Origin: Nocardioides marinisabuli
GTDB lineage: Bacteria; Actinomycetota; Actinomycetes; Propionibacteriales; Nocardioidaceae
Assembly: GCF_013466785.1 (NCBI RefSeq)
Contig: NZ_CP059163.1
Location: 2,914,001 to 2,978,000, forward strand
DNA length: 64,000 nt
Direction of reading: 5' to 3'
Every line of letters starts with the position of its first letter. The first letter of the stretch is position 1. The notes under the pieces are model-generated. The model made no database searches and was not told the origin of the DNA. It saw only the letters and a list, made by a program, of their open reading frames with translations. A program made the position numbers and the translations under genes. Of this stretch, positions 1 to 64,000 are shown one piece after another.

Positions 1-264
1 GCACCCCTCGAGGGTCGCCGCGAAGAACGAGCAGCCGCGCAGGGTGCAGGCCACGAAGGCGCTCTCGGTGTGCGTCGAGGCGTTGAAGCGGCAGGACTCG
101 AAGGTGCAGCCGGCGAAGACCGCGCCCCGGCTGGTGGCCTCGGTGAGGTCGACGTCGCGGAAGGTGCAGTCGGTGAAGCGCGCGTCGGCGAGGTCGGCGG
201 CGTACCAGTCCGCGCCGGTGAAGGTGCGGCCGTCCTCGATGCGCCCGGCGAGGTCGCTGCTCAG
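1..264 (-). CDS. Pentapeptide-repeat protein, 3' part outside window
   Basis: The minus strand encodes a run of loose five-residue repeats of the A(D/N)LXX or CTFXX type (for example ADLAD, CTFRD, VDLTE, CTFES, CTLRG), typical of pentapeptide-repeat right-handed beta-helix proteins. The reading frame runs off the left edge, so the C-terminus is missing. No ATG, GTG or TTG lies in frame between the repeats and the upstream gene. The most plausible start is a CTG at 264-262 that overlaps the TGA of the upstream small membrane protein as CTGA, with a GGGAG motif about 11 nt before it, imitating the ATGA/GTGA coupling seen elsewhere in the window. The function of these proteins is mostly unknown; some mimic DNA and protect gyrase. 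Confidence 0.7.
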   Translation of the reverse strand, partial: MSSDLAGRIEDGRTFTGADWYAADLADARFTDCTFRDVDLTEATSRGAVFAGCTFESCRFNASTHTESAFVACTLRGCSFFAATLEGC

Positions 265-488
265 CGCGACCGACGCTCCCGCTTGTTCAGCAGGCCGTGC
301 CCGCGGGAGAACCCGTAGGCCGCGCCCCGGCTCGCGGAGCCGTGCCCGAGGAAGTCGGAGTCGGTGCCGGGGCGCTCCGGGCTGCCCAGCCCGCGCTGCT
401 GAGAGCGCGAGAGCAGCAGGTCCACGCCCAGCACCGCCAGCGCAAGCACGGCGACGACGATGACCACCACGATGCCGAAGGTCCCCAT
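261..488 (-). CDS. Small single-span membrane protein
   Basis: This 75-residue protein begins with a hydrophobic segment (residues about 4-26, rich in Val, Ile, Leu and Ala) followed by a polar, Arg/Gly/Ser-rich tail, so it is probably a membrane-anchored protein with a cytoplasmic tail. I do not recognise a family. The ATG at 488 has no Shine-Dalgarno sequence, but a TAGGGT -10 box lies 6 nt before it, suggesting a leaderless transcript. The -10 box includes the TAG stop of the upstream phosphatase gene. The stop overlaps the proposed CTG start of the downstream pentapeptide gene. Confidence 0.7.
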   Translation of the reverse strand: MGTFGIVVVIVVAVLALAVLGVDLLLSRSQQRGLGSPERPGTDSDFLGHGSASRGAAYGFSRGHGLLNKRERRSR

Positions 489-494
489 GCGAGG

Positions 495-500
495 ACCCTA
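495..500 (-). promoter_or_regulatory. -10 box TAGGGT for leaderless small membrane gene
   Basis: TAGGGT reads on the minus strand from 500 to 495, six nt before the ATG at 488. Its first three bases are the TAG stop codon of the rsbP-like gene. Confidence 0.5.
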
Positions 501-1676
501 GTGCGTCGGGACCCCGAGGGCGAGAAGGGCGATGTCGTCGCGGGCCACACCGTTCTGGAAGGCCAGCACCTGGCTCAGCACGTTGTCGACCACCTCCGCG
601 CTCGAGCCCGTCGGCCCGGAGTCGACCATGTCCAGCAGCCGCTCGTCACCGAAGAAGCCCGACGGGCCGGAGGCCTCGGTCACGCCGTCGGTGTAGAGCA
701 GCATGGTGTCGCCGGGGCCCAGGAAGATCTCGCGGTCGGTGTAGACGGCGTCGTCGATCACCCCGAGGAGCGGGCCGAGCAGGTCGATCTGGCGGGCGCG
801 GTCGTCGGCGCGCAGCAGCAGGGGAGCGGGGTGCCCGGCCACGCCGATCTCCGCGCGCCACCCGCCCTCGCGGCGCCGCAGCCGCACCAGCACCGCGGTG
901 CAGAAGCGGTCGCTGCTGTGCTGGAGCAGGGTCTCGTTGACCTGCTCGAGCAGCAGGCACGGCCGGCGGGTCGCGACGGCGAGCGCGCGCACGGTGTAGC
1001 GCACCAGGGCGGTCACCACCGCGGCCTCGGGGCCCTTGCCGCGCACGTCGCCGAGCACCACCATCCAGTCGTCCTGGCCCAGGCTGAAGACGTCGTAGAA
1101 GTCGCCGCCGACCTCGGTGCCGTCCCCGGCCGGTCGGTACGCCGCCGCGACGTCGAGGTCCGGCACGGCCGGCGGCGTGGGCGGGATCAGCGTCTGCTGC
1201 AGGGTGCGGGCCAGGGTGCGCGCCCGCGCCTCGGAGGTCTCGGCCCGTTCCTTGGCGCTGAGCAGCTCACGCTCGTAGCGGCGCCGCTCGGTGGCGACCA
1301 GGACCGCGATCCGGGTGGTGCTCGGCGTCCCGTCGGGGTAGCGGGTCATCCGGGCGTTGAGCAGCACCGGCATCCGGGTGCCGTCGTGGCGGCGCAGGTC
1401 GACGGCGATCTCGTTGACCTCGTCGTGCATGTGCAGGAGCGGGGAGAGGTGGGTCTCGTGGTAGAGCCGGCCGCCCGGCGTGAGCAGGTCGACCAGCGAC
1501 ATCGAGACCAGCGCGTCGGTGCTGATGCCCAGCCACTCGGCCAGGGTCGAGTTGGCGTGCACGATCCGCCCGTCGGGCGTGGTGGTCAGGTAGCCGCAGG
1601 GGGCCTGCTCGAACGAGGTGTCCGCCACGTCGTGGGCCGGCGGCCACGACGAGCGGGGGGCATGGTCGTCGCTCAC
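498..1676 (-). CDS. rsbP: PAS-domain PP2C (SpoIIE-type) phosphatase, RsbP-like
   Basis: This 392-residue protein has a PAS domain (about residues 20-125), a helical linker ending in a TLQQTLIPPTPP-like motif (157-169) common before SpoIIE phosphatase domains, and a PP2C/SpoIIE domain (about 175-390). Metal-site motifs are visible: EVGGDFYD (188-195), LGDVRGKG (208-215), YTDGVTE (328-334) and RDDIALL (379-385). Such enzymes dephosphorylate anti-anti-sigma factors. The GTG start overlaps the TGA of the upstream RsbQ-like hydrolase as GTGA, so the two are translationally coupled. In Bacillus subtilis RsbQ and RsbP form the energy-stress branch that activates sigma-B, and the pairing here strongly suggests the same kind of module. 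No sigma or anti-sigma gene is nearby. Confidence 0.88.
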   Translation of the reverse strand: MSDDHAPRSSWPPAHDVADTSFEQAPCGYLTTTPDGRIVHANSTLAEWLGISTDALVSMSLVDLLTPGGRLYHETHLSPLLHMHDEVNEIAVDLRRHDGTRMPVLLNARMTRYPDGTPSTTRIAVLVATERRRYERELLSAKERAETSEARARTLARTLQQTLIPPTPPAVPDLDVAAAYRPAGDGTEVGGDFYDVFSLGQDDWMVVLGDVRGKGPEAAVVTALVRYTVRALAVATRRPCLLLEQVNETLLQHSSDRFCTAVLVRLRRREGGWRAEIGVAGHPAPLLLRADDRARQIDLLGPLLGVIDDAVYTDREIFLGPGDTMLLYTDGVTEASGPSGFFGDERLLDMVDSGPTGSSAEVVDNVLSQVLAFQNGVARDDIALLALGVPTH

Positions 1677-2488
1677 GCCGGCACGACGTCGAGGTCGTCG
1701 AGGAACGAGGCGATCGCCCGGGTCGTGGCCTCCGGGGCGCTGAGGTTGGGGCAGTGGCCGGTCGCCTCGAGCATCACGAGCCGTCCGTCGGGCACCTGCT
1801 CGGCGACGTACTCGCCGACCGCGACAGGCGCGATGACGTCGTCGGTGCACTGCAGCACCAGCGTCGGGACGCCGATGCGCGGCAGCAGGTCGCGGCTGTC
1901 GGAGCGGAAGGTGGCGGTCGCGAAGCGGCGGGCCACGGCGGGGTCCATCCGGCAGAAGCTCTCGGTGAGCTCCTCGCCCAGCTCGGGCCGCTCGGAGTTG
2001 CCCATGATCGCCGGGGCCATCGCCGAGGACCAGCCGAGGTAGTTGCCGGCCAGCGAGTCGAGCAGCTCGTCGACGTCCTCCTCCCCGAACCCGCCGGTGT
2101 AGCCGGGCTCGTCGATGTAGCGGGGCGAGGGGGCCACCATCACCAGGCCCGCCACGCGCTCGGGCTCCTCGAGCTGGGTCATCGCCACCAGCATCGCCGA
2201 GACCGAGTGGCCCACGAGCACCGCGCCGTGCAGGTCGAGCTCGCGCACCACCGCGGTGATGTCGGCGGCGTAGCCCTCCAGCTCGGAGTACCGCTCGCTG
2301 TCGTAGCCGGACAGGTCGCCGCCCCCGGCGCCGATGAGGTCCATCAGCACGACGCGGTGGGAGTCCTCGAAGGCCGGCGCCACGTAGCGCCACATGTGCT
2401 GGTCGCAGCCGAAGCCGTGCACCAGCACCAGGGGAGGCGCGTCGTGGCGCCCGGTCACCGACACGTGGTGTCGAGTCAAGGCACTCAT
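1673..2488 (-). CDS. rsbQ: Alpha/beta hydrolase of the RsbQ type
   Basis: This 271-residue alpha/beta hydrolase carries the oxyanion motif HGFGCDQ (24-30), nucleophile GHS (Ser95), an acid at Asp216 and His245 in a GHC motif. Those positions match the Ser-Asp-His triad of B. subtilis RsbQ (about 96/219/247), and family signatures such as GFGCDQ, VAPAFE, YDSERY and APSPRY are shared along the whole length. RsbQ supplies or processes a small hydrophobic cofactor needed by the RsbP phosphatase; related proteins are strigolactone and karrikin receptors. The ATG at 2488 has a TAGGCT -10 box 6 nt upstream, suggesting a leaderless rsbQ-rsbP transcript. Confidence 0.88.
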   Translation of the reverse strand: MSALTRHHVSVTGRHDAPPLVLVHGFGCDQHMWRYVAPAFEDSHRVVLMDLIGAGGGDLSGYDSERYSELEGYAADITAVVRELDLHGAVLVGHSVSAMLVAMTQLEEPERVAGLVMVAPSPRYIDEPGYTGGFGEEDVDELLDSLAGNYLGWSSAMAPAIMGNSERPELGEELTESFCRMDPAVARRFATATFRSDSRDLLPRIGVPTLVLQCTDDVIAPVAVGEYVAEQVPDGRLVMLEATGHCPNLSAPEATTRAIASFLDDLDVVPA

Positions 2489-2494
2489 GGGGCG

Positions 2495-2500
2495 AGCCTA
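2495..2500 (-). promoter_or_regulatory. -10 box TAGGCT for leaderless rsbQ-rsbP
   Basis: TAGGCT reads on the minus strand from 2500 to 2495, 6 nt before the rsbQ ATG. The TAG is also the stop codon of the upstream gene. Confidence 0.5.
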
Positions 2501-3421
2501 GCCGTGCGCACCGGTGTCCGCAGCGGTCCGTACCAGGTATTCGCACGCGGCCAGCAGGCGCGCGCGCAGCGGGGCCGCGCGCTCGGCGAAGTCGGCCTGC
2601 GCAGCGGCGTACTCGCGCTTGCCCTCCGCGGTCTCGATGCGCACCGGGGTGAAGGGCCGTCCGTCGACCTCGAGGCCGCTGAGGTCGTACGGCGCCGCCC
2701 TCATGTCGAGCACCCGGATCTCGCGGGCCAGCTCGAAGCAGTCGGCGACCAGGTCGGAGGAGACCATCGGGCTGAGCCGGAAGGCGTGCTTGTAGAGGTC
2801 CATCCCGGCGTGCAGGCAGCCCGGCTGCTCGAAGTCGGCCCGGTCGTCGACGGCGGGGGAGAGGGTGTTGAGCGGGCGGGCGGGCTCGGTGAAGAACCGG
2901 AACGCGTCGAAGTGGCTGCAGGCGATGCGGTGCGACTCCACCACCGTGTCGGTGCCCTCCGGGCCCAGGCGCAGCGGCCAGTCGGAGTGCCGGGTCTCGT
3001 CGTCGGCCAGGCGGTAGACCATCGCCCACTCGTGCAGCCCGAAGCAGCCGAGCTGGGCCGGGCGCGAGGCGGTGGCGCGCAGCAGCCGCCGGGTGGCCTC
3101 CAGCAGGGGGCGCTGCCGCGCGACGTGCTCGGCACTCACGCCGAGGACCCCTGCCCCGCCGTCGACGTCGCCGTCGACGCTGCCGTAGCCCTTGAGGCCG
3201 TCGTACTCGGGTGCGTCGGCGAGCCCGGTGCCGTGCCCGGGGTGCCAGCGGCGCAGCTGGGCCGGGCGCTGGGAGTAGTAGGTGAACAGGAAGTCGTGCA
3301 CCGGGTGCTTGACCCGGGCCCCGCGACGCTCCAGGTGCGGGGTCACCCAGGCATCGACGCGCGCCGCGTGTGACGCGGCCCGCGCCTGCCACTCCTCGCG
3401 CTCGAGCACCTCCACGGGCAC
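2498..3421 (-). CDS. Conserved actinobacterial protein, often labelled 3-methyladenine DNA glycosylase
   Basis: A protein of about 307 residues with motifs such as KHPVHDFLFTYY near the N-terminus and central segments LGCFGLHEWAMVY and HFDAFRFF. Homologues in actinobacteria are often annotated '3-methyladenine DNA glycosylase', but I see no helix-hairpin-helix or other glycosylase signature, so I would treat that label as unproven. Several starts are possible (TTG 3424, GTG 3421, GTG 3415), with no clear ribosome binding site; GTG 3421 is chosen. It is divergent from the fumarylacetoacetase-family gene, with only 26 bp between them. Confidence 0.8.
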   Translation of the reverse strand: MPVEVLEREEWQARAASHAARVDAWVTPHLERRGARVKHPVHDFLFTYYSQRPAQLRRWHPGHGTGLADAPEYDGLKGYGSVDGDVDGGAGVLGVSAEHVARQRPLLEATRRLLRATASRPAQLGCFGLHEWAMVYRLADDETRHSDWPLRLGPEGTDTVVESHRIACSHFDAFRFFTEPARPLNTLSPAVDDRADFEQPGCLHAGMDLYKHAFRLSPMVSSDLVADCFELAREIRVLDMRAAPYDLSGLEVDGRPFTPVRIETAEGKREYAAAQADFAERAAPLRARLLAACEYLVRTAADTGAHG

Positions 3422-3435
3422 CAACCGTAGGTCGC

Positions 3436-3441
3436 TAGGGT
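3436..3441 (+). promoter_or_regulatory. -10 box TAGGGT for leaderless FAH-family gene
   Basis: TAGGGT ends 6 nt before the GTG start at 3448, which has no Shine-Dalgarno sequence. Confidence 0.45.
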
Positions 3442-3447
3442 CGGGGC

Positions 3448-4257
3448 GTGCGCATCGCGAGATTCACCAATGGCGAGGACCCCCTCTACGGCGTGGTCAC
3501 GGGCGAGCTCGACGAGCTCGGGCAACCGAGCGAGGACAGCGTGGTCGTGGCCCTGGCCGGCGACCCGTTGTACGTCGGCGTCAAGCTGCTCGACCAGGAG
3601 TTCCGGCTGCCCGACGTCCGGCTGCTGGCGCCGGTGCTGCCCCGCAGCAAGGTCGTCGGCATCGCCCGCAACTACGCGGCCCACGCCGCCGAGCTCGGCA
3701 ACGAGGTGCCGGCCGAGCCGATGATGTTCCTCAAGCCGAACACCAGCGTGGTCGGCCCCGGGGACCCGGTCTTCTACCCGCCGCAGACCCAGGAGCTGAG
3801 CTACGAGGGCGAGCTGGCCGTCGTGATCGGGCGGATCTGCCGCGACGTGCCGGTCGAGAGGGCCACCGACGTGATCCACGGTTACACGATCGCCAACGAC
3901 GTGACCGCCCGCGACATCCAGAGCCGGCAGGGCCACTTCACCGTGGCGAAGGGCTTCGACTCCTTCTGCCCGCTCGGCCCCTGGATCGAGACCGACATCG
4001 ACCCCCAGACCTTCAAGGACGGGGTGCGCATCCAGACCTTCCTCAACGGCGAGGTCGTGCAGGACGGCTCGACGGCCGACATGGTCGTCGACATCCCCGC
4101 GCTGGTCGCGCACGTCTCCAGCATCATGACGCTGCTCCCTGGCGACGTCATCCTCACCGGCACCCCCGAGGGTGTCGGCCCGATGGAGGTCGGTGACGAG
4201 GTCGAGATCTCGATCGACGGCCTCGGCACCCTCACGAACAAGGTGGCAACCCGATGA
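3448..4257 (+). CDS. Fumarylacetoacetate hydrolase family protein
   Basis: A 269-residue enzyme of the FAH fold. The N-terminal cap is followed by KVVGIARNYAAHAAE, MFLKPNTSVVGPGD, the metal-ligand region SYEGELAVVIG, NDVTARDIQ, KGFDSFCPLGPW and TGTPEGVGPM, all hallmarks of bacterial FAH-family hydrolases and isomerases that act on beta-diketo acids. The natural substrate cannot be read from sequence; relatives include acylpyruvases and oxaloacetate decarboxylases. The stop overlaps the gltX start as ATGA, so gltX is translationally coupled. This gene in front of gltX is a usual actinobacterial arrangement. Confidence 0.92.
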   Translation: MRIARFTNGEDPLYGVVTGELDELGQPSEDSVVVALAGDPLYVGVKLLDQEFRLPDVRLLAPVLPRSKVVGIARNYAAHAAELGNEVPAEPMMFLKPNTSVVGPGDPVFYPPQTQELSYEGELAVVIGRICRDVPVERATDVIHGYTIANDVTARDIQSRQGHFTVAKGFDSFCPLGPWIETDIDPQTFKDGVRIQTFLNGEVVQDGSTADMVVDIPALVAHVSSIMTLLPGDVILTGTPEGVGPMEVGDEVEISIDGLGTLTNKVATR

Positions 4258-5741
4258 GCACCCCCGCTCCCGTCCGCGTCCGCATGGCCCCGTCCCCGAC
4301 CGGCTCGCCCCACGTGGGCCTGGTCCGCACGGCGCTGTTCAACTTCGCCTTCGCGCGCCACGCCGCGCTCCAGGGCCAGGACGCCACGTTCGTCCTGCGC
4401 ATCGAGGACACCGACAAGGAGCGCTCGACCGAGGAGTCCTACCAGGCGATCCTCGACCTGTTCCGCTGGATCGGCCTCGACTGGGACGAGGGCGTCGAGA
4501 AGGGCGGCCCCTACGGCCCCTACCGCCAGTCCGAGCGTGGCGACCTCTACCGCGACGTGCTCGCGAAGCTGGCCTCGTCGTCGCACACCTACGAGTGCTT
4601 CTGCACCAACGAGGAGGTCGACGCGCGCCGCAAGGCCTCGGGCTCGAAGGTGATGGGCTACGACGGCTTCTGCCGCGACCTCTCCGAGGAGCAGCGCGCC
4701 GCGTTCGTGGCCGAGGGGCGGGCCCCGCTCGTGCGGTTCCGGATGCCCGAGGGCTCGATCACCTGGGACGACCTGGTGCGCGGCGAGGTCACCTTCGACA
4801 CCACCCACGTGCCCGACTTCGCGCTGTGCCGCGCCAACGGCGACCCGCTCTACACCCTCACCGCGCCGGTCGACGACGCCACCATGCACATCAGCCACGT
4901 GCTGCGCGGCGAGGACCTGCTCTCCTCGACCCCGCGCCAGATCGCGCTGTTCGAGGCGCTGAAGGCGATCGGCGTGGCCGAGGTGACCCCCGCCTACGGC
5001 CACCTGCCCTACGTGATGGGCGAGGGCAACAAGAAGCTCTCCAAGCGCGACCCGCAGGCGCACGCGCTGGCCTACCGCGACCAGGGCTTCATCCCCGAGG
5101 GCCTGATGAACTACCTGGCCCTGCTGGGCTGGGCGATCGCGGCCGACCGCGACGTCTTCAGCCTCGAGGAGATGGTCGAGGCGTTCGACATCAAGGACGT
5201 CAACCCCAACCCGGCCCGCTTCGACCTCAAGAAGGCCGACGCGATCAACACCTCGCAGATGCGCCGTCTCCCGGTGGAGGAGATCACCCACCGGGTGCTG
5301 CCGTTCCTCAAGGACGCCGGCGTCGTCTCCGACCCGGTCTCCGACGCCGACGCCCAGATGCTCGAGCTGGCGATGCCGCTGGTCGCCGAGCGCATCAACA
5401 AGCTCACCGAGGCGCCCGCCATGCTCGGCTTCCTCTTCGTCGACGAGGCCGACTTCACGATCGACCCCGACGACGCCGCCAAGCTGCTGACCGACGACGG
5501 CCTGGGCGTCGTACGCGCGGCGCTCGAGGCCGTCGAGGGGCTCGAGCAGTGGTCGACGGCTGCCATCCAGGACGCCCTGCAGGCCCGCCTGGTCGACGAG
5601 ATGGGGCTCAAGCCCCGCAACGCCTTCGGGCCGGTGCGGGTCGCGATCTCCGGACGCCGGGTCAGCCCGCCGCTCTTCGAGTCGATGGAGCTGCTGGGCC
5701 GCGAGCGGTCGCTCTCGCGGCTGCGCGGCGCGCTCGCCTGA
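4254..5741 (+). CDS. gltX: Glutamate--tRNA ligase
   Basis: A 495-residue class I aminoacyl-tRNA synthetase. The HIGH-like signature is in PSPTGSPHVG (about residues 12-21) and the KMSKS-like signature is KLSKR (about residue 260). Other GluRS motifs include LRIEDTD and a Cys-containing YECFCT. It charges tRNA-Glu with glutamate. In actinobacteria the enzyme is normally non-discriminating and also forms Glu-tRNA-Gln, which GatCAB converts to Gln-tRNA-Gln. Genes for tRNA-Gln and tRNA-Glu lie about 1 kb downstream. The ATG overlaps the previous stop (ATGA). Confidence 0.98.
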   Translation: MSTPAPVRVRMAPSPTGSPHVGLVRTALFNFAFARHAALQGQDATFVLRIEDTDKERSTEESYQAILDLFRWIGLDWDEGVEKGGPYGPYRQSERGDLYRDVLAKLASSSHTYECFCTNEEVDARRKASGSKVMGYDGFCRDLSEEQRAAFVAEGRAPLVRFRMPEGSITWDDLVRGEVTFDTTHVPDFALCRANGDPLYTLTAPVDDATMHISHVLRGEDLLSSTPRQIALFEALKAIGVAEVTPAYGHLPYVMGEGNKKLSKRDPQAHALAYRDQGFIPEGLMNYLALLGWAIAADRDVFSLEEMVEAFDIKDVNPNPARFDLKKADAINTSQMRRLPVEEITHRVLPFLKDAGVVSDPVSDADAQMLELAMPLVAERINKLTEAPAMLGFLFVDEADFTIDPDDAAKLLTDDGLGVVRAALEAVEGLEQWSTAAIQDALQARLVDEMGLKPRNAFGPVRVAISGRRVSPPLFESMELLGRERSLSRLRGALA

Positions 5742-5747
5742 CCCGCC

Positions 5748-6710
5748 ATGCACCCCGAGGAGCGCCTGCCCTACCACCGCCTGCTGAGTGCTGCCCCGCG
5801 GCGGGGGTGGTGGATGCTCTTCGGGGTGGCGGTGCTGGGCGTGCTGTTCATCGTCCTGCAGCTGCTGATCGCGCTCGTCCTGACGCTCTGGCTGGCCCTC
5901 GGGGGGCTCGAGGTCGGCGCGGCCTTCGACCGGGTCAGCGGCGAGGGCGAGGTGATGCCGTCGTTCCTGGCGCTGGTCAACCTCGGCTGGGCGGTGACCA
6001 TCCCGGTGGCCCTGGGCGTCGTGTGGGTGGTGCACGGGGTCTCACCGGGCTGGCTGTCGTCGGTGGCCCGACGCCTGCGCTGGGGCTGGATGCTGACCTG
6101 CTTCGGGCTCTCGTTCATCGCCCTGCTCGCGACCCTGGTCGTCTCGGCGCTGGTGCCCGCCCAGGAGAGCGTCGCGCTGGACGGGGGGCTCAACGACTTC
6201 ACCCGCACCACCCGTGACTTCCTGCTCGTGGTGCTGCTGCTGACCCCGTTGCAGGCCGCGGGGGAGGAGTACGCGTTCCGCGGCTACCTGACCCAGTCGT
6301 TCGGTGCCGTGCTCTCCCGCTGGCCACGGGTCTCGGTGGTGACGGCGGTGGTCGTGCCGGCCGTCGTCTTCGCCCTCTTCCACGGGGTGCAGGACCCGCC
6401 GATCTTCGTCGACCGGCTGGCCTTCGGGCTGGTGGCCGGCACGCTGGTCGTGCTCACCGGCGGCCTGGAGGCGGGCATCGCGATGCACGTCCTCAACAAC
6501 CTCCTGGCCTTCGGCCTCGCCCTGGCCTTCAGCGACATGACCACCGCGCTCAACCCGACCGGCGGCAGCTGGTGGAGCCTCCCGGTGACCCTGACCCAGA
6601 GCCTGGTCTACCTCGGGGTGGTCGTCGGATGGGCCCGCTGGCGCGGGATCGCGACCGCCGCGAGGGCGGGCGAGGTGGCCGTTTTGTCGCCTCGGCCGGC
6701 CCCCGTGTAA
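5748..6710 (+). CDS. CPBP family intramembrane metalloprotease
   Basis: A 320-residue membrane protein with about seven to eight hydrophobic segments and the CPBP (Abi, CAAX-protease-like) motifs in order: EEYAFRG (about 173-179), FALFHG (about 208-213) and HVLNN (about 246-250). These supply the Glu and His residues of the predicted active site. Bacterial relatives have roles in prenyl-protein-like processing, bacteriocin immunity or unknown tasks; the substrate here is unknown. It starts 7 nt after gltX and may be cotranscribed with it. Its TAA stop forms part of the -10 box of the following tRNA-Gln promoter. Confidence 0.9.
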   Translation: MHPEERLPYHRLLSAAPRRGWWMLFGVAVLGVLFIVLQLLIALVLTLWLALGGLEVGAAFDRVSGEGEVMPSFLALVNLGWAVTIPVALGVVWVVHGVSPGWLSSVARRLRWGWMLTCFGLSFIALLATLVVSALVPAQESVALDGGLNDFTRTTRDFLLVVLLLTPLQAAGEEYAFRGYLTQSFGAVLSRWPRVSVVTAVVVPAVVFALFHGVQDPPIFVDRLAFGLVAGTLVVLTGGLEAGIAMHVLNNLLAFGLALAFSDMTTALNPTGGSWWSLPVTLTQSLVYLGVVVGWARWRGIATAARAGEVAVLSPRPAPV

Positions 6711-6713
6711 GGT
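6684..6713 (+). promoter_or_regulatory. Promoter for tRNA-Gln
   Basis: TTGTCG (6684-6689), an 18-bp spacer and TAAGGT (6708-6713). The TAA is the stop of the CPBP gene. A small GCC-GCAA-GGC hairpin follows in the leader (about 6734-6743), repeated before tRNA-Glu. Confidence 0.65.
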
Positions 6714-6762
6714 TTCCACCGGTCCTGAGGGAAGCCGCAAGGCGACCTGAAGAACCCCCCAG

Positions 6763-6834
6763 TGGGATATGGTGTAATTGGCAACACGACTGGTTCTGGT
6801 CCAGTTATTCTAGGTTCGAGTCCTAGTATCCCAG
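6763..6834 (+). tRNA. tRNA-Gln (anticodon CTG)
   Basis: A 72-nt cloverleaf. The acceptor arm pairs TGGGATA (6763-6769) with TATCCCA (6827-6833), the anticodon stem ACTGG/CCAGT holds loop TTCTGGT with anticodon CTG, and the T arm is CTAGG-TTCGAGT-CCTAG. Position 6834 is the discriminator G, and CCA is not encoded. Confidence 0.97.
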
Positions 6835-6885
6835 CGAGCAGCGACTCTGTCGCGGTGCCCCGAGAAGCTTCGGAGCCCCGCGATT

Positions 6886-6914
6886 TTGTGCGGAAAGCCA
6901 GCCCCGGCTAGAGT
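6886..6914 (+). promoter_or_regulatory. Promoter for tRNA-Glu
   Basis: TTGTGC (6886-6891), a 17-bp spacer and TAGAGT (6909-6914). The leader carries the same GCC-GCAA-GGC mini-hairpin as the tRNA-Gln leader (about 6938-6947), so the two tRNA units look like copies of one design. Confidence 0.7.
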
Positions 6915-6960
6915 TCCGCAGGTTGCTCCGGAGAGGCCGCAAGGCCGATCCGACTGCCAC

Positions 6961-7033
6961 GCCCCCGTTGTGTAGCGGCCTAGCACGCCGCCCTCTCAAG
7001 GCGGTAGCGCCGGTTCGAATCCGGTCGGGGGTA
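6961..7033 (+). tRNA. tRNA-Glu (anticodon CTC)
   Basis: A 73-nt cloverleaf. Acceptor GCCCCCG (6961-6967) pairs with CGGGGGT (7026-7032), the anticodon stem CCGCC/GGCGG holds loop CTCTCAA with anticodon CTC, and the T arm is CCGG-TTCGAAT-CCGG. A discriminator A (7033) is followed by an encoded CCA at 7034-7036. Confidence 0.97.
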
Positions 7034-7050
7034 CCAGAGCAGGACCCGAC

Positions 7051-7082
7051 AGCAGGCCCCAGCCCTCCGGCTGGGGCCTGCT
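7051..7082 (+). terminator. Strong hairpin terminator after tRNA-Glu
   Basis: A 14-bp perfect stem (7051-7064 with 7069-7082) closed by a CTCC loop, followed by GCGTCTT. It probably ends the tRNA-Glu transcript. Confidence 0.75.
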
Positions 7083-7156
7083 GCGTCTTCCGGGCGACGT
7101 GGTCCGCGGATGCCCCCAGGGGTGACCTGCTGGTCCCCCTGCTTCCGTACGGTCTC

Positions 7157-7172
7157 CCTGACACGTGTCAGG
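7157..7172. promoter_or_regulatory. Perfect 16-bp palindromic operator before the carotenoid operon
   Basis: CCTGACACGTGTCAGG is a perfect palindrome 18 bp before crtE. Its position suggests a binding site for a dimeric repressor or light/stress regulator of the carotenoid operon. No regulator gene is adjacent. Confidence 0.5.
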
Positions 7173-7190
7173 CACACCGGAGGGCAAGTG

Positions 7191-8219
7191 ATGGCAACGA
7201 CCACCGACCAGGCCGTGCGCCACCTGCTCGACGAGGGCCGCGCCCGAGCGAGGAGGCTGGGCCCCGACCAGGTGCGGCTCTGGGACGCCCTGGCCCGTAG
7301 TGCCGAGGGCGGCAAGCGGTTCCGACCTGCGCTGGTCGTCGCCGCCCACGACGCCCTCGGCGGGACCCGCCAGGAGGCGGCGGCCGCGACCGGCGCCGCG
7401 ATCGAGCTGCTCCACACCGCGCTGGTGGTCCACGACGACGTGATCGACGGGGACGACGTACGACGCGGCCGGCTCAACGTGAGCGGCACGTTCCGCGCCG
7501 GGGCGCGGGAGGCCGGTGCGGACGCGGGGGGAGCCGACGCGCTCGCCCTCGCCGCCGGCATCCTGGCCGGCGACCTGGCGCTGGCCACCGCCGTCCGCGC
7601 CGTGGCCACGTGCGGGGCCCCGCGCGACGTCACCGAACGGCTCCTGGACCTCCTCGACGCGGCCCTGCACACCACGGCCGCCGGCGAGCTCGCCGACGTG
7701 ACCCTCTCCCTGGGCCTGGGGGCGGCGTCGATGGCGGAGAGCCTGGGCGCGGCCGAGCGCAAGACGAGCGCCTACTCCTTCGCGCTGCCCCTCCAGGCCG
7801 GCGCCGTGCTGGCGGACGCCGACGAGGACACGGTCGAGCGGCTGGGGGAGGCCGGCCGGGTGCTCGGCATCGGGTTCCAGCTGGTCGACGACCTGCTCGG
7901 CGTCTTCGGGGACCCGGCCCGCACGGGCAAGAGCACCACCAGCGACCTGCGCGACGCCAAGCAGACACCCCTCCTGGTCCACGCCCGCTCCACGTCGCAG
8001 TGGGCCCGCCTCGAGCCCTACGTCGGTCGCGACCTCGCCGCCGACGACCTCGCCGAGGCCCGGGCGCTGCTCACCGCCTCCGGGTCGCGGGCCTTCGTCG
8101 AGGCTCTCGCGGCCCGGCACCACGCCTCGGCCGTGCGCACCGTCGAGGAGCTGGACCTGCCCGTCGACGTGCTGGGCCCGCTCCTCACCTCGTTCGGCCT
8201 CGACGAGGCCGCCGCGTGA
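7191..8219 (+). CDS. crtE: Geranylgeranyl diphosphate synthase (polyprenyl synthetase)
   Basis: A 342-residue trans-isoprenyl diphosphate synthase. The first Asp-rich motif is in VVHDDVIDGDD (about residue 80), GKRFRP is near residue 44, and the second Asp-rich motif is DDLLGVFGD (about residue 233). It condenses isopentenyl diphosphate units to C20 geranylgeranyl diphosphate, the substrate of phytoene synthase. It is the first gene of the carotenoid operon. ATG 7191 is chosen because GGAGG lies 7-12 nt upstream; a GTG directly before it (7188) is an alternative. The stop overlaps the crtB GTG. Confidence 0.93.
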   Translation: MATTTDQAVRHLLDEGRARARRLGPDQVRLWDALARSAEGGKRFRPALVVAAHDALGGTRQEAAAATGAAIELLHTALVVHDDVIDGDDVRRGRLNVSGTFRAGAREAGADAGGADALALAAGILAGDLALATAVRAVATCGAPRDVTERLLDLLDAALHTTAAGELADVTLSLGLGAASMAESLGAAERKTSAYSFALPLQAGAVLADADEDTVERLGEAGRVLGIGFQLVDDLLGVFGDPARTGKSTTSDLRDAKQTPLLVHARSTSQWARLEPYVGRDLAADDLAEARALLTASGSRAFVEALAARHHASAVRTVEELDLPVDVLGPLLTSFGLDEAAA

Positions 8220-9112
8220 GGACCCGCAGCCCCCACGGCCCCCACGGCCCCAGCCGTGAGGCGACCACCCTCTACGACTCCCTCTCGGAGGACAGCGCGG
8301 CCGGGGTGATCCGGGCCTTCTCGAGCTCGTTCGGGCTGTCCTCGCGCCTGCTGGGGGAGCCGGTGCGCACGCAGGTGCGCAACGTCTACGCCCTGGTGCG
8401 GGTCGCCGACGAGATCGTCGACAACACCGATCCCGGTCTCGGGGTGGGCCCCCGACGGACCATGCTCGCCTGGCTGCACGACGACGTGCGGCACGCCCTG
8501 GAGCACGGCTACAGCGCCAACCTCGTCGTGCACGCCTTCGCGCGCACCGCGCGGGGCTGCGGCATCGGCGAGGACCTGGTCGACCCGTTCTTCGCCTCGA
8601 TGGGGACGGACCTGGAGACCACCGAGCACACCCCTGCCAGCTTCGAGCGCTACGTCTACGGCTCGGCGGAGGTGATCGGCCTGATGTGCCTGCGGGTCTT
8701 CCTGGCCGGCGACGGCGCGGCCCGCGAGCGTGAGTACGACCGGCTCGCGCCGGGCGCCCGACGGCTGGGTGCGGCGTTCCAGAAGCTCAACTTTCTGCGC
8801 GACCTCGCCGAGGACCACGACCAGCTCGGGCGCGCCTACTTCCCCGGTCTGGACGTCGAGCGCTTCTGCGACGGCGACCGCGACCGGATCCTCGACGACA
8901 TCGACGCCGACCTGGTGGCGGCGGCCGCGGTCATCCCGGCCCTGCCGAGCAGCAGCCGCCGCGCCGTGGCGGCCGCGCACGCGACCTTCGCCGAGCTCGG
9001 CGCCCGCCTGCGGGAGACCCCCGCGCCCGACATCCGCCGGACCCGGGTCCGGGTCCCCGACCCGGTCAAGCTCCGGCTGCTGGCCGGTGTCCTGCTGAGG
9101 AGCGACGCATGA
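8216..9112 (+). CDS. crtB: Phytoene synthase
   Basis: A 298-residue squalene/phytoene synthase. Both Asp-rich substrate motifs are present: VRVADEIVDNTD (about residues 62-73) and FLRDLAEDHDQLGRAYFP (about 192-209). It joins two geranylgeranyl diphosphates head to head to give 15-cis-phytoene. The GTG start at 8216 overlaps the crtE TGA (GTGA), and its own TGA overlaps an ATG at 9109 that is probably the original crtI start. Length fits the family. Confidence 0.95.
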   Translation: MRTRSPHGPHGPSREATTLYDSLSEDSAAGVIRAFSSSFGLSSRLLGEPVRTQVRNVYALVRVADEIVDNTDPGLGVGPRRTMLAWLHDDVRHALEHGYSANLVVHAFARTARGCGIGEDLVDPFFASMGTDLETTEHTPASFERYVYGSAEVIGLMCLRVFLAGDGAAREREYDRLAPGARRLGAAFQKLNFLRDLAEDHDQLGRAYFPGLDVERFCDGDRDRILDDIDADLVAAAAVIPALPSSSRRAVAAAHATFAELGARLRETPAPDIRRTRVRVPDPVKLRLLAGVLLRSDA

Positions 9113-9167
9113 CCTCCCTGCTGCCCCAGCGCCGCGGCCCCCGTCCGCGTCCGGCTCGCGCCGCGTC

Positions 9168-10715
9168 GTGGTGGTGGGCGGTGGCATCGCCGGCCTCGCG
9201 ACCGCGGCGCTGCTCGCCGCGCACGGACACAGCGTCGACCTGCTGGAGAAGAACGAGGAGCTGGGCGGCCGGGTCGGCAGCATCGAGAGGGACGGCTTCC
9301 GCTTCGACACCGGTGCGTCCTGGTACCTGATGCCCGAGGTCTTCGAGCACTTCTTCGCCCTGCTCGGCACCTCGGCCGCGGCCGAGCTCGACCTGACCGT
9401 GCTCGACCCCAGCTACCGGGTCTTCTTCGAGGGCCACGAGCGCCCCCTCGACATCCGCCCCGACCGGGCGCACAACCGGGCCGTCTTCGAGGAGGTCGAG
9501 CCGGGGGCCGGCCAGCGCTTCGACGACTACCTCTCCTCCGCGCAGGAGACCTACGACATCGCGCTGCGGCGGTTCCTCTACAGCAACTTCGACTCCTCCG
9601 CCTCGTTCCTGCGCTCCGACGTGCTGCGCCGGACACCGCGGCTGGGCCAGCTGCTCACCCGCTCGCTGGGCAGCCATGTCGCCAGCCGGTTCCAGGACGA
9701 CCGCCTGCGCCAGGTGCTCGGCTACCCGGCGGTGTTCCTGGGTTCCTCGCCGAGCCGGGCCCCGAGCATGTACCACCTGATGAGCAGCCTCGACCTCGGC
9801 GACCGGGTCCTCTACCCGCAGGGCGGGTTCACCCGGCTCATCGAGGTGGTCGCCGACCTGGCCCGGCGCCACGGGGCCCGGCTGCACACCGCCACGAGCG
9901 TCACCAGGATCCTGACGGGCCCCGCCTCCCGCGGTGCCCGGGCGTCGGTGCGCGGGGTGGAGCACGCGAGCCCCACCGGTGGGACGGGCACGATCGAGGC
10001 CGACGTGGTCGTCGGTGCCGCGGACCTGCACCACCTCGAGACGCAGCTGCTGCCGGCCGCGCTGCAGTCCCACCCCGAGACCGCGTGGCGCCGACGCTCC
10101 CCGGGGCCCGGTGCGGTGCTGGCGATGCTCGGCGTCGAGGGCGCGTTGCCCGAGCTGTCGCACCACTCCCTGTTCTTCACCTCCGACTGGGAGCAGAACT
10201 TCGGCGACATCTTCGGCGCGCAGGCCCGCGTCCCCGACCCGGCCTCGACGTACGTCTGCAAGCCCTCGGCGACCGACCCCACGGTGGCGCCGGAGGGGTG
10301 CGAGAACCTCTTCGTCCTGGTGCCGGTGCCGGCCGACACCAGCATCGGTGCGGGCGGTGACGACGGCGCGGGCTCCGAGACCGTCGAGCGCGCGGTGGAT
10401 GCCGCCATCGACCAGGTGGCCGGCTGGGCGAAGGTCCCCGACCTGCGCCGACGGATCCGGGTGCGGCACACCGTCGGGCCCGCCGACTTCGAGCAGCGCT
10501 ACAACTCCTGGCGCGGCGGGGCCCTCGGGCTCGAGCACACCCTGCGCCAGAGCGCCTTCTTCCGCCCCGGCAACGTGTCCTCCAAGGTGGAGGGCCTGTT
10601 CTACGCCGGGGCGAGCACCGTGCCGGGGGTGGGGCTGCCGATGTGCCTGATCAGCGCCGAGCTGGTGCTCAAGCGGCTGTCCGGGGACCGGTCAGCGGGA
10701 CCGGTGGCGCCATGA
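9168..10715 (+). CDS. crtI: Phytoene desaturase, 5' end apparently frameshifted
   Basis: The 515-residue open frame has the FAD-binding dinucleotide fold at its very start (VVGGGIAGLATAALL) and the CrtI C-terminal signature FYAGASTVPGVGLPMCLISAE. It introduces double bonds into phytoene to give lycopene or a related polyene. The only in-frame standard start is GTG 9168, which would leave almost nothing before the Rossmann motif. An ATG at 9109 overlaps the crtB stop as ATGA but is in the wrong frame; adding one C to the C5 run at 9138-9142 would join them and add about 20 residues. The real start is therefore probably 9109 with a one-base loss. Confidence 0.93.
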   Translation: MVVGGGIAGLATAALLAAHGHSVDLLEKNEELGGRVGSIERDGFRFDTGASWYLMPEVFEHFFALLGTSAAAELDLTVLDPSYRVFFEGHERPLDIRPDRAHNRAVFEEVEPGAGQRFDDYLSSAQETYDIALRRFLYSNFDSSASFLRSDVLRRTPRLGQLLTRSLGSHVASRFQDDRLRQVLGYPAVFLGSSPSRAPSMYHLMSSLDLGDRVLYPQGGFTRLIEVVADLARRHGARLHTATSVTRILTGPASRGARASVRGVEHASPTGGTGTIEADVVVGAADLHHLETQLLPAALQSHPETAWRRRSPGPGAVLAMLGVEGALPELSHHSLFFTSDWEQNFGDIFGAQARVPDPASTYVCKPSATDPTVAPEGCENLFVLVPVPADTSIGAGGDDGAGSETVERAVDAAIDQVAGWAKVPDLRRRIRVRHTVGPADFEQRYNSWRGGALGLEHTLRQSAFFRPGNVSSKVEGLFYAGASTVPGVGLPMCLISAELVLKRLSGDRSAGPVAP

Positions 10716-11056
10716 GCCTGCTGCAGCTGTCGTACGTCGCCATGCTCGTCTTCTGCCTCGTCGGCACCCTGTGGCTCGTGCCGGCCTTCCGGCTCGACGT
10801 GCTGCGCCAGCCCCGGCGGCTGGCCCTGACCGTGCTGGCGGCGGGGACGCCGTTCCTGCTCTGGGACCTCGGTGCCACGGCGGCGGGGCACTGGCACTTC
10901 GACGACGAGCAGACCCTGCCCTGGCGCGTCGCCGGCCTGCCCCTCGAGGAGATCGCCTTCTTCGTGGTCATCCCGCTCGTCTCGGTCCTGACGCTCGAGG
11001 GGGTGCGTGCGGCGCGGCCCCGGGTGCTCGCACGTCGACGCGAGGAGGCCCGGTGA
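10712..11056 (+). CDS. crtYc: Lycopene cyclase subunit (CrtYc type)
   Basis: A 114-residue protein with three hydrophobic segments and the lycopene-cyclase-domain signature WRVAGLPLEEIAFFVVIP (PLEE motif). Small heterodimeric cyclases of this kind (CrtYc/CrtYd, or Ye/Yf) are typical of actinobacteria and convert lycopene ends into beta or epsilon rings. The ATG at 10712 overlaps the crtI stop (ATGA) and the TGA overlaps the next GTG, so it is firmly inside the operon. Confidence 0.9.
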   Translation: MSLLQLSYVAMLVFCLVGTLWLVPAFRLDVLRQPRRLALTVLAAGTPFLLWDLGATAAGHWHFDDEQTLPWRVAGLPLEEIAFFVVIPLVSVLTLEGVRAARPRVLARRREEAR

Positions 11057-11391
11057 CCTACACCGCACTGGCAGTGCTGGGCGTCGTGGCAGCCCTGGTG
11101 GTGGACCGCTGGGTCGTGGGCACCCGGTTGACCAGCACCTCCGTCTGGTGGACGGCCTACGCCATCATCGTCTTCTTCCAGCTGCTCACCAACGGGTGGC
11201 TGACCGGGCGCGGCATCGTCCGCTACGACGGCGAGAGCATCATCGGCTCCGAGCAGATCACCGTCCTCGGCGACGGCCGGCTGTTCTTCGCCCCCGCCGA
11301 GGACCTCGCCTTCGGCTTCGCCCTGGTCCTGACCTCCTGCGTGGCGTGGACCTGGTTCGGGCGGCACCGCGACGGGACGGGGCAGCCATGA
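11053..11391 (+). CDS. crtYd: Lycopene cyclase subunit (CrtYd type)
   Basis: A 112-residue, three-segment membrane protein that partners with the preceding gene. The signature FFAPAEDLAFGFALVL resembles the PLEE-like motif of the second half of fungal and archaeal bifunctional cyclases. GTG 11053 overlaps the crtYc TGA, and its stop overlaps the P450 ATG. Whether the pair makes beta, epsilon or one-sided rings cannot be told from the sequence. Confidence 0.88.
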   Translation: MTYTALAVLGVVAALVVDRWVVGTRLTSTSVWWTAYAIIVFFQLLTNGWLTGRGIVRYDGESIIGSEQITVLGDGRLFFAPAEDLAFGFALVLTSCVAWTWFGRHRDGTGQP

Positions 11392-12764
11392 GCGTCTCCG
11401 AGCGCCTCCAGGCGCTCCAGCCGACCGACATCGGGGTGCCTGGCCCGACGTCCCTCGACATGGCCCGGGCGTTCCGCTCGGTGCGCGCCGACCCGCTGTC
11501 CTTCCTGGTCGACGTCGCCGACCGCTACGGCGACCTGGTCTCCTTCCCCGTGCCCGGGCCACCGGCGCTGCTGCTCAACGACCCCGCCGACGCGCGCCAC
11601 GTCCTGCAGACCGCCGCGCGCGGCTGGGGCAAGCAGACCGTGCAGTACGCCGCGCTGGCCAGGGTCACCGGGCCCGGCCTGCTGGCGTCCTCCGAGCCGA
11701 GCTGGATCGAGCACCGACGCCTCGCCGCACCGGCCTTCCACCACGAGCGGCTGCTCGCGGTGGGCGAGCAGGTGGCGGCCGCCGTCGACGCGGCGGTCAC
11801 CGCCCGGCTGGGGAGGGGCACCGGCACCGAGGTCGTGGACGTCGCCGCCCTGACGCACCGCATCGGCCTGGACGCGGTCGGGCGGGCCCTGTTCTCCACC
11901 GACCTGTCCGGCCACGCGCAGCACCTCCTCGACGCGACGAGCCGGGCGGCCGAGCTGGTGGTGCGGCTGGGCCGGTCGATCCTGCCCACGGCGCCGTGGC
12001 TGCCCACCCGGACCAACGTCCGCCTGCGCGCCACCCGGCGCCGCCTCGACTCGATCACCGGCGAGATCATCGCCGAGCGACGAGGGCGTCGCTCGCCGCG
12101 CGGCGATCACGGCGACGACCTCCTGGGGCTCCTGCTCGACAGCGGGCTCGACGACACCGCCGTGCGCGACGAGCTGGTCACCATGGTCATCGCCGGGCAC
12201 GAGACGGTGGCCGGGGCGCTGTCCTGGACGCTGATGCTGCTCGCCGAGCACCAGGACGCCCAGGACCGCCTGCGCGCCGAGCTGGACGCGCACCCGGGCC
12301 CCGTGTCCCTGCTGGGCCACCGCGAGACGCTGCCGTGGACCCGCGCGGTCGTCGACGAGTCGCTGCGGCTCTTCCCGCCCGCCTGGGCCCTGTCGCGACG
12401 CTCGCTGGGCCCCGACGTCGTCGGTGGTCGCGAGGTCCCGGCCGGGACGCTGGCCATCATCAGCCCCTGGCTCCTGCACCGGCGGGGGGAGTCCTGGCCG
12501 ACGCCGCTGTCCTTCCGACCCGAGCGCTTCCTCGACCCCGCGGCCGCCCGCTCCGCCTACCTGCCCTTCGGGCAGGGGCCGCGGCTGTGCATCGGCCGCG
12601 AGTTCGCGCTCGGGGAGATGGTGCTGGTCCTGAGCCGGCTGCTGCGCGAGCACCGGCTCGAGGTCCCTGCCGGCTGGTCGCGACCCGTGGCGCAGGCCCA
12701 GGTCGCCGTGCACCCCCAGGGGGGCATGCCGCTGCTGGTCACCGGTGTGGGGAGCGAGCGGTGA
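11388..12764 (+). CDS. Cytochrome P450, probable carotenoid hydroxylase
   Basis: A 458-residue soluble P450. It has the I-helix motif IAGHETV (about residues 267-273), ESLRLFP (the ExxR motif, about 324) and the heme-binding loop FGQGPRLCIGREFA with the cysteinate at about residue 401. The sequence style resembles CYP102/CYP175-like P450s; CYP175A1 of Thermus hydroxylates beta-carotene. Its place between the cyclase genes and the glycosyltransferase suggests that it adds the hydroxyl group that is later glycosylated. That role is inference from context. It is coupled to both neighbours by ATGA and GTGA overlaps. Confidence 0.88.
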   Translation: MSVSERLQALQPTDIGVPGPTSLDMARAFRSVRADPLSFLVDVADRYGDLVSFPVPGPPALLLNDPADARHVLQTAARGWGKQTVQYAALARVTGPGLLASSEPSWIEHRRLAAPAFHHERLLAVGEQVAAAVDAAVTARLGRGTGTEVVDVAALTHRIGLDAVGRALFSTDLSGHAQHLLDATSRAAELVVRLGRSILPTAPWLPTRTNVRLRATRRRLDSITGEIIAERRGRRSPRGDHGDDLLGLLLDSGLDDTAVRDELVTMVIAGHETVAGALSWTLMLLAEHQDAQDRLRAELDAHPGPVSLLGHRETLPWTRAVVDESLRLFPPAWALSRRSLGPDVVGGREVPAGTLAIISPWLLHRRGESWPTPLSFRPERFLDPAAARSAYLPFGQGPRLCIGREFALGEMVLVLSRLLREHRLEVPAGWSRPVAQAQVAVHPQGGMPLLVTGVGSER

Positions 12765-13915
12765 GCGACCTCGCCCTGGCCCTGGCGCTGCTGGTCGGCA
12801 CGGTGGCTGGCGGGTGGCAGCTGCGCGACCTGCGCGTGCTGCGCCCCGGTGCGGGCCGGGGCGCGGGGGCCTCCCGCGTGTCGGTCGTGGTGCCGGCTCG
12901 TGACGAGGAGGCGAGCCTGCCCGCGCTGCTGGCCTCGCTGGCCCGGCTCGACGTCGCGGTCGGCGAGGTGGTCGTCGTCGACGACGGGTCCGTCGACCGG
13001 ACCGCGGCCGTGGCCACCACGGGCGGCGCCACCCTCGTCAGCGCCTCGCCCCCTCCTCCCGGGTGGACCGGCAAGGCCTGGGCCTGCCACCAGGGCGTCG
13101 GCGCGACGTCGGGCGACCTGCTGCTCCTCCTGGACGCCGACACCGAGCTGGCCGCCGGGGCGCTCACCGGCCTGCTGGAGCTGCACGGGCGGCACGGGGG
13201 ACTGGTCTCCGTGCAGCCCTTCCACGCCGTCGGAGGTGGCCACGAGCAGCTCTCCTCCTACTTCAACGTGGTGTCGATGATGGCCAGCGGAGCGTTCGGC
13301 CGTGGTGCGAGCAGCCGCCCGATGGCCTTCGGGCCCTGCCTGCTGACCTCGCGCGAGGACTACGCGCGGGCCGGGGGGCACGCCGCGGTGCGTGGCGAGG
13401 TCCTCGACGACGTGGAGCTGGCCCGCGCCTACCACCGCTGCGGCCTGCCCGTGCACTGCGCCGCCGGGGGCGAGGAGGTCCGGATGCGCAGCTACCCCGG
13501 AGGGTGGCGGCAGCTGGTCCCGGGCTGGACCAAGAACATGGCGTCCGGTGCGTCGGCCGCCGCCCCGGGGCCGACCCTGGCCGCGGTGCTGTGGCTGTGC
13601 GTCCACCACGCCGTGGCCGTGGGGCTGCTCCTGGCGCTGCTGGACGTGTCGGGCAGCCCGGTCGGGCCGCTCGCGCACGGGCACCCGCTGGTCTGGGTCG
13701 TGGGCTACGTGGTGACCGCGCTGCACCTGCGGCTGCTCCTGACCCGCCTGGGCTCCTTCCGCTGGTGGACCTGGGCGCTGTTCCCGCTGCCGCTGCTCGC
13801 CTTCGACGCGGTCTTCGCGCGCTCGGTCGGGGCCACGCTGGTGCGCGGCTCGGTGACCTGGCGGGGGCGCCCGGTGCGGACCAGGGGGCGCGACCGCGTC
13901 CGGGAGGCGGGCTGA
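12761..13915 (+). CDS. crtQ: Family 2 glycosyltransferase, CrtQ-like
   Basis: A 384-residue membrane-bound GT2 enzyme. An N-terminal hydrophobic segment is followed by the GT-A domain with VSVVVPARDEEASL, VVVDDGSVDRT, PGWTGKAWAC and LLLDADTEL, then three or four C-terminal membrane segments. PGWTGKxWAC and the overall layout match CrtQ, which glucosylates diaponeurosporenoate in staphyloxanthin synthesis. Here the acceptor is probably a hydroxylated C40 carotenoid. The GTG start overlaps the P450 stop. Confidence 0.82.
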   Translation: MSDLALALALLVGTVAGGWQLRDLRVLRPGAGRGAGASRVSVVVPARDEEASLPALLASLARLDVAVGEVVVVDDGSVDRTAAVATTGGATLVSASPPPPGWTGKAWACHQGVGATSGDLLLLLDADTELAAGALTGLLELHGRHGGLVSVQPFHAVGGGHEQLSSYFNVVSMMASGAFGRGASSRPMAFGPCLLTSREDYARAGGHAAVRGEVLDDVELARAYHRCGLPVHCAAGGEEVRMRSYPGGWRQLVPGWTKNMASGASAAAPGPTLAAVLWLCVHHAVAVGLLLALLDVSGSPVGPLAHGHPLVWVVGYVVTALHLRLLLTRLGSFRWWTWALFPLPLLAFDAVFARSVGATLVRGSVTWRGRPVRTRGRDRVREAG

Positions 13916-14400
13916 TGCTGCGACTGGTGATGCCGGAGGCCGTGACCGTCGTCGTCGACGTGCTGGCCTGGGGGGTGCTGCACGCCGCCACGGGCTACGC
14001 GGCCCACCGCCTCGGCGCCGAGCGGCTGGCCGAGGACGGGTGGCTGCTGCGGGCGCGACGCTTCGAGGCCCGCGGCACGTGGTACCGCCGACGGCTGCGG
14101 CTCCACCGGTGGAAGGACCGGGTGCCCGAGGCCGGGGACCTGTTCCGGGGCGGGGTCAGCAAGCGCCAGCTGCCGTCGTACGACGTCGCGGGGCTGCAGC
14201 TCTTCGTCCAGGAGACCCGGCGCGCCGAGCTCGCCCACTGGTGGGCGATGGCCTGCGGGCCGCTGTTCGTGCTGTGGAACCCGCCCGTGGCCGCCGTCCT
14301 CCTCGTGGCGTACGGCGTGGTCGTCAACCTGCCCTTCATCCTGATCCAGCGCTACAACCGCTTCCGGACCCAGGCGGTCATCGAGCGGCGGCGCCGCTGA
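13915..14400 (+). CDS. crtO: CrtO-like glycosyl-carotenoid acyltransferase
   Basis: A 161-residue membrane protein with an N-terminal and two C-terminal hydrophobic segments. Its core has RLHRWKDRVPEAGDLF and ETRRAELAHWWAM, which match the (I/L)KxWKDxLPEAG and ETxRAExxHW signatures of CrtO, the glycosyl-diaponeurosporenoate acyltransferase of staphyloxanthin synthesis. It would esterify the sugar added by the preceding enzyme with a fatty acid and so anchor the pigment in the membrane. ATG 13915 overlaps the previous stop by one base (TGATG). Confidence 0.78.
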   Translation: MLRLVMPEAVTVVVDVLAWGVLHAATGYAAHRLGAERLAEDGWLLRARRFEARGTWYRRRLRLHRWKDRVPEAGDLFRGGVSKRQLPSYDVAGLQLFVQETRRAELAHWWAMACGPLFVLWNPPVAAVLLVAYGVVVNLPFILIQRYNRFRTQAVIERRRR

Positions 14401-15314
14401 TGGCAGCGGGAGCCTCGCGGCACGGGCCGGTCGCCCAGCTGCTCATCGCCTGGTCGCCGCTGAGCCTGATCCTGGTCGCCTACGCGGTCGCGGGGTGGGT
14501 CAGCGCGCCGCTCGGCGCCGACGTCGACGCGACCAACCGGCTCGGGTTCGAGGTGGCCCTGACGTGGCCGGCGCAGGTCGACCGGACACTGCTCGGCGGC
14601 GTGCCCACGGTGTGGCTGCAGCAGCACCTCGTCGACGGGACGACGCACTGGTACGACGCCGCCGCGGCGCTGGTCTACAGCACCCACTTCGTGGCTATCC
14701 CGTTGCTGACCGCGTACGTCTGGTTCGCGCTGCGGGACCGGTTCGTGCCCCTGCTCGCGTCGTTGCTGGTCTTCACCGTGGTGGGGATGACGGGCTACGT
14801 CGTCTCACCCGCCGCCCCTCCGTGGCTGGCCTCGCAGCGCGGGGAGATCGGGCCGGTCGAGCGGGTCTCTCACCTGGGCTGGGAGCACCTGCACCTCGAC
14901 TGGATCAGCGTGCTGACGGTCTCGGGCCAGTCGGGCAGCAACCCGGTCGCGGCGATGCCGTCGCTGCACGCGGGCAGCGCGATGCTCGTGGCCCTGGTCC
15001 TGTGGCCGGTGCTCGGCGCCGCCGGGCGCACCCTGGCGCTGGGCTACGTGCTGGTGATGGGGCTGACCCTCGTCTACACCGGCGAGCACTACGTCGTCGA
15101 CGTCGTGGCCGGCTGGCTCACCGCGGCGGCGGCGGCCTGCGCCGGCGTCGTGCTGGCCCGGCTCAGGCGCACAGGCCGTTGGCCAGCGCCTCGGCCTGCT
15201 CTTCCTCGGTGGGGGCCTGCGGCTCCTTCGTCGCGCCGGTGCTCGGCTCGTCGGGTGCCTCCGACGGGGAGGCCGACGGCGTCGCTGTCCCACCCACCGG
15301 GTCCGCGGCGTTGA
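14400..15314 (+). CDS. PAP2-superfamily membrane phosphatase
   Basis: A 304-residue protein with six or so membrane segments and the PAP2/inositol-phosphorylceramide-synthase-like motifs AMPSLHAGSAML and TGEHYVVDVVAG, which supply the active-site histidines. It may remove phosphate from a polyprenyl or other lipid phosphate, fitting an isoprenoid operon; the substrate is unknown. The ATG overlaps the crtO stop. After the last membrane segment an odd Pro/Arg/Ser-rich tail of about 50 residues overlaps the end of the LCP gene on the other strand by 152 bp, so the tail may be a read-on artefact or a real convergent overlap. Confidence 0.85.
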   Translation: MAAGASRHGPVAQLLIAWSPLSLILVAYAVAGWVSAPLGADVDATNRLGFEVALTWPAQVDRTLLGGVPTVWLQQHLVDGTTHWYDAAAALVYSTHFVAIPLLTAYVWFALRDRFVPLLASLLVFTVVGMTGYVVSPAAPPWLASQRGEIGPVERVSHLGWEHLHLDWISVLTVSGQSGSNPVAAMPSLHAGSAMLVALVLWPVLGAAGRTLALGYVLVMGLTLVYTGEHYVVDVVAGWLTAAAAACAGVVLARLRRTGRWPAPRPALPRWGPAAPSSRRCSARRVPPTGRPTASLSHPPGPRR

Positions 15315-16398
15315 TCGAGCCCTCCTTGAGCGTGGAGCTGAGCGGCTTGTCGCGCTTGATGCGGGTCCAGAGCTTGTCGGCCTCGTCGGTCCACACCAGC
15401 CGGTTGGGGTCGGGCTCGTAGGCCTCGAAGGGCACGCTGATGAACTTGATGTCGCTGAGCCCGGTCTGGCGGAACTGCAGCGCCAGGTCGGCCAGGCTGC
15501 CGAGGCTGTCGAGCTCGGCGTCGAGCGTCAGCGACCCGGTGGCGGCCTTGAGGAAGCTGTAGACCCGGTCGGGTCGGGTCAGGGTGCCGGCGGAGACGAC
15601 CTTGTTGACCATCGAGGCGATGAAGGCCTGCTGCCGCTTCATCCGGCCGATGTCGGAGTTGGCCGAGAGCACCGACCGCTCGCGCACGTACTTGAGCGCG
15701 TCCTCGCCGTCGAGGACCTGGGTGCCGGCGTCGAGGTAGATCTTGGTCTTGGGGTCGGCGACCTCCTTGGGCAGGCAGACCTCCACGCCGCCGACGGCGT
15801 CGACCATGTCGACGAAGCCGTTGAAGTCGACGGTGACGTAGTGGTCGATGAGCACCCCGGTCAGCTGCTCGAGGGTCTGCACGGTGCAGGCGGCCCCGCC
15901 CTCGGCGAAGGCGGTGTTGAACATCGCCAGCTCGGCGCCGGGGATCGTGCTGCCGTCCTCGGCCATGCAGTCGGGGCGGGTGACCAGGGCGTCGCGCGGC
16001 AGGGAGACGCCGTACGCCTCCTTGCGGTCGGCCGAGACGTGGATCAGCAGGGTCGTGTCGGAGCCGCCGCCACCGGCCTCGCCGTCGATGCCGCAGCCCT
16101 CGCAGCCGCGGTCGTCGGTGCCGAGGACCAGGATGTTGAGCGGCTCCTGCGGCCCCTCGACCTCCTTCTTCTCGGGCCGGTCCATCAGCTGGTCCTCGAT
16201 GTCCTGCACGTCGAGACCGGAGTCGAGGCGGTCGTAGGCCACCGCGACGGTGCCTGCGGTCAGCAGCGCCAGGCACAGCTGGGTGATCAGGACGACGCGC
16301 CACACGGTGCGACGGGAGCGCCGCTCCGGGCTGATCCGCCGGCGGCGTCCGGGACGCGGTGCCGGCCGCTCGGTGCTGGGGCTCTGGTCGTCGTCCAC
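15163..16398 (-). CDS. LytR-CpsA-Psr family cell-wall polymer ligase
   Basis: This protein (411 residues from GTG 16398) has a short Arg-rich cytoplasmic start, one membrane segment (about residues 33-55), and an extracytoplasmic LCP domain with LNILVLGTDDRG, SDTTLLIHV, VSLPRDALV, ITHVTVDF-like YVTVDFNGFVDMVDAVGGVEVCLP, and YVRERS..DIGRMKRQQAF. LCP enzymes move polyprenyl-linked polymers such as arabinogalactan or teichoic acid onto peptidoglycan. The C-terminal tail is rich in Pro, Ser, Thr and Glu. GTG 16398 has GGGAGA 9 nt upstream; an in-frame GTG at 16437 would add 13 residues. The 3' end overlaps the PAP2 gene. Confidence 0.92.
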   Translation of the reverse strand: MDDDQSPSTERPAPRPGRRRRISPERRSRRTVWRVVLITQLCLALLTAGTVAVAYDRLDSGLDVQDIEDQLMDRPEKKEVEGPQEPLNILVLGTDDRGCEGCGIDGEAGGGGSDTTLLIHVSADRKEAYGVSLPRDALVTRPDCMAEDGSTIPGAELAMFNTAFAEGGAACTVQTLEQLTGVLIDHYVTVDFNGFVDMVDAVGGVEVCLPKEVADPKTKIYLDAGTQVLDGEDALKYVRERSVLSANSDIGRMKRQQAFIASMVNKVVSAGTLTRPDRVYSFLKAATGSLTLDAELDSLGSLADLALQFRQTGLSDIKFISVPFEAYEPDPNRLVWTDEADKLWTRIKRDKPLSSTLKEGSINAADPVGGTATPSASPSEAPDEPSTGATKEPQAPTEEEQAEALANGLCA

Positions 16399-16511
16399 CT
16401 CATGATTCTCCCTGACGCGTGGTGATCTGCGCGACACCCCGGTCGGGGGTCCCCGCGGGCGACGTCCGATTCCCGCCAGTCAGGGCTGGGGCGGTGGGGG
16501 AGGATGAGGCC

Positions 16512-18014
16512 ATGACCGGCCTGGAGGGACTCGACGCGGCGTCCTGCTACGCCGCGGTCAAGGCCCGCGACCGTCGCTTCGACGGGGTCTTCTGGACGGC
16601 GGTGCGCACGACCGGCATCTACTGCCGCCCCTCGTGCCCGGCCCGCACCCCGGCCGCCGGCAACGTGACCTTCCACCCCAGCGCCGCCGCGGCCCAGGGG
16701 GCCGGCTTCCGGGCCTGCAAGCGGTGCCTGCCCGACGCGACGCCCGGCAGCCCCGAGTGGGACGTGGCCGCCGGCGCCGCCGGGCGGGCCATGCGCCTGG
16801 TCGCCGACGGGGTCGTCGACCGCGAGGGCGTCGACGGGCTGGCGCGCCGGCTCGGCTACAGCCCGCGCCACCTGACCCGGCTGCTCACCGCCGAGCTGGG
16901 CGCCGGTCCGCTCGCGCTGGCCCGGGCCCGCCGCGCCCAGACCGCCCGCGTGCTCGTCGAGACCACCGACCTGCCGCTCGCCGACGTGGCCTTCGCGGCG
17001 GGCTTCGCCAGCGTGCGGCAGTTCAACGACACGATCCGCGAGGTCTACGCGCTGAGCCCCAGCCAGCTGCGCGGACGCCGGGGCGCGGCGACGGCGAGCG
17101 CCGGCGGCATCTCGCTGCGGCTGGCGGTGCGCACCCCCTTCGCCGGCCAGGCGCTGCTCGGGTTCCTGGCCTACCACCTGGTCCCGGGGGTCGAGACCGC
17201 CGGACCGGGGTGGTACGCCCGCACCCTCGACCTGCCCCACGGACCCGGCACGGTGCGCGTCGACCTCGACCCGGCGCTCGACGAGGTGCCGGCCGGGGGA
17301 GTGGCGATGGTCGGGGCCCACTTCCGGCTCACCGACCTGCGCGACACCACCGCGGCCGTCGAGCGCGTACGCCGCCTGGTCGACGCCGACTGCGACCCGC
17401 TGCCGGTCGCCGAGCACCTCGGGACCGACCCGGTCCTCGGGGCGCTGGTGCGCCGCACCCCGGGGCTGCGGCTGCCCGGCCAGGTCGACGGCGACGAGAC
17501 GGCCGTGCGCACGGTGATCGGCCAGCAGGTCTCGGTGACCGGGGCCCGCACGGTCGGCGGGCGCGTCGTGGCCGCCCACGGCCGACCGGTCGAGACCGGC
17601 GAGCCGGGGCTGACCCACCTGTTCCCCGACGCGGCGACCCTGGCGGAGGTCGACCCGGAGACGCTGCCGATGCCGCGGGCGCGGGGCCGGGCCCTGGTCG
17701 GGCTGAGCGCGGCGCTGGCCGCCGGCGAGCTGGCGCTCGACCGCGGTCCGGAGCGCGACGCCGTGCGCGCGGCGATGCTGGCCCTGCCCGGCATCGGCCC
17801 CTGGACCGCCGACTACGTCGCGATGCGCGCGCTGGGCCATCCCGACGTCTTCTTGTCGACCGACCTGGGCGTGCGGACCGCCTTCAGGCGCCTGGGGCTC
17901 GAGCCGGCCGCCGAGATCGCCCGAGCACCGCTGTGGAGCCCGTGGCGCTCCTACGCCCTGATGCACCTGTGGCAGACCCTGATGCCCGACCCGCCCCGAC
18001 CGGAGGACGACTGA
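16512..18014 (+). CDS. Ada-type regulator fused to AlkA DNA-3-methyladenine glycosylase
   Basis: A 500-residue fusion. The N-terminal Ada domain has four zinc cysteines (Cys38, Cys42, Cys69, Cys72); Cys38 is the likely methyl-phosphotriester acceptor. An AraC-type helix-turn-helix domain follows (about residues 90-180), then an AlkA-like glycosylase (about 185-490) with the helix-hairpin-helix LPGIGPWTADYVAMRALG and an Asp in FLSTDLGV. It senses alkylated DNA, activates repair genes and removes 3-methyladenine. The next gene, one base away, is the O6-methylguanine methyltransferase, so the pair is an adaptive-response operon. ATG 16512 has GGGGGAGGATGAGG upstream. Confidence 0.93.
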   Translation: MTGLEGLDAASCYAAVKARDRRFDGVFWTAVRTTGIYCRPSCPARTPAAGNVTFHPSAAAAQGAGFRACKRCLPDATPGSPEWDVAAGAAGRAMRLVADGVVDREGVDGLARRLGYSPRHLTRLLTAELGAGPLALARARRAQTARVLVETTDLPLADVAFAAGFASVRQFNDTIREVYALSPSQLRGRRGAATASAGGISLRLAVRTPFAGQALLGFLAYHLVPGVETAGPGWYARTLDLPHGPGTVRVDLDPALDEVPAGGVAMVGAHFRLTDLRDTTAAVERVRRLVDADCDPLPVAEHLGTDPVLGALVRRTPGLRLPGQVDGDETAVRTVIGQQVSVTGARTVGGRVVAAHGRPVETGEPGLTHLFPDAATLAEVDPETLPMPRARGRALVGLSAALAAGELALDRGPERDAVRAAMLALPGIGPWTADYVAMRALGHPDVFLSTDLGVRTAFRRLGLEPAAEIARAPLWSPWRSYALMHLWQTLMPDPPRPEDD

Positions 18015-18015
18015 G

Positions 18016-18495
18016 ATGTGGACCGAGACCGACAGCCCGATCGGGCCACTGCGCCTCGTCGAGCGCGACGGTGCGCTGGCGGCCGTGGAGTTCGCGCCCT
18101 ACCCCGAGCCGGGGGCCCCCGACCCGGGCGAGCGCGACGACACGCAGCCGGTGCTGGTCGAGACGGTGCGCCAGCTGGCGGCGTACTTCGACGGCGGGCT
18201 GCGCGACTTCGACCTGCCCCTCGCGCCGCGCGGCAGCGACTTCCAGCAGCGGGTGTGGGCCCAGCTGCGCACGATCGGCTACGGCGAGACCGCGTCGTAC
18301 GGCGAGGTGGCGCGCGCGCTGGGCATGACCAACGCCGCCTCGCGCGCGGTCGGGCTGGCCAACGGCCGCAACCCGATCCCGGTCGTGATCCCGTGCCACC
18401 GCGTCATCGGCGCCAACGGCACCCTCACCGGCTACGCCGGTGGACTGGAGCGCAAGCAGGTGCTGCTCGGCCTCGAGCAGGACGGGTTGTTCTAG
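18016..18495 (+). CDS. ogt: Methylated-DNA--protein-cysteine methyltransferase
   Basis: A 159-residue O6-alkylguanine-DNA alkyltransferase. The active-site motif IPCHRVIG puts the acceptor at Cys127, and the helix-turn-helix and Arg-finger region SYGEVARALG..ASRAVG is intact. It transfers the alkyl group from O6-methylguanine to itself in a single turnover. It lies one base after the Ada-AlkA fusion and is surely cotranscribed. The TAG stop faces the end of the IclR regulator. Confidence 0.96.
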   Translation: MWTETDSPIGPLRLVERDGALAAVEFAPYPEPGAPDPGERDDTQPVLVETVRQLAAYFDGGLRDFDLPLAPRGSDFQQRVWAQLRTIGYGETASYGEVARALGMTNAASRAVGLANGRNPIPVVIPCHRVIGANGTLTGYAGGLERKQVLLGLEQDGLF

Positions 18496-18514
18496 CCCCG
18501 GGGAGGTGCGTGCG

Positions 18515-19240
18515 TCAGGCGCTCTCGGCCGCGGCGCGGCGCAGCGACTCCGAGAGCCGCTCGGCGGCGGCGAGCACGGCGGGGGCGTGCATGCGGCCGG
18601 GCTGGCGCGAGAGCCGCTCGAGCGGGCCGGAGACCGAGACGGCGGCGATGATCTTGCCGCTGGGGGAGCGCACCGGCGCGGAGACGGAGGCGACGCCCTG
18701 CTCGCGCTCGCCGACCGACTGGGCCCAGCCGCGGCGGCGGATGCCGGAGAGGGCGGCCGCCGAGAAGGCGGCGTTCTGCAGGCCCCGCTGCATCCGCTCG
18801 GGGTCGTCCCAGGCCAGCAGCACCTGGGCGGCCGACCCGGCGCGCATGGTCAGCTGGGAGCCGATCGGGATGGTGTCGCGCAGGCCCGAGGGACGCTCGG
18901 CGGCCGCGACGCAGACGCGGTGGTCGCCCTGGCGACGCCACAGCTGGGCGGACTCGCCGGTGATGTCGCGCAGCCGGGCCAGCACCGGGCCGGCGGTGGC
19001 CAGCAGGCGGTCCTCGCCGGCGGCGGCGGAGAGCTCGGAGAGGCGCGGGCCGAGCACGAAGCGGCCCTGCATGTCGCGCGCCACCAGCCGGTGGTGCTCG
19101 AGCGCCACCGCGAGCCGGTGGGCCGTCGGGCGGGCCAGGCCGGTCGCGGTCACGAGCCCGGCCAGGGTCGCCGGGCCGGCCTCGAGCGCGGTCAGCACGA
19201 TCGCGGCCTTGTCGAGCACTCCCACTCCACTGCTGTCCAT
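18515..19240 (-). CDS. ndgR: IclR-family regulator of leuCD (NdgR/LtbR type)
   Basis: A 241-residue IclR-type regulator with an N-terminal winged helix (about residues 7-65, LAGLVTATGLARPTAHRLAVALEHH) and a C-terminal effector domain. It is transcribed away from leuC, exactly as NdgR (Streptomyces) and LtbR (Corynebacterium) are, which repress leuCD and affect amino-acid-dependent metabolism. Two matching candidate operators lie in the intergenic region, one beside this gene's start and one just before the leuC promoter region, so autoregulation and control of leuCD are both likely. Confidence 0.9.
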   Translation of the reverse strand: MDSSGVGVLDKAAIVLTALEAGPATLAGLVTATGLARPTAHRLAVALEHHRLVARDMQGRFVLGPRLSELSAAAGEDRLLATAGPVLARLRDITGESAQLWRRQGDHRVCVAAAERPSGLRDTIPIGSQLTMRAGSAAQVLLAWDDPERMQRGLQNAAFSAAALSGIRRRGWAQSVGEREQGVASVSAPVRSPSGKIIAAVSVSGPLERLSRQPGRMHAPAVLAAAERLSESLRRAAAESA

Positions 19241-19249
19241 ATGCCAATA

Positions 19250-19276
19250 CTTGCGTCTCAGATCATGGGATGCAAG
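19250..19276. promoter_or_regulatory. Candidate NdgR/LtbR operator 1
   Basis: An imperfect inverted repeat with outer arms CTTGC/GCAAG. Its core GCGTCTCA-N5-TGGGAT recurs with the same spacing at 19349-19367. It lies 10 bp upstream of the regulator's start. Confidence 0.55.
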
Positions 19277-19297
19277 TCCTGTGACCGGGGTCTCACC

Positions 19298-19317
19298 CCC
19301 GCTCGGTAAGGAGCGGG
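19298..19317. other. Hairpin between the two leuC operators
   Basis: CCCGCTC (19298-19304) and GAGCGGG (19311-19317) form a perfect 7-bp stem with a 6-nt loop. It lies midway between the two operator copies. Its role is unknown. Confidence 0.4.
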
Positions 19318-19348
19318 CTCAGCATCGCCGTCTCGAATGACGGGACCC

Positions 19349-19369
19349 GCGTCTCACTTCCTGGGATCG
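19349..19369. promoter_or_regulatory. Candidate NdgR/LtbR operator 2 at the leuC promoter
   Basis: A second copy of GCGTCTCA-N5-TGGGAT, followed at about 19376 by TAGGCT, a possible leuC -10. It is centred 69 bp upstream of the leuC start. Confidence 0.55.
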
Positions 19370-19426
19370 AGGACGTAGGCTCGGGTGCTGTTCCACCGTC
19401 ACCCACCAGTCATCAAGGAGCGCGTC

Positions 19427-20827
19427 ATGGGCAGGACCCTGTCGGAGAAGGTCTGGGACGAGCACGTCGTCCGCTCGACCGCGGGAGAGCCGGACCTGCT
19501 CTACATCGACCTCCACCTCATCCACGAGGTGACCTCGCCGCAGGCCTTCGACGGGCTGCGGCTGGCCGGACGCCCGGTGCGCCGCCCCGACCTGACCCTG
19601 GCGACCGAGGACCACAACGTCCCCACGCTGGACTGGGACAAGCCGATCGCCGACCCGGTCTCGCGCACCCAGGTCGAGACGCTGCGCCGCAACGCCGAGG
19701 AGTTCGGGGTGCGCCTGCACCCCCTCGGCGACCTCGACCAGGGCATCGTGCACGTGGTCGGCCCCCAGCTGGGCCTGACCCAGCCGGGCATGACGATCGT
19801 GTGCGGCGACAGCCACACCAGCACCCACGGTGCCTTCGGCGCGATCGCCTTCGGCATCGGCACCTCCGAGGTCGAGCACGTGCTGGCCACGCAGACGCTG
19901 ATGCAGGCACGCCCCAAGACGATGGCCGTGACCATCAACGGCAGCCTGCCCGACGGCGTGACCGCCAAGGACATGGTGCTCAACCTGATCGCGCACACCG
20001 GCACCGGCGGCGGCCAGGGCTACATCGTCGAGTACCGCGGCCAGGCCATCGAGGAGCTCTCGATGGAGTCGCGGATGACGGTGTGCAACATGAGCATCGA
20101 GTGGGGCGCCAAGGCCGGGATGATCGCCCCCGACCAGACCACCTTCGACTACATCGAGGGACGCCCCGAGGCCCCCACCGGCGCCGACTGGGACGCCGCC
20201 GTCGAGCACTGGACGAGCCTGCGCACCGACGACGACGCGACGTACGACGCCGAGATCGTCCTCGACGCCTCGACGATGACGCCGTTCGTCACCTGGGGCA
20301 CCAACCCCGGCCAGGGCGTGCCCCTGGGCGCCTCGGTGCCGCACCCCGACGACTTCGAGGAGCCCTCCGACCGCGTCGCGGCCGAGAAGGCGCTGGCCTA
20401 CATGGACCTGGTGGCCGGCACGCCGATGCGCGAGGTCTCGGTCGACACCGTCTTCGTCGGCTCGTGCACCAACGGCCGCATCGAGGACCTGCGCCTGGCC
20501 GCCGAGATCATCAAGGGCCGCACCGTCGCCCCCGACACCCGGCTGCTGGTCGTGCCCGGCTCGGTGCGGGTGCGCCTGCAGGCCGAGGAGGAGGGCCTCG
20601 ACGTCGTCTTCAAGGAGGCCGGCGCCGAGTGGCGAGGGGCCGGCTGCTCGATGTGCCTGGGCATGAACCCCGACACCCTCGCCCCCGGCGAGCGCAGCGC
20701 CTCGACCTCCAACCGCAACTTCGAGGGCCGTCAGGGCAAGGGTGGACGCACCCACCTGGTCTCGATCCCCGTCGCCGCCGCCACCGCGGTGCGCGGCACC
20801 CTGTCCTCGCCCGCCGACCTCGCCTGA
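19427..20827 (+). CDS. leuC: 3-isopropylmalate dehydratase large subunit
   Basis: A 466-residue aconitase-family subunit. The three [4Fe-4S] cluster cysteines are in VGSCTNGR and the [11 protein letters not shown] region (CxxC), and [19 protein letters not shown] is intact. With LeuD it interconverts 2- and 3-isopropylmalate in leucine synthesis. ATG 19427 has AAGGAG 7 nt upstream. It is divergent from the IclR regulator and 14 bp before leuD. Confidence 0.98.
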
Positions 20828-20841
20828 GACGGAGAAAGACC

Positions 20842-21447
20842 ATGGAGAAGGTCACCACCCACACCGGCATCGGTGTCCCGCTGCGCCGCAGCAACGTCGA
20901 CACCGACCAGATCATCCCGGCCGTCTACCTCAAGCGGGTCACGCGCACCGGCTTCGAGGACGGGCTGTTCGCGGCCTGGCGCAACGACCCCGAGTTCGTG
21001 CTCAACCACCCGGTCTACTCGCAGGGCTCGGTGCTGGTCGCCGGCCCCGACTTCGGCACCGGCTCCTCGCGCGAACACGCGGTCTGGGCGCTGCAGAACT
21101 ACGGCTTCAAGGTCGTCATCTCCTCGCGCTTCGCCGACATCTTCCGCGGCAACTCCGGCAAGGCGGGCCTGCTCGCCGCCCAGGTCGACGAGGAGGTCGT
21201 GCAGCGGCTGTGGGACCTGCTCGAGGCCGACCCGGGCGCCGCGATCACCGTCGACCTCGAGTCGCGCACCGTGCGCGCCGGCGAGGGCGACGACGCGATC
21301 GAGGACTCCTTCGACATCGACGACTACACCCGCTGGCGCCTGCTAGAGGGCCTCGACGACATCGGCATCACCCTGGGTCACGACGAGGAGATCGGCCGCT
21401 TCGAGGCCGGGCGACCGAGCTGGAAGCCGCTGACCATCCACTCCTGA
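20842..21447 (+). CDS. leuD: 3-isopropylmalate dehydratase small subunit
   Basis: A 201-residue swivel-domain subunit with the motifs [29 protein letters not shown] and [10 protein letters not shown], standard for LeuD. It completes the heterodimeric isomerase with LeuC. ATG 20842 is preceded by GGAGAAA. Length is normal for the family. Confidence 0.98.
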
Positions 21448-21484
21448 CCTCGACACTCCCGGGGTCCCTTCCCGGCCCGGGTCG

Positions 21485-21513
21485 TTGTGGCCCGGGCCAC
21501 AAGTCCCTAGCGT
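21485..21513 (+). promoter_or_regulatory. hup promoter with an 18-bp palindrome over the -35
   Basis: TTGTGG (21485-21490), a 17-bp spacer and TAGCGT (21508-21513). The -35 and half the spacer form the perfect palindrome TTGTGGCCCGGGCCACAA (21485-21502), which could be a repressor site or, in RNA from leuD, a hairpin. Confidence 0.6.
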
Positions 21514-21569
21514 GCTAGCAACATCGGGCAGCGCGCCGTGCTGCCGAGGTCGGCTGAAGGGGAAGCGGA

Positions 21570-22439
21570 GTGAACAAGTCTCAGCTCATCGACGCGCTCG
21601 CAGCGCGCTACGAGGGGAACAGGAAGGCGGCCGCGCACGCGCTCGAGTCGGTCCTCGACACGATCACGCGCGAGGTCTCGAAGGGCGAGAAGGTCGCCAT
21701 CACCGGGTTCGGGTCGTTCGAGAAGCGGATCCGCGACGCCCGGTGGGTGCGCAACCCGCGCACCGGCGAGCGGATCAAGGCCAAGAAGACCGCCGTGCCG
21801 AAGTTCACCCCCGGCGCCGACCTCAAGAACGTCGTCTCCGGCGCCAAGAAGCTGCCCAAGCTGACCGTCGCCGCCGCGACGGCGCCCGCGGCGATGGCCG
21901 TCGACACGGTCAAGAAGGCGACGGGCAAGAAGTCGTCGATCGCGAAGTCGGCGCCGGCGACGAAGGCGCCCGCCAAGAAGACTGCCCCGGCGACGCAGAC
22001 GACGGCTGCCAAGGCCCCCGCCAAGAAGACCGCCGCCAAGAAGACCGCCGCCAAGAAGACGACGGCCGCGAAGACGACGGCCGCGAAGACGACGGCCGCG
22101 AAGACGACCGCCGCGAAGACGACGGCGAAGAAGACGCCCGCCAAGAAGTCGACGGCGAAGAAGACCCCGGCGAAGACGAGCGCGACCTCGTCGTCCGCCG
22201 GCACGAAGGGGCCGGCCAAGAAGTCCACCGGCACCGCTTCCACGAAGGCGCCTGCCAAGAAGTCGGCCGCAGCGAAGTCGACCGCCTCGAAGTCGACGGC
22301 CTCGAAGTCGACGGCCTCGAAGTCGACGACGGCCAAGAAGAGCCCGGCCAAGAAGACGTCGAGCGCGGGCGGCACCTCGAGCGGCAGCACGTCGAGCAGC
22401 AGCTCGGGCAGCGGTGGCTCCTCGACGTCCTCCTCCTGA
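21570..22439 (+). CDS. hup: Histone-like HU protein with long Lys/Ala-rich tail
   Basis: A 289-residue actinobacterial HU (HupB/HupS type). Residues 1-90 are the HU DNA-bending domain (MNKSQLIDALA, GFGSFEKR, RNPRTGERIK), and the remaining 200 residues are a histone-H1-like tail of repeated PAKK, TAAK and STASK units. It compacts the nucleoid, and the tail binds DNA non-specifically. The tail is longer than in mycobacterial HupB and is built from 15-bp DNA repeats, so its length may vary between strains. GTG 21570 has GGGGAAGCGGA upstream. Confidence 0.95.
   Translation: MNKSQLIDALAARYEGNRKAAAHALESVLDTITREVSKGEKVAITGFGSFEKRIRDARWVRNPRTGERIKAKKTAVPKFTPGADLKNVVSGAKKLPKLTVAAATAPAAMAVDTVKKATGKKSSIAKSAPATKAPAKKTAPATQTTAAKAPAKKTAAKKTAAKKTTAAKTTAAKTTAAKTTAAKTTAKKTPAKKSTAKKTPAKTSATSSSAGTKGPAKKSTGTASTKAPAKKSAAAKSTASKSTASKSTASKSTTAKKSPAKKTSSAGGTSSGSTSSSSSGSGGSSTSSS
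22056..22130 (+). repeat. 15-bp tandem repeat encoding KTTAA
   Basis: Four near-identical copies of AAGACGACGGCCGCG (22056-22115) plus a partial fifth, inside the HU tail. Confidence 0.85.
22275..22330 (+). repeat. 15-bp tandem repeat encoding KSTAS
   Basis: Three copies of AAGTCGACGGCCTCG (22275-22319, the first with one change) and a partial fourth, in the HU tail. Confidence 0.85.
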
Positions 22440-22452
22440 TCCACCTCGTCGC

Positions 22453-22482
22453 ACGGCGGGTCGCCCTCGGGTGGCCCGCCGT
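22453..22482. terminator. Bidirectional hairpin between hup and cofC
   Basis: ACGGCGGG (22453-22460) pairs with CCCGCCGT (22475-22482), and CGCCC/GGGTG extends the stem inside. The two genes converge here. Confidence 0.65.
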
Positions 22483-22529
22483 CGGCGTGCCCCCGGCCCC
22501 CGGTCAGCGCTGCCTCGGCGCCGAGCCAG

Positions 22530-22559
22530 GGCAGGTCCGGGGCAGGCAGGTCCGGGGCA
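22530..22559. repeat. Perfect 15-bp tandem duplication
   Basis: GGCAGGTCCGGGGCA occurs twice in direct succession, ending 3 bp before the cofC stop codon. Confidence 0.9.
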
Positions 22560-22562
22560 GGC

Positions 22563-23243
22563 TCAGAACAGCCGCAGGCCTGCGACGACCTCGGCGGTGC
22601 GGGGGCCCAGTCCCAGCGCCACGGCCGCCTGCAGGTCGACCAGGTCGTCGACGTCGCGCCGCAGCGTCGCGGGTGCTAGCTCGACCTCGGTGCAGCCGGC
22701 GTCGAGGTGCGCCTGCCGCGAGGCGCCGCCGTACCGGGGGTCGAAGGCGTCGTACGCCGCCGCGTAGAGGGTGGTGCCGACCCCGGCGGCGTCGGGGACG
22801 AAGACCGCCGCAGCGCCCTCGAGCGCCCGTCCGGCCGCGACGAGGCCGGTGGCGAGGTCCTCGGGCCGCAGCGTGGGCAGGTCGGCGCAGAGGGCGACCG
22901 GGCGCAGCGCCGGCCATCGGCGTCCGGCCTCGGCGGCCGTCTGGCGCAGCGTGGCGTTGAGGTCCCCCGAGTCGCCGTCGGGGATGCAGGCGGCGCCGAG
23001 CGCGAGCAGCGAGGCCGCGAAGCCGGCGTCGTCGGTGGCCACCAGGACCTGCGCCACCCCCGGCGCCGCCAGGCAGGCCGCGACGGTGTCGAGGGCGAAG
23101 GCCGAGGCGAGCTCGCGGCGAGCGCCGTCGTCGAGACCGACCAGGCGCGACTTGCCCCGCGCGGGCGGCTTGACCGGCACCAGCACGACCCAGCCCGAGG
23201 GGTCGGACGAGGGGTGGGCGGCGGGCTCGGAGGTCGTGCTCAT
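22563..23243 (-). CDS. cofC: 2-phospho-L-lactate (phosphoenolpyruvate) guanylyltransferase
   Basis: A 226-residue nucleotidyltransferase of the CofC/FbiD family. It starts with WVVLVPVKPPARGKSRL, the typical PxKxxxxGKSRL nucleotide-binding segment, and has DGDSGDLNATL and ALCADLPTLRPEDL (the metal-binding Asp). It activates phosphoenolpyruvate or 2-phospholactate with GTP in coenzyme F420 synthesis. ATG 23243 is chosen; the open frame extends upstream without typical coding character. It is divergent from plsC, and this neighbourhood (cofC, plsC, gpsA) is common in actinobacteria. Confidence 0.9.
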   Translation of the reverse strand: MSTTSEPAAHPSSDPSGWVVLVPVKPPARGKSRLVGLDDGARRELASAFALDTVAACLAAPGVAQVLVATDDAGFAASLLALGAACIPDGDSGDLNATLRQTAAEAGRRWPALRPVALCADLPTLRPEDLATGLVAAGRALEGAAAVFVPDAAGVGTTLYAAAYDAFDPRYGGASRQAHLDAGCTEVELAPATLRRDVDDLVDLQAAVALGLGPRTAEVVAGLRLF

Positions 23244-23352
23244 GGTCGGCCATCCTCGCAGGCGTCGCTGCACGCCTGCCGGGCCGGCTGCGAGTAGCCT
23301 GCAGGTCGACGTCGGAGCCGACCTGCTCCGGCACCGTTGCCGAGGGAGACGC

Positions 23353-24123
23353 GTGACCGTTCGCAAGCTGCAGCAACCACGCGGTTGGGCGTTCAGCTTC
23401 GCCGTGCCGATCGTCAAGCCGCTGCTGCTCGCGACGACCCGGCGCGACTGGCGCGGCGGGGAGAACATCCCGGCCACCGGCGGCTTCGTGCTGGTGCTCA
23501 ACCACGTCTCCCACGTCGACCCGCTGCTGGCCGCGCACCTGCTCTACGACCACGGTCGCCTGCCGCGCTACCTGGCCAAGTCGGGGCTCTTCAAGAACAG
23601 GTTCCTCGCGTTCTTCCTGCGCGGTGCCGGGCAGATTCCCGTGCACCGGGCGACCAGCTCGGCCATCGGGGCCTACGACGCCGCGGTCGAGGCCGTGCGC
23701 CGGGGCGAGTGCGTGGTCGTCTACCCCGAGGGCACCATCAGCCGCGACCCCGACCTGTGGCCGATGCGCGGCAAGACCGGGGCCGCCCGGATCGCGCTGG
23801 CCACCGGCTGCCCGGTCATCCCGGTCGGGCAGTGGGGCGCCCAGGACCTGCTGGCGCCGTACACGAAGAAGCCCCGGCTCTTCCCGCCCAAGAAGATCTC
23901 GATGCACGTCGGTGGGCCCGTCGACCTCTCCGACCTGGCCGCCGGCTCCGGCGGGGGCGCCGAGGCGGCCGCGGCGCAGCGTGCGACCGACCGGATCATG
24001 GCCGCCATCACCGCCCTGGTCGAGCAGGTGCGGGGCGAGCGGGCACCCGCCGTACGTTTCGACATGCGCCGGCAGGGCGCGCGAGCCGATGATGAGTCCC
24101 AGGACCGGAAGGACACCGCATGA
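23353..24123 (+). CDS. plsC: 1-acyl-sn-glycerol-3-phosphate acyltransferase family protein
   Basis: A 256-residue PlsC-type acyltransferase. The catalytic [10 protein letters not shown] (NHx4D motif, about residues 50-59), the GQIPVHR block and [11 protein letters not shown] substrate-binding block are present. It transfers acyl groups to lysophosphatidate or a related acceptor at the membrane. GTG 23353 follows GGGAGA. The stop overlaps the gpsA ATG (ATGA), linking it to glycerol-3-phosphate supply. Confidence 0.93.
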
Positions 24124-25136
24124 GCGTCTCGACCAAGGGCAAGGTCGCCGTCTTCAGCGCCGGGTCGTGGGGCACGGCCTTCTCGGTCGTGCTCGCCGAC
24201 GCCGGCAACGACGTGACCCTGTGGGCGCGCCGGCCCGAGGTCGCCGAGAGCATCAACGAGCGGCGTGAGAACGCCGACTACCTGCCCGGCATCGAGCTGC
24301 CGCCCAGCGTCGACGCCACCACCGACGTCGAGAAGGCGCTGCACGGCGCCGACATGGTCGTGCTCGCGACGCCGTCGCAGTCGCTGCGCGAGAACCTCAC
24401 CGCCTGGGCGCCCCACATCGAGGACGACGCCGTCCTCGTGTCGCTGATGAAGGGGGTCGAGCTCGGCAGCCTGAACCGGATGAGCGAGGTGATCCACCAG
24501 GTCACCGGTGCCGGGCCGGAGCGGATCGCGGTCGTCAGCGGCCCCAACCTGGCCAAGGAGATCGCCCGTCGCGAGCCGGCCGCCTCCGTGGTGGCCTGCG
24601 AGGACGAGGAGGTCGCCAAGCGGCTGCAGCAGCGCTGCCACTCGCCGGCCTTCCGCCCCTACACCTCCGTCGACGTGCTCGGCTGCGAGCTCGGCGGTGC
24701 CTACAAGAACGTCGTGGGCCTCGCCGTGGGCATGGCGGTGGGCCTGGGCTTCGGCGACAACACCACCGCCTCGATCATCACCCGCGGGCTCGCCGAGACC
24801 GCGCGGCTGGCGATGAAGCTGGGCGCCAACCCGCTGACCCTGATGGGTCTCGCCGGCCTCGGCGACCTGGTCGCCACCTGCTCCTCGCCGCTCTCGCGCA
24901 ACCGGTCGTTCGGCGAGAAGCTGGGCCAGGGGATGACCACCGAGGAGATCTACGCCAGCACCCGCCAGGTCGCCGAGGGCGCGAAGTCCTGCTCCTCCCT
25001 GCGCGCCCTGGCCGAGCAGAGCGGCTGCGACGCCCCCGTGGCCCGGTACGTCGACGAGGTCGTCGCCGGCCACATGACCGCCCAGGAGATGATGGACGCC
25101 GTCCTGGCCCGCGACACCAAGGCCGAGACCGACTGA
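24120..25136 (+). CDS. gpsA: Glycerol-3-phosphate dehydrogenase [NAD(P)+]
   Basis: A 338-residue enzyme with an N-terminal NAD(P)-binding fold ([14 protein letters not shown]; the usual first Gly of GxGxxG is Ser), [19 protein letters not shown], the catalytic lysine in [13 protein letters not shown], and [17 protein letters not shown]. It reduces dihydroxyacetone phosphate to sn-glycerol-3-phosphate, the backbone for phospholipids, feeding the acyltransferase encoded just upstream. The start overlaps the plsC stop. Confidence 0.97.
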
Positions 25137-25145
25137 GCGAGCGCC

Positions 25146-25176
25146 CAGGGGTGACCGAGGAACGAGGTCACCCCTG
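25146..25176. terminator. Perfect 11-bp stem hairpin after gpsA
   Basis: CAGGGGTGACC (25146-25156) pairs with GGTCACCCCTG (25166-25176) around a 9-nt loop, 10 bp past the gpsA stop. Confidence 0.65.
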
Positions 25177-25274
25177 CAGGGCGCGAAGGTCGAGCAAGCC
25201 CGCGCCTGAGCCTGCGAAGGCGCGACAGGCGTGTCGAGACCCGGTGACCCCGCGGCGTACGGCGGGCGCCGGTT

Positions 25275-25310
25275 CGCCGAGCCGGCCGGTTCGAACGGGC
25301 CGGCTCGGCG
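25275..25310. terminator. Perfect 13-bp stem hairpin after the trans-sulfuration gene
   Basis: CGCCGAGCCGGCC (25275-25287) pairs with GGCCGGCTCGGCG (25298-25310) around a 10-nt loop, just past the stop of the minus-strand gene. Confidence 0.7.
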
Positions 25311-25314
25311 GGGC

Positions 25315-26382
25315 TCAGACGGTGAGGTCGTCGAGCGCGCGGGACAGGTCGGCCCACAGGTCGTCGACGTCCTCGATGCCGACGGAGAGCCGCACCAGCG
25401 CCTCGGAGACGGTGGTGGGCTCCAGCTTCCAGCGGCGCCGGCGCTCGAGGGTCGACTCGACGCCGCCGAGGCTGGTGGTGTGCACCCACAGGTGGGTCTT
25501 GCGGGTCAGCAGGTCGGCGGCCATCGCGCCGCCGGCGAGCTCGACGGAGACGATCGCCCCGAAGCCGGGGTAGCGCACCCGCTCGACGGCCGCGTGCTCG
25601 GCCAGGCGCCGGGCGAGCTCGGTGGCGTTGGCGGTGGCGCGCTCGACGCGCAGGTGCAGGGTGCGCAGGCCGCGCAGCGCCAGCCACGCCTCCATGGTGC
25701 CCGGCACGGCGCCGTAGAGGTCGCGGCGTCCCTTGAGCACCCCCGCGAGCTCCTCGTCCCTGGTCACCAGGGCGCCGAGGAGCAGGTCGCTGTGCCCGCC
25801 GAGGTACTTGGTGGCCGAGTGCACGACGATGTCGGCGCCGTCGGCCAGCGGGGTCTGCACCAGGGGCGTGGCGAAGGTGTTGTCGACGACGACGTAGGCG
25901 CCGGCGGCGTGGGCGGCCTCGACGATGCGGGCCAGGTCGGCGATGTCGAGGTTGGGGTTGGTCGGGGTCTCCACCCACACCAGCGCGGCGTCCTCGCAGG
26001 CGGCGACCACGGCGTCGGTGTCGGCGATGTCGACCAGGCGGCTGCGCACGCGTCCGCGCATCTCGAGGTCGGCGAGCTGGGCGAGGCTGCCGCTGTAGGC
26101 GCTGTCGGGGGCCACGACCAGCGCGTCCTGGCCGACCAGGTCGAGCACGGTCGCGACCGCGGCCAGACCGGAGGAGAACGCGAGCGCGGTGCCGCCCTCG
26201 AGACGCCCGAGCGCGTCCTCGAAGGCCTGCCAGGTCGGGTTGCCGTAGCGGCCGTACTCGCGGTCCCCGAGGGCGACGTACGTCGAGGCCATCGTCAGCG
26301 GCTCGTTGAGCGGCTGGTCGGCCTCGTGCGGGGGACGTCCGGCGTGGACAGCGACGGTGGCGGGCTGGGGGGTCTCGCTCAT
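25315..26382 (-). CDS. PLP-dependent trans-sulfuration enzyme (cystathionine gamma-synthase/lyase family)
   Basis: A 355-residue enzyme of the Cys/Met metabolism PLP family. [46 protein letters not shown] and the PLP lysine in [12 protein letters not shown] are all present, as is the C-terminal [15 protein letters not shown]. It could be cystathionine gamma-synthase, gamma-lyase or a related lyase; the sequence motifs I can see do not separate these. ATG 26382 is chosen because a TAGTGT -10 box ends 6 nt before it on the minus strand, implying a leaderless mRNA; a GTG at 26388 would abut that box. Confidence 0.9.
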
Positions 26383-26388
26383 GGGCAC

Positions 26389-26394
26389 ACACTA
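26389..26394 (-). promoter_or_regulatory. -10 box TAGTGT for leaderless trans-sulfuration gene
   Basis: TAGTGT reads from 26394 to 26389, 6 nt before the ATG at 26382, which has no Shine-Dalgarno sequence. Confidence 0.45.
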
Positions 26395-26456
26395 GGGTGA
26401 CGACCCATGACGTCGGCCAACCAGTCGTGCTCCGCGCCCACCCCAGGACGAGCCTC

Positions 26457-27848
26457 GTGATCGCCCTCAGCCTGGCGCAGGTCGCCGCCGTGGTGGGCGG
26501 TGAGGTCACCGGTGGGTCCAGCGGGGCCGCGACCGCCCCCGAGGACGTCGTGGTCGACGGCCCGGTCGTGATCGACGGGCGCGAGGCCGGTCCCGGCAGC
26601 CTGTTCGCCGCCTTCGTCGGCGAGCACAGCGACGGCCACGAGCACGCCGCGCAGGCCGGCCGGCAGGGGGCCGTGGCCGTCCTGGGCAGCCGCCCCACCG
26701 AGCTGCCGACGGTGGTGGTCGACGACCCGAGGCTGGCGCTGCAGCGGCTCGCGGCCCACGTCGTGGAGCGGGTGCGCCGCGACGGCGGCCTGACGGTCGT
26801 GGGGATCACGGGCTCGCAGGGCAAGACCTCGACCAAGGACCTGCTCGGCGCCGTGCTGTCCGAGGCCGCGCCGACCGTGGCCACCCGCGGCTCCTTCAAC
26901 AACGAGCTCGGCATGCCGCTGACCGCCCTGCGCGTCGAGACCGGCACCCGCTACCTGGTGCTCGAGCTCGGCGCCCGGGGCCTGGGCCACATCGCCGAGC
27001 TGACCGCGCTCGTGCGCCCCGACGTGTCGCTGGTGCTCAACGTCGGCCAGGCCCACCTCAGTGAGTTCGGCTCGCGCGAGGCGATCGCACAGGCCAAGGG
27101 CGAGCTGGTGGAGGCGCTCGACGACGACGGGACCGCCGTCCTCAACGCCGACGACGGGCGCGTCGCGGCGATGGCGTCACGCACCGGCGCGCGCGTGGTC
27201 TCCTTCGGGGCCCAGCAGCCCGCCGACGTACGCGTCGAGGAGCTCGAGCTCGACCGCCTGGGCAGGCCGTCGTTCGTGCTGGTCGCCGACGGGGCCCGGG
27301 TGCCGGTCAGGCTCCGGCTGGTGGGCGCCCACCAGGCGCTCAACGCCGCCGCCGCGGCCGCGGCCGCGATCGCCGCCGGCCTGGAGGTCGAGCAGGTCGC
27401 CGCCGCGCTGAGCGGGGTCTCGACGCTCTCGCAGTGGCGCATGGAGCTCAGCGAGCTCCCGAACGGCGTGACGGTGCTCAACGACTCCTACAACGCCAAC
27501 CCCGACTCGATGCGCGCCGCGATCGACGCGCTGGCCTCGATCGGCGCCGACCCCGGCGTACGCCGCACCGTCGCGGTGCTGGGCGAGATGCGCGAGCTGG
27601 GCGAGACCAGCCCGGAGGAGCACCGCGGCGTCGGTGCCTACGCCGTCGACCGGGGCGTCGACGTGGTGGTGGTCGTGGGCGAGGCCGCCCGCGGCATCCA
27701 CGAGGGCGCGGGGGAGCGGAGCGTGCTGCTCGCCGACAACGCCGCCGCCGGCGCCTGGCTCGCCGAGCACCTCGCCGAGGGTGACGCGGTTCTCTTCAAG
27801 GCCTCCCGCGGGGCGCGCCTGGACGAGGTCGCCGCGAGCCTTCAGTAG
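26457..27848 (+). CDS. murF: UDP-N-acetylmuramoyl-tripeptide--D-alanyl-D-alanine ligase
   Basis: A 463-residue Mur ligase. The N-terminal domain begins [14 protein letters not shown] with [12 protein letters not shown], the ATP P-loop is [25 protein letters not shown] and the C-terminal [11 protein letters not shown] are typical of MurF. It attaches D-Ala-D-Ala to the UDP-MurNAc tripeptide. GTG 26457 is chosen because the MurF fold begins there; the frame extends 20 residues upstream. Here murF lies beside ddl, which makes its D-Ala-D-Ala substrate, and not in a division cluster, so it may be a second copy. Confidence 0.93.
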
Positions 27849-27851
27849 GGT
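27846..27851 (+). promoter_or_regulatory. -10 box TAGGGT for leaderless ddl
   Basis: TAGGGT begins with the murF TAG stop and ends 8 nt before the ddl ATG, which lacks a ribosome binding site. Confidence 0.45.
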
Positions 27852-27859
27852 CGCGGACC

Positions 27860-28954
27860 ATGACCGAGACGCCTGGCCCCGAGACCGCTGCACGCAAGAC
27901 CCGAGTGGCGCTCGTCTTCGGTGGACGCTCGGGCGAGCACGCCATCTCGGCGGCCACGGCCGCCGGGGTGATGAAGGCGATCGACAGCGACAAGTACGAG
28001 GTGCTGCCCATCGGCATCACGCGCGACGGGGACTGGGTCCTGGCCGCGGGCGACGCGTCGCGCTGGGAGCTCGCCGCCGGGCGGCTCCCCGAGGTCACGA
28101 CCGGGTCGGGCCCGGCCCTGGCCAGCCTCGGCGAGGCCGGTCCGGTCGACGTGGTCTTCCCGCTGCTGCACGGCCCGTACGGCGAGGACGGCACCATCCA
28201 GGGGCTGCTCGAGCTGGCCGGCGTGCGCTACGTCGGCGCCGGCGTCCTGGCCTCGGCGGTCGGCATGGACAAGCACTACATGAAGCTGGTCTTCGCCGGC
28301 CACGGACTGCCGGTGGCGCCGTACGTCGTGGTGAGGCCGAGCGAGTGGGAGCAGCGCCCCGAGGCCGTGGTGGCGCGGGTGCAGGAGGCGCTGGAGTTCC
28401 CGGTCTTCGTCAAGCCCGCCCGGGCCGGCTCGTCGCTGGGCGTCACCCGCGTCGACGACCTCACGGGGCTGGCCGACGCGATCGAGGAGGCCCGCGCCCA
28501 CGACCCGAAGGTGCTGGTCGAGCAGGGCGTCGAGGGACGCGAGATCGAGTGCGCGGTGCTCGGCGGTCGTGGCGGCGCAGCGCCGCGGGCCTCGGTGCCC
28601 GGCGAGATCGTGGTCGACCACGGCGCGGCGACGTTCTACGACTTCGAGGCCAAGTACCTCTCCGACTCCCAGGCCCGCACCGAGGCTCCGGCCGACCTGC
28701 CCGCCGACGTCGCCCAGCGGGTGCGCGAGGTCGCGGTGCAGGCGTTCGAGGCGATCAGCGGCGAGGGCCTCTCGCGCGTCGACGTCTTCGTGACGCCCGA
28801 CGGCGAGGTGCTGCTCAACGAGATCAACACGATGCCGGGCTTCACCCCCATCTCGATGTACTCGAAGATGTGGGAGGCCAGCGGCATGTCCTACACCGAG
28901 CTGGTCGACGAGCTCATCCAGCTCGCCCTCGAGCGCCCCACCGGTCTGCGCTGA
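27860..28954 (+). CDS. ddl: D-alanine--D-alanine ligase
   Basis: A 364-residue ATP-grasp ligase. VALVFGGRSGEHAIS, LLHGPYGEDGTIQG, VFVKPARAGSSLGV, YDFEAKYL (omega loop with Tyr) and LLNEINTMPGFTPISMYSKMW (metal ligands Glu and Asn) are complete. It joins two D-alanines for peptidoglycan synthesis and the product goes to MurF, encoded 11 bp upstream. A second ddl-like gene faces it downstream, separated by a repeat array. Confidence 0.97.
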   Translation: MTETPGPETAARKTRVALVFGGRSGEHAISAATAAGVMKAIDSDKYEVLPIGITRDGDWVLAAGDASRWELAAGRLPEVTTGSGPALASLGEAGPVDVVFPLLHGPYGEDGTIQGLLELAGVRYVGAGVLASAVGMDKHYMKLVFAGHGLPVAPYVVVRPSEWEQRPEAVVARVQEALEFPVFVKPARAGSSLGVTRVDDLTGLADAIEEARAHDPKVLVEQGVEGREIECAVLGGRGGAAPRASVPGEIVVDHGAATFYDFEAKYLSDSQARTEAPADLPADVAQRVREVAVQAFEAISGEGLSRVDVFVTPDGEVLLNEINTMPGFTPISMYSKMWEASGMSYTELVDELIQLALERPTGLR

Positions 28955-28961
28955 CCAGGCT

Positions 28962-29113
28962 CGAATCTCCCGCCGACCCGGCCCGAACTTCCCGCTGACC
29001 CGGCGGGAATCTCGCGCTGACCCGGCCGGAACCGGCACAGGCAGGTGTGCGCCGGGTCGACGAGACATATGCGCCGGGTCGACGCGAGATGTGCGCCGGG
29101 TCAGCGCGAGATA
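28962..29113. repeat. 22-bp-period repeat array forming a large inverted repeat between two ddl genes
   Basis: The left arm holds three 22-bp units (28962-28983, 28984-29005, 29006-29027) sharing the core CGACCCGG or TGACCCGG. The right arm holds three 22-bp units in the opposite sense (29048-29069, 29070-29091, 29092-29113) with core GCCGGGTC, and a partial fourth from 29114. ATCTCGCGCTGACCCGGC in the left arm is the exact reverse complement of 18 nt in the last right unit. The arms could fold into a long stem and terminate both convergent genes, but the regular period suggests a dispersed repeat family. Confidence 0.8.
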
Positions 29114-29132
29114 TGGGCCGGGTCGGGGGCGG

Positions 29133-30086
29133 TCAGGCCAGGGTGCGGCGGACCAGGTCGAGGACGACCTGGCCGAGGCTGGTGCCGGAGAGGGTGCAGG
29201 CGAAGGGCATGACCGAGGTCTCGGTGGTGCCGGGGGTGATCGCGGTCTCCAGGAGCACGTAGGAGCCGTCGCCCGAGACGATGAAGTCGGAGCGCGAGAG
29301 GTGGCGCAGGCCGAGCACCCGGTGGGCCTCGCCGGCGGTCCGCTCGAGGGCCGCGATCAGCTCGTCGGGCAGGTCGGGGCGGGAGAAGGAGACGAACTCG
29401 GCGGTGTAGCGGGCGTCGAAGTCGAACTCGTGGCCCTTCTCGTACTCCACCGCCACCGGGGTCAGCGCCTGCACGCCCTCGTCGGTCTCGATGCACACGA
29501 CGCTGACGTCGGTGCCGTCGTAGAAGCGCTCGATGAGGGCGTCGTCGCCGTAGGCGTAGGCGGTCACGAGCGCGGAGGGCAGGGCGGCGAGGCCGTCGAC
29601 GCCGGTCACCCCCAGGGCGCTGCCGCAGCGCGTCGGCTTGGCCACGACGCGCTCCCCGAGCCGGTGCATGACGTGCTCCATCAGCGCGGCGGCGCCGATG
29701 TCGCGGAAGGTCTGGGAGGAGAGCCCGACGCTCTCGGGCACCGCGATGCCGGCGCGGCGCAGGAGCTCGCGGGCGGTGCCCTTGTCGTGGGCCACCCGGC
29801 AGGCGCGGCTGCGGGTGCCGACGTAGGGCAGGTCGATGAGCTCGAGGAGCGTCTGGATCTCGCCGTCCTCGCCGAAGTGGCCGTGCAGCGCGGGGACCGC
29901 GGCCACGACCTTGTGCTGCTCGAGGGTGTGCAGCAGGTTGCGGTCGAAGTCGTAGGCCTCGGCCTCGACGCCGACCGCGCGCAGCTCGCGCACCAGGTTG
30001 CGGCCGCTGGCCAGCGACACGTCGCGCTCGTGGCTCAGGCCGCCGGCGATGACGGCGACGGGACCGGGCAGCTGCTCCTCGCTCAT
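29133..30086 (-). CDS. Second D-alanine--D-alanine ligase homologue
   Basis: A 317-residue ATP-grasp protein related to Ddl: VAVIAGGLSHERDVSLASG, PALHGHFGEDGEIQ, VVAKPTRCGSALGV and FDFDARYTAEF are Ddl-like. The final metal-binding motif, NEIN in the neighbouring ddl, reads LETA here, so the second Mg ligand (Asn) is replaced by Ala. The enzyme may still work with altered chemistry, or ligate another pair of substrates. ATG 30086 is chosen over one six codons upstream because family proteins begin near VAVIAGG. It converges on the first ddl. Confidence 0.87.
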   Translation of the reverse strand: MSEEQLPGPVAVIAGGLSHERDVSLASGRNLVRELRAVGVEAEAYDFDRNLLHTLEQHKVVAAVPALHGHFGEDGEIQTLLELIDLPYVGTRSRACRVAHDKGTARELLRRAGIAVPESVGLSSQTFRDIGAAALMEHVMHRLGERVVAKPTRCGSALGVTGVDGLAALPSALVTAYAYGDDALIERFYDGTDVSVVCIETDEGVQALTPVAVEYEKGHEFDFDARYTAEFVSFSRPDLPDELIAALERTAGEAHRVLGLRHLSRSDFIVSGDGSYVLLETAITPGTTETSVMPFACTLSGTSLGQVVLDLVRRTLA

Positions 30087-30123
30087 GGCACGAGCGTCCC
30101 ACATCGCGCCGACCTGCCGTCAC

Positions 30124-30644
30124 TCACCGGCAGCGCTGGACGAGCTCGAGGTGCTCGGTGATGGGTGCGGCGAGCTCGGAGAGGGCGGTGAAGGAGACAC
30201 CGCCGCGGTACTCGTCGGGCACCAGCACCTCGACGCGGGGCCGGTAGCCGATCGTGGTGCCGGTGACCGGGCCGTCCTCGCTCTCCAGGTCGGCGGGCGG
30301 GAAGAACCAGCCCACGCCGACGATCTCGTCGCAGGAGGGGGCGATCAGCTCGCGGAAGAGAGGGGGCTCCTCGACGCCGCAGGTCAGCACCAGGCCCTCG
30401 CCCCAGGCGCGGGCCGGGGCGTCGGCGGGGGAGACCTCGCGGGGCTCGAGCCCGGCCAGGTCGTCGGGCAGGCGCCCAGGAGCTCGTCGCAGGCGGCGGC
30501 GGACTCCGCGTCGAGGGCCGGTGCGGCGACCTCGACGGGGCCGCCGCAGGCACCCAGCAGCAGCGCCAGCGCACCCGCAGCGACGACGCCCCGACCCCTC
30601 GAGGGGCCGGGGCGTCGGGACGCTGCGCGCCGGGTGATGACCAC
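30124..30644 (-). pseudogene. DUF3515-type lipoprotein, frameshifted
   Basis: Two frames together encode one protein. The upstream frame (GTG 30644) has a basic start, a hydrophobic stretch and a lipobox LLLGACGG, then AACDELLG. The downstream frame continues LPDDLAGLEPREVSPADAPARAW and runs through LTCGVEEPPLFREL to the TGA at 30124. The break is at a CCC run (30475-30477); one extra C there would fuse the halves. The layout fits the DUF3515 family of actinobacterial secreted lipoproteins with two conserved Cys; the function is unknown. It may be intact in the real genome if the missing base is an error. It follows the Lrp-type gene by 21 nt. Confidence 0.75.
30584..30617. terminator. Near-perfect 34-bp palindrome at the start of the DUF3515 gene
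   Basis: The two 17-nt arms (30584-30600 and 30601-30617) match at 16 positions around TCGA. In RNA it would be a very stable hairpin 48 nt after the Lrp-type stop but inside the 5' coding region of the lipoprotein gene, so it may terminate or attenuate. Confidence 0.55.
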
Positions 30645-30664
30645 GGAGCTCGGGTCGGTCCGGC

Positions 30665-30901
30665 TCAGATGTGGACGACCGGGCAGGTCAGGGTGCGGGT
30701 GATGCCGTCGAGGTTCTGCACCTTCGAGACGACCAGCTTGCCGAGCTCGTCGACGTTGCGGGCCTCGGCGCGCACGATCACGTCGTAGGGGCCGGTGACG
30801 TCCTCGGCGAGGGTCACGCCCTTGACCTGGGCGATCGCGGCCGCGACCTCCGCAGCCTTGCCGACGTCGGTCTGGATCAGGATGTAGGCCTGCACGACCA
30901 T
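30665..30901 (-). CDS. Stand-alone Lrp/AsnC ligand-binding (RAM) domain protein
   Basis: A 78-residue protein that is only the effector domain of Lrp/AsnC regulators: VVQAYILIQTDVGKAAEVAAAIAQVKGV, then GPYDVIVRAEA. It has no DNA-binding part. Such single-domain proteins form multimers and bind amino acids; their role in actinobacteria is unclear. ATG 30901 has GAGGAG 7 nt upstream. It is divergent from thiL. Confidence 0.9.
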   Translation of the reverse strand: MVVQAYILIQTDVGKAAEVAAAIAQVKGVTLAEDVTGPYDVIVRAEARNVDELGKLVVSKVQNLDGITRTLTCPVVHI

Positions 30902-31047
30902 CGTGTTGCTCCTCAAGGGTTGTCGTCACGGCTCCGTTGCCGCGGACACGTCACCCGGATGTGTCGGCGACAACCTACCTGCTGGTGGACGCAGGGTCAC
31001 TGGGGCCCTGGGCGGGTGGACGCCGCCGGGTCTGGTGGGATGGGGCC

Positions 31048-32025
31048 ATGACCTATTCGTCGTCCCCCGAGCCGTCCTTCGAGCCGGGGGCGAGCCTCGC
31101 CGACGTCGGCGAGTTCGGCCTGATCTCGGCCATCACCAGCCGTTTCGAGCAGGGCGAGCAGGTGCTCATCGGGCCCGGCGACGACGCGGCGGTGCTGCGG
31201 GTGCGCACCGGCCACGTGGTGGTCTCGACGGACCTGATGGTCGAGGGCCGGCACTTCCGGCGCGACTGGGCCTCCGCCTCCGACGTGGGCCACCGGGCCG
31301 CGGCGCAGAACATCTCCGACATCAACGCGATGGGCGGCCGGGCCACCTCGCTGACCATCGGCCTCGCCGCCCCCGCCGACCTCGAGGCCCAGTGGGCGCT
31401 CGACTTCGCCCAGGGCTTCGCCGACGAATGCGCGCTGGTCGGGGCCAGCGTCGTGGGCGGTGACCTGACGCGCGCCGACCAGGTGGTCGTGGCCGTGACC
31501 GTGATGGGCGCCTGCACCGTGGCCCCGGTCGTGCGCTCGGGTGCCGCCCCCGGTGACGTGCTGGCCCTCGCCGGGCGCCAGGGCTGGGCCGCCGGCGGCC
31601 TGGCGGTGCTGGGGCGCGGCTTCCGCTCCCCGCGGGTGCTGGTCGAGGCCTACCGCCGCCCCCAGCCGCCGTACGACGCCGGGCCGGCCGCCGCCGACGC
31701 CGGCGCGACCGCGATGATCGACGTCTCCGACGGCCTGCTGTCCGAGGCCGGCCACCTGGCCACCGCCTCCGGCGTGGCCGTCGACGTGCGCACCGACGCG
31801 CTGGAGGTGCCCGAGCCGCTGCACGCGGTGGCCGCCGCGCTGGGCGGGGTCGACCCGGTGGCCTTCATGCTCTCCGGCGGCGACGACCACGCCCTGCTGG
31901 CGACCTTCCCGGCCGGGACCGCCCTGCCCGAGGGGTGGAGCGTGATCGGCGAGGTGCGCGAGGGCGAGGGCGTCACGGTCGACGGCGCCCCCTGGACCGG
32001 CGAGACCGGGTGGACGCACTTCTGA
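31048..32025 (+). CDS. thiL: Thiamine-monophosphate kinase
   Basis: A 325-residue ThiL of the PurM-like fold. LADVGEFGLI, LIGPGDDAAVLRV (metal-binding Asp pair), STDLMVEGRHF, QNISDINAMGG, GDLTRAD, MIDVSDGLLSE and MLSGGDDHALL are present. It phosphorylates thiamine monophosphate to thiamine diphosphate. ATG 31048 has no ribosome binding site; TGGGAT ends 6 nt before it, which could be a leaderless -10. Confidence 0.95.
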   Translation: MTYSSSPEPSFEPGASLADVGEFGLISAITSRFEQGEQVLIGPGDDAAVLRVRTGHVVVSTDLMVEGRHFRRDWASASDVGHRAAAQNISDINAMGGRATSLTIGLAAPADLEAQWALDFAQGFADECALVGASVVGGDLTRADQVVVAVTVMGACTVAPVVRSGAAPGDVLALAGRQGWAAGGLAVLGRGFRSPRVLVEAYRRPQPPYDAGPAAADAGATAMIDVSDGLLSEAGHLATASGVAVDVRTDALEVPEPLHAVAAALGGVDPVAFMLSGGDDHALLATFPAGTALPEGWSVIGEVREGEGVTVDGAPWTGETGWTHF

Positions 32026-32043
32026 TCGGCCCCGGACGCACGA

Positions 32044-32074
32044 ACGGCCGCCACCCCGGTGGGGTGACGGCCGT
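32044..32074. terminator. Bidirectional terminator between thiL and rpmB
   Basis: A 14-bp stem with one mismatch (32044-32057 with 32061-32074) and a short loop lies between the convergent thiL and rpmB genes. Confidence 0.7.
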
Positions 32075-32105
32075 CCGACGGCGGACCGAGGTGGTCAGCG
32101 GGAGG

Positions 32106-32291
32106 TCAGCGGGAGACCTTGCCCGCCTTCAGGCAGCCGGTGCAGACGTTGAGGCGCTTGGGGGTGCCGTTGACCTTGGCACGCACGCGCTGGATGTTGG
32201 GGTCGAAGCGGCGCTTCGTGATCTTGCGCGACCACGGCCGGTTGTTGCCGAAGCCAGGCTTCTTGGCGCAGATGTCGCAGACGGCAGCCAC
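32106..32291 (-). CDS. rpmB: 50S ribosomal protein L28, zinc-binding form
   Basis: A 61-residue L28. Two CxxC pairs (Cys5/Cys8 and Cys50/Cys53) make it a zinc-ribbon C+ form. FDPNIQRVRAKVNGTPKRLNVCTGCLKAG is typical. GTG 32291 has AGGAG 8 nt upstream. Actinobacteria often carry a second zinc-free copy for zinc limitation; none is in this window. Confidence 0.95.
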   Translation of the reverse strand: MAAVCDICAKKPGFGNNRPWSRKITKRRFDPNIQRVRAKVNGTPKRLNVCTGCLKAGKVSR

Positions 32292-32492
32292 CGTGAACTC
32301 CTGAAGGATCGAGGTTGGGACGAAAAGATGTGCACAACTGTTCGTGCACAGCCGAACGAGTCGAGGGCCCGGTGCTCCGGGCAACCGCGCCAGAGTATCC
32401 GAGGCGTGCGGTGCTCGGCCAATCGCGGGACGATCGGGGGCCGGAGGTGGCCGCGGGGCGCGTCACGCCACGCATCGCCGCCACCCGCACAC

Positions 32493-32498
32493 TAACGT
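32493..32498 (+). promoter_or_regulatory. -10 box TAACGT for the leaderless DAK2-domain gene
   Basis: TAACGT ends 8 nt before the GTG start at 32507, and no Shine-Dalgarno sequence is present. Confidence 0.5.
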
Positions 32499-32506
32499 GT
32501 CGCCCC

Positions 32507-34195
32507 GTGGAGCCAGTGGGACCGACCGGACGCGGGGTGAGCCTCGAGGTCGTGCTGCTCTTCGTCGACATCGCCGTCGACGCCCTGGGGGCGGCGCGCG
32601 AGGAGATCGACGCGCTCAACGTCTACCCGGTCCCCGACGGCGACACCGGCACCAACATGTACCTCACGGTCTCCGCGGCCAGGGACGCCGTGCGCGAGGC
32701 CACCGGCGGCGACGCCGGCGCCGACCTGGGCGACGCGCTGGCGGCGTTCAGCCGGGGGGCGCTGCTGGGGGCCCGCGGCAACTCGGGGGTCATCCTCAGC
32801 GAGATGATGCGCGCCATCGCCCGCCGCCTGGCGCGCGCGACCGCCGAGGAGCGCAACGCCGAGGTGCTCGCCGAGGCGCTGCGCCTGGCCGCCGAGGCGG
32901 CGTACGCCGCGGTGGGCACGCCCGTGGAGGGCACCATCCTGTCGGTGGCCCGGGCCGCGGCCGAGGCGGCCGAGGCGGTGCGCGAGGACCCCTCCGCCCG
33001 CACCCGCGACGTCTTCACCGGCGCCGCCGAGGCGGCCCGTGCCGCCCTGGCGCGCACCCCCAGCCAGCTGCAGGCGCTGGCCGACGCCGGCGTGGTCGAC
33101 GCCGGCGGCCGGGGGCTGAGCGTCGTGCTCGACGCCGCCGAGACCGCGCTGACCGGGCGCCGGCCCGAGCCGGTGCTGCCGCGCATCGGCCAGCACGCCA
33201 TCCCCATCGCCCAGGCCACGACCGCGCAGCAGCCCGGTGGCGACCTGACCCCGGGCGGGCCGGCGTACGAGGTGATGTACCTGCTCGACACCGACGCCGA
33301 GCAGGTGCCGGCGCTGCGCGAGCGCCTCGCCGCCCTGGGCGACTCGCTGGTCGTCGTCGGCGACGAGCGGCTCTGGAACGTGCACGTGCACGTCGACGAC
33401 GTCGGTGCCGCGATCGAGGCCGGCATCGAGGCCGGGCGCCCGCACCGCATCCGGGTCACCCACTTCCACGACCAGGTCACCCAGCAGGCCGCCCGGGCGG
33501 AGCGCGAGGCGGCCGGCAGGCCGCGCGAGGGCCGCTGCGTGGTCGTGGTCTCGGCCGGCCCTGGGCTCTCCTCGCTCTTCGCCGAGGCCGGCGCCGTGGT
33601 CGTCGAGGGCGGGCCCGGGCGCCGGCCCTCGACCGGCGACCTGCTCCAGGCCATCACCGGCTGCGGCGCCCAGGAGGTCGTGGTGCTGCCCAACGACGGC
33701 GACTCGGTGCGCGCCGCCCAGGTCGCCGCCTCGACGGCGACCCAGGACGCGGGGGTGCGGGTCGCGGTCATCCCGACCCAGGCGCAGGTGCAGGGCCTGG
33801 CCGCGCTGGCCGTCCACGAACCCGGTCGCGGCTTCGACGCCGACGTGCTCGAGATGACCGCCACCGCGCGCCACGCCCGCCACGGCGCGGTCACCGTCGC
33901 GGCGCGCCAGGCGATGACGATGGCCGGGCCCTGCGAGCCCGGCGACGCCCTGGGCGTGGTGGCCGGCGACTTCGCGGTCGTCGGGTCGGCGCTCGCCGAC
34001 GTCGCCACCGAGGTGCTCGAGCGCCTCGTCGCCGGCGGTGGCGAGCTCGTCACCATCGTCTCGGGGGCAGACGACCCCGACGGCGCCCTGGCCGAGCACT
34101 GCACCGGTTGGCTGGCCGAGCGCCACCCCTTTGTCGATGCCGTGGTGTACGACGGTGGGCAGGAGCGCTACCCGCTCCTGCTGGCCGTGGAGTGA
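32507..34195 (+). CDS. DAK2-domain protein, fatty acid kinase catalytic subunit-like (FakA/YloV)
   Basis: A 562-residue protein. The N-terminal DAK2/DhaL domain (about residues 10-200) has NVYPVPDGDTGTNMYLT and LGARGNSGVILSEMM, with the metal and ADP-binding residues. A middle domain (YEVMYLLD..LWNVHVHVDD) and a DegV-like C-terminal region follow. The architecture matches FakA, which phosphorylates fatty acids held by FakB proteins; no fakB is adjacent. It precedes recG as in many Gram-positives. GTG 32507 is preceded by a -10 box, which suggests a leaderless mRNA. Confidence 0.88.
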   Translation: MEPVGPTGRGVSLEVVLLFVDIAVDALGAAREEIDALNVYPVPDGDTGTNMYLTVSAARDAVREATGGDAGADLGDALAAFSRGALLGARGNSGVILSEMMRAIARRLARATAEERNAEVLAEALRLAAEAAYAAVGTPVEGTILSVARAAAEAAEAVREDPSARTRDVFTGAAEAARAALARTPSQLQALADAGVVDAGGRGLSVVLDAAETALTGRRPEPVLPRIGQHAIPIAQATTAQQPGGDLTPGGPAYEVMYLLDTDAEQVPALRERLAALGDSLVVVGDERLWNVHVHVDDVGAAIEAGIEAGRPHRIRVTHFHDQVTQQAARAEREAAGRPREGRCVVVVSAGPGLSSLFAEAGAVVVEGGPGRRPSTGDLLQAITGCGAQEVVVLPNDGDSVRAAQVAASTATQDAGVRVAVIPTQAQVQGLAALAVHEPGRGFDADVLEMTATARHARHGAVTVAARQAMTMAGPCEPGDALGVVAGDFAVVGSALADVATEVLERLVAGGGELVTIVSGADDPDGALAEHCTGWLAERHPFVDAVVYDGGQERYPLLLAVE

Positions 34196-34229
34196 ACCGA
34201 GCGTTGAGCCCGGGGGAGGAGGTGCGGCG

Positions 34230-36455
34230 GTGATCTCGATGGACTCGCCGATAGAGACCGTGCTGGGCGACACCGGCACCAAGGCCGCCAAGATCACCAA
34301 GGGCCTGGGGCTGCGCACCGTCGGCCAGCTCGTGCACCACCTGCCGCGGCGCTACGTGCGCACCGCCGAGCTGACCACGGTCGAAGCGCTGCAGGAGGGC
34401 GAGCTGCTGACGGTGGTCGGCCAGATCGGCCAGACCCGCCGGCGCGAGTACGCCGACCGCCGCACCGGCCGCACGGCGTACCGGGTCGACACGGTGCTGC
34501 ACACCGACGGCCCGAGCCTGCGGATGTCGTTCTTCGCCAAGAAGCCGCACATGGCCGACTGGCACGAGCGCCGGCTGCCCGAGGGGCGCCGGGGCATCTT
34601 CCAGGGCAAGGTGGGCCGCTTCAACGGCGACTGGCAGCTCACCAACCCGCAGATGGTCCTGATGGGCACCGAGGGCGAGGACGCCGCGCAGCTCTCGCTG
34701 GAGACCCTCGGCGACCTCTACCCGATCTACCCGCTCACCAAGGGTGTCGACACCTGGGACCTCCAGCGTGCGATCACCTTCGCCCTCGCCGTCCTCGACG
34801 AGGTGCCCGAGCTGCTGCCCGAGGCGGTGCGCGAGCAGGCCGGGCTGGTCGACGCCGGCACCGCGCTGGAGTGGGTGCACCACCCGAAGGACTACGCCCA
34901 GGTCACGCGGGCGCTGCAGCGTCTGCGCTTCGACGAGGCGATCGTGACCCAGCTGGTGCTGGCCCGTCGGCGCCGTGCGCTCGCCCGGCTGGGCGCACGG
35001 CCCCGGGCCGGGCGCAGCGGGGGCCTGCTCGACGCCTTCGACGCGCGGTTGCCCTTCGAGCTGACCGGCGGCCAGCGCGAGGTGGGCGCCGAGATCGACG
35101 AGGACCTGGCGCGCGAGCGGCCGATGAACCGGCTGCTGCAGGGCGAGGTCGGCTCGGGCAAGACGCTGGTGGCGCTGCGCGCGATGCTGCGCGTCGTCGA
35201 CTCCGGGGCCCAGGCCGCCCTGCTCGCCCCGACCGAGGTGCTCGCCCAGCAGCACCACCGCTCCATCACCGCGATGCTCGGCGACCTCGCCTCGGCCGGC
35301 CTGCTGGGTGGGGCGGAGGAGGCCACCGCGGTCGAGCTGCTCACCGGCTCGATGACCAGGACCCAGCGCACCGGACCGATGTCGCGGCTCGCCTCGGGCG
35401 AGGCCGGCATCGTGATCGGCACCCACGCCCTGCTCGAGGACAAGGTCGGCTTCGCCGACCTCGGGCTGGTAGTGGTCGACGAGCAGCACCGCTTCGGTGT
35501 CGAGCAGCGCGCCGCCCTGACCGACAAGGCCGGCACCCCGCCCCACGTGCTGGTGATGACCGCCACCCCGATCCCGCGCACGGTGGCGATGACCGTCTTC
35601 GGCGACCTCGAGATCTCCACCCTGACCGAGCTGCCGGCCGGCCGGGCGCCGGTGCAGACCACGGTCGTGCCCGTCGCCGACGCCCCGCACTGGGTGGACC
35701 GGGTCTGGCAGCGGGTGCGCGAGGAGGTCGCGGCCGGCCACCAGGTCTACGTCGTGTGCCCCCGCATCTCCGGCGACGAGCGGGAGGCCGGCCAGGCCGA
35801 GGCCGGGGAGCCGGGCGACACGGGCGAGGAACGCACCGAGCGTCCGCTCAGCGCGGTCGAGGAGGTCGTGGAGGAGCTGCGCGCGGGTCCGCTGGCGGGG
35901 CTGCGGCTGACCGCCATGCACGGGCGCCTGACCCCCGACGTCAAGGACGCGACGATGCGCTCCTTCGCCGGCGGCGAGGTCGACGTGCTGGTCTCCACCA
36001 CGGTCATCGAGGTCGGGGTCGACGTGGCGAACGCCACGGCGATGGTGCTGCTGGACGCCGACCGGTTCGGGGTCTCCCAGCTGCACCAGCTCCGCGGGCG
36101 GGTCGGCCGCGGCGGCCACCCCGGACTGTGCCTGCTGGTCACCCACGCCGAGGTCGGCACCCCGGCCCGTGGGCGTCTCGAGGCGGTCGCCGCCACCTCC
36201 GACGGCTTCGAGCTGAGCCGGGTCGACCTCGAGCAGCGCCGCGAGGGCGACGTGCTCGGCGCCCACCAGTCCGGCTACCAGTCCAGCCTGCACACCCTGC
36301 GGGTGCTCCGCGACGAGGAGACCATCCTCGCCGCCCGCGCCGCAGGGGTCGCCCTGCTCGAGTCGGACCCCGACCTGCGTGGCGCCCCCGCGCTGGCCGC
36401 CGCCGTCGAGGCCCTCGAGAGGTCGGTCGCCGCCGACTTCGTCGACCGCTCGTAG
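34230..36455 (+). CDS. recG: ATP-dependent DNA helicase RecG
   Basis: A 741-residue RecG, slightly longer than the E. coli protein. The wedge/OB domain (about 50-150) precedes helicase motifs: LLQGEVGSGKT (Walker A, about residue 306), VVDEQHRFGV (DEQH box, about 415), MTATPIPRT, STTVIEVGVDVANA and QLHQLRGRVGRGG. It reverses stalled forks and branch-migrates Holliday junctions. An acidic insert (about residues 515-545) breaks the C-terminal helicase domain. GTG 34230 is chosen for the strong GGAGGAGG 8 nt upstream; ATG 34239 is an alternative. Confidence 0.96.
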   Translation: MISMDSPIETVLGDTGTKAAKITKGLGLRTVGQLVHHLPRRYVRTAELTTVEALQEGELLTVVGQIGQTRRREYADRRTGRTAYRVDTVLHTDGPSLRMSFFAKKPHMADWHERRLPEGRRGIFQGKVGRFNGDWQLTNPQMVLMGTEGEDAAQLSLETLGDLYPIYPLTKGVDTWDLQRAITFALAVLDEVPELLPEAVREQAGLVDAGTALEWVHHPKDYAQVTRALQRLRFDEAIVTQLVLARRRRALARLGARPRAGRSGGLLDAFDARLPFELTGGQREVGAEIDEDLARERPMNRLLQGEVGSGKTLVALRAMLRVVDSGAQAALLAPTEVLAQQHHRSITAMLGDLASAGLLGGAEEATAVELLTGSMTRTQRTGPMSRLASGEAGIVIGTHALLEDKVGFADLGLVVVDEQHRFGVEQRAALTDKAGTPPHVLVMTATPIPRTVAMTVFGDLEISTLTELPAGRAPVQTTVVPVADAPHWVDRVWQRVREEVAAGHQVYVVCPRISGDEREAGQAEAGEPGDTGEERTERPLSAVEEVVEELRAGPLAGLRLTAMHGRLTPDVKDATMRSFAGGEVDVLVSTTVIEVGVDVANATAMVLLDADRFGVSQLHQLRGRVGRGGHPGLCLLVTHAEVGTPARGRLEAVAATSDGFELSRVDLEQRREGDVLGAHQSGYQSSLHTLRVLRDEETILAARAAGVALLESDPDLRGAPALAAAVEALERSVAADFVDRS

Positions 36456-36458
36456 GAT
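36453..36458 (+). promoter_or_regulatory. -10 box TAGGAT for leaderless rsmD
   Basis: TAGGAT starts with the recG TAG stop and ends 8 nt before the rsmD ATG. Confidence 0.45.
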
Positions 36459-36466
36459 CGCTCCCC

Positions 36467-37075
36467 ATGACCCGCATCATCGGCGGCAGCGCCGGCGGAC
36501 GCCGGCTGAGCACCCCGCCCGGCACCGCCACCCGTCCCACCGCCGACCGGGTCCGCGAGGCGCTGTTCTCCTCGATCGAGGCCGCCACGGGCTCGCTCGA
36601 CGGCCTGCGCTTCCTCGACCTGTACGCCGGCTCGGGCGCCGTCGGGCTCGAGGCCCTCTCGCGCGGCGCGGGCGTGGCGACGCTGGTGGAGTCGGACCGG
36701 CGCACGGCGGGGCTGATCGCCACCAACGCCCGCACCCTCGGCTTCCCGCGGGCCGAGGTGCTCGCGGCACCGGTCGCCGCGACCCTGGGCCGGGCGCCGG
36801 TGGCGCCCTACGACGTCGTCTTCATGGACCCGCCCTACCCGTTGACCGAGGAGGAGCTGGGCGCCGACCTGCTGGCGCTCGTCGAGCAGGGCTGGCTGGT
36901 GCCCGACGCGCTGGTCGTCGTCGAGCGCTCGCGGCGCAGCCCGCAGCCGGCGTTCCCCACCGGGTTCGTCGAGGTCCGCTCGCGCAAGTACGGTGAGACG
37001 ACCCTGTGGTCGGCCCACGCGCCCGTGGACGAGCCGGGGGAGCCAGCAGAGCAACCACGAGCGGGGGAGCAGTAG
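36467..37075 (+). CDS. rsmD: 16S rRNA (guanine(966)-N(2))-methyltransferase
   Basis: A 202-residue methyltransferase. RIIGGSAGGRRL and TADRVREALFSSI are RsmD N-terminal signatures, FLDLYAGSGAVGLEALSRG is the SAM-binding motif I and FMDPPYPL is the catalytic DPPY. It methylates G966 of 16S rRNA. The C-terminus is a Glu/Pro-rich tail. The TAG stop shares a base with the coaD GTG. Confidence 0.95.
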   Translation: MTRIIGGSAGGRRLSTPPGTATRPTADRVREALFSSIEAATGSLDGLRFLDLYAGSGAVGLEALSRGAGVATLVESDRRTAGLIATNARTLGFPRAEVLAAPVAATLGRAPVAPYDVVFMDPPYPLTEEELGADLLALVEQGWLVPDALVVVERSRRSPQPAFPTGFVEVRSRKYGETTLWSAHAPVDEPGEPAEQPRAGEQ

Positions 37076-37560
37076 TGCGTCGAGCCGTCTGCCCGGGGTC
37101 CTTCGACCCCGTCACCAACGGGCACATCGACATCGTCGCGAGGGCCGCCTCCCTCTTCGACGAGGTCGTCGTCGCGGTCGGGGTGAACAAGTCCAAGAAC
37201 CGGATGTTCACCCCCGAGGAGCGGATGGCGATGCTCACCGAGGCGTGCGCCGACTTCGACAACGTGCGCGTCGACGGCTTCAAGGGCCTGCTGACCGACT
37301 ACTGCGCCGAGCACGGCATCCACGCGATCGTGAAGGGCCTGCGCGCGGTCAGCGACTTCGACTACGAGCTGCAGATGGCGCAGATGAACTCCTCGCTCAC
37401 CGACGTGGAGACCGTCTTCGTGCCCACCAGCCCCGAGTACTCCTTCCTCGCCTCGAGCCTGGTCAAGGAGGTCGCGACCTTCGGCGGCGACGTCTCCACG
37501 CTGGTGCCCGACTTCGTGCACGCCCGCCTGACCGAGCGCATCGCCGAGCAGCGCGGATGA
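37075..37560 (+). CDS. coaD: Phosphopantetheine adenylyltransferase
   Basis: A 161-residue nucleotidyltransferase. CPGSFDPVTNGHIDIV holds the (T/H)xGH motif (His17), KGLRAVSDFDYELQMAQMN and the SSLVKEVA segment complete the active site. It adds AMP to 4'-phosphopantetheine, the penultimate step of coenzyme A synthesis. The rsmD-coaD pairing is widespread. GTG 37075 overlaps the rsmD stop by one base. Confidence 0.97.
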   Translation: MRRAVCPGSFDPVTNGHIDIVARAASLFDEVVVAVGVNKSKNRMFTPEERMAMLTEACADFDNVRVDGFKGLLTDYCAEHGIHAIVKGLRAVSDFDYELQMAQMNSSLTDVETVFVPTSPEYSFLASSLVKEVATFGGDVSTLVPDFVHARLTERIAEQRG

Positions 37561-37575
37561 CCCGGCAGGCGCGTT

Positions 37576-37605
37576 TTGCCCCGCCGTTCACCCGAGGGAT
37601 ACGCT
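37576..37605 (+). promoter_or_regulatory. Promoter for the yceD-rpmF-rnc-mutM group
   Basis: TTGCCC (37576-37581), an 18-bp spacer and TACGCT (37600-37605), placing a start site about 10 nt before the GTG at 37622. Confidence 0.5.
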
Positions 37606-37621
37606 TCCCGCTGATCTGTTC

Positions 37622-38200
37622 GTGCCCGGACCCGGAAGTGATCCCCTGACCAGCCTGGACCCGAGAGCGCCGCTCGTGCTCGACACCCGCGAGCTCGGCC
37701 GCCGCCCGGGGTCCCAGCGTGAGGTGACGCTCTCGGTGCCGGCACCGGCAGATCTGGGCATCGACGTCCTCACTGTCCCCGAGGGCTCGCCGGTCGACAT
37801 CGACCTGCGGCTCGAGGCGGTCATGGAGGGAGTCCTGGTCACGGGCACGGCGCGAGCCGGGCTCGACGGCGAGTGCGCACGGTGCCTGGAGGAGATCCAC
37901 GACGACGTCGAGGTGACCTTCCAGGAGCTGTACGTCTACGCCGAGCACCAGACCTCCCACGACGAGGACGACGAGGTCAGCCGGCTCGAGGACGACCTGC
38001 TCGACCTCGAGCCCCAGCTGAGGGACGCAGTGGTGCTCAAGCTGCCGTTCCAGCCCCTGTGCACCGAGGACTGTCCCGGTCTGTGCCCCGACTGCGGGGC
38101 ACGACTGGCCGAGGACCCCGACCACGGTCACGACGAACCGATCGACCCGCGCTGGGCCGGCCTGGCCGCCCTGGCGCAGGACGAGCCGGACGAGAAGTAG
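37622..38200 (+). CDS. YceD/DUF177 family protein
   Basis: A 192-residue DUF177 protein. [23 protein letters not shown] and [14 protein letters not shown], with paired Cys residues, are family marks. It is the usual neighbour of rpmF and is thought to act in 23S rRNA or ribosome assembly. The start is uncertain: GTG 37622 follows a plausible promoter but no strong ribosome binding site; conserved sequence begins near [14 protein letters not shown]. Confidence 0.9.
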
Positions 38201-38272
38201 CAGACCCACCAGCAAGACCAAGACCACCACCAGGCCGAGGAGCGATCCCGGCCTCGCAACGAGGAGAAAACA

Positions 38273-38458
38273 GTGGCTGTCCCGAAGCGGAAGATGTCGC
38301 GCAGCAACACCCGTCACCGTCGCTCGGCCTGGAAGGCCACGGCGCCGACCCTGGTGACCTGCGCGAACGCCGCGTGCGGTGCCAAGCACCTCCCGCACCG
38401 CGCGTGCGGCGAGTGCGGCCAGTACGGCGCCAAGGCCGACCGTCGTCAGGTCCTCTGA
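38273..38458 (+). CDS. rpmF: 50S ribosomal protein L32, zinc-binding form
   Basis: A 61-residue L32 with the start [20 protein letters not shown] and four zinc cysteines (Cys30, Cys35, Cys45, Cys48). GTG 38273 follows GAGGAGAAAACA, a strong ribosome binding site. It sits between the DUF177 gene and rnc as in other actinobacteria. Confidence 0.97.
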
Positions 38459-39282
38459 GACCGATCAGTTCCCTGAACGACTACGCCGAGCTGCGAGCAG
38501 CGCTCGGGGATCCTGAGCTGGACCCCGAGCTGCTGGACCGCGCGCTCACGCACCGGTCCTACGCCTACGAGAACGGCGGCCTGCCGACCAACGAGCGCCT
38601 GGAGTTCCTGGGCGACTCGGTGCTCGGCGTCGTCGTGACCGAGACGCTCTACCGCACCCACCCGGACCTCTCCGAGGGCCGGTTGGCCAAGCTGCGCGCC
38701 GCGGTGGTCAACGCCCGGGCGCTGGCCGGTGTCGGGCGCGGCATCCGGCTCGGCGAGCACGTCAAGCTCGGTCGCGGCGAGGAGAGCACCGGGGGCCGCA
38801 ACAAGGCCTCCATCCTCTCCGACACCGTCGAGGCGGTCATCGGGGCCGTGCACCTCTCCGGCGGAGGCATCGAGACCTCCGCCGCGGTGGTGCACCGCCT
38901 CTTCGACCCGCTCATCGAGGCGGCCTCGGCCCTCGGGGCCGGCCTCGACTGGAAGACCTCCCTGCAGGAGCTGTCGGCCGAGCACGGCCTGGGTGTGCCC
39001 GAGTACGTCATCGAGGACAGCGGCCCGGACCACCAGAAGACCTTCACCGCCCAGGTGCGCGTGGGCGAGCGCCTCTACGGCAACGGCACCGGCCGGTCGA
39101 AGAAGGAGGCCGAGCAGGCCGCTGCCGAGACCGCGTACGGCGAGATCGCCGCGCAGCTCGGTGTCACCGACCCTGCCGAGACCGCGGCCGAGGTCGCGGC
39201 CGGCAACGCCGCGGCCGGCAAGTCCGGCACCGGCCCCGCCGCCGGCACGGCCGCCGGCCCCGCCGACACCGACGGCTCCTAG
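38413..39282 (+). CDS. rnc: Ribonuclease III
   Basis: The protein has an RNase III domain ([51 protein letters not shown]), a double-stranded-RNA-binding domain ([31 protein letters not shown]) and an Ala/Gly-rich tail. It cuts double-stranded RNA in rRNA and mRNA processing. The start is unclear: conserved sequence begins at about 38464, and the nearest standard in-frame start is GTG 38413 inside rpmF. A CTG at 38455 overlaps the rpmF stop as CTGA and may be the true start, giving a shorter N-terminus. Confidence 0.9.
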
Positions 39283-39289
39283 GCGACCG

Positions 39290-40177
39290 GTGCCCGAGCT
39301 CCCCGAGGTCGAGGTGGTGCGCGCCGGGCTCGAGCGCCACGTCGTCGGCGCCCGGGTGGTCGGCGTCGACGTGCTGCACCCGCGGCCGGTGCGCCGCGAC
39401 GAGCGCGGCCCCGAGGGCTTCGCCGCGGCCCTCACCGGACGCACCCTCACCGGCGCCCGGCGCCGGGGCAAGTACCTCTGGCTGCCCCTCGACGACGGCG
39501 ACGCCCTGCTGGCCCACCTGGGCATGAGCGGGCAGATGCTGGTCCAGCCCGCCGACGCGGCCCCCGAGAAGCACCTGCGGGTGCGGGTGCGCCTCGACGG
39601 CGCCGCCGACGGACGGCACCTCCACTTCGTGGACCAACGCATGTTCGGCGGGCTGTCGATCTCGGCCGGCGGTGCCGACCTGCCGCCCGAGATCGCCCAC
39701 ATCGCCCGCGACCCGCTCGACCCGGAGTTCGACGACGACGAGTTCGCCGCGCGCGTGCGCCGACGGGCCTCGGGCATCAAGCGCCAGCTGCTCGACCAGA
39801 ACCTCGTCTCGGGCGTCGGCAACATCTACGCCGACGAGGCGCTGTGGCGCGCGGGCGTCCACGGCGAGCGCCCGGGGGAGCGGCTGAGCCGCGCCCAGGT
39901 GCTGGCGCTGCTCGACCACGCGCGCGACGTCATGGCCGAGGCGCTCGCCCAGGGCGGCACCTCCTTCGACGCGCTCTACGTCAACGTCAACGGCGAGTCG
40001 GGCTACTTCGACCGCTCGCTGCACGCCTACGGCCGCGCCGACGAGCCCTGCGACCGCTGCGGCACCCCGATCCGCCGGGTCGCGTTCATGAACCGGTCGT
40101 CGTACTTCTGCCCGCGCTGCCAGCCGGCGCCCCGCCGCCGGCGCGTGGTCACGCCCGGGGCCGCTGCGCCCGACTGA
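39290..40177 (+). CDS. mutM: Formamidopyrimidine-DNA glycosylase
   Basis: A 295-residue Fpg/MutM. PELPEVE at the N-terminus gives the catalytic Pro and Glu after Met removal; [29 protein letters not shown] (helix-two-turn-helix) and a C-terminal zinc finger [10 protein letters not shown]...YFCPRC are complete. It removes 8-oxoguanine and formamidopyrimidines. GTG 39290 lies 7 nt after the rnc stop. Confidence 0.97.
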
Positions 40178-40178
40178 C

Positions 40179-40214
40179 GGACCACGACCCGGACCACGAC
40201 CCGGACCACGACCC
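40179..40214. repeat. Three 12-bp tandem repeats after mutM
   Basis: GGACCACGACCC occurs three times without change, directly after the mutM stop. The rest of the gap to 40384 holds an AT-rich TATAGA at 40321 but no clear promoter or gene. Confidence 0.9.
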
Positions 40215-40384
40215 GCGGCATGGTCGGGCGGTGCGTCAGCAACCGTTCCTGCTGCGGGTCCGGTTGCCACGGCACCGCTGCCCCCCGCGATTGACCGGGA
40301 GGCCCGCGTGGTGGGACTCTTATAGACGGTCCGGATGCTCGTCCGTCGCCACCCCCATCGTCCCACCGCACTGGAGAGTCCCTC

Positions 40385-40591
40385 ATGGCCAAGGCGCTGA
40401 TCGGCTACCGCAGCAGCGACCTGCTCGACCCCCGCCAAGCCGCCGACAACGCGCGGCTGCGCGCGCGCGTGCGCGAGCTCGAGGCGCTCGTGCTGAGGCT
40501 GTGCGCCGAGAACGACCGGCTCACCGCCGAGGTCGCCGAGCACGGTCTGCGCGAGGAGCTGCAGGACCTGCAGGAGATGCAGCCCGTCTGA
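40385..40591 (+). CDS. Small coiled-coil protein, unknown function
   Basis: A 68-residue protein. After a short GYRSSDLL start it is one amphipathic helix with Leu and Val at heptad spacing (residues about 23-60, NARLRARVRELEALVLRL), so it probably forms a dimeric coiled coil. I do not recognise a family. ATG 40385 has GGAGAG 8 nt upstream, supporting a real gene. Confidence 0.7.
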   Translation: MAKALIGYRSSDLLDPRQAADNARLRARVRELEALVLRLCAENDRLTAEVAEHGLREELQDLQEMQPV

Positions 40592-40645
40592 GCCCTCGGG
40601 CCCCCTAGGCCGTGACCACCGGGGCCACGCGTCGTTGGGCCTGGC

Positions 40646-42163
40646 ATGACCCGTCGCCCCCGCGCCCTGCCCGGTGTCCTGGCCGCCGCTGCCCTCGCCC
40701 TGACCTCGATGGCGGTGTCCGCACCCGCCCAGGGTGCCGACCCCGACGACGTGCGCAGCCAGATGCTCGAGCGGGCCGCCCAGCAGCCCGGCACGACCGC
40801 GTCGCTGGTCGCCAGCGACAACATGGCCCAGGTCTCGACGAACCCCGGCCAGGTCGGCATCTCCGGCTGCTTCACCGCCACCGCGCCGCTCTTCGTCACC
40901 AGCGGGCTCGACTCGCTGCAGGTCTTCGACGTCTCCGAGCCGGCGAGCCCCGAGCGAGTCGGGGTGCTGCCCAGCCTGATGTTCGAGAACGAGGCGATGA
41001 ACTGCGGTGAGCGCCGCACCAAGCAGGGCACCCGACGCTTCGCGCTGATCGGGGTCGACCTCTACCAGGCCTCGCCCGACGACATCGAGCACGTCAACGT
41101 CGGCGGCGGCGAGCTCGTGGTGGTCGACGTGACCGACCCGAGCGCCCCCGCGGTGCTCTCGCGGGCCCCCGGCACCACCTCCACGCACACCGTGGCCTGC
41201 ATCGACGACACCAACTGCCGCTACGCCTACTCGGCCGGCGGCCGCTCGGGCTTCTCGATCTTCGACCTGCGCGACATCGAGGACCCCGTCGAGGTCGACT
41301 CCGACCGCTCCACGCCCGGCGTGCAGCCCTTCGCCAGCCCGACCGGCGGGCACAAGTGGAACTTCGACGCCGCCGGCATCGGCACCCACACCGGCTACGA
41401 GGGTGCCTCGATGTGGGACGTCTCGAAGCCGCGCCGCCCGCGCGTGCTCACCACCACCGGCGCCGCCGGGGCCGGCGACGACCCCGACCACGAGGGCTGG
41501 AACGACTTCATCCTGCACAACGCCTTCCGCCCGCACGCCGAGCGGTTCAAGCCCGGCCGCAAGCCCTCGCTGCGCCGCGGCAACGTGCTGCTGGTGACCG
41601 AGGAGGACTACGAGGAGACCGACTGCGCCCAGGCCGGCTCGTTCCAGACCTGGTGGGTCAAGAAGCTCAACGGCAAGCCCGGCAAGATCGTCCCGCTCGA
41701 CAAGGTCGAGCTCTCCGACCTCGGCACCTTCCCGCTGCCGCGCGGCGCCTTCTGCTCCTCGCACTGGTTCGACTACCGCGCCGGCGGCCTGGTCGCGGCC
41801 GGCTTCTACGGCGGCGGCACCCAGGTCCTCGACGTCAGCAACCCGCGCCGCATCCGCACCCACGCTCACGCGGTGTGGGGCCTCTCGGAGGTCTGGGACG
41901 CCATGTGGGTGCCGGTCTACGACGCCCGCGACCGACGTACGACCAAGCGCACCAACCTCGTCTACAGCATCGACCTGGTGCGCGGCCTCGACGTGTTCGC
42001 CGTCGACGTGCCGGGCGACGGGCGGGGCGCCGAGCCGCCCGTCGGCGCGACCGCGCCGGTGTCGGTCTCGGGCCGCGCGGCCGCCAACGCGCTGCCGCTG
42101 GGGCTCGTGGGCGCCGCGATGGCCGGCGCGCTGCTCCTGCGGCGCCGGCGCGCCCAGGGGTAG
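40646..42163 (+). CDS. Secreted LVIVD-repeat beta-propeller protein with C-terminal anchor
   Basis: A 505-residue exported protein. It has a signal peptide (about residues 1-30, ending SAPAQGA), then repeats that resemble LVIVD propeller blades: SLQVFDVSEPASPERV, ELVVVDVTDPSAPAVL, GFSIFDLRDIEDPVEV, ASMWDVSKPRRPRVL and GGTQVLDVSNPRRIR. A C-terminal hydrophobic stretch followed by LLRRRRAQG suggests a membrane or sorting anchor. Binding partner and function are unknown. Its TAG stop is part of a TAGCCT box upstream of smc. Confidence 0.85.
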   Translation: MTRRPRALPGVLAAAALALTSMAVSAPAQGADPDDVRSQMLERAAQQPGTTASLVASDNMAQVSTNPGQVGISGCFTATAPLFVTSGLDSLQVFDVSEPASPERVGVLPSLMFENEAMNCGERRTKQGTRRFALIGVDLYQASPDDIEHVNVGGGELVVVDVTDPSAPAVLSRAPGTTSTHTVACIDDTNCRYAYSAGGRSGFSIFDLRDIEDPVEVDSDRSTPGVQPFASPTGGHKWNFDAAGIGTHTGYEGASMWDVSKPRRPRVLTTTGAAGAGDDPDHEGWNDFILHNAFRPHAERFKPGRKPSLRRGNVLLVTEEDYEETDCAQAGSFQTWWVKKLNGKPGKIVPLDKVELSDLGTFPLPRGAFCSSHWFDYRAGGLVAAGFYGGGTQVLDVSNPRRIRTHAHAVWGLSEVWDAMWVPVYDARDRRTTKRTNLVYSIDLVRGLDVFAVDVPGDGRGAEPPVGATAPVSVSGRAAANALPLGLVGAAMAGALLLRRRRAQG

Positions 42164-42166
42164 CCT
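42161..42166 (+). promoter_or_regulatory. -10 box TAGCCT for smc
   Basis: TAGCCT starts with the stop of the preceding gene and lies 30 nt before the smc start. A GGAAGGG motif (42182-42188) serves as ribosome binding site. Confidence 0.35.
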
Positions 42167-42196
42167 GAGGCCCACCTCGGCGGAAGGGCCCCTGCG

Positions 42197-45100
42197 TTGT
42201 ACCTGAAGAGCCTGACCCTCAAAGGGTTCAAGTCCTTCGCCTCGTCGACGACCCTGCAGCTCGAGCCCGGCATCACCTGCATCGTGGGGCCCAACGGGTC
42301 GGGCAAGTCCAACGTCGTCGACGCGCTGGCGTGGGTGATGGGCGAGGCGAGCGCCAAGAGCCTGCGCGGCGGCAAGATGGACGACGTCATCTTCGCCGGC
42401 ACCTCGGGCCGCCCGCCGCTCGGGCGTGCCGAGGTGCAGCTGAGCATCGACAACACCGACGGCGCGCTGCCGATCGAGTACGCCGAGGTCACGATCAGCC
42501 GCACGATGTTCCGCTCCGGCGGCTCGGAGTACGCCATCAACGGCCAGACCTGCCGGTTGCTCGACGTCCAGGAGCTGCTCAGCGACTCGGGCATCGGGCG
42601 CGAGATGCACGTCATCGTCGGCCAGGGCCAGCTCGACCAGATCCTGCACGCCACCCCCGAGGACCGGCGCGGCTTCATCGAGGAGGCGGCCGGGGTCCTC
42701 AAGCACCGCAAGCGCAAGGAGAAGGCGCTGCGCAAGCTCGACTCGACCGAGGGCAACCTGCACCGGTTGAACGACCTGCTCAGCGAGATCCGCCGCCAGC
42801 TCAAGCCGCTGGGCCGCCAGGCCGAGGTGGCCCGCCGGGCGGCCACCGTGCAGGCCGACGTGCGCGACGCCCGGGCGCGGCTGCTGGCCGACGACCTGGT
42901 CACCGCCCGCACCGCGCTGGAGCAGGAGATGGCCGACGAGTCGGTGCTCAAGCAGCGGCGCGAGGAGGTCGAGCGCGCCACCGCCACGGCCCGTGAGCGC
43001 GAGGGCGTCCTCGAGGCGGCCCTGCGCGAGGACCTGCCGGTGCTCGCCGCCGCCCAGGACACCTGGTACGCCCTGTCGGGGCTGCGCGAGCGGCTGCGCG
43101 GCACCCAGTCGCTGGCCGCGGAGCGGGTGCGCAACGCCGCGGCCAGCACCGAGGTCGAGACCGCCAGCGGGCGCGACCCCGAGGACCTCGAGGCCGAGGC
43201 CGCGCGGGTGCGCGAGCAGGAGCAGCGCACCGCCGCCGAGGTCGACGCGCGGCGCGCCGGGCTCGAGCAGGCCGTCACCGCGCGCAAGGGCGCCGAGGAC
43301 GCCGCCGCCGAGGAGGAGCGACGCATCGCCGCGCTGCAGCGCGCCGCCGCCGACCGGCGCGAGGGGCTGGCCCGCCTGCACGGCCAGGTCAACGCGCTGA
43401 AGTCGCGCGCCGCCGCGGCCGACGAGGAGGTCGGCCGGCTGCGCCACAGCCGCCAGGAGGCGCTCGAGCGCGCCGAGCGCGCCCAGAAGGCCTTCACCGC
43501 CCTGGAGACGAAGGTCGCGGGTCTCGACGCGGGGGAGGAGGGCCTCGACGCCGAGCACGAGCAGGCCGTCGACGAGCTCGACGAGGTGGAGGGGCTGCTG
43601 GCCGCGGTGCGCGAGCAGGCGCAGGCCGCCGACCGCGACTGCCACACCCTCGCCGCCCGCAAGGACGCCCTCGAGATGGGCCTGAACCGCAAGGACGGCG
43701 CCGGCGCCCTGCTCGGCGCGGGCGACGACTCCGGGCTCACCGGTCTGCTGGGCTCGGTCGCCGCCCTGGTCACGGTGCGCCCCGGCTACGAGGCGGCGGT
43801 CGCGGCCGCCCTCGGCCCGCACGCCGACGCGGTGGCCGTCGAGGGCACCGATCCCGCGCTCGCCGCGGTCGCGCACCTCAAGGCCGACGACCTGGGGCGC
43901 GCGGGCCTGCTGCTCGCCGACGGGCCCGGGCTGCCCGGCCCCGCCGGCTGGCCCACCCTGCCCCCGGGGGCGACGTACGCCGTCGACGCGGTGGAGTGCC
44001 GCCCGGCCTGCGCCCGGCGCTGGTCCGGCTGCTCGACCGGGTCGTCGTCGTCGAGGACCTGGCCTCGGCCCGGTCCCTGGTGGCCGCGGACCCGAGCCTG
44101 GGGGCGGTCACCCGCGAGGGCGACGTCGTCAGCGCCCACCTGGTCGCCGGCGGCTCCGGTGCGCAACCCAGCCTCCTCGAGGTGCAGGCCGCCGTCGACG
44201 AGGCCGCCGCCGCGCTGGCCGAGGGGTCGCGGCCAGCGAGCGGGCCGGCTTCGAGACCTCACGGCTCGAGGCGCGCCGCCACGACGCCAGCAGCGCGTCG
44301 ACGTGGCGCTCGCGCGCCTGCACGAGTCCGACGCGACCCTGGCCGCCGTCGCCGAGGAGCTGGGCCAGCACGGCTCGCAGGCGCGCTCGGCGCGCGCGGA
44401 GGCCGAGCGGGTCGAGCAGGCGATCACCCGCGCCGAGCAGGCCCGTGCCGACGCCGTCGCCGGGCTCGCCGACCTCGAGGCGCGGCTGGCGCGCGCCGAG
44501 CAGGCGCCCGAGGAGGAGCCCGACACCTCCGAGCGCGAGCGGCTCGTCGAGGCCTCCCGCGAGGCCCGGCAGGGCGAGATGGACGCCCGCCTGGCGCTGC
44601 GCACCGCAGAGGAACGGGCGCGTGCCATCCACGGCCGGGCCGACTCGCTGGTGCGGGCCGCCGCCAAGGAGCGCGAGCAGCGGGCGCGCGCCGCCGAGCG
44701 CCGCGACCGGCTGCTGCGCGAGGGCCGCGCGGCCGAGGCCGTCGGGGCCGCGGTGACCTGGGCCCTGACCCGGCTCGAGGTCTCGGTGCAGCAGGCGGCC
44801 GATGCCCGCGCGGAGGTGGAGGAGGCCCGCCGCGAGCGCGAGGAGCAGCTGCGCGAGGTCCGGGCCCGGCTGCGCGACCTGGCCCGCGAGCACGAGGAGC
44901 TCGTCAGCTCGGTGCACCGCGACGAGCTGGCCCGGGCCCAGCAGCGGATGCGCATCGAGCAGCTCGAGGAGCGCGCGCTCGACGAGCTCGGCATCGAGCC
45001 CGACGGGCTGGTCGCCGACTACGGCCCCCACCAGCCGGTGCCGCAGGAGGTCGCCGACGACGCGCCCGAGGGCACGCCGGCGACGGTGCCGTTCGTGCGC

Positions 45101-45757
45101 GAGGAGCAGCGCAAGCGGCTGAAGTCGGCCGAGCGGGCCCTGGCCATGCTCGGCAAGGTCAACCCCCTGGCCCTCGAGGAGTTCTCGGCCATGGAGGAGC
45201 GCCACAAGTTCCTCACCGAGCAGCTCGAGGACCTGCGCCGCACCCGCAAGGACCTGCTCGACATCGTCAAGGACGTCGACGACCGGGTCGAGCAGGTCTT
45301 CCGCGAGGCCTATGCCGACGTCGAGAAGGCCTTCGACGCCACCTTCGCCCGGCTCTTCCCCGGGGGAGAGGGCAGGCTGGTGCTCACCGACCCGGGCGAC
45401 ATGCTGAGCACCGGCGTCGAGGTCGAGGCCCGTCCGCCGGGCAAGAAGGTCAAGCGGCTCTCGCTGCTCTCGGGCGGTGAGCGCTCGCTGGTCGCGGTGG
45501 CCTTCCTGGTCGCGCTGTTCAAGGCCAGGCCCTCACCGTTCTACATCCTCGACGAGGTCGAGGCGGCGCTCGACGACACCAACCTGGGTCGCCTGCTCGA
45601 GATCTACGAGGAGCTGCGCGAGAACTCCCAGCTGCTCGTCATCACCCACCAGAAGCGCACCATGGAGGTCGGCGACGCCCTCTACGGCGTGACCATGCGC
45701 GGCGACGGCGTCTCGGCCGTCATCAGCCAGCGCCTGCGAGAGACGGAGCCCGTGTGA
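42197..45757 (+). CDS. smc: Chromosome partition protein SMC, hinge region frameshifted
   Basis: An open frame of 1186 codons. The N-terminal ATPase half has ITCIVGPNGSGKSNVVDAL (Walker A), long coiled coils follow, and the C-terminal half has LSLLSGGERSLVAVAFLVALF (signature, about residue 1090) and FYILDEVEAALDDTN (Walker B). It condenses and organises chromosomes with ScpAB. Residues about 601-697, in the hinge, are out of frame: single bases appear lost near 43999, in the G run 44223-44226 and in the C pair 44287-44288. The three losses together restore the frame. TTG 42197 starts LYLKSLTLKGFKSFA. Confidence 0.95.
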   Translation: MYLKSLTLKGFKSFASSTTLQLEPGITCIVGPNGSGKSNVVDALAWVMGEASAKSLRGGKMDDVIFAGTSGRPPLGRAEVQLSIDNTDGALPIEYAEVTISRTMFRSGGSEYAINGQTCRLLDVQELLSDSGIGREMHVIVGQGQLDQILHATPEDRRGFIEEAAGVLKHRKRKEKALRKLDSTEGNLHRLNDLLSEIRRQLKPLGRQAEVARRAATVQADVRDARARLLADDLVTARTALEQEMADESVLKQRREEVERATATAREREGVLEAALREDLPVLAAAQDTWYALSGLRERLRGTQSLAAERVRNAAASTEVETASGRDPEDLEAEAARVREQEQRTAAEVDARRAGLEQAVTARKGAEDAAAEEERRIAALQRAAADRREGLARLHGQVNALKSRAAAADEEVGRLRHSRQEALERAERAQKAFTALETKVAGLDAGEEGLDAEHEQAVDELDEVEGLLAAVREQAQAADRDCHTLAARKDALEMGLNRKDGAGALLGAGDDSGLTGLLGSVAALVTVRPGYEAAVAAALGPHADAVAVEGTDPALAAVAHLKADDLGRAGLLLADGPGLPGPAGWPTLPPGATYAVDAVECRPACARRWSGCSTGSSSSRTWPRPGPWWPRTRAWGRSPARATSSAPTWSPAAPVRNPASSRCRPPSTRPPPRWPRGRGQRAGRLRDLTARGAPPRRQQRVDVALARLHESDATLAAVAEELGQHGSQARSARAEAERVEQAITRAEQARADAVAGLADLEARLARAEQAPEEEPDTSERERLVEASREARQGEMDARLALRTAEERARAIHGRADSLVRAAAKEREQRARAAERRDRLLREGRAAEAVGAAVTWALTRLEVSVQQAADARAEVEEARREREEQLREVRARLRDLAREHEELVSSVHRDELARAQQRMRIEQLEERALDELGIEPDGLVADYGPHQPVPQEVADDAPEGTPATVPFVREEQRKRLKSAERALAMLGKVNPLALEEFSAMEERHKFLTEQLEDLRRTRKDLLDIVKDVDDRVEQVFREAYADVEKAFDATFARLFPGGEGRLVLTDPGDMLSTGVEVEARPPGKKVKRLSLLSGGERSLVAVAFLVALFKARPSPFYILDEVEAALDDTNLGRLLEIYEELRENSQLLVITHQKRTMEVGDALYGVTMRGDGVSAVISQRLRETEPV

Positions 45758-46221
45758 GCCCCAGCCCCGACCGTGCCGCCCGCCCCACCAGGGACGACTA
45801 CGTGGCCTGGCGCACCGTGACCACGCGTTGGCGCGACGACGACGCCTACGGCCACCTCAACAACGCCACGTACTACGAGATGTTCGACACCGCGGTCAAC
45901 GCGCACCTCTACGAGGCCACCGGCGTCGACGTGCGGGCCCTGCCGCAGATCGGGGTGGTGGCCGAGACCTCGTGCCGCTACTTCCGCGAGATCGGCTTCC
46001 CGGCCCCCGTCGAGACCGGCCTGGTGGTCGACAAGGTCGGCACCTCCTCGGTGGTCTACCGCATCGGCCTCTTCCAGGGCGAGGGTGACGAGGCGGCCGC
46101 CGAGGGCCGCTTCGTGCACGTGTACGTCGACAACACCGACCCGGCGCGCGGCGTCACGCCGATGCCCGACGTGATCCGCGCCGCAGTCGAGCCGCTGCTG
46201 CGCGTGCCCGGGGGCAGCTGA
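45754..46221 (+). CDS. Acyl-CoA thioesterase (hotdog fold)
   Basis: A 155-residue 4HBT-type thioesterase. WRDDDAYGHLNNATYYEMFDTAVN is the hallmark helix region with the catalytic Asp and His-Leu-Asn-Asn. It hydrolyses acyl-CoA thioesters; the chain specificity is unknown. GTG 45754 overlaps the smc stop as GTGA, so it is coupled to smc, with no evident functional link. Confidence 0.9.
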   Translation: MSPSPDRAARPTRDDYVAWRTVTTRWRDDDAYGHLNNATYYEMFDTAVNAHLYEATGVDVRALPQIGVVAETSCRYFREIGFPAPVETGLVVDKVGTSSVVYRIGLFQGEGDEAAAEGRFVHVYVDNTDPARGVTPMPDVIRAAVEPLLRVPGGS

Positions 46222-46284
46222 GCCCGGGGTGTGCCACCGTGGGGTGGTCCGCCCCGCTCGTCCACACCCCCCCCGGAGACGCCC

Positions 46285-46485
46285 GTGATCCCGATCGTCG
46301 TCGCGATGGTCGTCATCCTCGCCCTCGCCGCCCTCGTCCTCTACTACGTCGCGGTCCCGCACCGCGGTGACGGCGCCGGCTCGGGGGGCTGGCTCGACCG
46401 GGCCATGCAGCGCGCCCGCGGGTCGGTGCGCACCCTGGGCGAGCACGACGAGGACGACGACGCAGGGTCCGACACCGGGCGCTGA
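46285..46485 (+). CDS. Small single-span membrane protein
   Basis: A 66-residue protein with one hydrophobic N-terminal segment (VIPIVVAMVVILALAALVLYYVAV) followed by a polar, acidic tail ending in HDEDDDAGSD. I do not recognise a family. GTG 46285 has CGGAGA 4-9 nt upstream. It lies between the thioesterase and ftsY. Confidence 0.65.
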   Translation: MIPIVVAMVVILALAALVLYYVAVPHRGDGAGSGGWLDRAMQRARGSVRTLGEHDEDDDAGSDTGR

Positions 46486-46527
46486 CCGCCTGCCGGCCGC
46501 CCCGCACCGGGTGGTTGGATGAGGGAC

Positions 46528-47700
46528 ATGGACGCCCTCGCCCTCGTGATCCTCGTCATCGCCGTCGTCGGCGTCGCCCTCGTGGGCGCCGTCGCCGGTC
46601 TGGTCGTCACCCGGCGCCGCAAGCCGGGACCGCTGCCCGACACCCACACCGACGTCCTCGGCGCGCCCCCTGCCGACCCCGACCCCGACGCCCCGCCTGT
46701 CGAGCTGAGCGCCCCGCCGGCGACGATCGAGCCCGAGGCCCCCGCCGAGCCGGCCGCGCCGGCCGCGCCGGAGATCGAGCGCCCGGAGGGCACGGCCTCG
46801 CGCCTGGTGCGCCTGCGCCAGCGCCTCGCCGGCTCCCAGGGCACCCTGGGTCGGGGGCTGCTCGCCCTGCTCTCGCGCGAGCGGCTCGACGAGGACACCT
46901 GGGAGGACATCGAGGACACCCTGCTGACCGCCGACATCGGCGTCGCCCCCACGCAGGAGCTGGTCGAGCGGCTGCGCACCCGGCTGCGGGTCGAGGGCTC
47001 GGCCGACCCGCGCGCGGTGCTGCGCGAGGAGCTGCTCGCGCTGGTCGACCCGACCATGGACCGTGCCCTGCAGGTCAGCGGTGAGGGCGACGAGCCCGGC
47101 GTCGTGCTGGTCGTGGGCGTCAACGGCGCCGGCAAGACCACGACCGTCGGCAAGATCGCGCGCATCCTGGTCGCCGAGGACCGCAGCGTCGTGCTGGGTG
47201 CGGCCGACACCTTCCGTGCCGCCGCCGTCGAGCAGCTCGGCACCTGGGGCGAGCGGGTCGGCGTGGAGACGGTCAAGGGCGAGGAGGGCGCGGACCCGGC
47301 CTCGGTCGCGTTCCGCGCCGTGGAGGAGGGCCGCCGGGCCGGCGTCGACACCGTCATCGTCGACACCGCCGGGCGGCTGCAGAACAAGCAGGGCCTGATG
47401 GACGAGCTCGGCAAGGTCAAGCGGGTGGTGGAGAAGCAGGCGCCGGTCACCGAGGTGCTGCTCGTGCTCGACGCCACCACCGGCCAGAACGGCATGATCC
47501 AGGCCCGTGTCTTCAGCGACGCCGTCGACGTGACCGGCATCGTGCTGACCAAGCTCGACGGCTCGGCCAAGGGCGGCATCGTGGTCGCCGTGCAGCGCGA
47601 GCTGGGCGTGCCGGTCAAGCTCGTGGGCCTGGGCGAGGGGGCCGACGACCTGGCCCCGTTCGACGCTGGCGCCTTCGTCGACGCCCTGCTCGGCGGCTGA
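46528..47700 (+). CDS. ftsY: Signal recognition particle receptor FtsY
   Basis: A 390-residue SRP receptor. An N-terminal membrane segment (about residues 1-28) and a Pro/Ala/Glu-rich linker precede the NG domain: VVGVNGAGKTTTVGK (G1, about 195), AADTFRAAAVEQL, VIVDTAGRLQNK (G3), and TKLDGSAKGG. It docks ribosome-SRP complexes at the membrane; its partner Ffh is encoded at 51975. ATG 46528 is preferred because TTGGAT ends 7 nt before it, suggesting a leaderless mRNA; ATG 46519 is three codons earlier. Confidence 0.96.
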   Translation: MDALALVILVIAVVGVALVGAVAGLVVTRRRKPGPLPDTHTDVLGAPPADPDPDAPPVELSAPPATIEPEAPAEPAAPAAPEIERPEGTASRLVRLRQRLAGSQGTLGRGLLALLSRERLDEDTWEDIEDTLLTADIGVAPTQELVERLRTRLRVEGSADPRAVLREELLALVDPTMDRALQVSGEGDEPGVVLVVGVNGAGKTTTVGKIARILVAEDRSVVLGAADTFRAAAVEQLGTWGERVGVETVKGEEGADPASVAFRAVEEGRRAGVDTVIVDTAGRLQNKQGLMDELGKVKRVVEKQAPVTEVLLVLDATTGQNGMIQARVFSDAVDVTGIVLTKLDGSAKGGIVVAVQRELGVPVKLVGLGEGADDLAPFDAGAFVDALLGG

Positions 47701-47701
47701 G

Positions 47702-47770
47702 TTCACGAGCGCGTAACACGGGGCGGGCACTCGTTGCCCGCCCGTAACACCAGCCGCCGGACCTCGAAAC
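47702..47770. promoter_or_regulatory. Candidate GlnR-binding region upstream of amtB
   Basis: TTCAC-N6-GTAAC (47702-47717), then GTAAC (47744-47748) and GAAAC (47766-47770) 22 bp apart, resemble GlnR half-sites (gTnAC-N6-GaAAC). GlnR controls amtB-glnB-glnD in actinobacteria. Confidence 0.45.
47721..47743. terminator. Hairpin after ftsY, flanked by GTAAC motifs
   Basis: GGGCGGGCA (47721-47729) pairs perfectly with TGCCCGCCC (47735-47743). There is no T-run. It probably ends ftsY transcription. Confidence 0.55.
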
Positions 47771-47870
47771 ACAGCAGCGACAGGCTCTGCCCTGATGGGG
47801 ACGCACCCCGCTCCGACACCGCCGTCGGGGCCCCGGGGGAGCGTCCTTCGCAGTTGATCTTGGAGGTTCT

Positions 47871-49546
<1,676 letters not shown>

Positions 49547-49574
49547 TGCACACCGTGACGCGCCCGTGACAGCC

Positions 49575-49615
49575 ACGACGGCCCGGTCCACCCCTGCGGT
49601 GGGCCGGGCCGTCGT
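49575..49615. terminator. 18-bp stem hairpin after glnB
   Basis: Positions 49575-49592 pair with 49598-49615 with one G-T wobble and a 5-nt loop. It probably ends or attenuates the amtB-glnB transcript before glnD. Confidence 0.7.
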
Positions 49616-49708
49616 CGCGTCCGGCATGATCGGGGACCACCACCAGCCCCCGCACCAGCACCCGCACCAGCCCCGACAGCAGCCCCGCCCCGACCCGAGG
49701 AGACCGAC

Positions 49709-51930
49709 GTGACGGCCACCGAGCGGGAGGAGCGCACGACCGAGGCCGACGCGCTGTGCGCCGCGGCGTACGAGAAGGCGGGCGGCGCCGACGGGGCAGC
49801 GCGCTGGTCGCGGTGGGCGGCTACGGCCGCCGCGAGCTGGCGCCGCACTCCGACCTCGACGTCGTGCTGGTGCTCGACGAGGGGGTCGAGGCCGGCGAGG
49901 TCGCCGAGAAGCTGTGGTACCCGCTGTGGGACTCCGGCACCACCATCGACCACTCCGTGCGCGAGGTCCCGCAGATGCTCGCCGCCGCCGAGGCCGACCT
50001 CCGCGTCGCGCTCGGCCTGCTCGACGTGCGCCACCTGGCCGGGGACGCCAACCTGACGCTGCGGCTGCGCGCCACGGTGCTGGCGCAGTGGCGCCGCCAC
50101 GCCCGGGAGCGGCTGCCGGCCCTGCGCGAGCTGGTGCGCGGGCGCCACGAGCTGGTCGGCGAGCTGGCCCACATGTCGGTGCCCGACGTGAAGGAGGCCG
50201 AGGGCGGGCTGCGCGACGCGACGGCTGTGCTGCGGGCCCTGGTGGCCACCTGGCTCGTCGACGTCCCCCACACCGACCTCGAGCGGGGGCGCCAGGCGCT
50301 GCTCGACGTCCGCGACCTGGTGCAGGCCACCGCCGGGCGCGCCAGCGACCGGATCCACCCCGAGATGTGGAGCGAGCTGGCCACCGGGCTGGGGATGGAC
50401 GACGCCCGCGACGCCCAGGTGCACGTGCGCACCCTGGGCCGGCGCATCACCCACCTCTCGCGGCTGAGCTGGCGCCGCGTCGACGACTTCCTGGCCCGCC
50501 CGGTCTCGGTGCGCACCGCGCGCACCCCCACGCTGTTCCCGATCGCGCCGGGCGTCGCGCTGGCCGGGCGCGAGATCGTGCTGGACCGCAAGGCCAAGCC
50601 CGCCGAGGACCCGGTGCTGCTGCTGCGCGCCGCCGCCGCGGCCGCGGAGATGGACGCCGTGCTCGCCCCGCCCACCGCCGCCCGCCTGGCGCGCGAGGTC
50701 GCCGACCTGCCGGTGCCGTGGCCCGCCGAGGCGCGCCACCAGCTGGTGCGGCTGCTGGCCTCGGGCCGGGGGCTGCTGCCGGTCTGGGAGACCCTCGAGG
50801 AGACCGGCGCGCTGCCCCGGCTGCTGCCCGAGTGGGAGCGCATCCGGCTGCTCCCGCACGCCTCGGCGATCCACCGCTTCACCGTCGACCGGCACGTGGT
50901 GGAGACCTGCATCGAGGCGTCGTCGCTGATCCGCCAGGTCAACCGGCCCGACGTGCTCATGGTCGCCGCGCTGCTGCACGACATCGGCAAGGGCAGCCTG
51001 ACCGAGCACAGCGTGGCGGGCGAGCCCATCGCCCGCGACATCGCCACCCGGATGGGCTTCGAGCCGGCCTCCGTCGACCTGATCGCCGGGCTGGTGCGCT
51101 GGCACCTGCTGCTCGCCGAGACCGCGACCACCCGCGACCACGACGACCCGGCCACCGTCGAGCGGGTCGCCTCGCGGGTCGGGTCCACCGAGGCGCTGTC
51201 GCTGCTGACCGCGCTGACCGAGGCCGACGCCAAGGCCGCCTCGCCCCAGGCGTGGTCGACGTGGCGCACCGGCCTGGTCCTGGAGCTCTCGCGGCGCACC
51301 CACACCGCCCTCGACACCGGCCGGAGCCTGCCGCCGGTCGCCGACGAGGAGGTCGAGATCCCGCGCGAGGTGCGCAACGGCGCGGTCCACTTCGCCGTCG
51401 AGGCGACGCCCGACGGCACCCGCGTCACCGCCGTCGCCCCCGACCGCGTCGGGCTGCTCGCCGACTTCTCTGGTCTCTTCGCCCTCCAGCGCATCCCGGT
51501 GCGCGCGGCGCGGGCCTGGGCCCAGGACGTCTACAGCGTCTCGGTCTGGGAGGTCGCCGAGCCCGGCCTCGACGTGCCCTACCTGCGCGAGCGGTACGCC
51601 GCGATCGCCGAGGGCCGCGTCGACCCTGCCAGCCGGCTGCGGCCCGACCCGAAGGCGCTGGCGCCCACGGTGGAGGTGCGGCCCGACGCCTCGCGGCAGG
51701 CCACCGTGCTCGAGGTGCGCGCCGCGGACCAGCCCGGCGTCGTGCACCGCGTCTGCGCGGCCCTGGCCCAGCTCGACGTGGCGGTGCGCTCCGCGCACGT
51801 GGAGACCCTCGGGCCGCAGGCCGTCGACGTGTTCTACCTGCAGGAGGCGGCGGCCGGGGTCCTCTCCGAGACCCGCGCCGCCGACGCCGCGCACGCCGTC
51901 CGTGCGGCTCTCACCGTGGAGCCCCGTTAG
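49709..51930 (+). CDS. glnD: [Protein-PII] nucleotidyltransferase/hydrolase GlnD, 5' frameshift
   Basis: The nucleotidyltransferase domain (VAVGGYGRRELAPHSDLDVVLVLD), the GlnD central region, an HD domain (IHRFTVDRHVVETCIEA, ALLHDIGKG) and two C-terminal ACT domains (about VTAVAPDRVGLLAD and LEVRAADQPGVVHRV) are present in the frame ending at 51930. The first 28 or so codons from GTG 49709, which has GAGGAG upstream, are in another frame. Adding one G to the GGGG run at about 49790-49793 joins them. In actinobacteria GlnD adenylylates PII and removes the group. Its TAG stop is part of a TAGTCT box ahead of ffh. Confidence 0.93.
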
Positions 51931-51933
51931 TCT
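51928..51933 (+). promoter_or_regulatory. -10 box TAGTCT for ffh
   Basis: TAGTCT begins with the glnD stop and lies 41 nt before the ffh start. Confidence 0.35.
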
Positions 51934-51974
51934 GGAGCCTCCACCCCGCTCCGCCGACACACCGAGGGACGCCC

Positions 51975-53549
51975 TTGTTCGCCACACTGTCCGACCGGCT
52001 CGCCGACACCTTCAAGAACCTCCGGGGGAAGGGTCGCCTGTCCGAGGCCGACATCGACGCCACCGCGCGCGAGATCCGCATCGCGCTGCTCGAGGCCGAC
52101 GTCGCCCTGCCGGTGGTCAAGGAGTTCGTCGGCGCGGTCAAGGAGCGGGCCCGCGGCGAGGAGGTCAGCGGGGCGCTGAACCCGGCCCAGCAGATCATCA
52201 AGATCGTCAACGAGGAGCTCGTGACGATCCTGGGCGGGGAGACCCGCCGGCTGCGCTACGCCAAGAACGGCCCCACCGTCATCATGCTCGCCGGCCTCCA
52301 GGGCGCCGGCAAGACGACGCTGGCCGCCAAGCTCGCGCTGTGGCTCAAGGAGCAGGGCAAGTCCCCGATGCTCGTGGCCGCCGACCTCCAGCGCCCCAAC
52401 GCGGTCAAGCAGCTGCAGGTCAACGGTGAGCGCGTCGGCGTGACCGTCTTCGCGCCCGAGCCCGGCAACGGCGTCGGCGACCCGGTGGCCGTGGCGCGCG
52501 GCTCGATCGAGGAGGCCAAGCGCACGCTGCACGACGTGGTCATCGTCGACACGGCCGGCCGCCTGGGCATCGACGCCGAGCTGATGAAGCAGGCCTCCGA
52601 CATCCGCGACGCCGTCACCCCCGACGAGGTGCTCTTCGTCGTCGACGCGATGATCGGCCAGGACGCCGTCGTCACGGCGCAGTCCTTCCTCGACGGCGTG
52701 GGCTACGACGGCGTCGTGCTCACCAAGCTCGACGGCGACGCCCGCGGTGGCGCCGCGCTCTCGATCGCCTCGATCACCGGCAAGCCGGTCATGTTCGCCT
52801 CCAACGGCGAGAAGCTCACCGACTTCGACCTCTTCCACCCCGACCGCATGGCCTCGCGCATCCTCGACATGGGTGACGTGATGACCCTGATCGAGCAGGC
52901 CGAGAAGAGCTTCGACTCCGAGCAGGCCCTCAAGGCCGCGCAGAAGTTGAGCGGGCAGGGCGGGGAGTTCACGCTCGACGACTTCCTCGAGCAGATGCAG
53001 CAGGTGCGCAAGCTCGGCTCGATGTCGAAGATCATGGGGATGCTGCCCGGGATGGGCCAGTTCCGCGAGCAGCTGGAGAACTTCGACGAGCGCGAGATCG
53101 ACCGCGTGCAGGCGATCATCCAGTCGATGACGCCGGCCGAGCGGGCCAACCCCAAGATGATCGACGGCTCGCGCCGCGCCCGCATCGCCAAGGGCTGCGG
53201 CCGCCAGGTCTCCGACGTCAACCAGCTCGTCGACCGCTTCTTCGAGGCGCGCAAGATGATGATGCAGATGGCGCGCGGCGGCGGGATGCCCGGGATGCCC
53301 GGCATGCCGGGGATGCCCGGCATGGGCGGCGGCAAGCGCGGCAAGGCCAAGCCGCAGCAGAAGAAGGGCAAGGGCGCCAAGAGGTCCGGCAACCCGGCCA
53401 AGGCCGCCCAGGAGGCGCAGGCGGCCAAGGAGAAGGCGGCCGCTGCGCCGGCCAACCCCTTCGGCACCCCGGGCGGTGAGACGGTCGACTACGAGCAGGC
53501 GGCGGCCGACCTCAACCTGCCCAAGGACTTCTCGAAGTTCCTCAAGTGA
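51975..53549 (+). CDS. ffh: Signal recognition particle protein Ffh
   Basis: A 524-residue SRP GTPase. The NG domain has LAGLQGAGKTTLAAK (G1, about residue 105), DLQRPNAVKQL, VIVDTAGRLGID (G3) and TKLDGDARGGAALS. The Met-rich M domain (about 330-450) binds SRP RNA and signal sequences, with SMSKIMGMLPGMG and RRARIAKGCG. The Gly-Met-Pro repeats (about 437-450) and a Lys/Ala-rich tail follow. It partners with FtsY. TTG 51975 starts LFATLSDRLADTFKNLRGKG, the expected N-terminus. Confidence 0.97.
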   Translation: MFATLSDRLADTFKNLRGKGRLSEADIDATAREIRIALLEADVALPVVKEFVGAVKERARGEEVSGALNPAQQIIKIVNEELVTILGGETRRLRYAKNGPTVIMLAGLQGAGKTTLAAKLALWLKEQGKSPMLVAADLQRPNAVKQLQVNGERVGVTVFAPEPGNGVGDPVAVARGSIEEAKRTLHDVVIVDTAGRLGIDAELMKQASDIRDAVTPDEVLFVVDAMIGQDAVVTAQSFLDGVGYDGVVLTKLDGDARGGAALSIASITGKPVMFASNGEKLTDFDLFHPDRMASRILDMGDVMTLIEQAEKSFDSEQALKAAQKLSGQGGEFTLDDFLEQMQQVRKLGSMSKIMGMLPGMGQFREQLENFDEREIDRVQAIIQSMTPAERANPKMIDGSRRARIAKGCGRQVSDVNQLVDRFFEARKMMMQMARGGGMPGMPGMPGMPGMGGGKRGKAKPQQKKGKGAKRSGNPAKAAQEAQAAKEKAAAAPANPFGTPGGETVDYEQAAADLNLPKDFSKFLK

Positions 53550-53932
53550 GGTCCGTGGTGGTGGTCGACTCGGCCAACGTGGTCGGCAGCCGTCCCGACG
53601 GGTGGTGGAAGGACCGCGCCGCGGCGACCCGGCGCCTGCACGAGGCGCTGCTGGTCGCCGACGTGCCGGGCGACGAGATCGTGATGGTCCTCGAGGGCGG
53701 TGCCCGCGGCGGCGCGCGCCCCGGCAAGGACGCCCACGTGCGCATCGTGCACGCCCCGAAGGAGGGCGACGTGACCATCCTGGCCGAGGCCCAGCGCGCC
53801 AGCGCTCGCGGCTGCACCGTCACCGTGGTCACCGCCGACCGGGCCCTGGCCGCCAACGTCACCGCGACCGGTGCCACCGTCGTCGGCCCGCCCTGGCTGC
53901 TCGACCAGCTCGACACGCTCGAGCACGGCTGA
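53546..53932 (+). CDS. NYN-domain (PIN-like) putative ribonuclease
   Basis: A 128-residue protein of the NYN/PIN-like fold: VVVVDSANVVGSRPDGWW holds the first metal-binding Asp and Asn, and later GGAR..KDAHVRIV and VVTADRALAANV supply further acidic residues. These enzymes are thought to cut RNA. GTG 53546 overlaps the ffh stop as GTGA, so it is translationally coupled to ffh. Confidence 0.85.
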   Translation: MRSVVVVDSANVVGSRPDGWWKDRAAATRRLHEALLVADVPGDEIVMVLEGGARGGARPGKDAHVRIVHAPKEGDVTILAEAQRASARGCTVTVVTADRALAANVTATGATVVGPPWLLDQLDTLEHG

Positions 53933-53959
53933 GCCCCCACCCGGTCGCCGACGGGCCGC

Positions 53960-53965
53960 TAGCCT
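53960..53965 (+). promoter_or_regulatory. -10 box TAGCCT for the leaderless amidohydrolase gene
   Basis: TAGCCT ends 7 nt before the ATG at 53973, and no ribosome binding site is present. Confidence 0.5.
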
Positions 53966-53972
53966 CGCGGGC

Positions 53973-55043
53973 ATGAGCGCGCTGAAGTTCTCCGGTCCGG
54001 TCCTGCCCGACGGCGAGAGCCGTGACCTCTACGTCGTCGACGGCCGGATCACCTTCGAGCCGCAGCCCGGCGCCGAGACCGCCGCACGCGGCTGGATCGT
54101 GCCGGGCCTCGTCGACGCCCACAACCACCTCGGCCTCGAGGACCACGGCGCGGTCGAGGAGTCCGAGATCGAGGGGCAGGCGCTGGCCGACCGCGACGCC
54201 GGCGCGCTGCTGCTGCGCGACTGCGGCTCCCCGGCCGACACCCGGTGGGTGCACGAGCGCGACGACCTGCCGCGGCTGGTGCGCGCCGGGCGCCACATCG
54301 CCCGCACCCGGCGCTACATCCGCAGCTACGCCCACGAGGTCGAGCCCGAGCAGCTGTCGGCGTACGTCGCCCAGGAGGCCGACGCCGGCGACGGCTGGGT
54401 CAAGCTGGTGGGGGACTGGATCTCGCGCGAGACCGGCGACCTGGCGCCCTCGTTCCCGCCCGAGAGCCTCGCCGAGGCGATCGCGGTGGCCCACGAGCAC
54501 GGCGCCAAGGTGACCGCGCACTGCTTCGGCCACGAGGTCCTGCAGGGACTCCTCGACGCCGGCATCGACTGCATCGAGCACGGCACCGGTCTCGCCCTCG
54601 ACCAGGTCGAGCAGATGGCGGCCACCGGGGTGGCGCTGGTGCCGACGGTGATGCAGACCGACAAGTTCCCCGAGTTCGCCGCCCAGGGCCGCGAGAAGTT
54701 CCCGGCGTACGCCGCGACCATGGACGAGCTGCACGCCCGGCGCCGCGAGGTGCTGATGTCGGCCCACGAGGCCGGGGTGGCGCTCTACGTCGGCAGCGAC
54801 GGCGGGGGAGCCCAGCGCCACGGCCACCTGGCCGGCGAGGTGCTGGCGATGGCGCAGATGGGCCTGCCGGCCGCCGAGGTGCTGGCCGCCGCGTCGTGGC
54901 GCGCACGCGAGTGGCTGGGCTTCGAGGGCCTCGTCGAGGGCGCCTCGGCCGACTTCGTCGTCTACGACCGCGACCCGGCCCAGGACCTGACGGTGCTGTG
55001 GGAGCCCACCCGCGTGGTGCTGCGGGGCCGCGTGGTCGCCTGA
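53973..55043 (+). CDS. Amidohydrolase family protein
   Basis: A 356-residue metal-dependent hydrolase of the amidohydrolase superfamily. The metal motif is GLVDAHNHLGL (HxH), with a lysine in GWVKLVGDW, further His in TAHCFGHEV and IEHGTGL, and an Asp in YVGSDGGG, followed by the composite-domain end ASADFVVYDRDP. It resembles imidazolonepropionase-like and prolidase-like members; the substrate is unknown. A -10 box right before the ATG indicates an independent leaderless transcript. Confidence 0.9.
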   Translation: MSALKFSGPVLPDGESRDLYVVDGRITFEPQPGAETAARGWIVPGLVDAHNHLGLEDHGAVEESEIEGQALADRDAGALLLRDCGSPADTRWVHERDDLPRLVRAGRHIARTRRYIRSYAHEVEPEQLSAYVAQEADAGDGWVKLVGDWISRETGDLAPSFPPESLAEAIAVAHEHGAKVTAHCFGHEVLQGLLDAGIDCIEHGTGLALDQVEQMAATGVALVPTVMQTDKFPEFAAQGREKFPAYAATMDELHARRREVLMSAHEAGVALYVGSDGGGAQRHGHLAGEVLAMAQMGLPAAEVLAAASWRAREWLGFEGLVEGASADFVVYDRDPAQDLTVLWEPTRVVLRGRVVA

Positions 55044-55066
55044 GCGCACGCCGCACGGGAGGCGAT

Positions 55067-55096
55067 TCGTCCCCGCCCGGTGACGTCTGGCATCAT
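55067..55096 (+). promoter_or_regulatory. rpsP promoter
   Basis: TTCGTC (55067-55072), an 18-bp spacer and CATCAT (55091-55096) preceded by TGG. The same layout occurs before rplS. It predicts a leader of about 120 nt, in which I see no clear structure. Confidence 0.5.
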
Positions 55097-55224
55097 TCCA
55101 CGCTGAGTCCTGCGCGTTCGGCCCCTCTCATCCGATCGCGTGGAGCCCATCGAGGAGTCGAGTCCCGGTCCCCACCTGGAGCCCCGGCCCTCACCACACA
55201 CGACATCAAGGAGACACCACAACC

Positions 55225-55755
55225 GTGGCCGTCAAGATCCGTTTGAAGCGCCTGGGCAAGGTCCGGGTGCCGCAGTACCGCATCGTCGTCGTCGACTCGC
55301 GCAAGAAGCGCGACGGTCGAGTGATCGAGGAGATCGGCAAGTACCACCCCAAGGAGGACCCGTCGTACATCGACGTCGTCTCCGACCGGGCCCAGTACTG
55401 GCTCTCCGTCGGCGCCCAGCCCAGCGACGCGGTCGCCGCGATCCTCAAGATCACCGGTGACTTCCAGAAGTACCACGGCCTCCCGGGCGCCGAGGGCACG
55501 CTGAAGACCGCTGACGCCAAGCGCGACAAGCTCGAGATCTTCAACGAGGCCCTCAAGGAGGCGCACGGCTCGTCCGGCGCCGCCGCGACGACCAAGAAGT
55601 CGGCCGCCAAGAAGTCCGAGGCCAAGGCCGACGACAAGGCTGACGAGAAGGCCGACGCCAAGGCTGACGACAAGTCCGAGGCCAAGGCCGAGGAGCCGGC
55701 TGCGGCCGCCGAGGCGGAGACCAACGCCGACGACGCGACCAAGGCGGAGGGCTGA
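55225..55755 (+). CDS. rpsP: 30S ribosomal protein S16 with long acidic/basic tail
   Basis: A 176-residue S16, about twice the usual length. Residues 1-85 are the S16 core ([31 protein letters not shown]). Residues about 110-176 form a low-complexity tail of Lys, Ala, Asp and Glu (repeated KADDKADEK-type units), an extension found in several actinobacterial S16 proteins. GTG 55225 follows AAGGAGACACCACAACC. It opens the rpsP-khpA-rimM-trmD-rplS block. Confidence 0.97.
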
Positions 55756-55760
55756 GCGCC

Positions 55761-56003
55761 ATGCTCGCCGAGGCGCTGGAGCACCTCGTGCGCGGCATCG
55801 TCGACAACCCCGACGACGTCAGCGTGCGTGACAAGGAGCTGCGCCGTGGCTCGGTCCTCGAGGTCCGGGTCCACCCCGACGACCTCGGCAAGGTGATCGG
55901 GCGGGGCGGTCGCACCGCCTCGGCGTTCCGCACCGTCATCGGTGCGCTCGCCGGCCGTGGCGGGGCACGGGTCGACTTCGTCGACGTCGACCGCCGCCGC
56001 TGA
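55761..56003 (+). CDS. khpA: KH-domain RNA-binding protein KhpA
   Basis: An 80-residue single KH domain with the GxxG loop in KVIGRGGRTASAFRTV. KhpA proteins bind RNA and, with KhpB/Jag, influence cell elongation and translation. It sits in its usual place between rpsP and rimM. ATG 55761 lies 5 nt after the rpsP stop. Confidence 0.93.
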   Translation: MLAEALEHLVRGIVDNPDDVSVRDKELRRGSVLEVRVHPDDLGKVIGRGGRTASAFRTVIGALAGRGGARVDFVDVDRRR

Positions 56004-56086
56004 GCCCAGCACCAGCACTGAGCACACTCACGTCGACCCGCCCGGGACACCTGGGCGGGTCGACGTCATTTCGACAGGAGACAGCG

Positions 56087-56635
56087 GTGGAGACCATCGA
56101 CGTGGTGGTGGGCAGGCTCGGCAAGCCCCACGGCCTGAAGGGCGAGGTGACCGTCGACGTGCGCACCGACGAGCCGGCGCTGCGCTTCGCTGACGGCGCC
56201 GTTCTCGAGGTCGAGAAGCCGCGCGGGTCGGCGGTGACCTGGCGCACCCTGCGGGTCGCGCGCACCCGCTGGCACCAGGGCGTGCTGCTGGCGACCTTCG
56301 AGGAGATCGGCGACCGCAACGCCGCCGAGGCGGCCCGCGGGATCGTGCTGCACGCCCAGCTGCCCGCCGACGCCACCCCCGAGGACCCGGAGGAGTTCTA
56401 CGACCACCAGCTGGTCGGGCTCGCCGTGGTCGACACCGACGGCACCGCGCTCGGCACGGTCAGCTCGGTGGTGCACGGCGGGGCGCAGGACCTCCTGGGC
56501 GTCAAGGCCCTCGACGGGCGCGACACGCTGGTGCCCTTCGTCGCCGCGCTGGTGCCCGAGGTCGACCTGGCTGCGGGCCGCGTGGTCGTGGCCGACCGCC
56601 CCGGGCTGGTCACGCCGCTGCCCGAGGACGACTGA
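56087..56635 (+). CDS. rimM: Ribosome maturation factor RimM
   Basis: A 182-residue protein with the RimM N-terminal barrel ([18 protein letters not shown]) and C-terminal PRC-barrel ([23 protein letters not shown], then ARDTLVPF-like [17 protein letters not shown]). It helps mature the 30S head and binds S19. GTG 56087 follows AGGAGACAGCG. An inverted pair CGACCCGCCCGGG/ACCTGGGCGGGTCG (about 56035-56063) between khpA and rimM could form a hairpin. Confidence 0.95.
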
Positions 56636-56640
56636 CGCCC

Positions 56641-57822
56641 GTGCGCCTGGACTACCTTACGATCTTCCCCGACTACCTGGCCCCCCTGGGTCTCTCCCTG
56701 CCGGGCAAGGCGGCCGCGCGCGGGCTGGTCGAGGTGCACGTGCACGACCTGCGCGGGTGGACCCGCGACCGGCACCGCACCGTCGACGACACGCCGTACG
56801 GCGGCGGCGCCGGCATGGTGATGCGGCCCGAGCCGTGGGGCGAGGCGCTCGACGAGCTGCTGGGCCAGGACCCGCACCCGGCCACCGTGGTGGTGCCCAG
56901 CCCCGCCGGACGCCCGCTGACCCAGGCGCTGGCGCGCGCGCTGTCGACCCGGCCGCGGCTGCTGTTCGCCTGCGGCCGCTACGAGGGCATCGACCAGCGC
57001 GTGCTCGACCACGCCCGCGAGCGCGAGGACGCCGAGGAGGTCGTCGAGGTCTCCCTGGGCGACTACGTCCTTAACGGGGGCGAGGTGGCCGCGCTGGCCG
57101 TCACCGAGGCCGTGGTGCGCCTGCTGCCCGGCTTCATGGGCAACGCCGCCTCGCTCGAGGAGGAGTCCCACGAGCAGGGGCTGCTGGAGTACCCCGTCTA
57201 CACCAAGCCCTCGTCGTGGCGCGGCCACGACGTCCCGCCGGTGCTGCTCAGCGGCAACCACGCGGCCATCGCCGCCTGGCGCCACGAGCAGTCCCTGGCC
57301 CGCACCGCCGAGCGCCGCCCCGACCTGCTGCACGCCAGCCACGTGGCGGGGGAGTGGGAGGTGCTCCCGGCCGCGCCCGGCGACGTCGCCGAGCTGCACG
57401 TGCTGACCCTGGCCTGCTGGGTGGGCGAGGCGCTGCTCAACGACGACCTGACCATCCCGCCGCTGCACGAGAGCACCGCCGACACCGCCGCGTCCCTGGC
57501 CGAGTGGGACACCTACGTCGTGCGGGTCGCCGGGCGGCTGGTGGGCTCGGTGCGGGGCCGCCTCGACGGCACCACCTGGGAGATCGGGCGGCTGATGGTC
57601 GCCCCCGACCTCCAGGGCCGCGGGCTGGGCCGCGTGCTGCTCGAGCACGCCGAACGGGTCGCTGCGCCGTCGGCGACGACGTACCGGCTGGTGACCGGCA
57701 AGGACAGCGAGGCCAACCTGCGGCGCTACAAGCGGGCCGGCTACCGGGTGCGCGAGGTGCTGGACGGGCCGTCGGGGCCCGCGGTGCTGACCAAGGCACG
57801 GCGGCGCACGGGCCGCGGCTGA
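56641..57822 (+). CDS. trmD: TrmD tRNA (guanine37-N1)-methyltransferase fused to a GNAT acetyltransferase
   Basis: A 393-residue fusion. Residues 1-235 are complete Trm[22 protein letters not shown], the knot motifs [13 protein letters not shown] (about 110-122) and [17 protein letters not shown] (about 135-151), and [13 protein letters not shown]. Residues about 236-393 form a GNAT domain with [21 protein letters not shown] (acetyl-CoA loop QGRGLG, about 324-329) and [12 protein letters not shown]. TrmD makes m1G37, preventing +1 frameshifts; the acetyl acceptor of the second domain is unknown. Both halves are in one uninterrupted frame with no internal stop. Ordinary TrmD is about 230-270 residues. 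Confidence 0.95.
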
Positions 57823-57823
57823 T

Positions 57824-57853
57824 TTCGGTCGGGGGTCGCGCCTGTGGCAGACT
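57824..57853 (+). promoter_or_regulatory. rplS promoter
   Basis: TTCGGT (57824-57829), an 18-bp spacer and CAGACT (57848-57853) preceded by TGG, the same layout as the rpsP promoter. It predicts a 5' leader of about 160 nt. Confidence 0.5.
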
Positions 57854-57928
57854 TCGACGCTGGTCCTGCCGGACCGGAGGGCAGCCCCGAGGAACGCACG
57901 GGGGGCCCGCGTCGGACGCCTGCCACAG
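57842..57928. other. Inverted repeat and hairpin in the rplS upstream region
   Basis: CTGTGGCAG (57842-57850) and CTGCCACAG (57920-57928) are perfect inverted 9-mers enclosing a GGTCC-TGCC-GGACC hairpin (57862-57875). The first arm overlaps the predicted -10, so it may act at DNA level or as part of a leader if transcription starts further upstream. Confidence 0.45.
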
Positions 57929-58022
57929 AGGGCGGCCCACGCCACCGGAGCTCAGTGCAGGCACGTCCGTTCCAGCACCACCTGATTCCGCGGCTGATCT
58001 GTGGCACTCGCGAGGAGACACC

Positions 58023-58376
58023 ATGAGCAACAACCTGGTCGCCCAGCTCGGCAACGAGATCAAGCGCGACGACAACCCCCACTTCCGCGCCGGTGACACC
58101 GTCAAGGTGCACGTGAAGGTCATCGAGGGCTCGCGCTCGCGCGTGCAGATCTTCCAGGGCGTCGTGATCCGCGTGCAGGGCTCCGGCGTCGGCCGCACCT
58201 TCACCGTCCGCAAGGTCTCCTTCGGCGTCGGCGTCGAGCGCACCTTCCCGCTGCACTCCCCGATCTTCGAGACCATCGAGGTCGTCACCCGCGGTGACGT
58301 GCGTCGCGCGAAGCTCTACTACCTGCGCAACCTGCGCGGCAAGGCTGCGAAGATCAAGGAGCGTCGCGAGTTCTGA
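58023..58376 (+). CDS. rplS: 50S ribosomal protein L19
   Basis: A 117-residue L19 with [51 protein letters not shown] and the terminal [18 protein letters not shown]. It lies at the interface of the ribosomal subunits. ATG 58023 follows GAGGAGACACC. It has its own promoter and structured upstream region. Confidence 0.98.
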
Positions 58377-58392
58377 TCCGCGACCCCTTCTC

Positions 58393-58398
58393 TACACT
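58393..58398 (+). promoter_or_regulatory. -10 box TACACT for leaderless lepB
   Basis: TACACT ends 6 nt before the GTG start at 58405, and no ribosome binding site is present. Confidence 0.5.
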
Positions 58399-58404
58399 CG
58401 CCGC

Positions 58405-59211
58405 GTGAGCAGCGACGACCACGACCCCGCGCGCCCGACCACCCAGGGCGGCGGGGTCGTGCCGTCCCCGGCCGAGCGGGTCGCCGCGGCGCGTGACCAG
58501 AGCCGCCGTGGACTGCCGCTGTGGCTGGAGTCGGTGCTGCTGCTGGGCCTCGCGGTGGTCATCGCGCTGCTGCTGAAGTCGTTCGTGGTGCAGGCCTTCT
58601 ACATCCCCTCCGAGTCCATGGAGCCCGGTCTCGTCGAGGACGACCGCATCCTGGTCGAGAAGTGGTCGGGCTGGTTCGGCGGCGAGGTCGAGCGGGGCGA
58701 CGTCGTGGTCTTCGAGGACCCCGGCGGCTGGCTGACCAGCGGCGAGGTCGACGAGCCCACGAACCCCGTCTCCGGCGCGCTCGCCGCGATCGGGCTGCTG
58801 CCCGACACCGGGTTCCTGGTCAAGCGCGTGGTGGGCGTCGAGGGCGACACCATCGTGTGCTGCGACGACCGGAAGCGCCTGGTCGTCAACGGGGTGGCCC
58901 TCGACGAGGACGAGTACGTCCTGGAGGACAAGCGGGTGCGCGGCTGCCGGGGGCCGATGACCGGCAACTGCTCCTGGAAGGCCGGCCCGGTGCCCGAGGG
59001 ATCGGTCTTCGTGATGGGTGACAACCGCGGCCGCTCGGCCGACTCGACGGTGCACATGTGCCTCGAGGACGAGACCGAGTGCGTGCCCGGCGACGAGTAC
59101 GTCTCCACCGACCTGGTCGTCGGCAAGGTGTGGCTGCTGCTGTGGCCCACCGACCGCTTCGGGGGTCTCGAGGCCACCGACGCGTTCGACGACGTGCCGG
59201 ACGCCTCCTAG
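58405..59211 (+). CDS. lepB: Signal peptidase I
   Basis: A 268-residue type I signal peptidase. A polar N-terminus leads into one membrane segment (about residues 41-62), then the catalytic Ser71 in IPSESMEPGL and Lys140 in FLVKRVVGVEGD, followed by VFVMGDNRGRSADS. Cys residues in the extracytoplasmic domain may form disulfides. It removes signal peptides from exported proteins. GTG 58405 is chosen because the promoter lies immediately before it. Confidence 0.96.
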   Translation: MSSDDHDPARPTTQGGGVVPSPAERVAAARDQSRRGLPLWLESVLLLGLAVVIALLLKSFVVQAFYIPSESMEPGLVEDDRILVEKWSGWFGGEVERGDVVVFEDPGGWLTSGEVDEPTNPVSGALAAIGLLPDTGFLVKRVVGVEGDTIVCCDDRKRLVVNGVALDEDEYVLEDKRVRGCRGPMTGNCSWKAGPVPEGSVFVMGDNRGRSADSTVHMCLEDETECVPGDEYVSTDLVVGKVWLLLWPTDRFGGLEATDAFDDVPDAS

Positions 59212-59221
59212 GGGCCCGACC

Positions 59222-59881
59222 GTGTCGCTGCTGCCGAAGGGGTCCACGGTCCGGCGCGACGCCGGGCTCTACGGCTACGAGCGCGCCCTGCGCCGCCACG
59301 GGCTCGAGGCCGTCGCCGGCGTCGACGAGGCCGGTCGCGGGGCCTGCGCGGGGCCCCTGGTCGCCGGCGCCTGCATCCTGCCGCCCGGGCGCAGCGGGAT
59401 CGTGCCGGGGCTCGCCGACTCCAAGCTGCTCACCGAGAAGGCCCGCGAGCGCTGCTACGACCAGGTCGTGCGGCGCGCCGTCGCCTGGTCGGTCGTGGTG
59501 GTCTCCCACGAGGAGTGCGACCGCCTGGGCATGCACGTGGCCAACATCGAGGCGCTGCGACGGGCGGTGGCCCTGCTCGACGTGCCCGCCGACTACGTGC
59601 TCACCGACGGCTTCCCCGTCGACGGGCTCGGCGTGCCGGGGCTCGCGGTGTGGAAGGGCGACCGGGTCGCGGCGTGCATCTCGGCCGCGTCGGTGCTCGC
59701 GAAGGTGACCCGCGACCGCCTGATGCGCGACCTCGACCGCGACTGGCCGGCGTACGACTTCAAGACGCACAAGGGCTACATCACCGACACCCACACGCGC
59801 GCGCTCGAGGAGCACGGTCCCTCGCCGGTGCACCGGATGCGCTTCGTCAACGTGCGCCGGGCGGCCGGGCTGCCCTCCTGA
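59222..59881 (+). CDS. rnhB: Ribonuclease HII
   Basis: A 219-residue RNase HII. VAGVDEAGRGACAGPLVAGA gives the acidic pair Asp35-Glu36, DSKLLTEKAR follows, and YVLTDGFPV and AACISAASVLAKVTRDRLM supply the remaining catalytic residues. It removes RNA primers and single ribonucleotides from DNA. GTG 59222 lies 10 nt after lepB. Confidence 0.96.
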   Translation: MSLLPKGSTVRRDAGLYGYERALRRHGLEAVAGVDEAGRGACAGPLVAGACILPPGRSGIVPGLADSKLLTEKARERCYDQVVRRAVAWSVVVVSHEECDRLGMHVANIEALRRAVALLDVPADYVLTDGFPVDGLGVPGLAVWKGDRVAACISAASVLAKVTRDRLMRDLDRDWPAYDFKTHKGYITDTHTRALEEHGPSPVHRMRFVNVRRAAGLPS

Positions 59882-59919
59882 GGAAGGGAGCAGGCGTCGG
59901 TCGCGGCGCTCGGCGTGAC

Positions 59920-60126
59920 CTAGACGCTGCGCAGCCCGCGCCGCCGCTGCTCGCGCAGCGCGGCGTCGATGTCCTCGACCCGCACGTCGTCCAGGTCCGA
60001 CTCGGCCCCGGCTCGGGCCGCCTCGAGGGCGCGGGCCGCGCGGATCCGCTCCGGGTCGCTGTCGCGCGTGGGGCGTGCCGGGCGCGGGCTCCGCTGCGGC
60101 ATCGCCACCACGTTCGTCTCGTCCAT
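59920..60126 (-). CDS. Small hydrophilic protein, unknown function
   Basis: A 68-residue, charged protein ([22 protein letters not shown] at the start, then an Ala/Arg/Glu-rich helix DPERIRAARALEAARAG and DVRVEDIDAALREQRRRG). It is probably helical and cytoplasmic. I do not recognise a family. It is in the same direction as the DUF2071 gene 56 bp upstream and converges on rnhB. Confidence 0.6.
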   Translation of the reverse strand: MDETNVVAMPQRSPRPARPTRDSDPERIRAARALEAARAGAESDLDDVRVEDIDAALREQRRRGLRSV

Positions 60127-60182
60127 GGCCCCAGTGTGCCCACCCGGGGCCCGGTCCGCCCGGTCCATCGCGACAGCCGGGT

Positions 60183-60920
60183 TCACCGCACCGGCTGGGG
60201 CGTCCCGAACCGGGTGCGCACGCCCGGCGAGTGCAGCACCGAGACGGGAGGGGTGGTCGCGACGCCGGGCAGGCCGGCGGCGGTCACCAGCTCGTCGTGC
60301 AGCTCGCGCACCCGGGCGCGGTGCAGCGGCCAGGGACCGTGCGTGTTGGGCACCCACAGGGTGCGCCCCAGCACGGAGGTGTGCAAGCCGAAGCGGGCGG
60401 TGAGGAACAGCTCCAACGGGTCGGGGTCGACCGGCTCGCCGACCTCGACGTCGATGACGCTGCGCGGGCGCCCGCCGGTGCGACGGCGCATCTCGTAGCG
60501 CCACCCGCCGTCCCGCCGTCCGGCCGACATCCGGGCCCACTTGTAGGGCACCCCGAAGCCGGCGTTGGCCCCGGCGACGACGGCCAGGCGGTCGGCGTCG
60601 AGCGAGCGGAAGACGACGCCGTGGCGGCCCCGGTCGTCGGTGGAGTAGAGGCGCACGTTGGTCTCGAGGAAGGTCCCCAGCCACGGGGCCGGGTGCCCCT
60701 CGCCGACGCCCGCGTCGACCATCCGGAACGGGATCAGGCCGACCCAGGCGGCACCGTCGTACAGGTCGGGGCGCACCCCCCGGGGCATCATCGGCGCGAC
60801 CACGGCGGGGTCGACGGGCCAGTGCAGGAACGTGATGTCGCGCCACCACTGGTCCATGATCGCCCGACCGGGCAGCGGCGGGCCCTGGCCCGGGGGAGTC
60901 GCGCTCGAGGTGGCTGGCAC
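60183..60920 (-). CDS. YqjF/DUF2071 family protein
   Basis: A 245-residue protein of the DUF2071 (YqjF, acetoacetate-decarboxylase-like fold) family: MDQWWRDITFLHWPVDPAVVAPMMPRG, AWVGLIPFRM, FLETNVRLYSTDDRGRHGVVFRSLDADRL and WARMSAGRRDGGWRYEMRRR are typical. The biochemical role is unknown. The GTG at 60920 is the longest start; conserved sequence begins at MDQWWRD (ATG near 60857), which could be the true start. Confidence 0.87.
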   Translation of the reverse strand: MPATSSATPPGQGPPLPGRAIMDQWWRDITFLHWPVDPAVVAPMMPRGVRPDLYDGAAWVGLIPFRMVDAGVGEGHPAPWLGTFLETNVRLYSTDDRGRHGVVFRSLDADRLAVVAGANAGFGVPYKWARMSAGRRDGGWRYEMRRRTGGRPRSVIDVEVGEPVDPDPLELFLTARFGLHTSVLGRTLWVPNTHGPWPLHRARVRELHDELVTAAGLPGVATTPPVSVLHSPGVRTRFGTPQPVR

Positions 60921-60993
60921 ACGTCTACGATGCCAGTGCCCACCTCGCCGCGAGGGTGGGCGAGCAGGTCCGCCGGTCGAGTGAGGAGCACGT

Positions 60994-61302
60994 GTGAGCG
61001 CCGAGGAGCTCGAGCAGTACGAGGCCGAGATGGAGCTGACCCTCTACCGCGAGTACCGCGACGTGGTGGGGATCTTCAAGTACGTCGTCGAGACCGACCG
61101 CCGGTTCTACCTGTGCAACCAGGTCGACGTGAAGGCGCGCACCGAGCAGGGCGACGTGTTCTTCGAGGTCTCGATGAGCGACGCGTGGGTGTGGGACATG
61201 TACCGCCCCGCGCGCTTCGCCAAGAACGTCAAGGTGCTGACCTTCAAGGACGTCAACGTCGAGGAGCTGCAGCCCTCCGAGGTCGAGCCGCCCGAGGCCT
61301 GA
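60994..61302 (+). CDS. DUF2469 family protein
   Basis: A 102-residue protein: SAEELEQYEAEMELTLYREYRDVVGIFKYVVETDRRFYLCN, then AWVWDMYRPARFAKNVKVLTFKDVNVEEL. DUF2469 proteins are near-universal in actinobacteria and sit between rnhB and yraN, as here, but have no assigned function. GTG 60994 follows GTGAGGAGCAC. Confidence 0.92.
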   Translation: MSAEELEQYEAEMELTLYREYRDVVGIFKYVVETDRRFYLCNQVDVKARTEQGDVFFEVSMSDAWVWDMYRPARFAKNVKVLTFKDVNVEELQPSEVEPPEA

Positions 61303-61467
61303 GCGGGTCGCCCGCGACCGGCGCCGGCCTCCCCGGAGGGGGCCGAGCGTCCACGATGACTAGTCCTTCTGGGCCATCTACCCCTGCGAACCCTCCCGGG
61401 ACCCGCCGCGGCTCCCTACGCTCGGTGGAGCGGATCGGGAGTCCGCGTCTAAGACGGGGTGGGGAGC

Positions 61468-61887
61468 ATGGCTGGAGGGGTTCGGCGCGCGCCTGAGCGC
61501 GAGCGGGGTGCGGCCGCGGTCGAGTTCGCGCTCGTGGTGCCGCTGCTGCTCGTGCTGGTCTTCGGCATCATCAGCTACGGCTACATGCTCAGCTTCCGGC
61601 AGTCCATCAGCCAGGCCGCGGCGGAAGGGGCGCGCGCCGCAGCACTCGCACCACCCACGGTCAGCGACAGGGCCCCCATCGCGTTCGCAGCGATCCAGAG
61701 CGTCCTGGGGGTCCCCTGCAACAGCGGCTACCTCTCCTGCGTGGCCGCGCCCGACTCGGCCTGCGGCTGCATCGACGTCACAGTGTCGTGGGACTACGCC
61801 GGTGACCCCTCCAAACCCAAGCTCGTCTACGACTTCGCGCTTCCCGCCACCTTGTCCTACACCGCGTCCTCCACGCTCGGCTCATGA
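61468..61887 (+). CDS. TadE-like pilus assembly protein
   Basis: A 139-residue protein with the TadE N-terminal segment ERGAAAVEFALVVPLLLVLVFGIISYGYML (membrane segment about residues 21-42, conserved Glu) followed by an exported domain with four Cys. TadE-like pseudopilins accompany Flp/Tad pili. ATG 61468 is chosen; a GTG at 61459 would add three residues. Its stop overlaps the next ATG. No tad ATPase or prepilin peptidase lies in the window. Confidence 0.85.
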   Translation: MAGGVRRAPERERGAAAVEFALVVPLLLVLVFGIISYGYMLSFRQSISQAAAEGARAAALAPPTVSDRAPIAFAAIQSVLGVPCNSGYLSCVAAPDSACGCIDVTVSWDYAGDPSKPKLVYDFALPATLSYTASSTLGS

Positions 61888-63758
61888 AGCGAGCCATCCA
61901 GCGTCGTCGGCGACGCGACCGCCACGAGACGGGGGCCGTCGCGGTCTTCGTGGCCGTGACGTCCCTGCTCCTCGTCACGATGGGTGCGTTCGCGGTCGAC
62001 CTCGGTATGCAGCGGGTCGTCCGCAGCGACATGCAAGCACTCGCCGACGTCGTCGCCATCGACGCTGCCAGACTTCTCGACGGTCGGACCGCTCAGCAGG
62101 TGACGTCCGGTGATCCGACCCATGATTCCCTCGACGAAGTCGTCGCCGCGAGCCTCTCCAGGAACAGAAGCCGGGTCGGCCAGGTCAGGGACCTGACGCC
62201 CACCCTGGTCACCCTGACGACCGACACACGGGGTGCACGCGTCCCGGTGCGTGACCCAGCGGGCGACCCGGTGCCCGTGCCGGCTGACCAGGTGCCCGAC
62301 GCAGTGCTCGTCACGGCCACTGGGAGCGTCGACTTCGCATTCGCGGTGGGTGAGGGACAGGCCACGCGTTCTGCGCTCGCCAACGCGTCGACCTACGCGT
62401 GCTTCAGGCTCGGGTCGTTCGCTGCGGCCCTCGACACGGGTGGTACGCCCGTCGGGGACGTTTTCGACGCGATGGTCAAGGACGCCCTCGGGTTGAACCT
62501 CAAGGCCGTCGGATACCAGGGCCTGCTGCGCACGACCCTGGACCTGGGCCAGCTCGCAGCCCGACTCGGCATCGGGTCGCCGCAGGAGCTGGCGTCCCTC
62601 GGCGCTGTGCGGGTCGCCGACCTGCTCGATGCCAGTGCTCATGTGCTGGGACAAGAAGGGAACAGCTCCGCCCAGGCCGAGGTGCTCTCCATGGCCCGGG
62701 GAGTCACACAGAGCCTCCGTGTGGACGTGGGGCAGATCCTGTCGGTCGGCGACGGCTCGGTGCTCGAGGGCAGGCTCAACGTCGTCGACCTGCTCGGGTC
62801 GGTTGCGTTGGGGGTGGGGGCAGTGGTCTCCAACGGCAACAACTTCCTGGACACCGGAGTCGCCTGGTCGACGCCGCACGTCTCGTCGGGGAACATCGAG
62901 CTGAGGGCGATCGAGGCGCCGCAGCAGGCATGCGGCACCGTCGGCAGTGCTGTGGCGCGCACGGCGCAGGTCGCCCTCGCCGCAGACCTCGGTTTCACCC
63001 TCCCCAACAAGCTCGGCCTCGGTTCGCTGGGGTCGCTCGACGTCAGCATCCCGACGGATCCGACGAGCAAGAACGGGACGTTGCGCGTGGCTGCAACCCT
63101 GGCGGGCGCCTCCGGCCGGCTCGTCTCGGCGACCTGCGGTGGTGGGACTGCCACGGACCCCGAGGGCATCGGCGTCATGATCGACACGAACCTGCTCACC
63201 ACCGAGGTGTCTCTGCCCTTCCGCCTCAGGGGGACGATCGACACGACGGGCAGCAGCATCCTCCCCGGCACAGTGCTCAACGACCTCCTCAGCTCGCTCT
63301 TCGGACTTCTGGCGACCGTCACCAAGGTCGAGGTGACCTTCGATGTCATGGCTCGCACCTCCGTGGCGTCGTCGACGCCCGGCTCCGTGGCCACCGCGCC
63401 GACCAACTACCTGGTCCCTCCGCGTGACTACTCCGATGTCGAGTCCTCGGCTGCGGGCTCCCCGGTTGCGCTGCCGTCGGCAGGAGTGGTCCTCGATGCG
63501 GCCCAGAGCACCGTCTCGGTGAGGATCAGCACGTTGACCGGCGCCCGGACGAGCACCGTCTCCCTGACCCAGCTGAACCTCGCGCCGATACTGAACGCGC
63601 TGACCTCCTCGGTCATCACCACCTCCACAGCGAGCGTGATCGCCAACGTGAACAAGGCCCTCGTGCCCGTGTCCAGCCTGCTGGGCATCCGGACCGCGGG
63701 CGCCGACCTGCTCGCCGTGACGCCGCCTGTGTGCGGGCACCCCTCGCTGGTCGGCTGA
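61884..63758 (+). CDS. TadG-like membrane-anchored secreted protein
   Basis: A 624-residue protein. The N-terminus ETGAVAVFVAVTSLLLVTMGAFAVDLGMQRVVRSDMQALADVVAIDAAR is the Tad N-terminal (TadE/TadG) segment with one membrane span (about residues 17-42). The rest is a large Ser/Thr/Val/Leu-rich extracytoplasmic region with no domain I recognise. Third codon positions are noticeably less GC-biased than in the flanking housekeeping genes. It is translationally coupled to the TadE-like gene. Confidence 0.83.
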   Translation: MKRAIQRRRRRDRHETGAVAVFVAVTSLLLVTMGAFAVDLGMQRVVRSDMQALADVVAIDAARLLDGRTAQQVTSGDPTHDSLDEVVAASLSRNRSRVGQVRDLTPTLVTLTTDTRGARVPVRDPAGDPVPVPADQVPDAVLVTATGSVDFAFAVGEGQATRSALANASTYACFRLGSFAAALDTGGTPVGDVFDAMVKDALGLNLKAVGYQGLLRTTLDLGQLAARLGIGSPQELASLGAVRVADLLDASAHVLGQEGNSSAQAEVLSMARGVTQSLRVDVGQILSVGDGSVLEGRLNVVDLLGSVALGVGAVVSNGNNFLDTGVAWSTPHVSSGNIELRAIEAPQQACGTVGSAVARTAQVALAADLGFTLPNKLGLGSLGSLDVSIPTDPTSKNGTLRVAATLAGASGRLVSATCGGGTATDPEGIGVMIDTNLLTTEVSLPFRLRGTIDTTGSSILPGTVLNDLLSSLFGLLATVTKVEVTFDVMARTSVASSTPGSVATAPTNYLVPPRDYSDVESSAAGSPVALPSAGVVLDAAQSTVSVRISTLTGARTSTVSLTQLNLAPILNALTSSVITTSTASVIANVNKALVPVSSLLGIRTAGADLLAVTPPVCGHPSLVG

Positions 63759-63872
63759 GGAGGACCGCGAGACGTCCACATCCCGACGCGAGGCCGCGCT
63801 TCTCCACAAGGGCCTCGGGAGGCGTTCCTCCGGCGGGCCCCGTCTCCGACCCTGGTCTCCAGGAGGTCGGAG

Positions 63873-64000
63873 ATGACAGCGACAGCAGCGAGCCGGCAGG
63901 CCCTCGGGGCGTACGGCGAGAGGGTGGCGGCGCGCCACCTGGTGGAGCAGGGGATGACCCTGCTCGAGCGCAACTGGCGGTGCCCGGTCGGCGAGGTCGA
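63873..64000 (+). CDS. yraN: YraN (UPF0102) family protein, 3' part outside window
   Basis: The first 42 codons encode [31 protein letters not shown], the standard start of YraN/UPF0102 proteins with the E/D-containing endonuclease-like fold. The frame is open at the right edge. ATG 63873 follows AGGAGG 6 nt upstream. In actinobacteria yraN follows rnhB and DUF2469, so the Tad pair looks inserted between them. Confidence 0.93.

Follow-up and report, generated by a model that had tools for sequence, protein, structure and literature searches.

At the locus, two convergent genes, both of the D-Ala-D-Ala ligase type, flank an array of short cores that runs in one direction past the first gene and in the other direction past the second (Table 1). 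The window analysed is a stretch of 64,000 nucleotides of Nocardioides marinisabuli (NZ_CP059163.1, positions 2,914,001 to 2,978,000). A sequence-only reading of this window had described a 22-bp-period array between the two ligase genes, with three units in one orientation and three to four in the other. The location, the opposite arms and the 22-bp steps in both of them hold, and the count becomes four cores each way. Tandem Repeats Finder (TRF) agrees, reporting two 22-bp arrays at 28949-29031 (score 103) and 29048-29125 (score 114). The 18-nt exact complement said to span the centre was also recovered by reading the sequence, with 29009-29026 matching 29095-29112.

Table 1. Features of the ligase locus, in window coordinates
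Feature	Position	Strand	Remarks
D-alanine-D-alanine ligase gene (ddl)	27860..28954	+	Dala_Dala_lig_N and Dala_Dala_lig_C; alternative caller start 27905
TGA stop of left ligase gene	28952..28954	+	shares its GA with the first core
Left arm, four direct cores GACC(A/C)GGC	28953..29026	+	22-bp period; sense to ddl
Left-arm core positions	28953, 28975, 28997, 29019	+	GACCAGGC (one mismatch) at 28953, GACCCGGC at the other three
Array centre	29019..29058		outer stem formed by the innermost core of each arm; by eye, GCACA/TGTGC as inner stem
Right arm, four cores at 29051, 29073, 29095, 29117	29051..29124	-	22-bp period; reads in the direction of the right ligase gene
Second D-Ala-D-Ala ligase-like gene, convergent	29133..30104	-	alternative caller start 30086

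The innermost + and - cores lie 32 bp apart. RNA folding of the array gave z-scores of -7.3 and -9.1 on its two strands, and in whole-array folds the outer units pair otherwise than in a simple central-stem reading. The array was unmatched among 4227 Rfam families at E values up to 1, the single sub-threshold match lying upstream at 28517-28575. No terminator-like site with a T tail was found between 28800 and 29300. The ddl gene of Nocardioides sp. TRM66260-LWL is 75% identical to the window ddl in the best segment; its ddl pair has no array and, by reading, about 3 bases between the two stops.

Two side observations concern the surrounding material. Amid actinobacterial matches, records titled Vibrio cholerae 35D (L153) and Sporosarcina beigongshangi (L149) carry ddl genes 58-60% identical to that of the window; these records are perhaps contaminated assemblies. 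Elsewhere in the window, a 15-bp-period repeat (CGCCGGCCAAGAAGA) occupies 21952-22176 within an apparent - strand coding region.

A dispersed family of arrays at gene ends

The pair GACCCGGC-N14-GACCCGGC occurs exactly 90 + 75 = 165 times in the 4.17-Mb genome of N. marinisabuli and 0 times in the reversed control. These pairs, together with the RNA-fold z-scores, rule out a chance arrangement at the ligase locus. A weight matrix built from the exact pairs found 298 units in 78 clusters in the fetched stretches, with 1 in the reversed-sequence control. Judged by sequence, the ligase-locus array is one of a dispersed family of gene-end elements of Nocardioides. The earlier suggestion of a lineage-specific structural repeat that is more than a normal terminator fits these 78 clusters and the arrays in some other genomes of the genus. 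That reading had advised searching the genome and its relatives for further units and had taken a lack of copies in any relative, together with the lack of a transcript end at the site, as evidence against itself; copies turned up in both genome and relatives.

The arm count is 102, taken over 10 kb of the window and 62 fetched stretches, and one or two of the pairs behind it could be coding; 91 arms have 3-5 cores. The underlying set of 72 clusters came from exact pairs and BLAST matches and therefore misses weak arrays. Internal spacers are near GCANATCTCGCGCY, and the last unit differs, being near CCGAACC. Adjacent units within an arm resemble each other (0.757 vs 0.657 in permutations, reached in 0 of 5000). 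Bare cores number 31 in the window, 7 of them in the array and 24 outside it, where about 15 would be expected in all. A second type of unit, near GACCCGGCGCCACTTCCCCGCC, forms a few arms in the same genome (G000:C1 at ~1.39, 3.23, 3.82 and 4.09 Mb; L078, L114, L120, L122).

With genes called by our own codon-usage caller, the nearest upstream coding gene lies on the same strand as the arm in 90 of the 102 cases. Relative to the end of that gene, 50 of these 90 arms start exactly at -2, so that the TGA stop consists of a T and the GA of the core; 9 start further inside, 24 at up to 20 bases past the stop and 7 beyond. A tRNA scan covering 60 of the 62 stretches placed one arm 52 nt past a tRNA-Ser gene and in its sense. 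The remaining 11 arms have no coding gene on their own strand and no tRNA gene before them, and several of these arms adjoin the 5' end of a gene that runs the opposite way. A convergent neighbour is faced by 65 of the 90 arms; in the window, the same holds for 14 of the 62 gene ends counted. Facing + and - arms occur at 24 loci, at 5 of which one arm lacks a same-strand coding gene (the tRNA case included). TGA is the stop in 84 of 87 array genes counted and in 50 of 64 genes in the window. Despite this preference, a role at the level of translation is not favoured, because one arm follows tRNA-Ser.

The same orientation is seen in other genomes. Six genomes with 21/22-bp arrays have 78 of 90 arms after a same-strand gene (G013 28/34, G125 26/28, G118 10/11, G025 8/11, G008 4/4, G095 2/2), the 12 others including coding matches and arms at locus edges. 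Among the 31/32-bp genomes G152, G131, G116, G014 and G109, 34 of 36 arms are gene-oriented, a count that omits arms inside called genes.

Periods and helical spacing

In the rows seen, the period is 21-22 or 31-32 bp; other array-bearing genomes of the genus share the core and differ in their spacers. The occurrence of the core across species was found by searching with that same core. At 30-33 bp, 12 of 18 genomes tested had 10-140 pairs, with 0-2 in the controls of those 12; the 18 had been picked from 147 after an earlier survey, and for G168, G164, G108, G148, G093, G111 and G160 the 30-33-bp band was taken as a whole, with single periods unseparated. No family appeared at 23-29 bp in 25 genomes (0-12 matches, controls 0-5); the forward pattern was slightly commoner there than the control, and these matches are probably one-off coding matches. 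Nor did any array-bearing genome stand out at 10-19 bp among 147 genomes (0-19 matches, controls 0-13), the top counts being 19 in G097, mostly from one local 18-bp array, and 18 each in G040 and G135. That local array is a single-place row of GACCCGGCGGGAGGGGGA units with 14 cores (G097:C1:3475713-3475954).

We regard the period rule as firm. Whole-turn spacing of this kind, with no family at 23-29 bp, is what protein-bound phased direct repeats have. The 10.5-bp turn of B-DNA fits periods of 21 and 31.5, whereas an RNA turn of 11 would give 33. Units of 32 bp have two conserved blocks, with positions 21-22 and 27-28 poorly conserved. An in-phase A/T component of ~10.7-11 bp is the strongest one in G000 and G152, reaches moderate strength in G118 and is weak in G131 and G025. 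Curved DNA, considered on this basis, gave a mixed picture, clear in some genomes alone.

Distances between facing cores also cluster. In our genome they fall at 19-20, 32-36, 43-44, 54 and 65 bp (24 of 27 rows, three with a single - core being omitted), and among the rows listed for the 32-bp genomes G152, G014 and G109 they fall at 18-19, 28-29, 37-40 and 48-49, rows not at 31-32 bp and some off-centre G014 rows being omitted. The best steps were 10.0 bp in G152, 10.0 bp in G014 and 11.2 bp in G000. When the distances were jittered individually by at most 6 bp, a phase score as high as the observed one came up 0, 0 and 1 times in 5000, respectively, in a test that also rewards plain clustering, is dominated by one cluster and covers uneven steps in our own genome. 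For G014, a step of 11 or 12 bp scores nearly as well as one of 10. Since the test rewards clustering, the G109 distances form one cluster and one G152 pair overlaps (-14), helical stepping between facing arms is suggestive.

A survey of any tandem repeat over 800 kb of 12 genomes found rows at 16 of 326 3' ends, of which at least 2 are one array viewed from both sides (L295), compared with 4 of 220 divergent 5' regions and 0 at shuffled 3' ends. The real rows span periods from 15 to 39. Gene ends thus favour tandem repeats generally, the helical rule aside. Several such rows have other cores. Arrays of 25 and 29 bp with a GGTCGTCGAGGAGGTCGCGCAGC-type unit lie directly past gene stops at L293:16771 (G085) and L320:19526 (G168) and are a different gene-end repeat. 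A 21-bp array past a gene end at L283:10332 (G001) has a TGCAGGTCGAGAC-type unit whose core is unrelated, and L312 and L314 (G090) hold 24- to 39-bp tandem repeats past gene ends, six rows in 80 kb.

Distribution and conservation among relatives

A 21/22-bp pair with a leading T, searched in 147 genomes of the genus, gave 95 matches in G000, 91 in G013, 45 in G125, 36 in G118 and 3 in G095; the leading T favoured stop-anchored arms in the last four. Without the leading T, the pair gave 44 matches in G025 and, weakly, 8 in G008 among 77 genomes of the genus and order. In a class-wide sample of 394 genomes, the 20-23-bp pattern had more than 2 matches in G000 and G125 alone and in no genome outside the genus, in keeping with the lineage-specificity first proposed. 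Gene neighbourhoods of named relatives, some of them short, held no arrays when scanned with the 22-bp unit matrix of our own genome alone, single matches occurring in 8 of 80 loci. In the majority of the genomes of the genus no GACCCGGC family showed up, so its function is either dispensable or otherwise performed.

At more than 50% protein identity, 21 of 27 array genes in G013 and 13 of 23 in G125 match array genes of N. marinisabuli. The numbers fall in more different genomes, to 2 of 8 in G025 and 0 of 16 in G118, G008 and G095 together; of the array genes in the 32-bp set, 1 of 34 matches. Because the loci were fetched around arrays and our own array genes were the only queries, these figures count shared array genes and not losses. 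Orthologous arrays vary in unit number and spacer and keep their cores. Two arms at 3.818 Mb in N. marinisabuli correspond to G025 arms with a 21-bp unit and a different spacer. Two G118 loci with 21-bp arms have counterparts in G116 and G109 where the arms are built of 32-bp units; both genes match in each case, and four arms are involved. That the same gene ends can bear different units speaks for upkeep of the position or its repeated recruitment.

Central hairpins and direct rows

The sequence-only reading had taken the array as folded into a large inverted repeat. Such an inverted repeat does exist as one layout of the element, and an inverted partner is absent for 54 of the 102 arms. Within a locus, the spacers that adjoin the centre show more complementarity than permuted ones (0.633 vs 0.520, 0 of 5000; 24 loci), and other genomes often have near-perfect stems of locus-specific sequence at their centres. 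The next three spacer pairs outward show no excess (0.584 vs 0.605, 0.704 vs 0.684 and 0.619 vs 0.650 in 23, 21 and 9 loci), so the idea that outer units form the stem of the inverted repeat falls away: these units are maintained as sites, not stems. Folds after the last core follow the same division. The 48 paired arms have a mean z of -2.94, with 60% below -2. The 54 unpaired arms average -0.16, with 7% (4/54) below -2, versus -0.39 and 8% for 77 control ends. Direct arms alone fold slightly better than shuffles (mean z -0.77 paired, -1.42 unpaired). All of these arm and gene-end scores are relative to mononucleotide shuffles.

TTTT occurs after none of the 102 arms within 102 nt of the last core, which means that the arms do not provide the usual U-tract ending. 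A whole inverted-repeat hairpin as the general function was rejected, given the unpaired arms and the outer units without excess complementarity. The direct row is the part common to all arms. Its unit in N. marinisabuli contains C at 0.44 and G at 0.26. Over 12 genomes, with 2-4 hand-picked representative units per genome, C minus G ranges from +0.39 to -0.07 and is positive in 10 of the 12, so that the C over G excess of G-poor Rho utilisation sites is not constant. By reading, the unit is not self-complementary, unlike the imperfectly palindromic unit of REP/BIME elements.

DISCUSSION

Sense polarity, the place at gene ends, the tRNA case and the enrichment at convergent neighbours point to a role at the end of transcription, and the whole-turn steps point to a protein on DNA. 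Together, polarity, position and spacing favour a polar protein row acting as terminator or insulator. We put the probability that these arrays are polar, helically phased rows of protein-binding DNA sites that end or insulate transcription units at about 0.46. By sequence, each arm consists of head-to-tail GACCCGGC sites at, or a few bases past, a gene end and reading in the direction of the gene. With sites two or three helical turns apart, a putative DNA-binding protein could sit on one face of the DNA and form an ordered, polar row on the cores. Such a row may stop or weaken RNA polymerase leaving the gene, so that the transcription unit would end and the neighbour would be shielded. Convergent genes would each have their own arm, the two meeting at a hairpin that both transcripts could form and giving a two-way stop. 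The binding protein, the polarity of the block and termination are what we infer from DNA sequence. At paired loci the central hairpin could serve by itself, which counts against a protein row, as do the 11 arms that lack a preceding gene in sense, the many genomes of the genus in which no family showed up and the few array genes shared with the more different genomes.

More tentatively, we suggest a categorically new gene-end system in which dozens of ordinary genes would end at protein-dependent stops made of cooperative polar protein rows on phased GACCCGGC sites; spacer and period (two or three turns) could differ between species, and the core, its polarity and the helical phase would be constant.

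Other explanations were weighed against the protein row. The hairpin at the centre could be the acting part, a plain two-way terminator whose outer repeats are by-products of local tandem duplication; the complementary central spacers, the strong folds after paired arms and the likeness of neighbouring units all agree with this. We nonetheless consider it rather unlikely, as more than half of the arms are unpaired and just 4 of those reach z below -2, like control ends, a T tract is absent after the arms, and by-products would not be expected to keep a core, a sense orientation and whole-turn periods across genomes. A signal in the RNA, with Rho or another RNA-binding ring or nuclease acting on transcript repeats past the stop at ~10.5 nt per protomer, would account for sense orientation, nearby stop codons, the C-rich unit of N. 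marinisabuli and the smaller number of units per arm where the unit is longer. This is improbable in our view. Rho is not known to need a fixed G-containing core, the Rho reading loses ground with a C over G excess that varies (the representative units from G118 and G116 do not show it), and the clustered distances between facing + and - arms have no obvious reason at the RNA level.

Selfish or mobile repeats inserting at gene ends, their helical spacing set by a transposase or recombinase complex, would explain dispersal, likeness of units within an arm, central palindromes and the bare ddl pair of Nocardioides sp. TRM66260-LWL. The mobility raised by the sequence-only reading is weakened by array positions shared with G013 and G125 orthologues, and neutral insertion would not give a consistent sense orientation, which leaves this account quite improbable. 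The least weight goes to a chromosome-organising or DNA-uptake type of site that collects at gene ends because it is tolerated there. The core is repeated and non-palindromic, and Neisseria uptake sequences that double as terminators offer a precedent (PMC2397512). DNA uptake sequences are scattered singly through genes in hundreds of copies. Bare cores are only moderately frequent in the window, though, and arm orientation follows the genes.

Several known systems share parts of this anatomy with the arrays. REP/BIME elements are dispersed intergenic repeats in inverted pairs; the units here are non-palindromic, gene-oriented and stop-anchored. Plasmid iterons are tandem sites about two helical turns apart, whereas these arrays are dispersed at chromosomal gene ends and not at an origin. 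In eukaryotes, TTF-I/Sal-box arrays of rDNA are polar tandem sites past a gene at which bound protein stops transcription; we propose them as a working analogy for the putative protein-bound arrays and claim no homology.

Pairs of Neisseria DNA uptake sequences act as Rho-independent terminators (PMC2397512). They resemble these arrays in having a short conserved core and hairpin-forming inverted pairs at gene ends. The arrays differ in their direct-repeat arms, whole-turn spacing and frequent lack of an inverted partner, and single cores are not strikingly enriched in the one window counted. BldC binds DNA direct repeats head-to-tail, its protomers lying on 9-bp AT-containing repeats in the promoter cases described (PMC5859096). 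The likeness lies in a directional row of protein, putative here, along direct repeats whose number varies, again in an actinobacterium; the difference is that GC cores stand 21-32 bp apart at gene ends. Neither BldC nor the Neisseria pairs share this anatomy. No description of the arrays appeared among the matches listed from the open PMC literature, which included 30 of the 374 papers that contain the 8-mer.

The arrays are real, so far in some genomes of one genus, and as regards their function, which we infer, there is a fair chance that they are a termination signal of a new kind. Textbooks give bacterial transcription two endings, a hairpin with a U-tract or Rho. If the protein-row reading is true, the arrays would point to a third, roadblock-type ending of bacterial transcription, akin to eukaryotic rDNA terminators. 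Arrays of two and of three turns, which in two instances occupy corresponding gene ends in different species, would then offer a natural series for the study of cooperative DNA binding.
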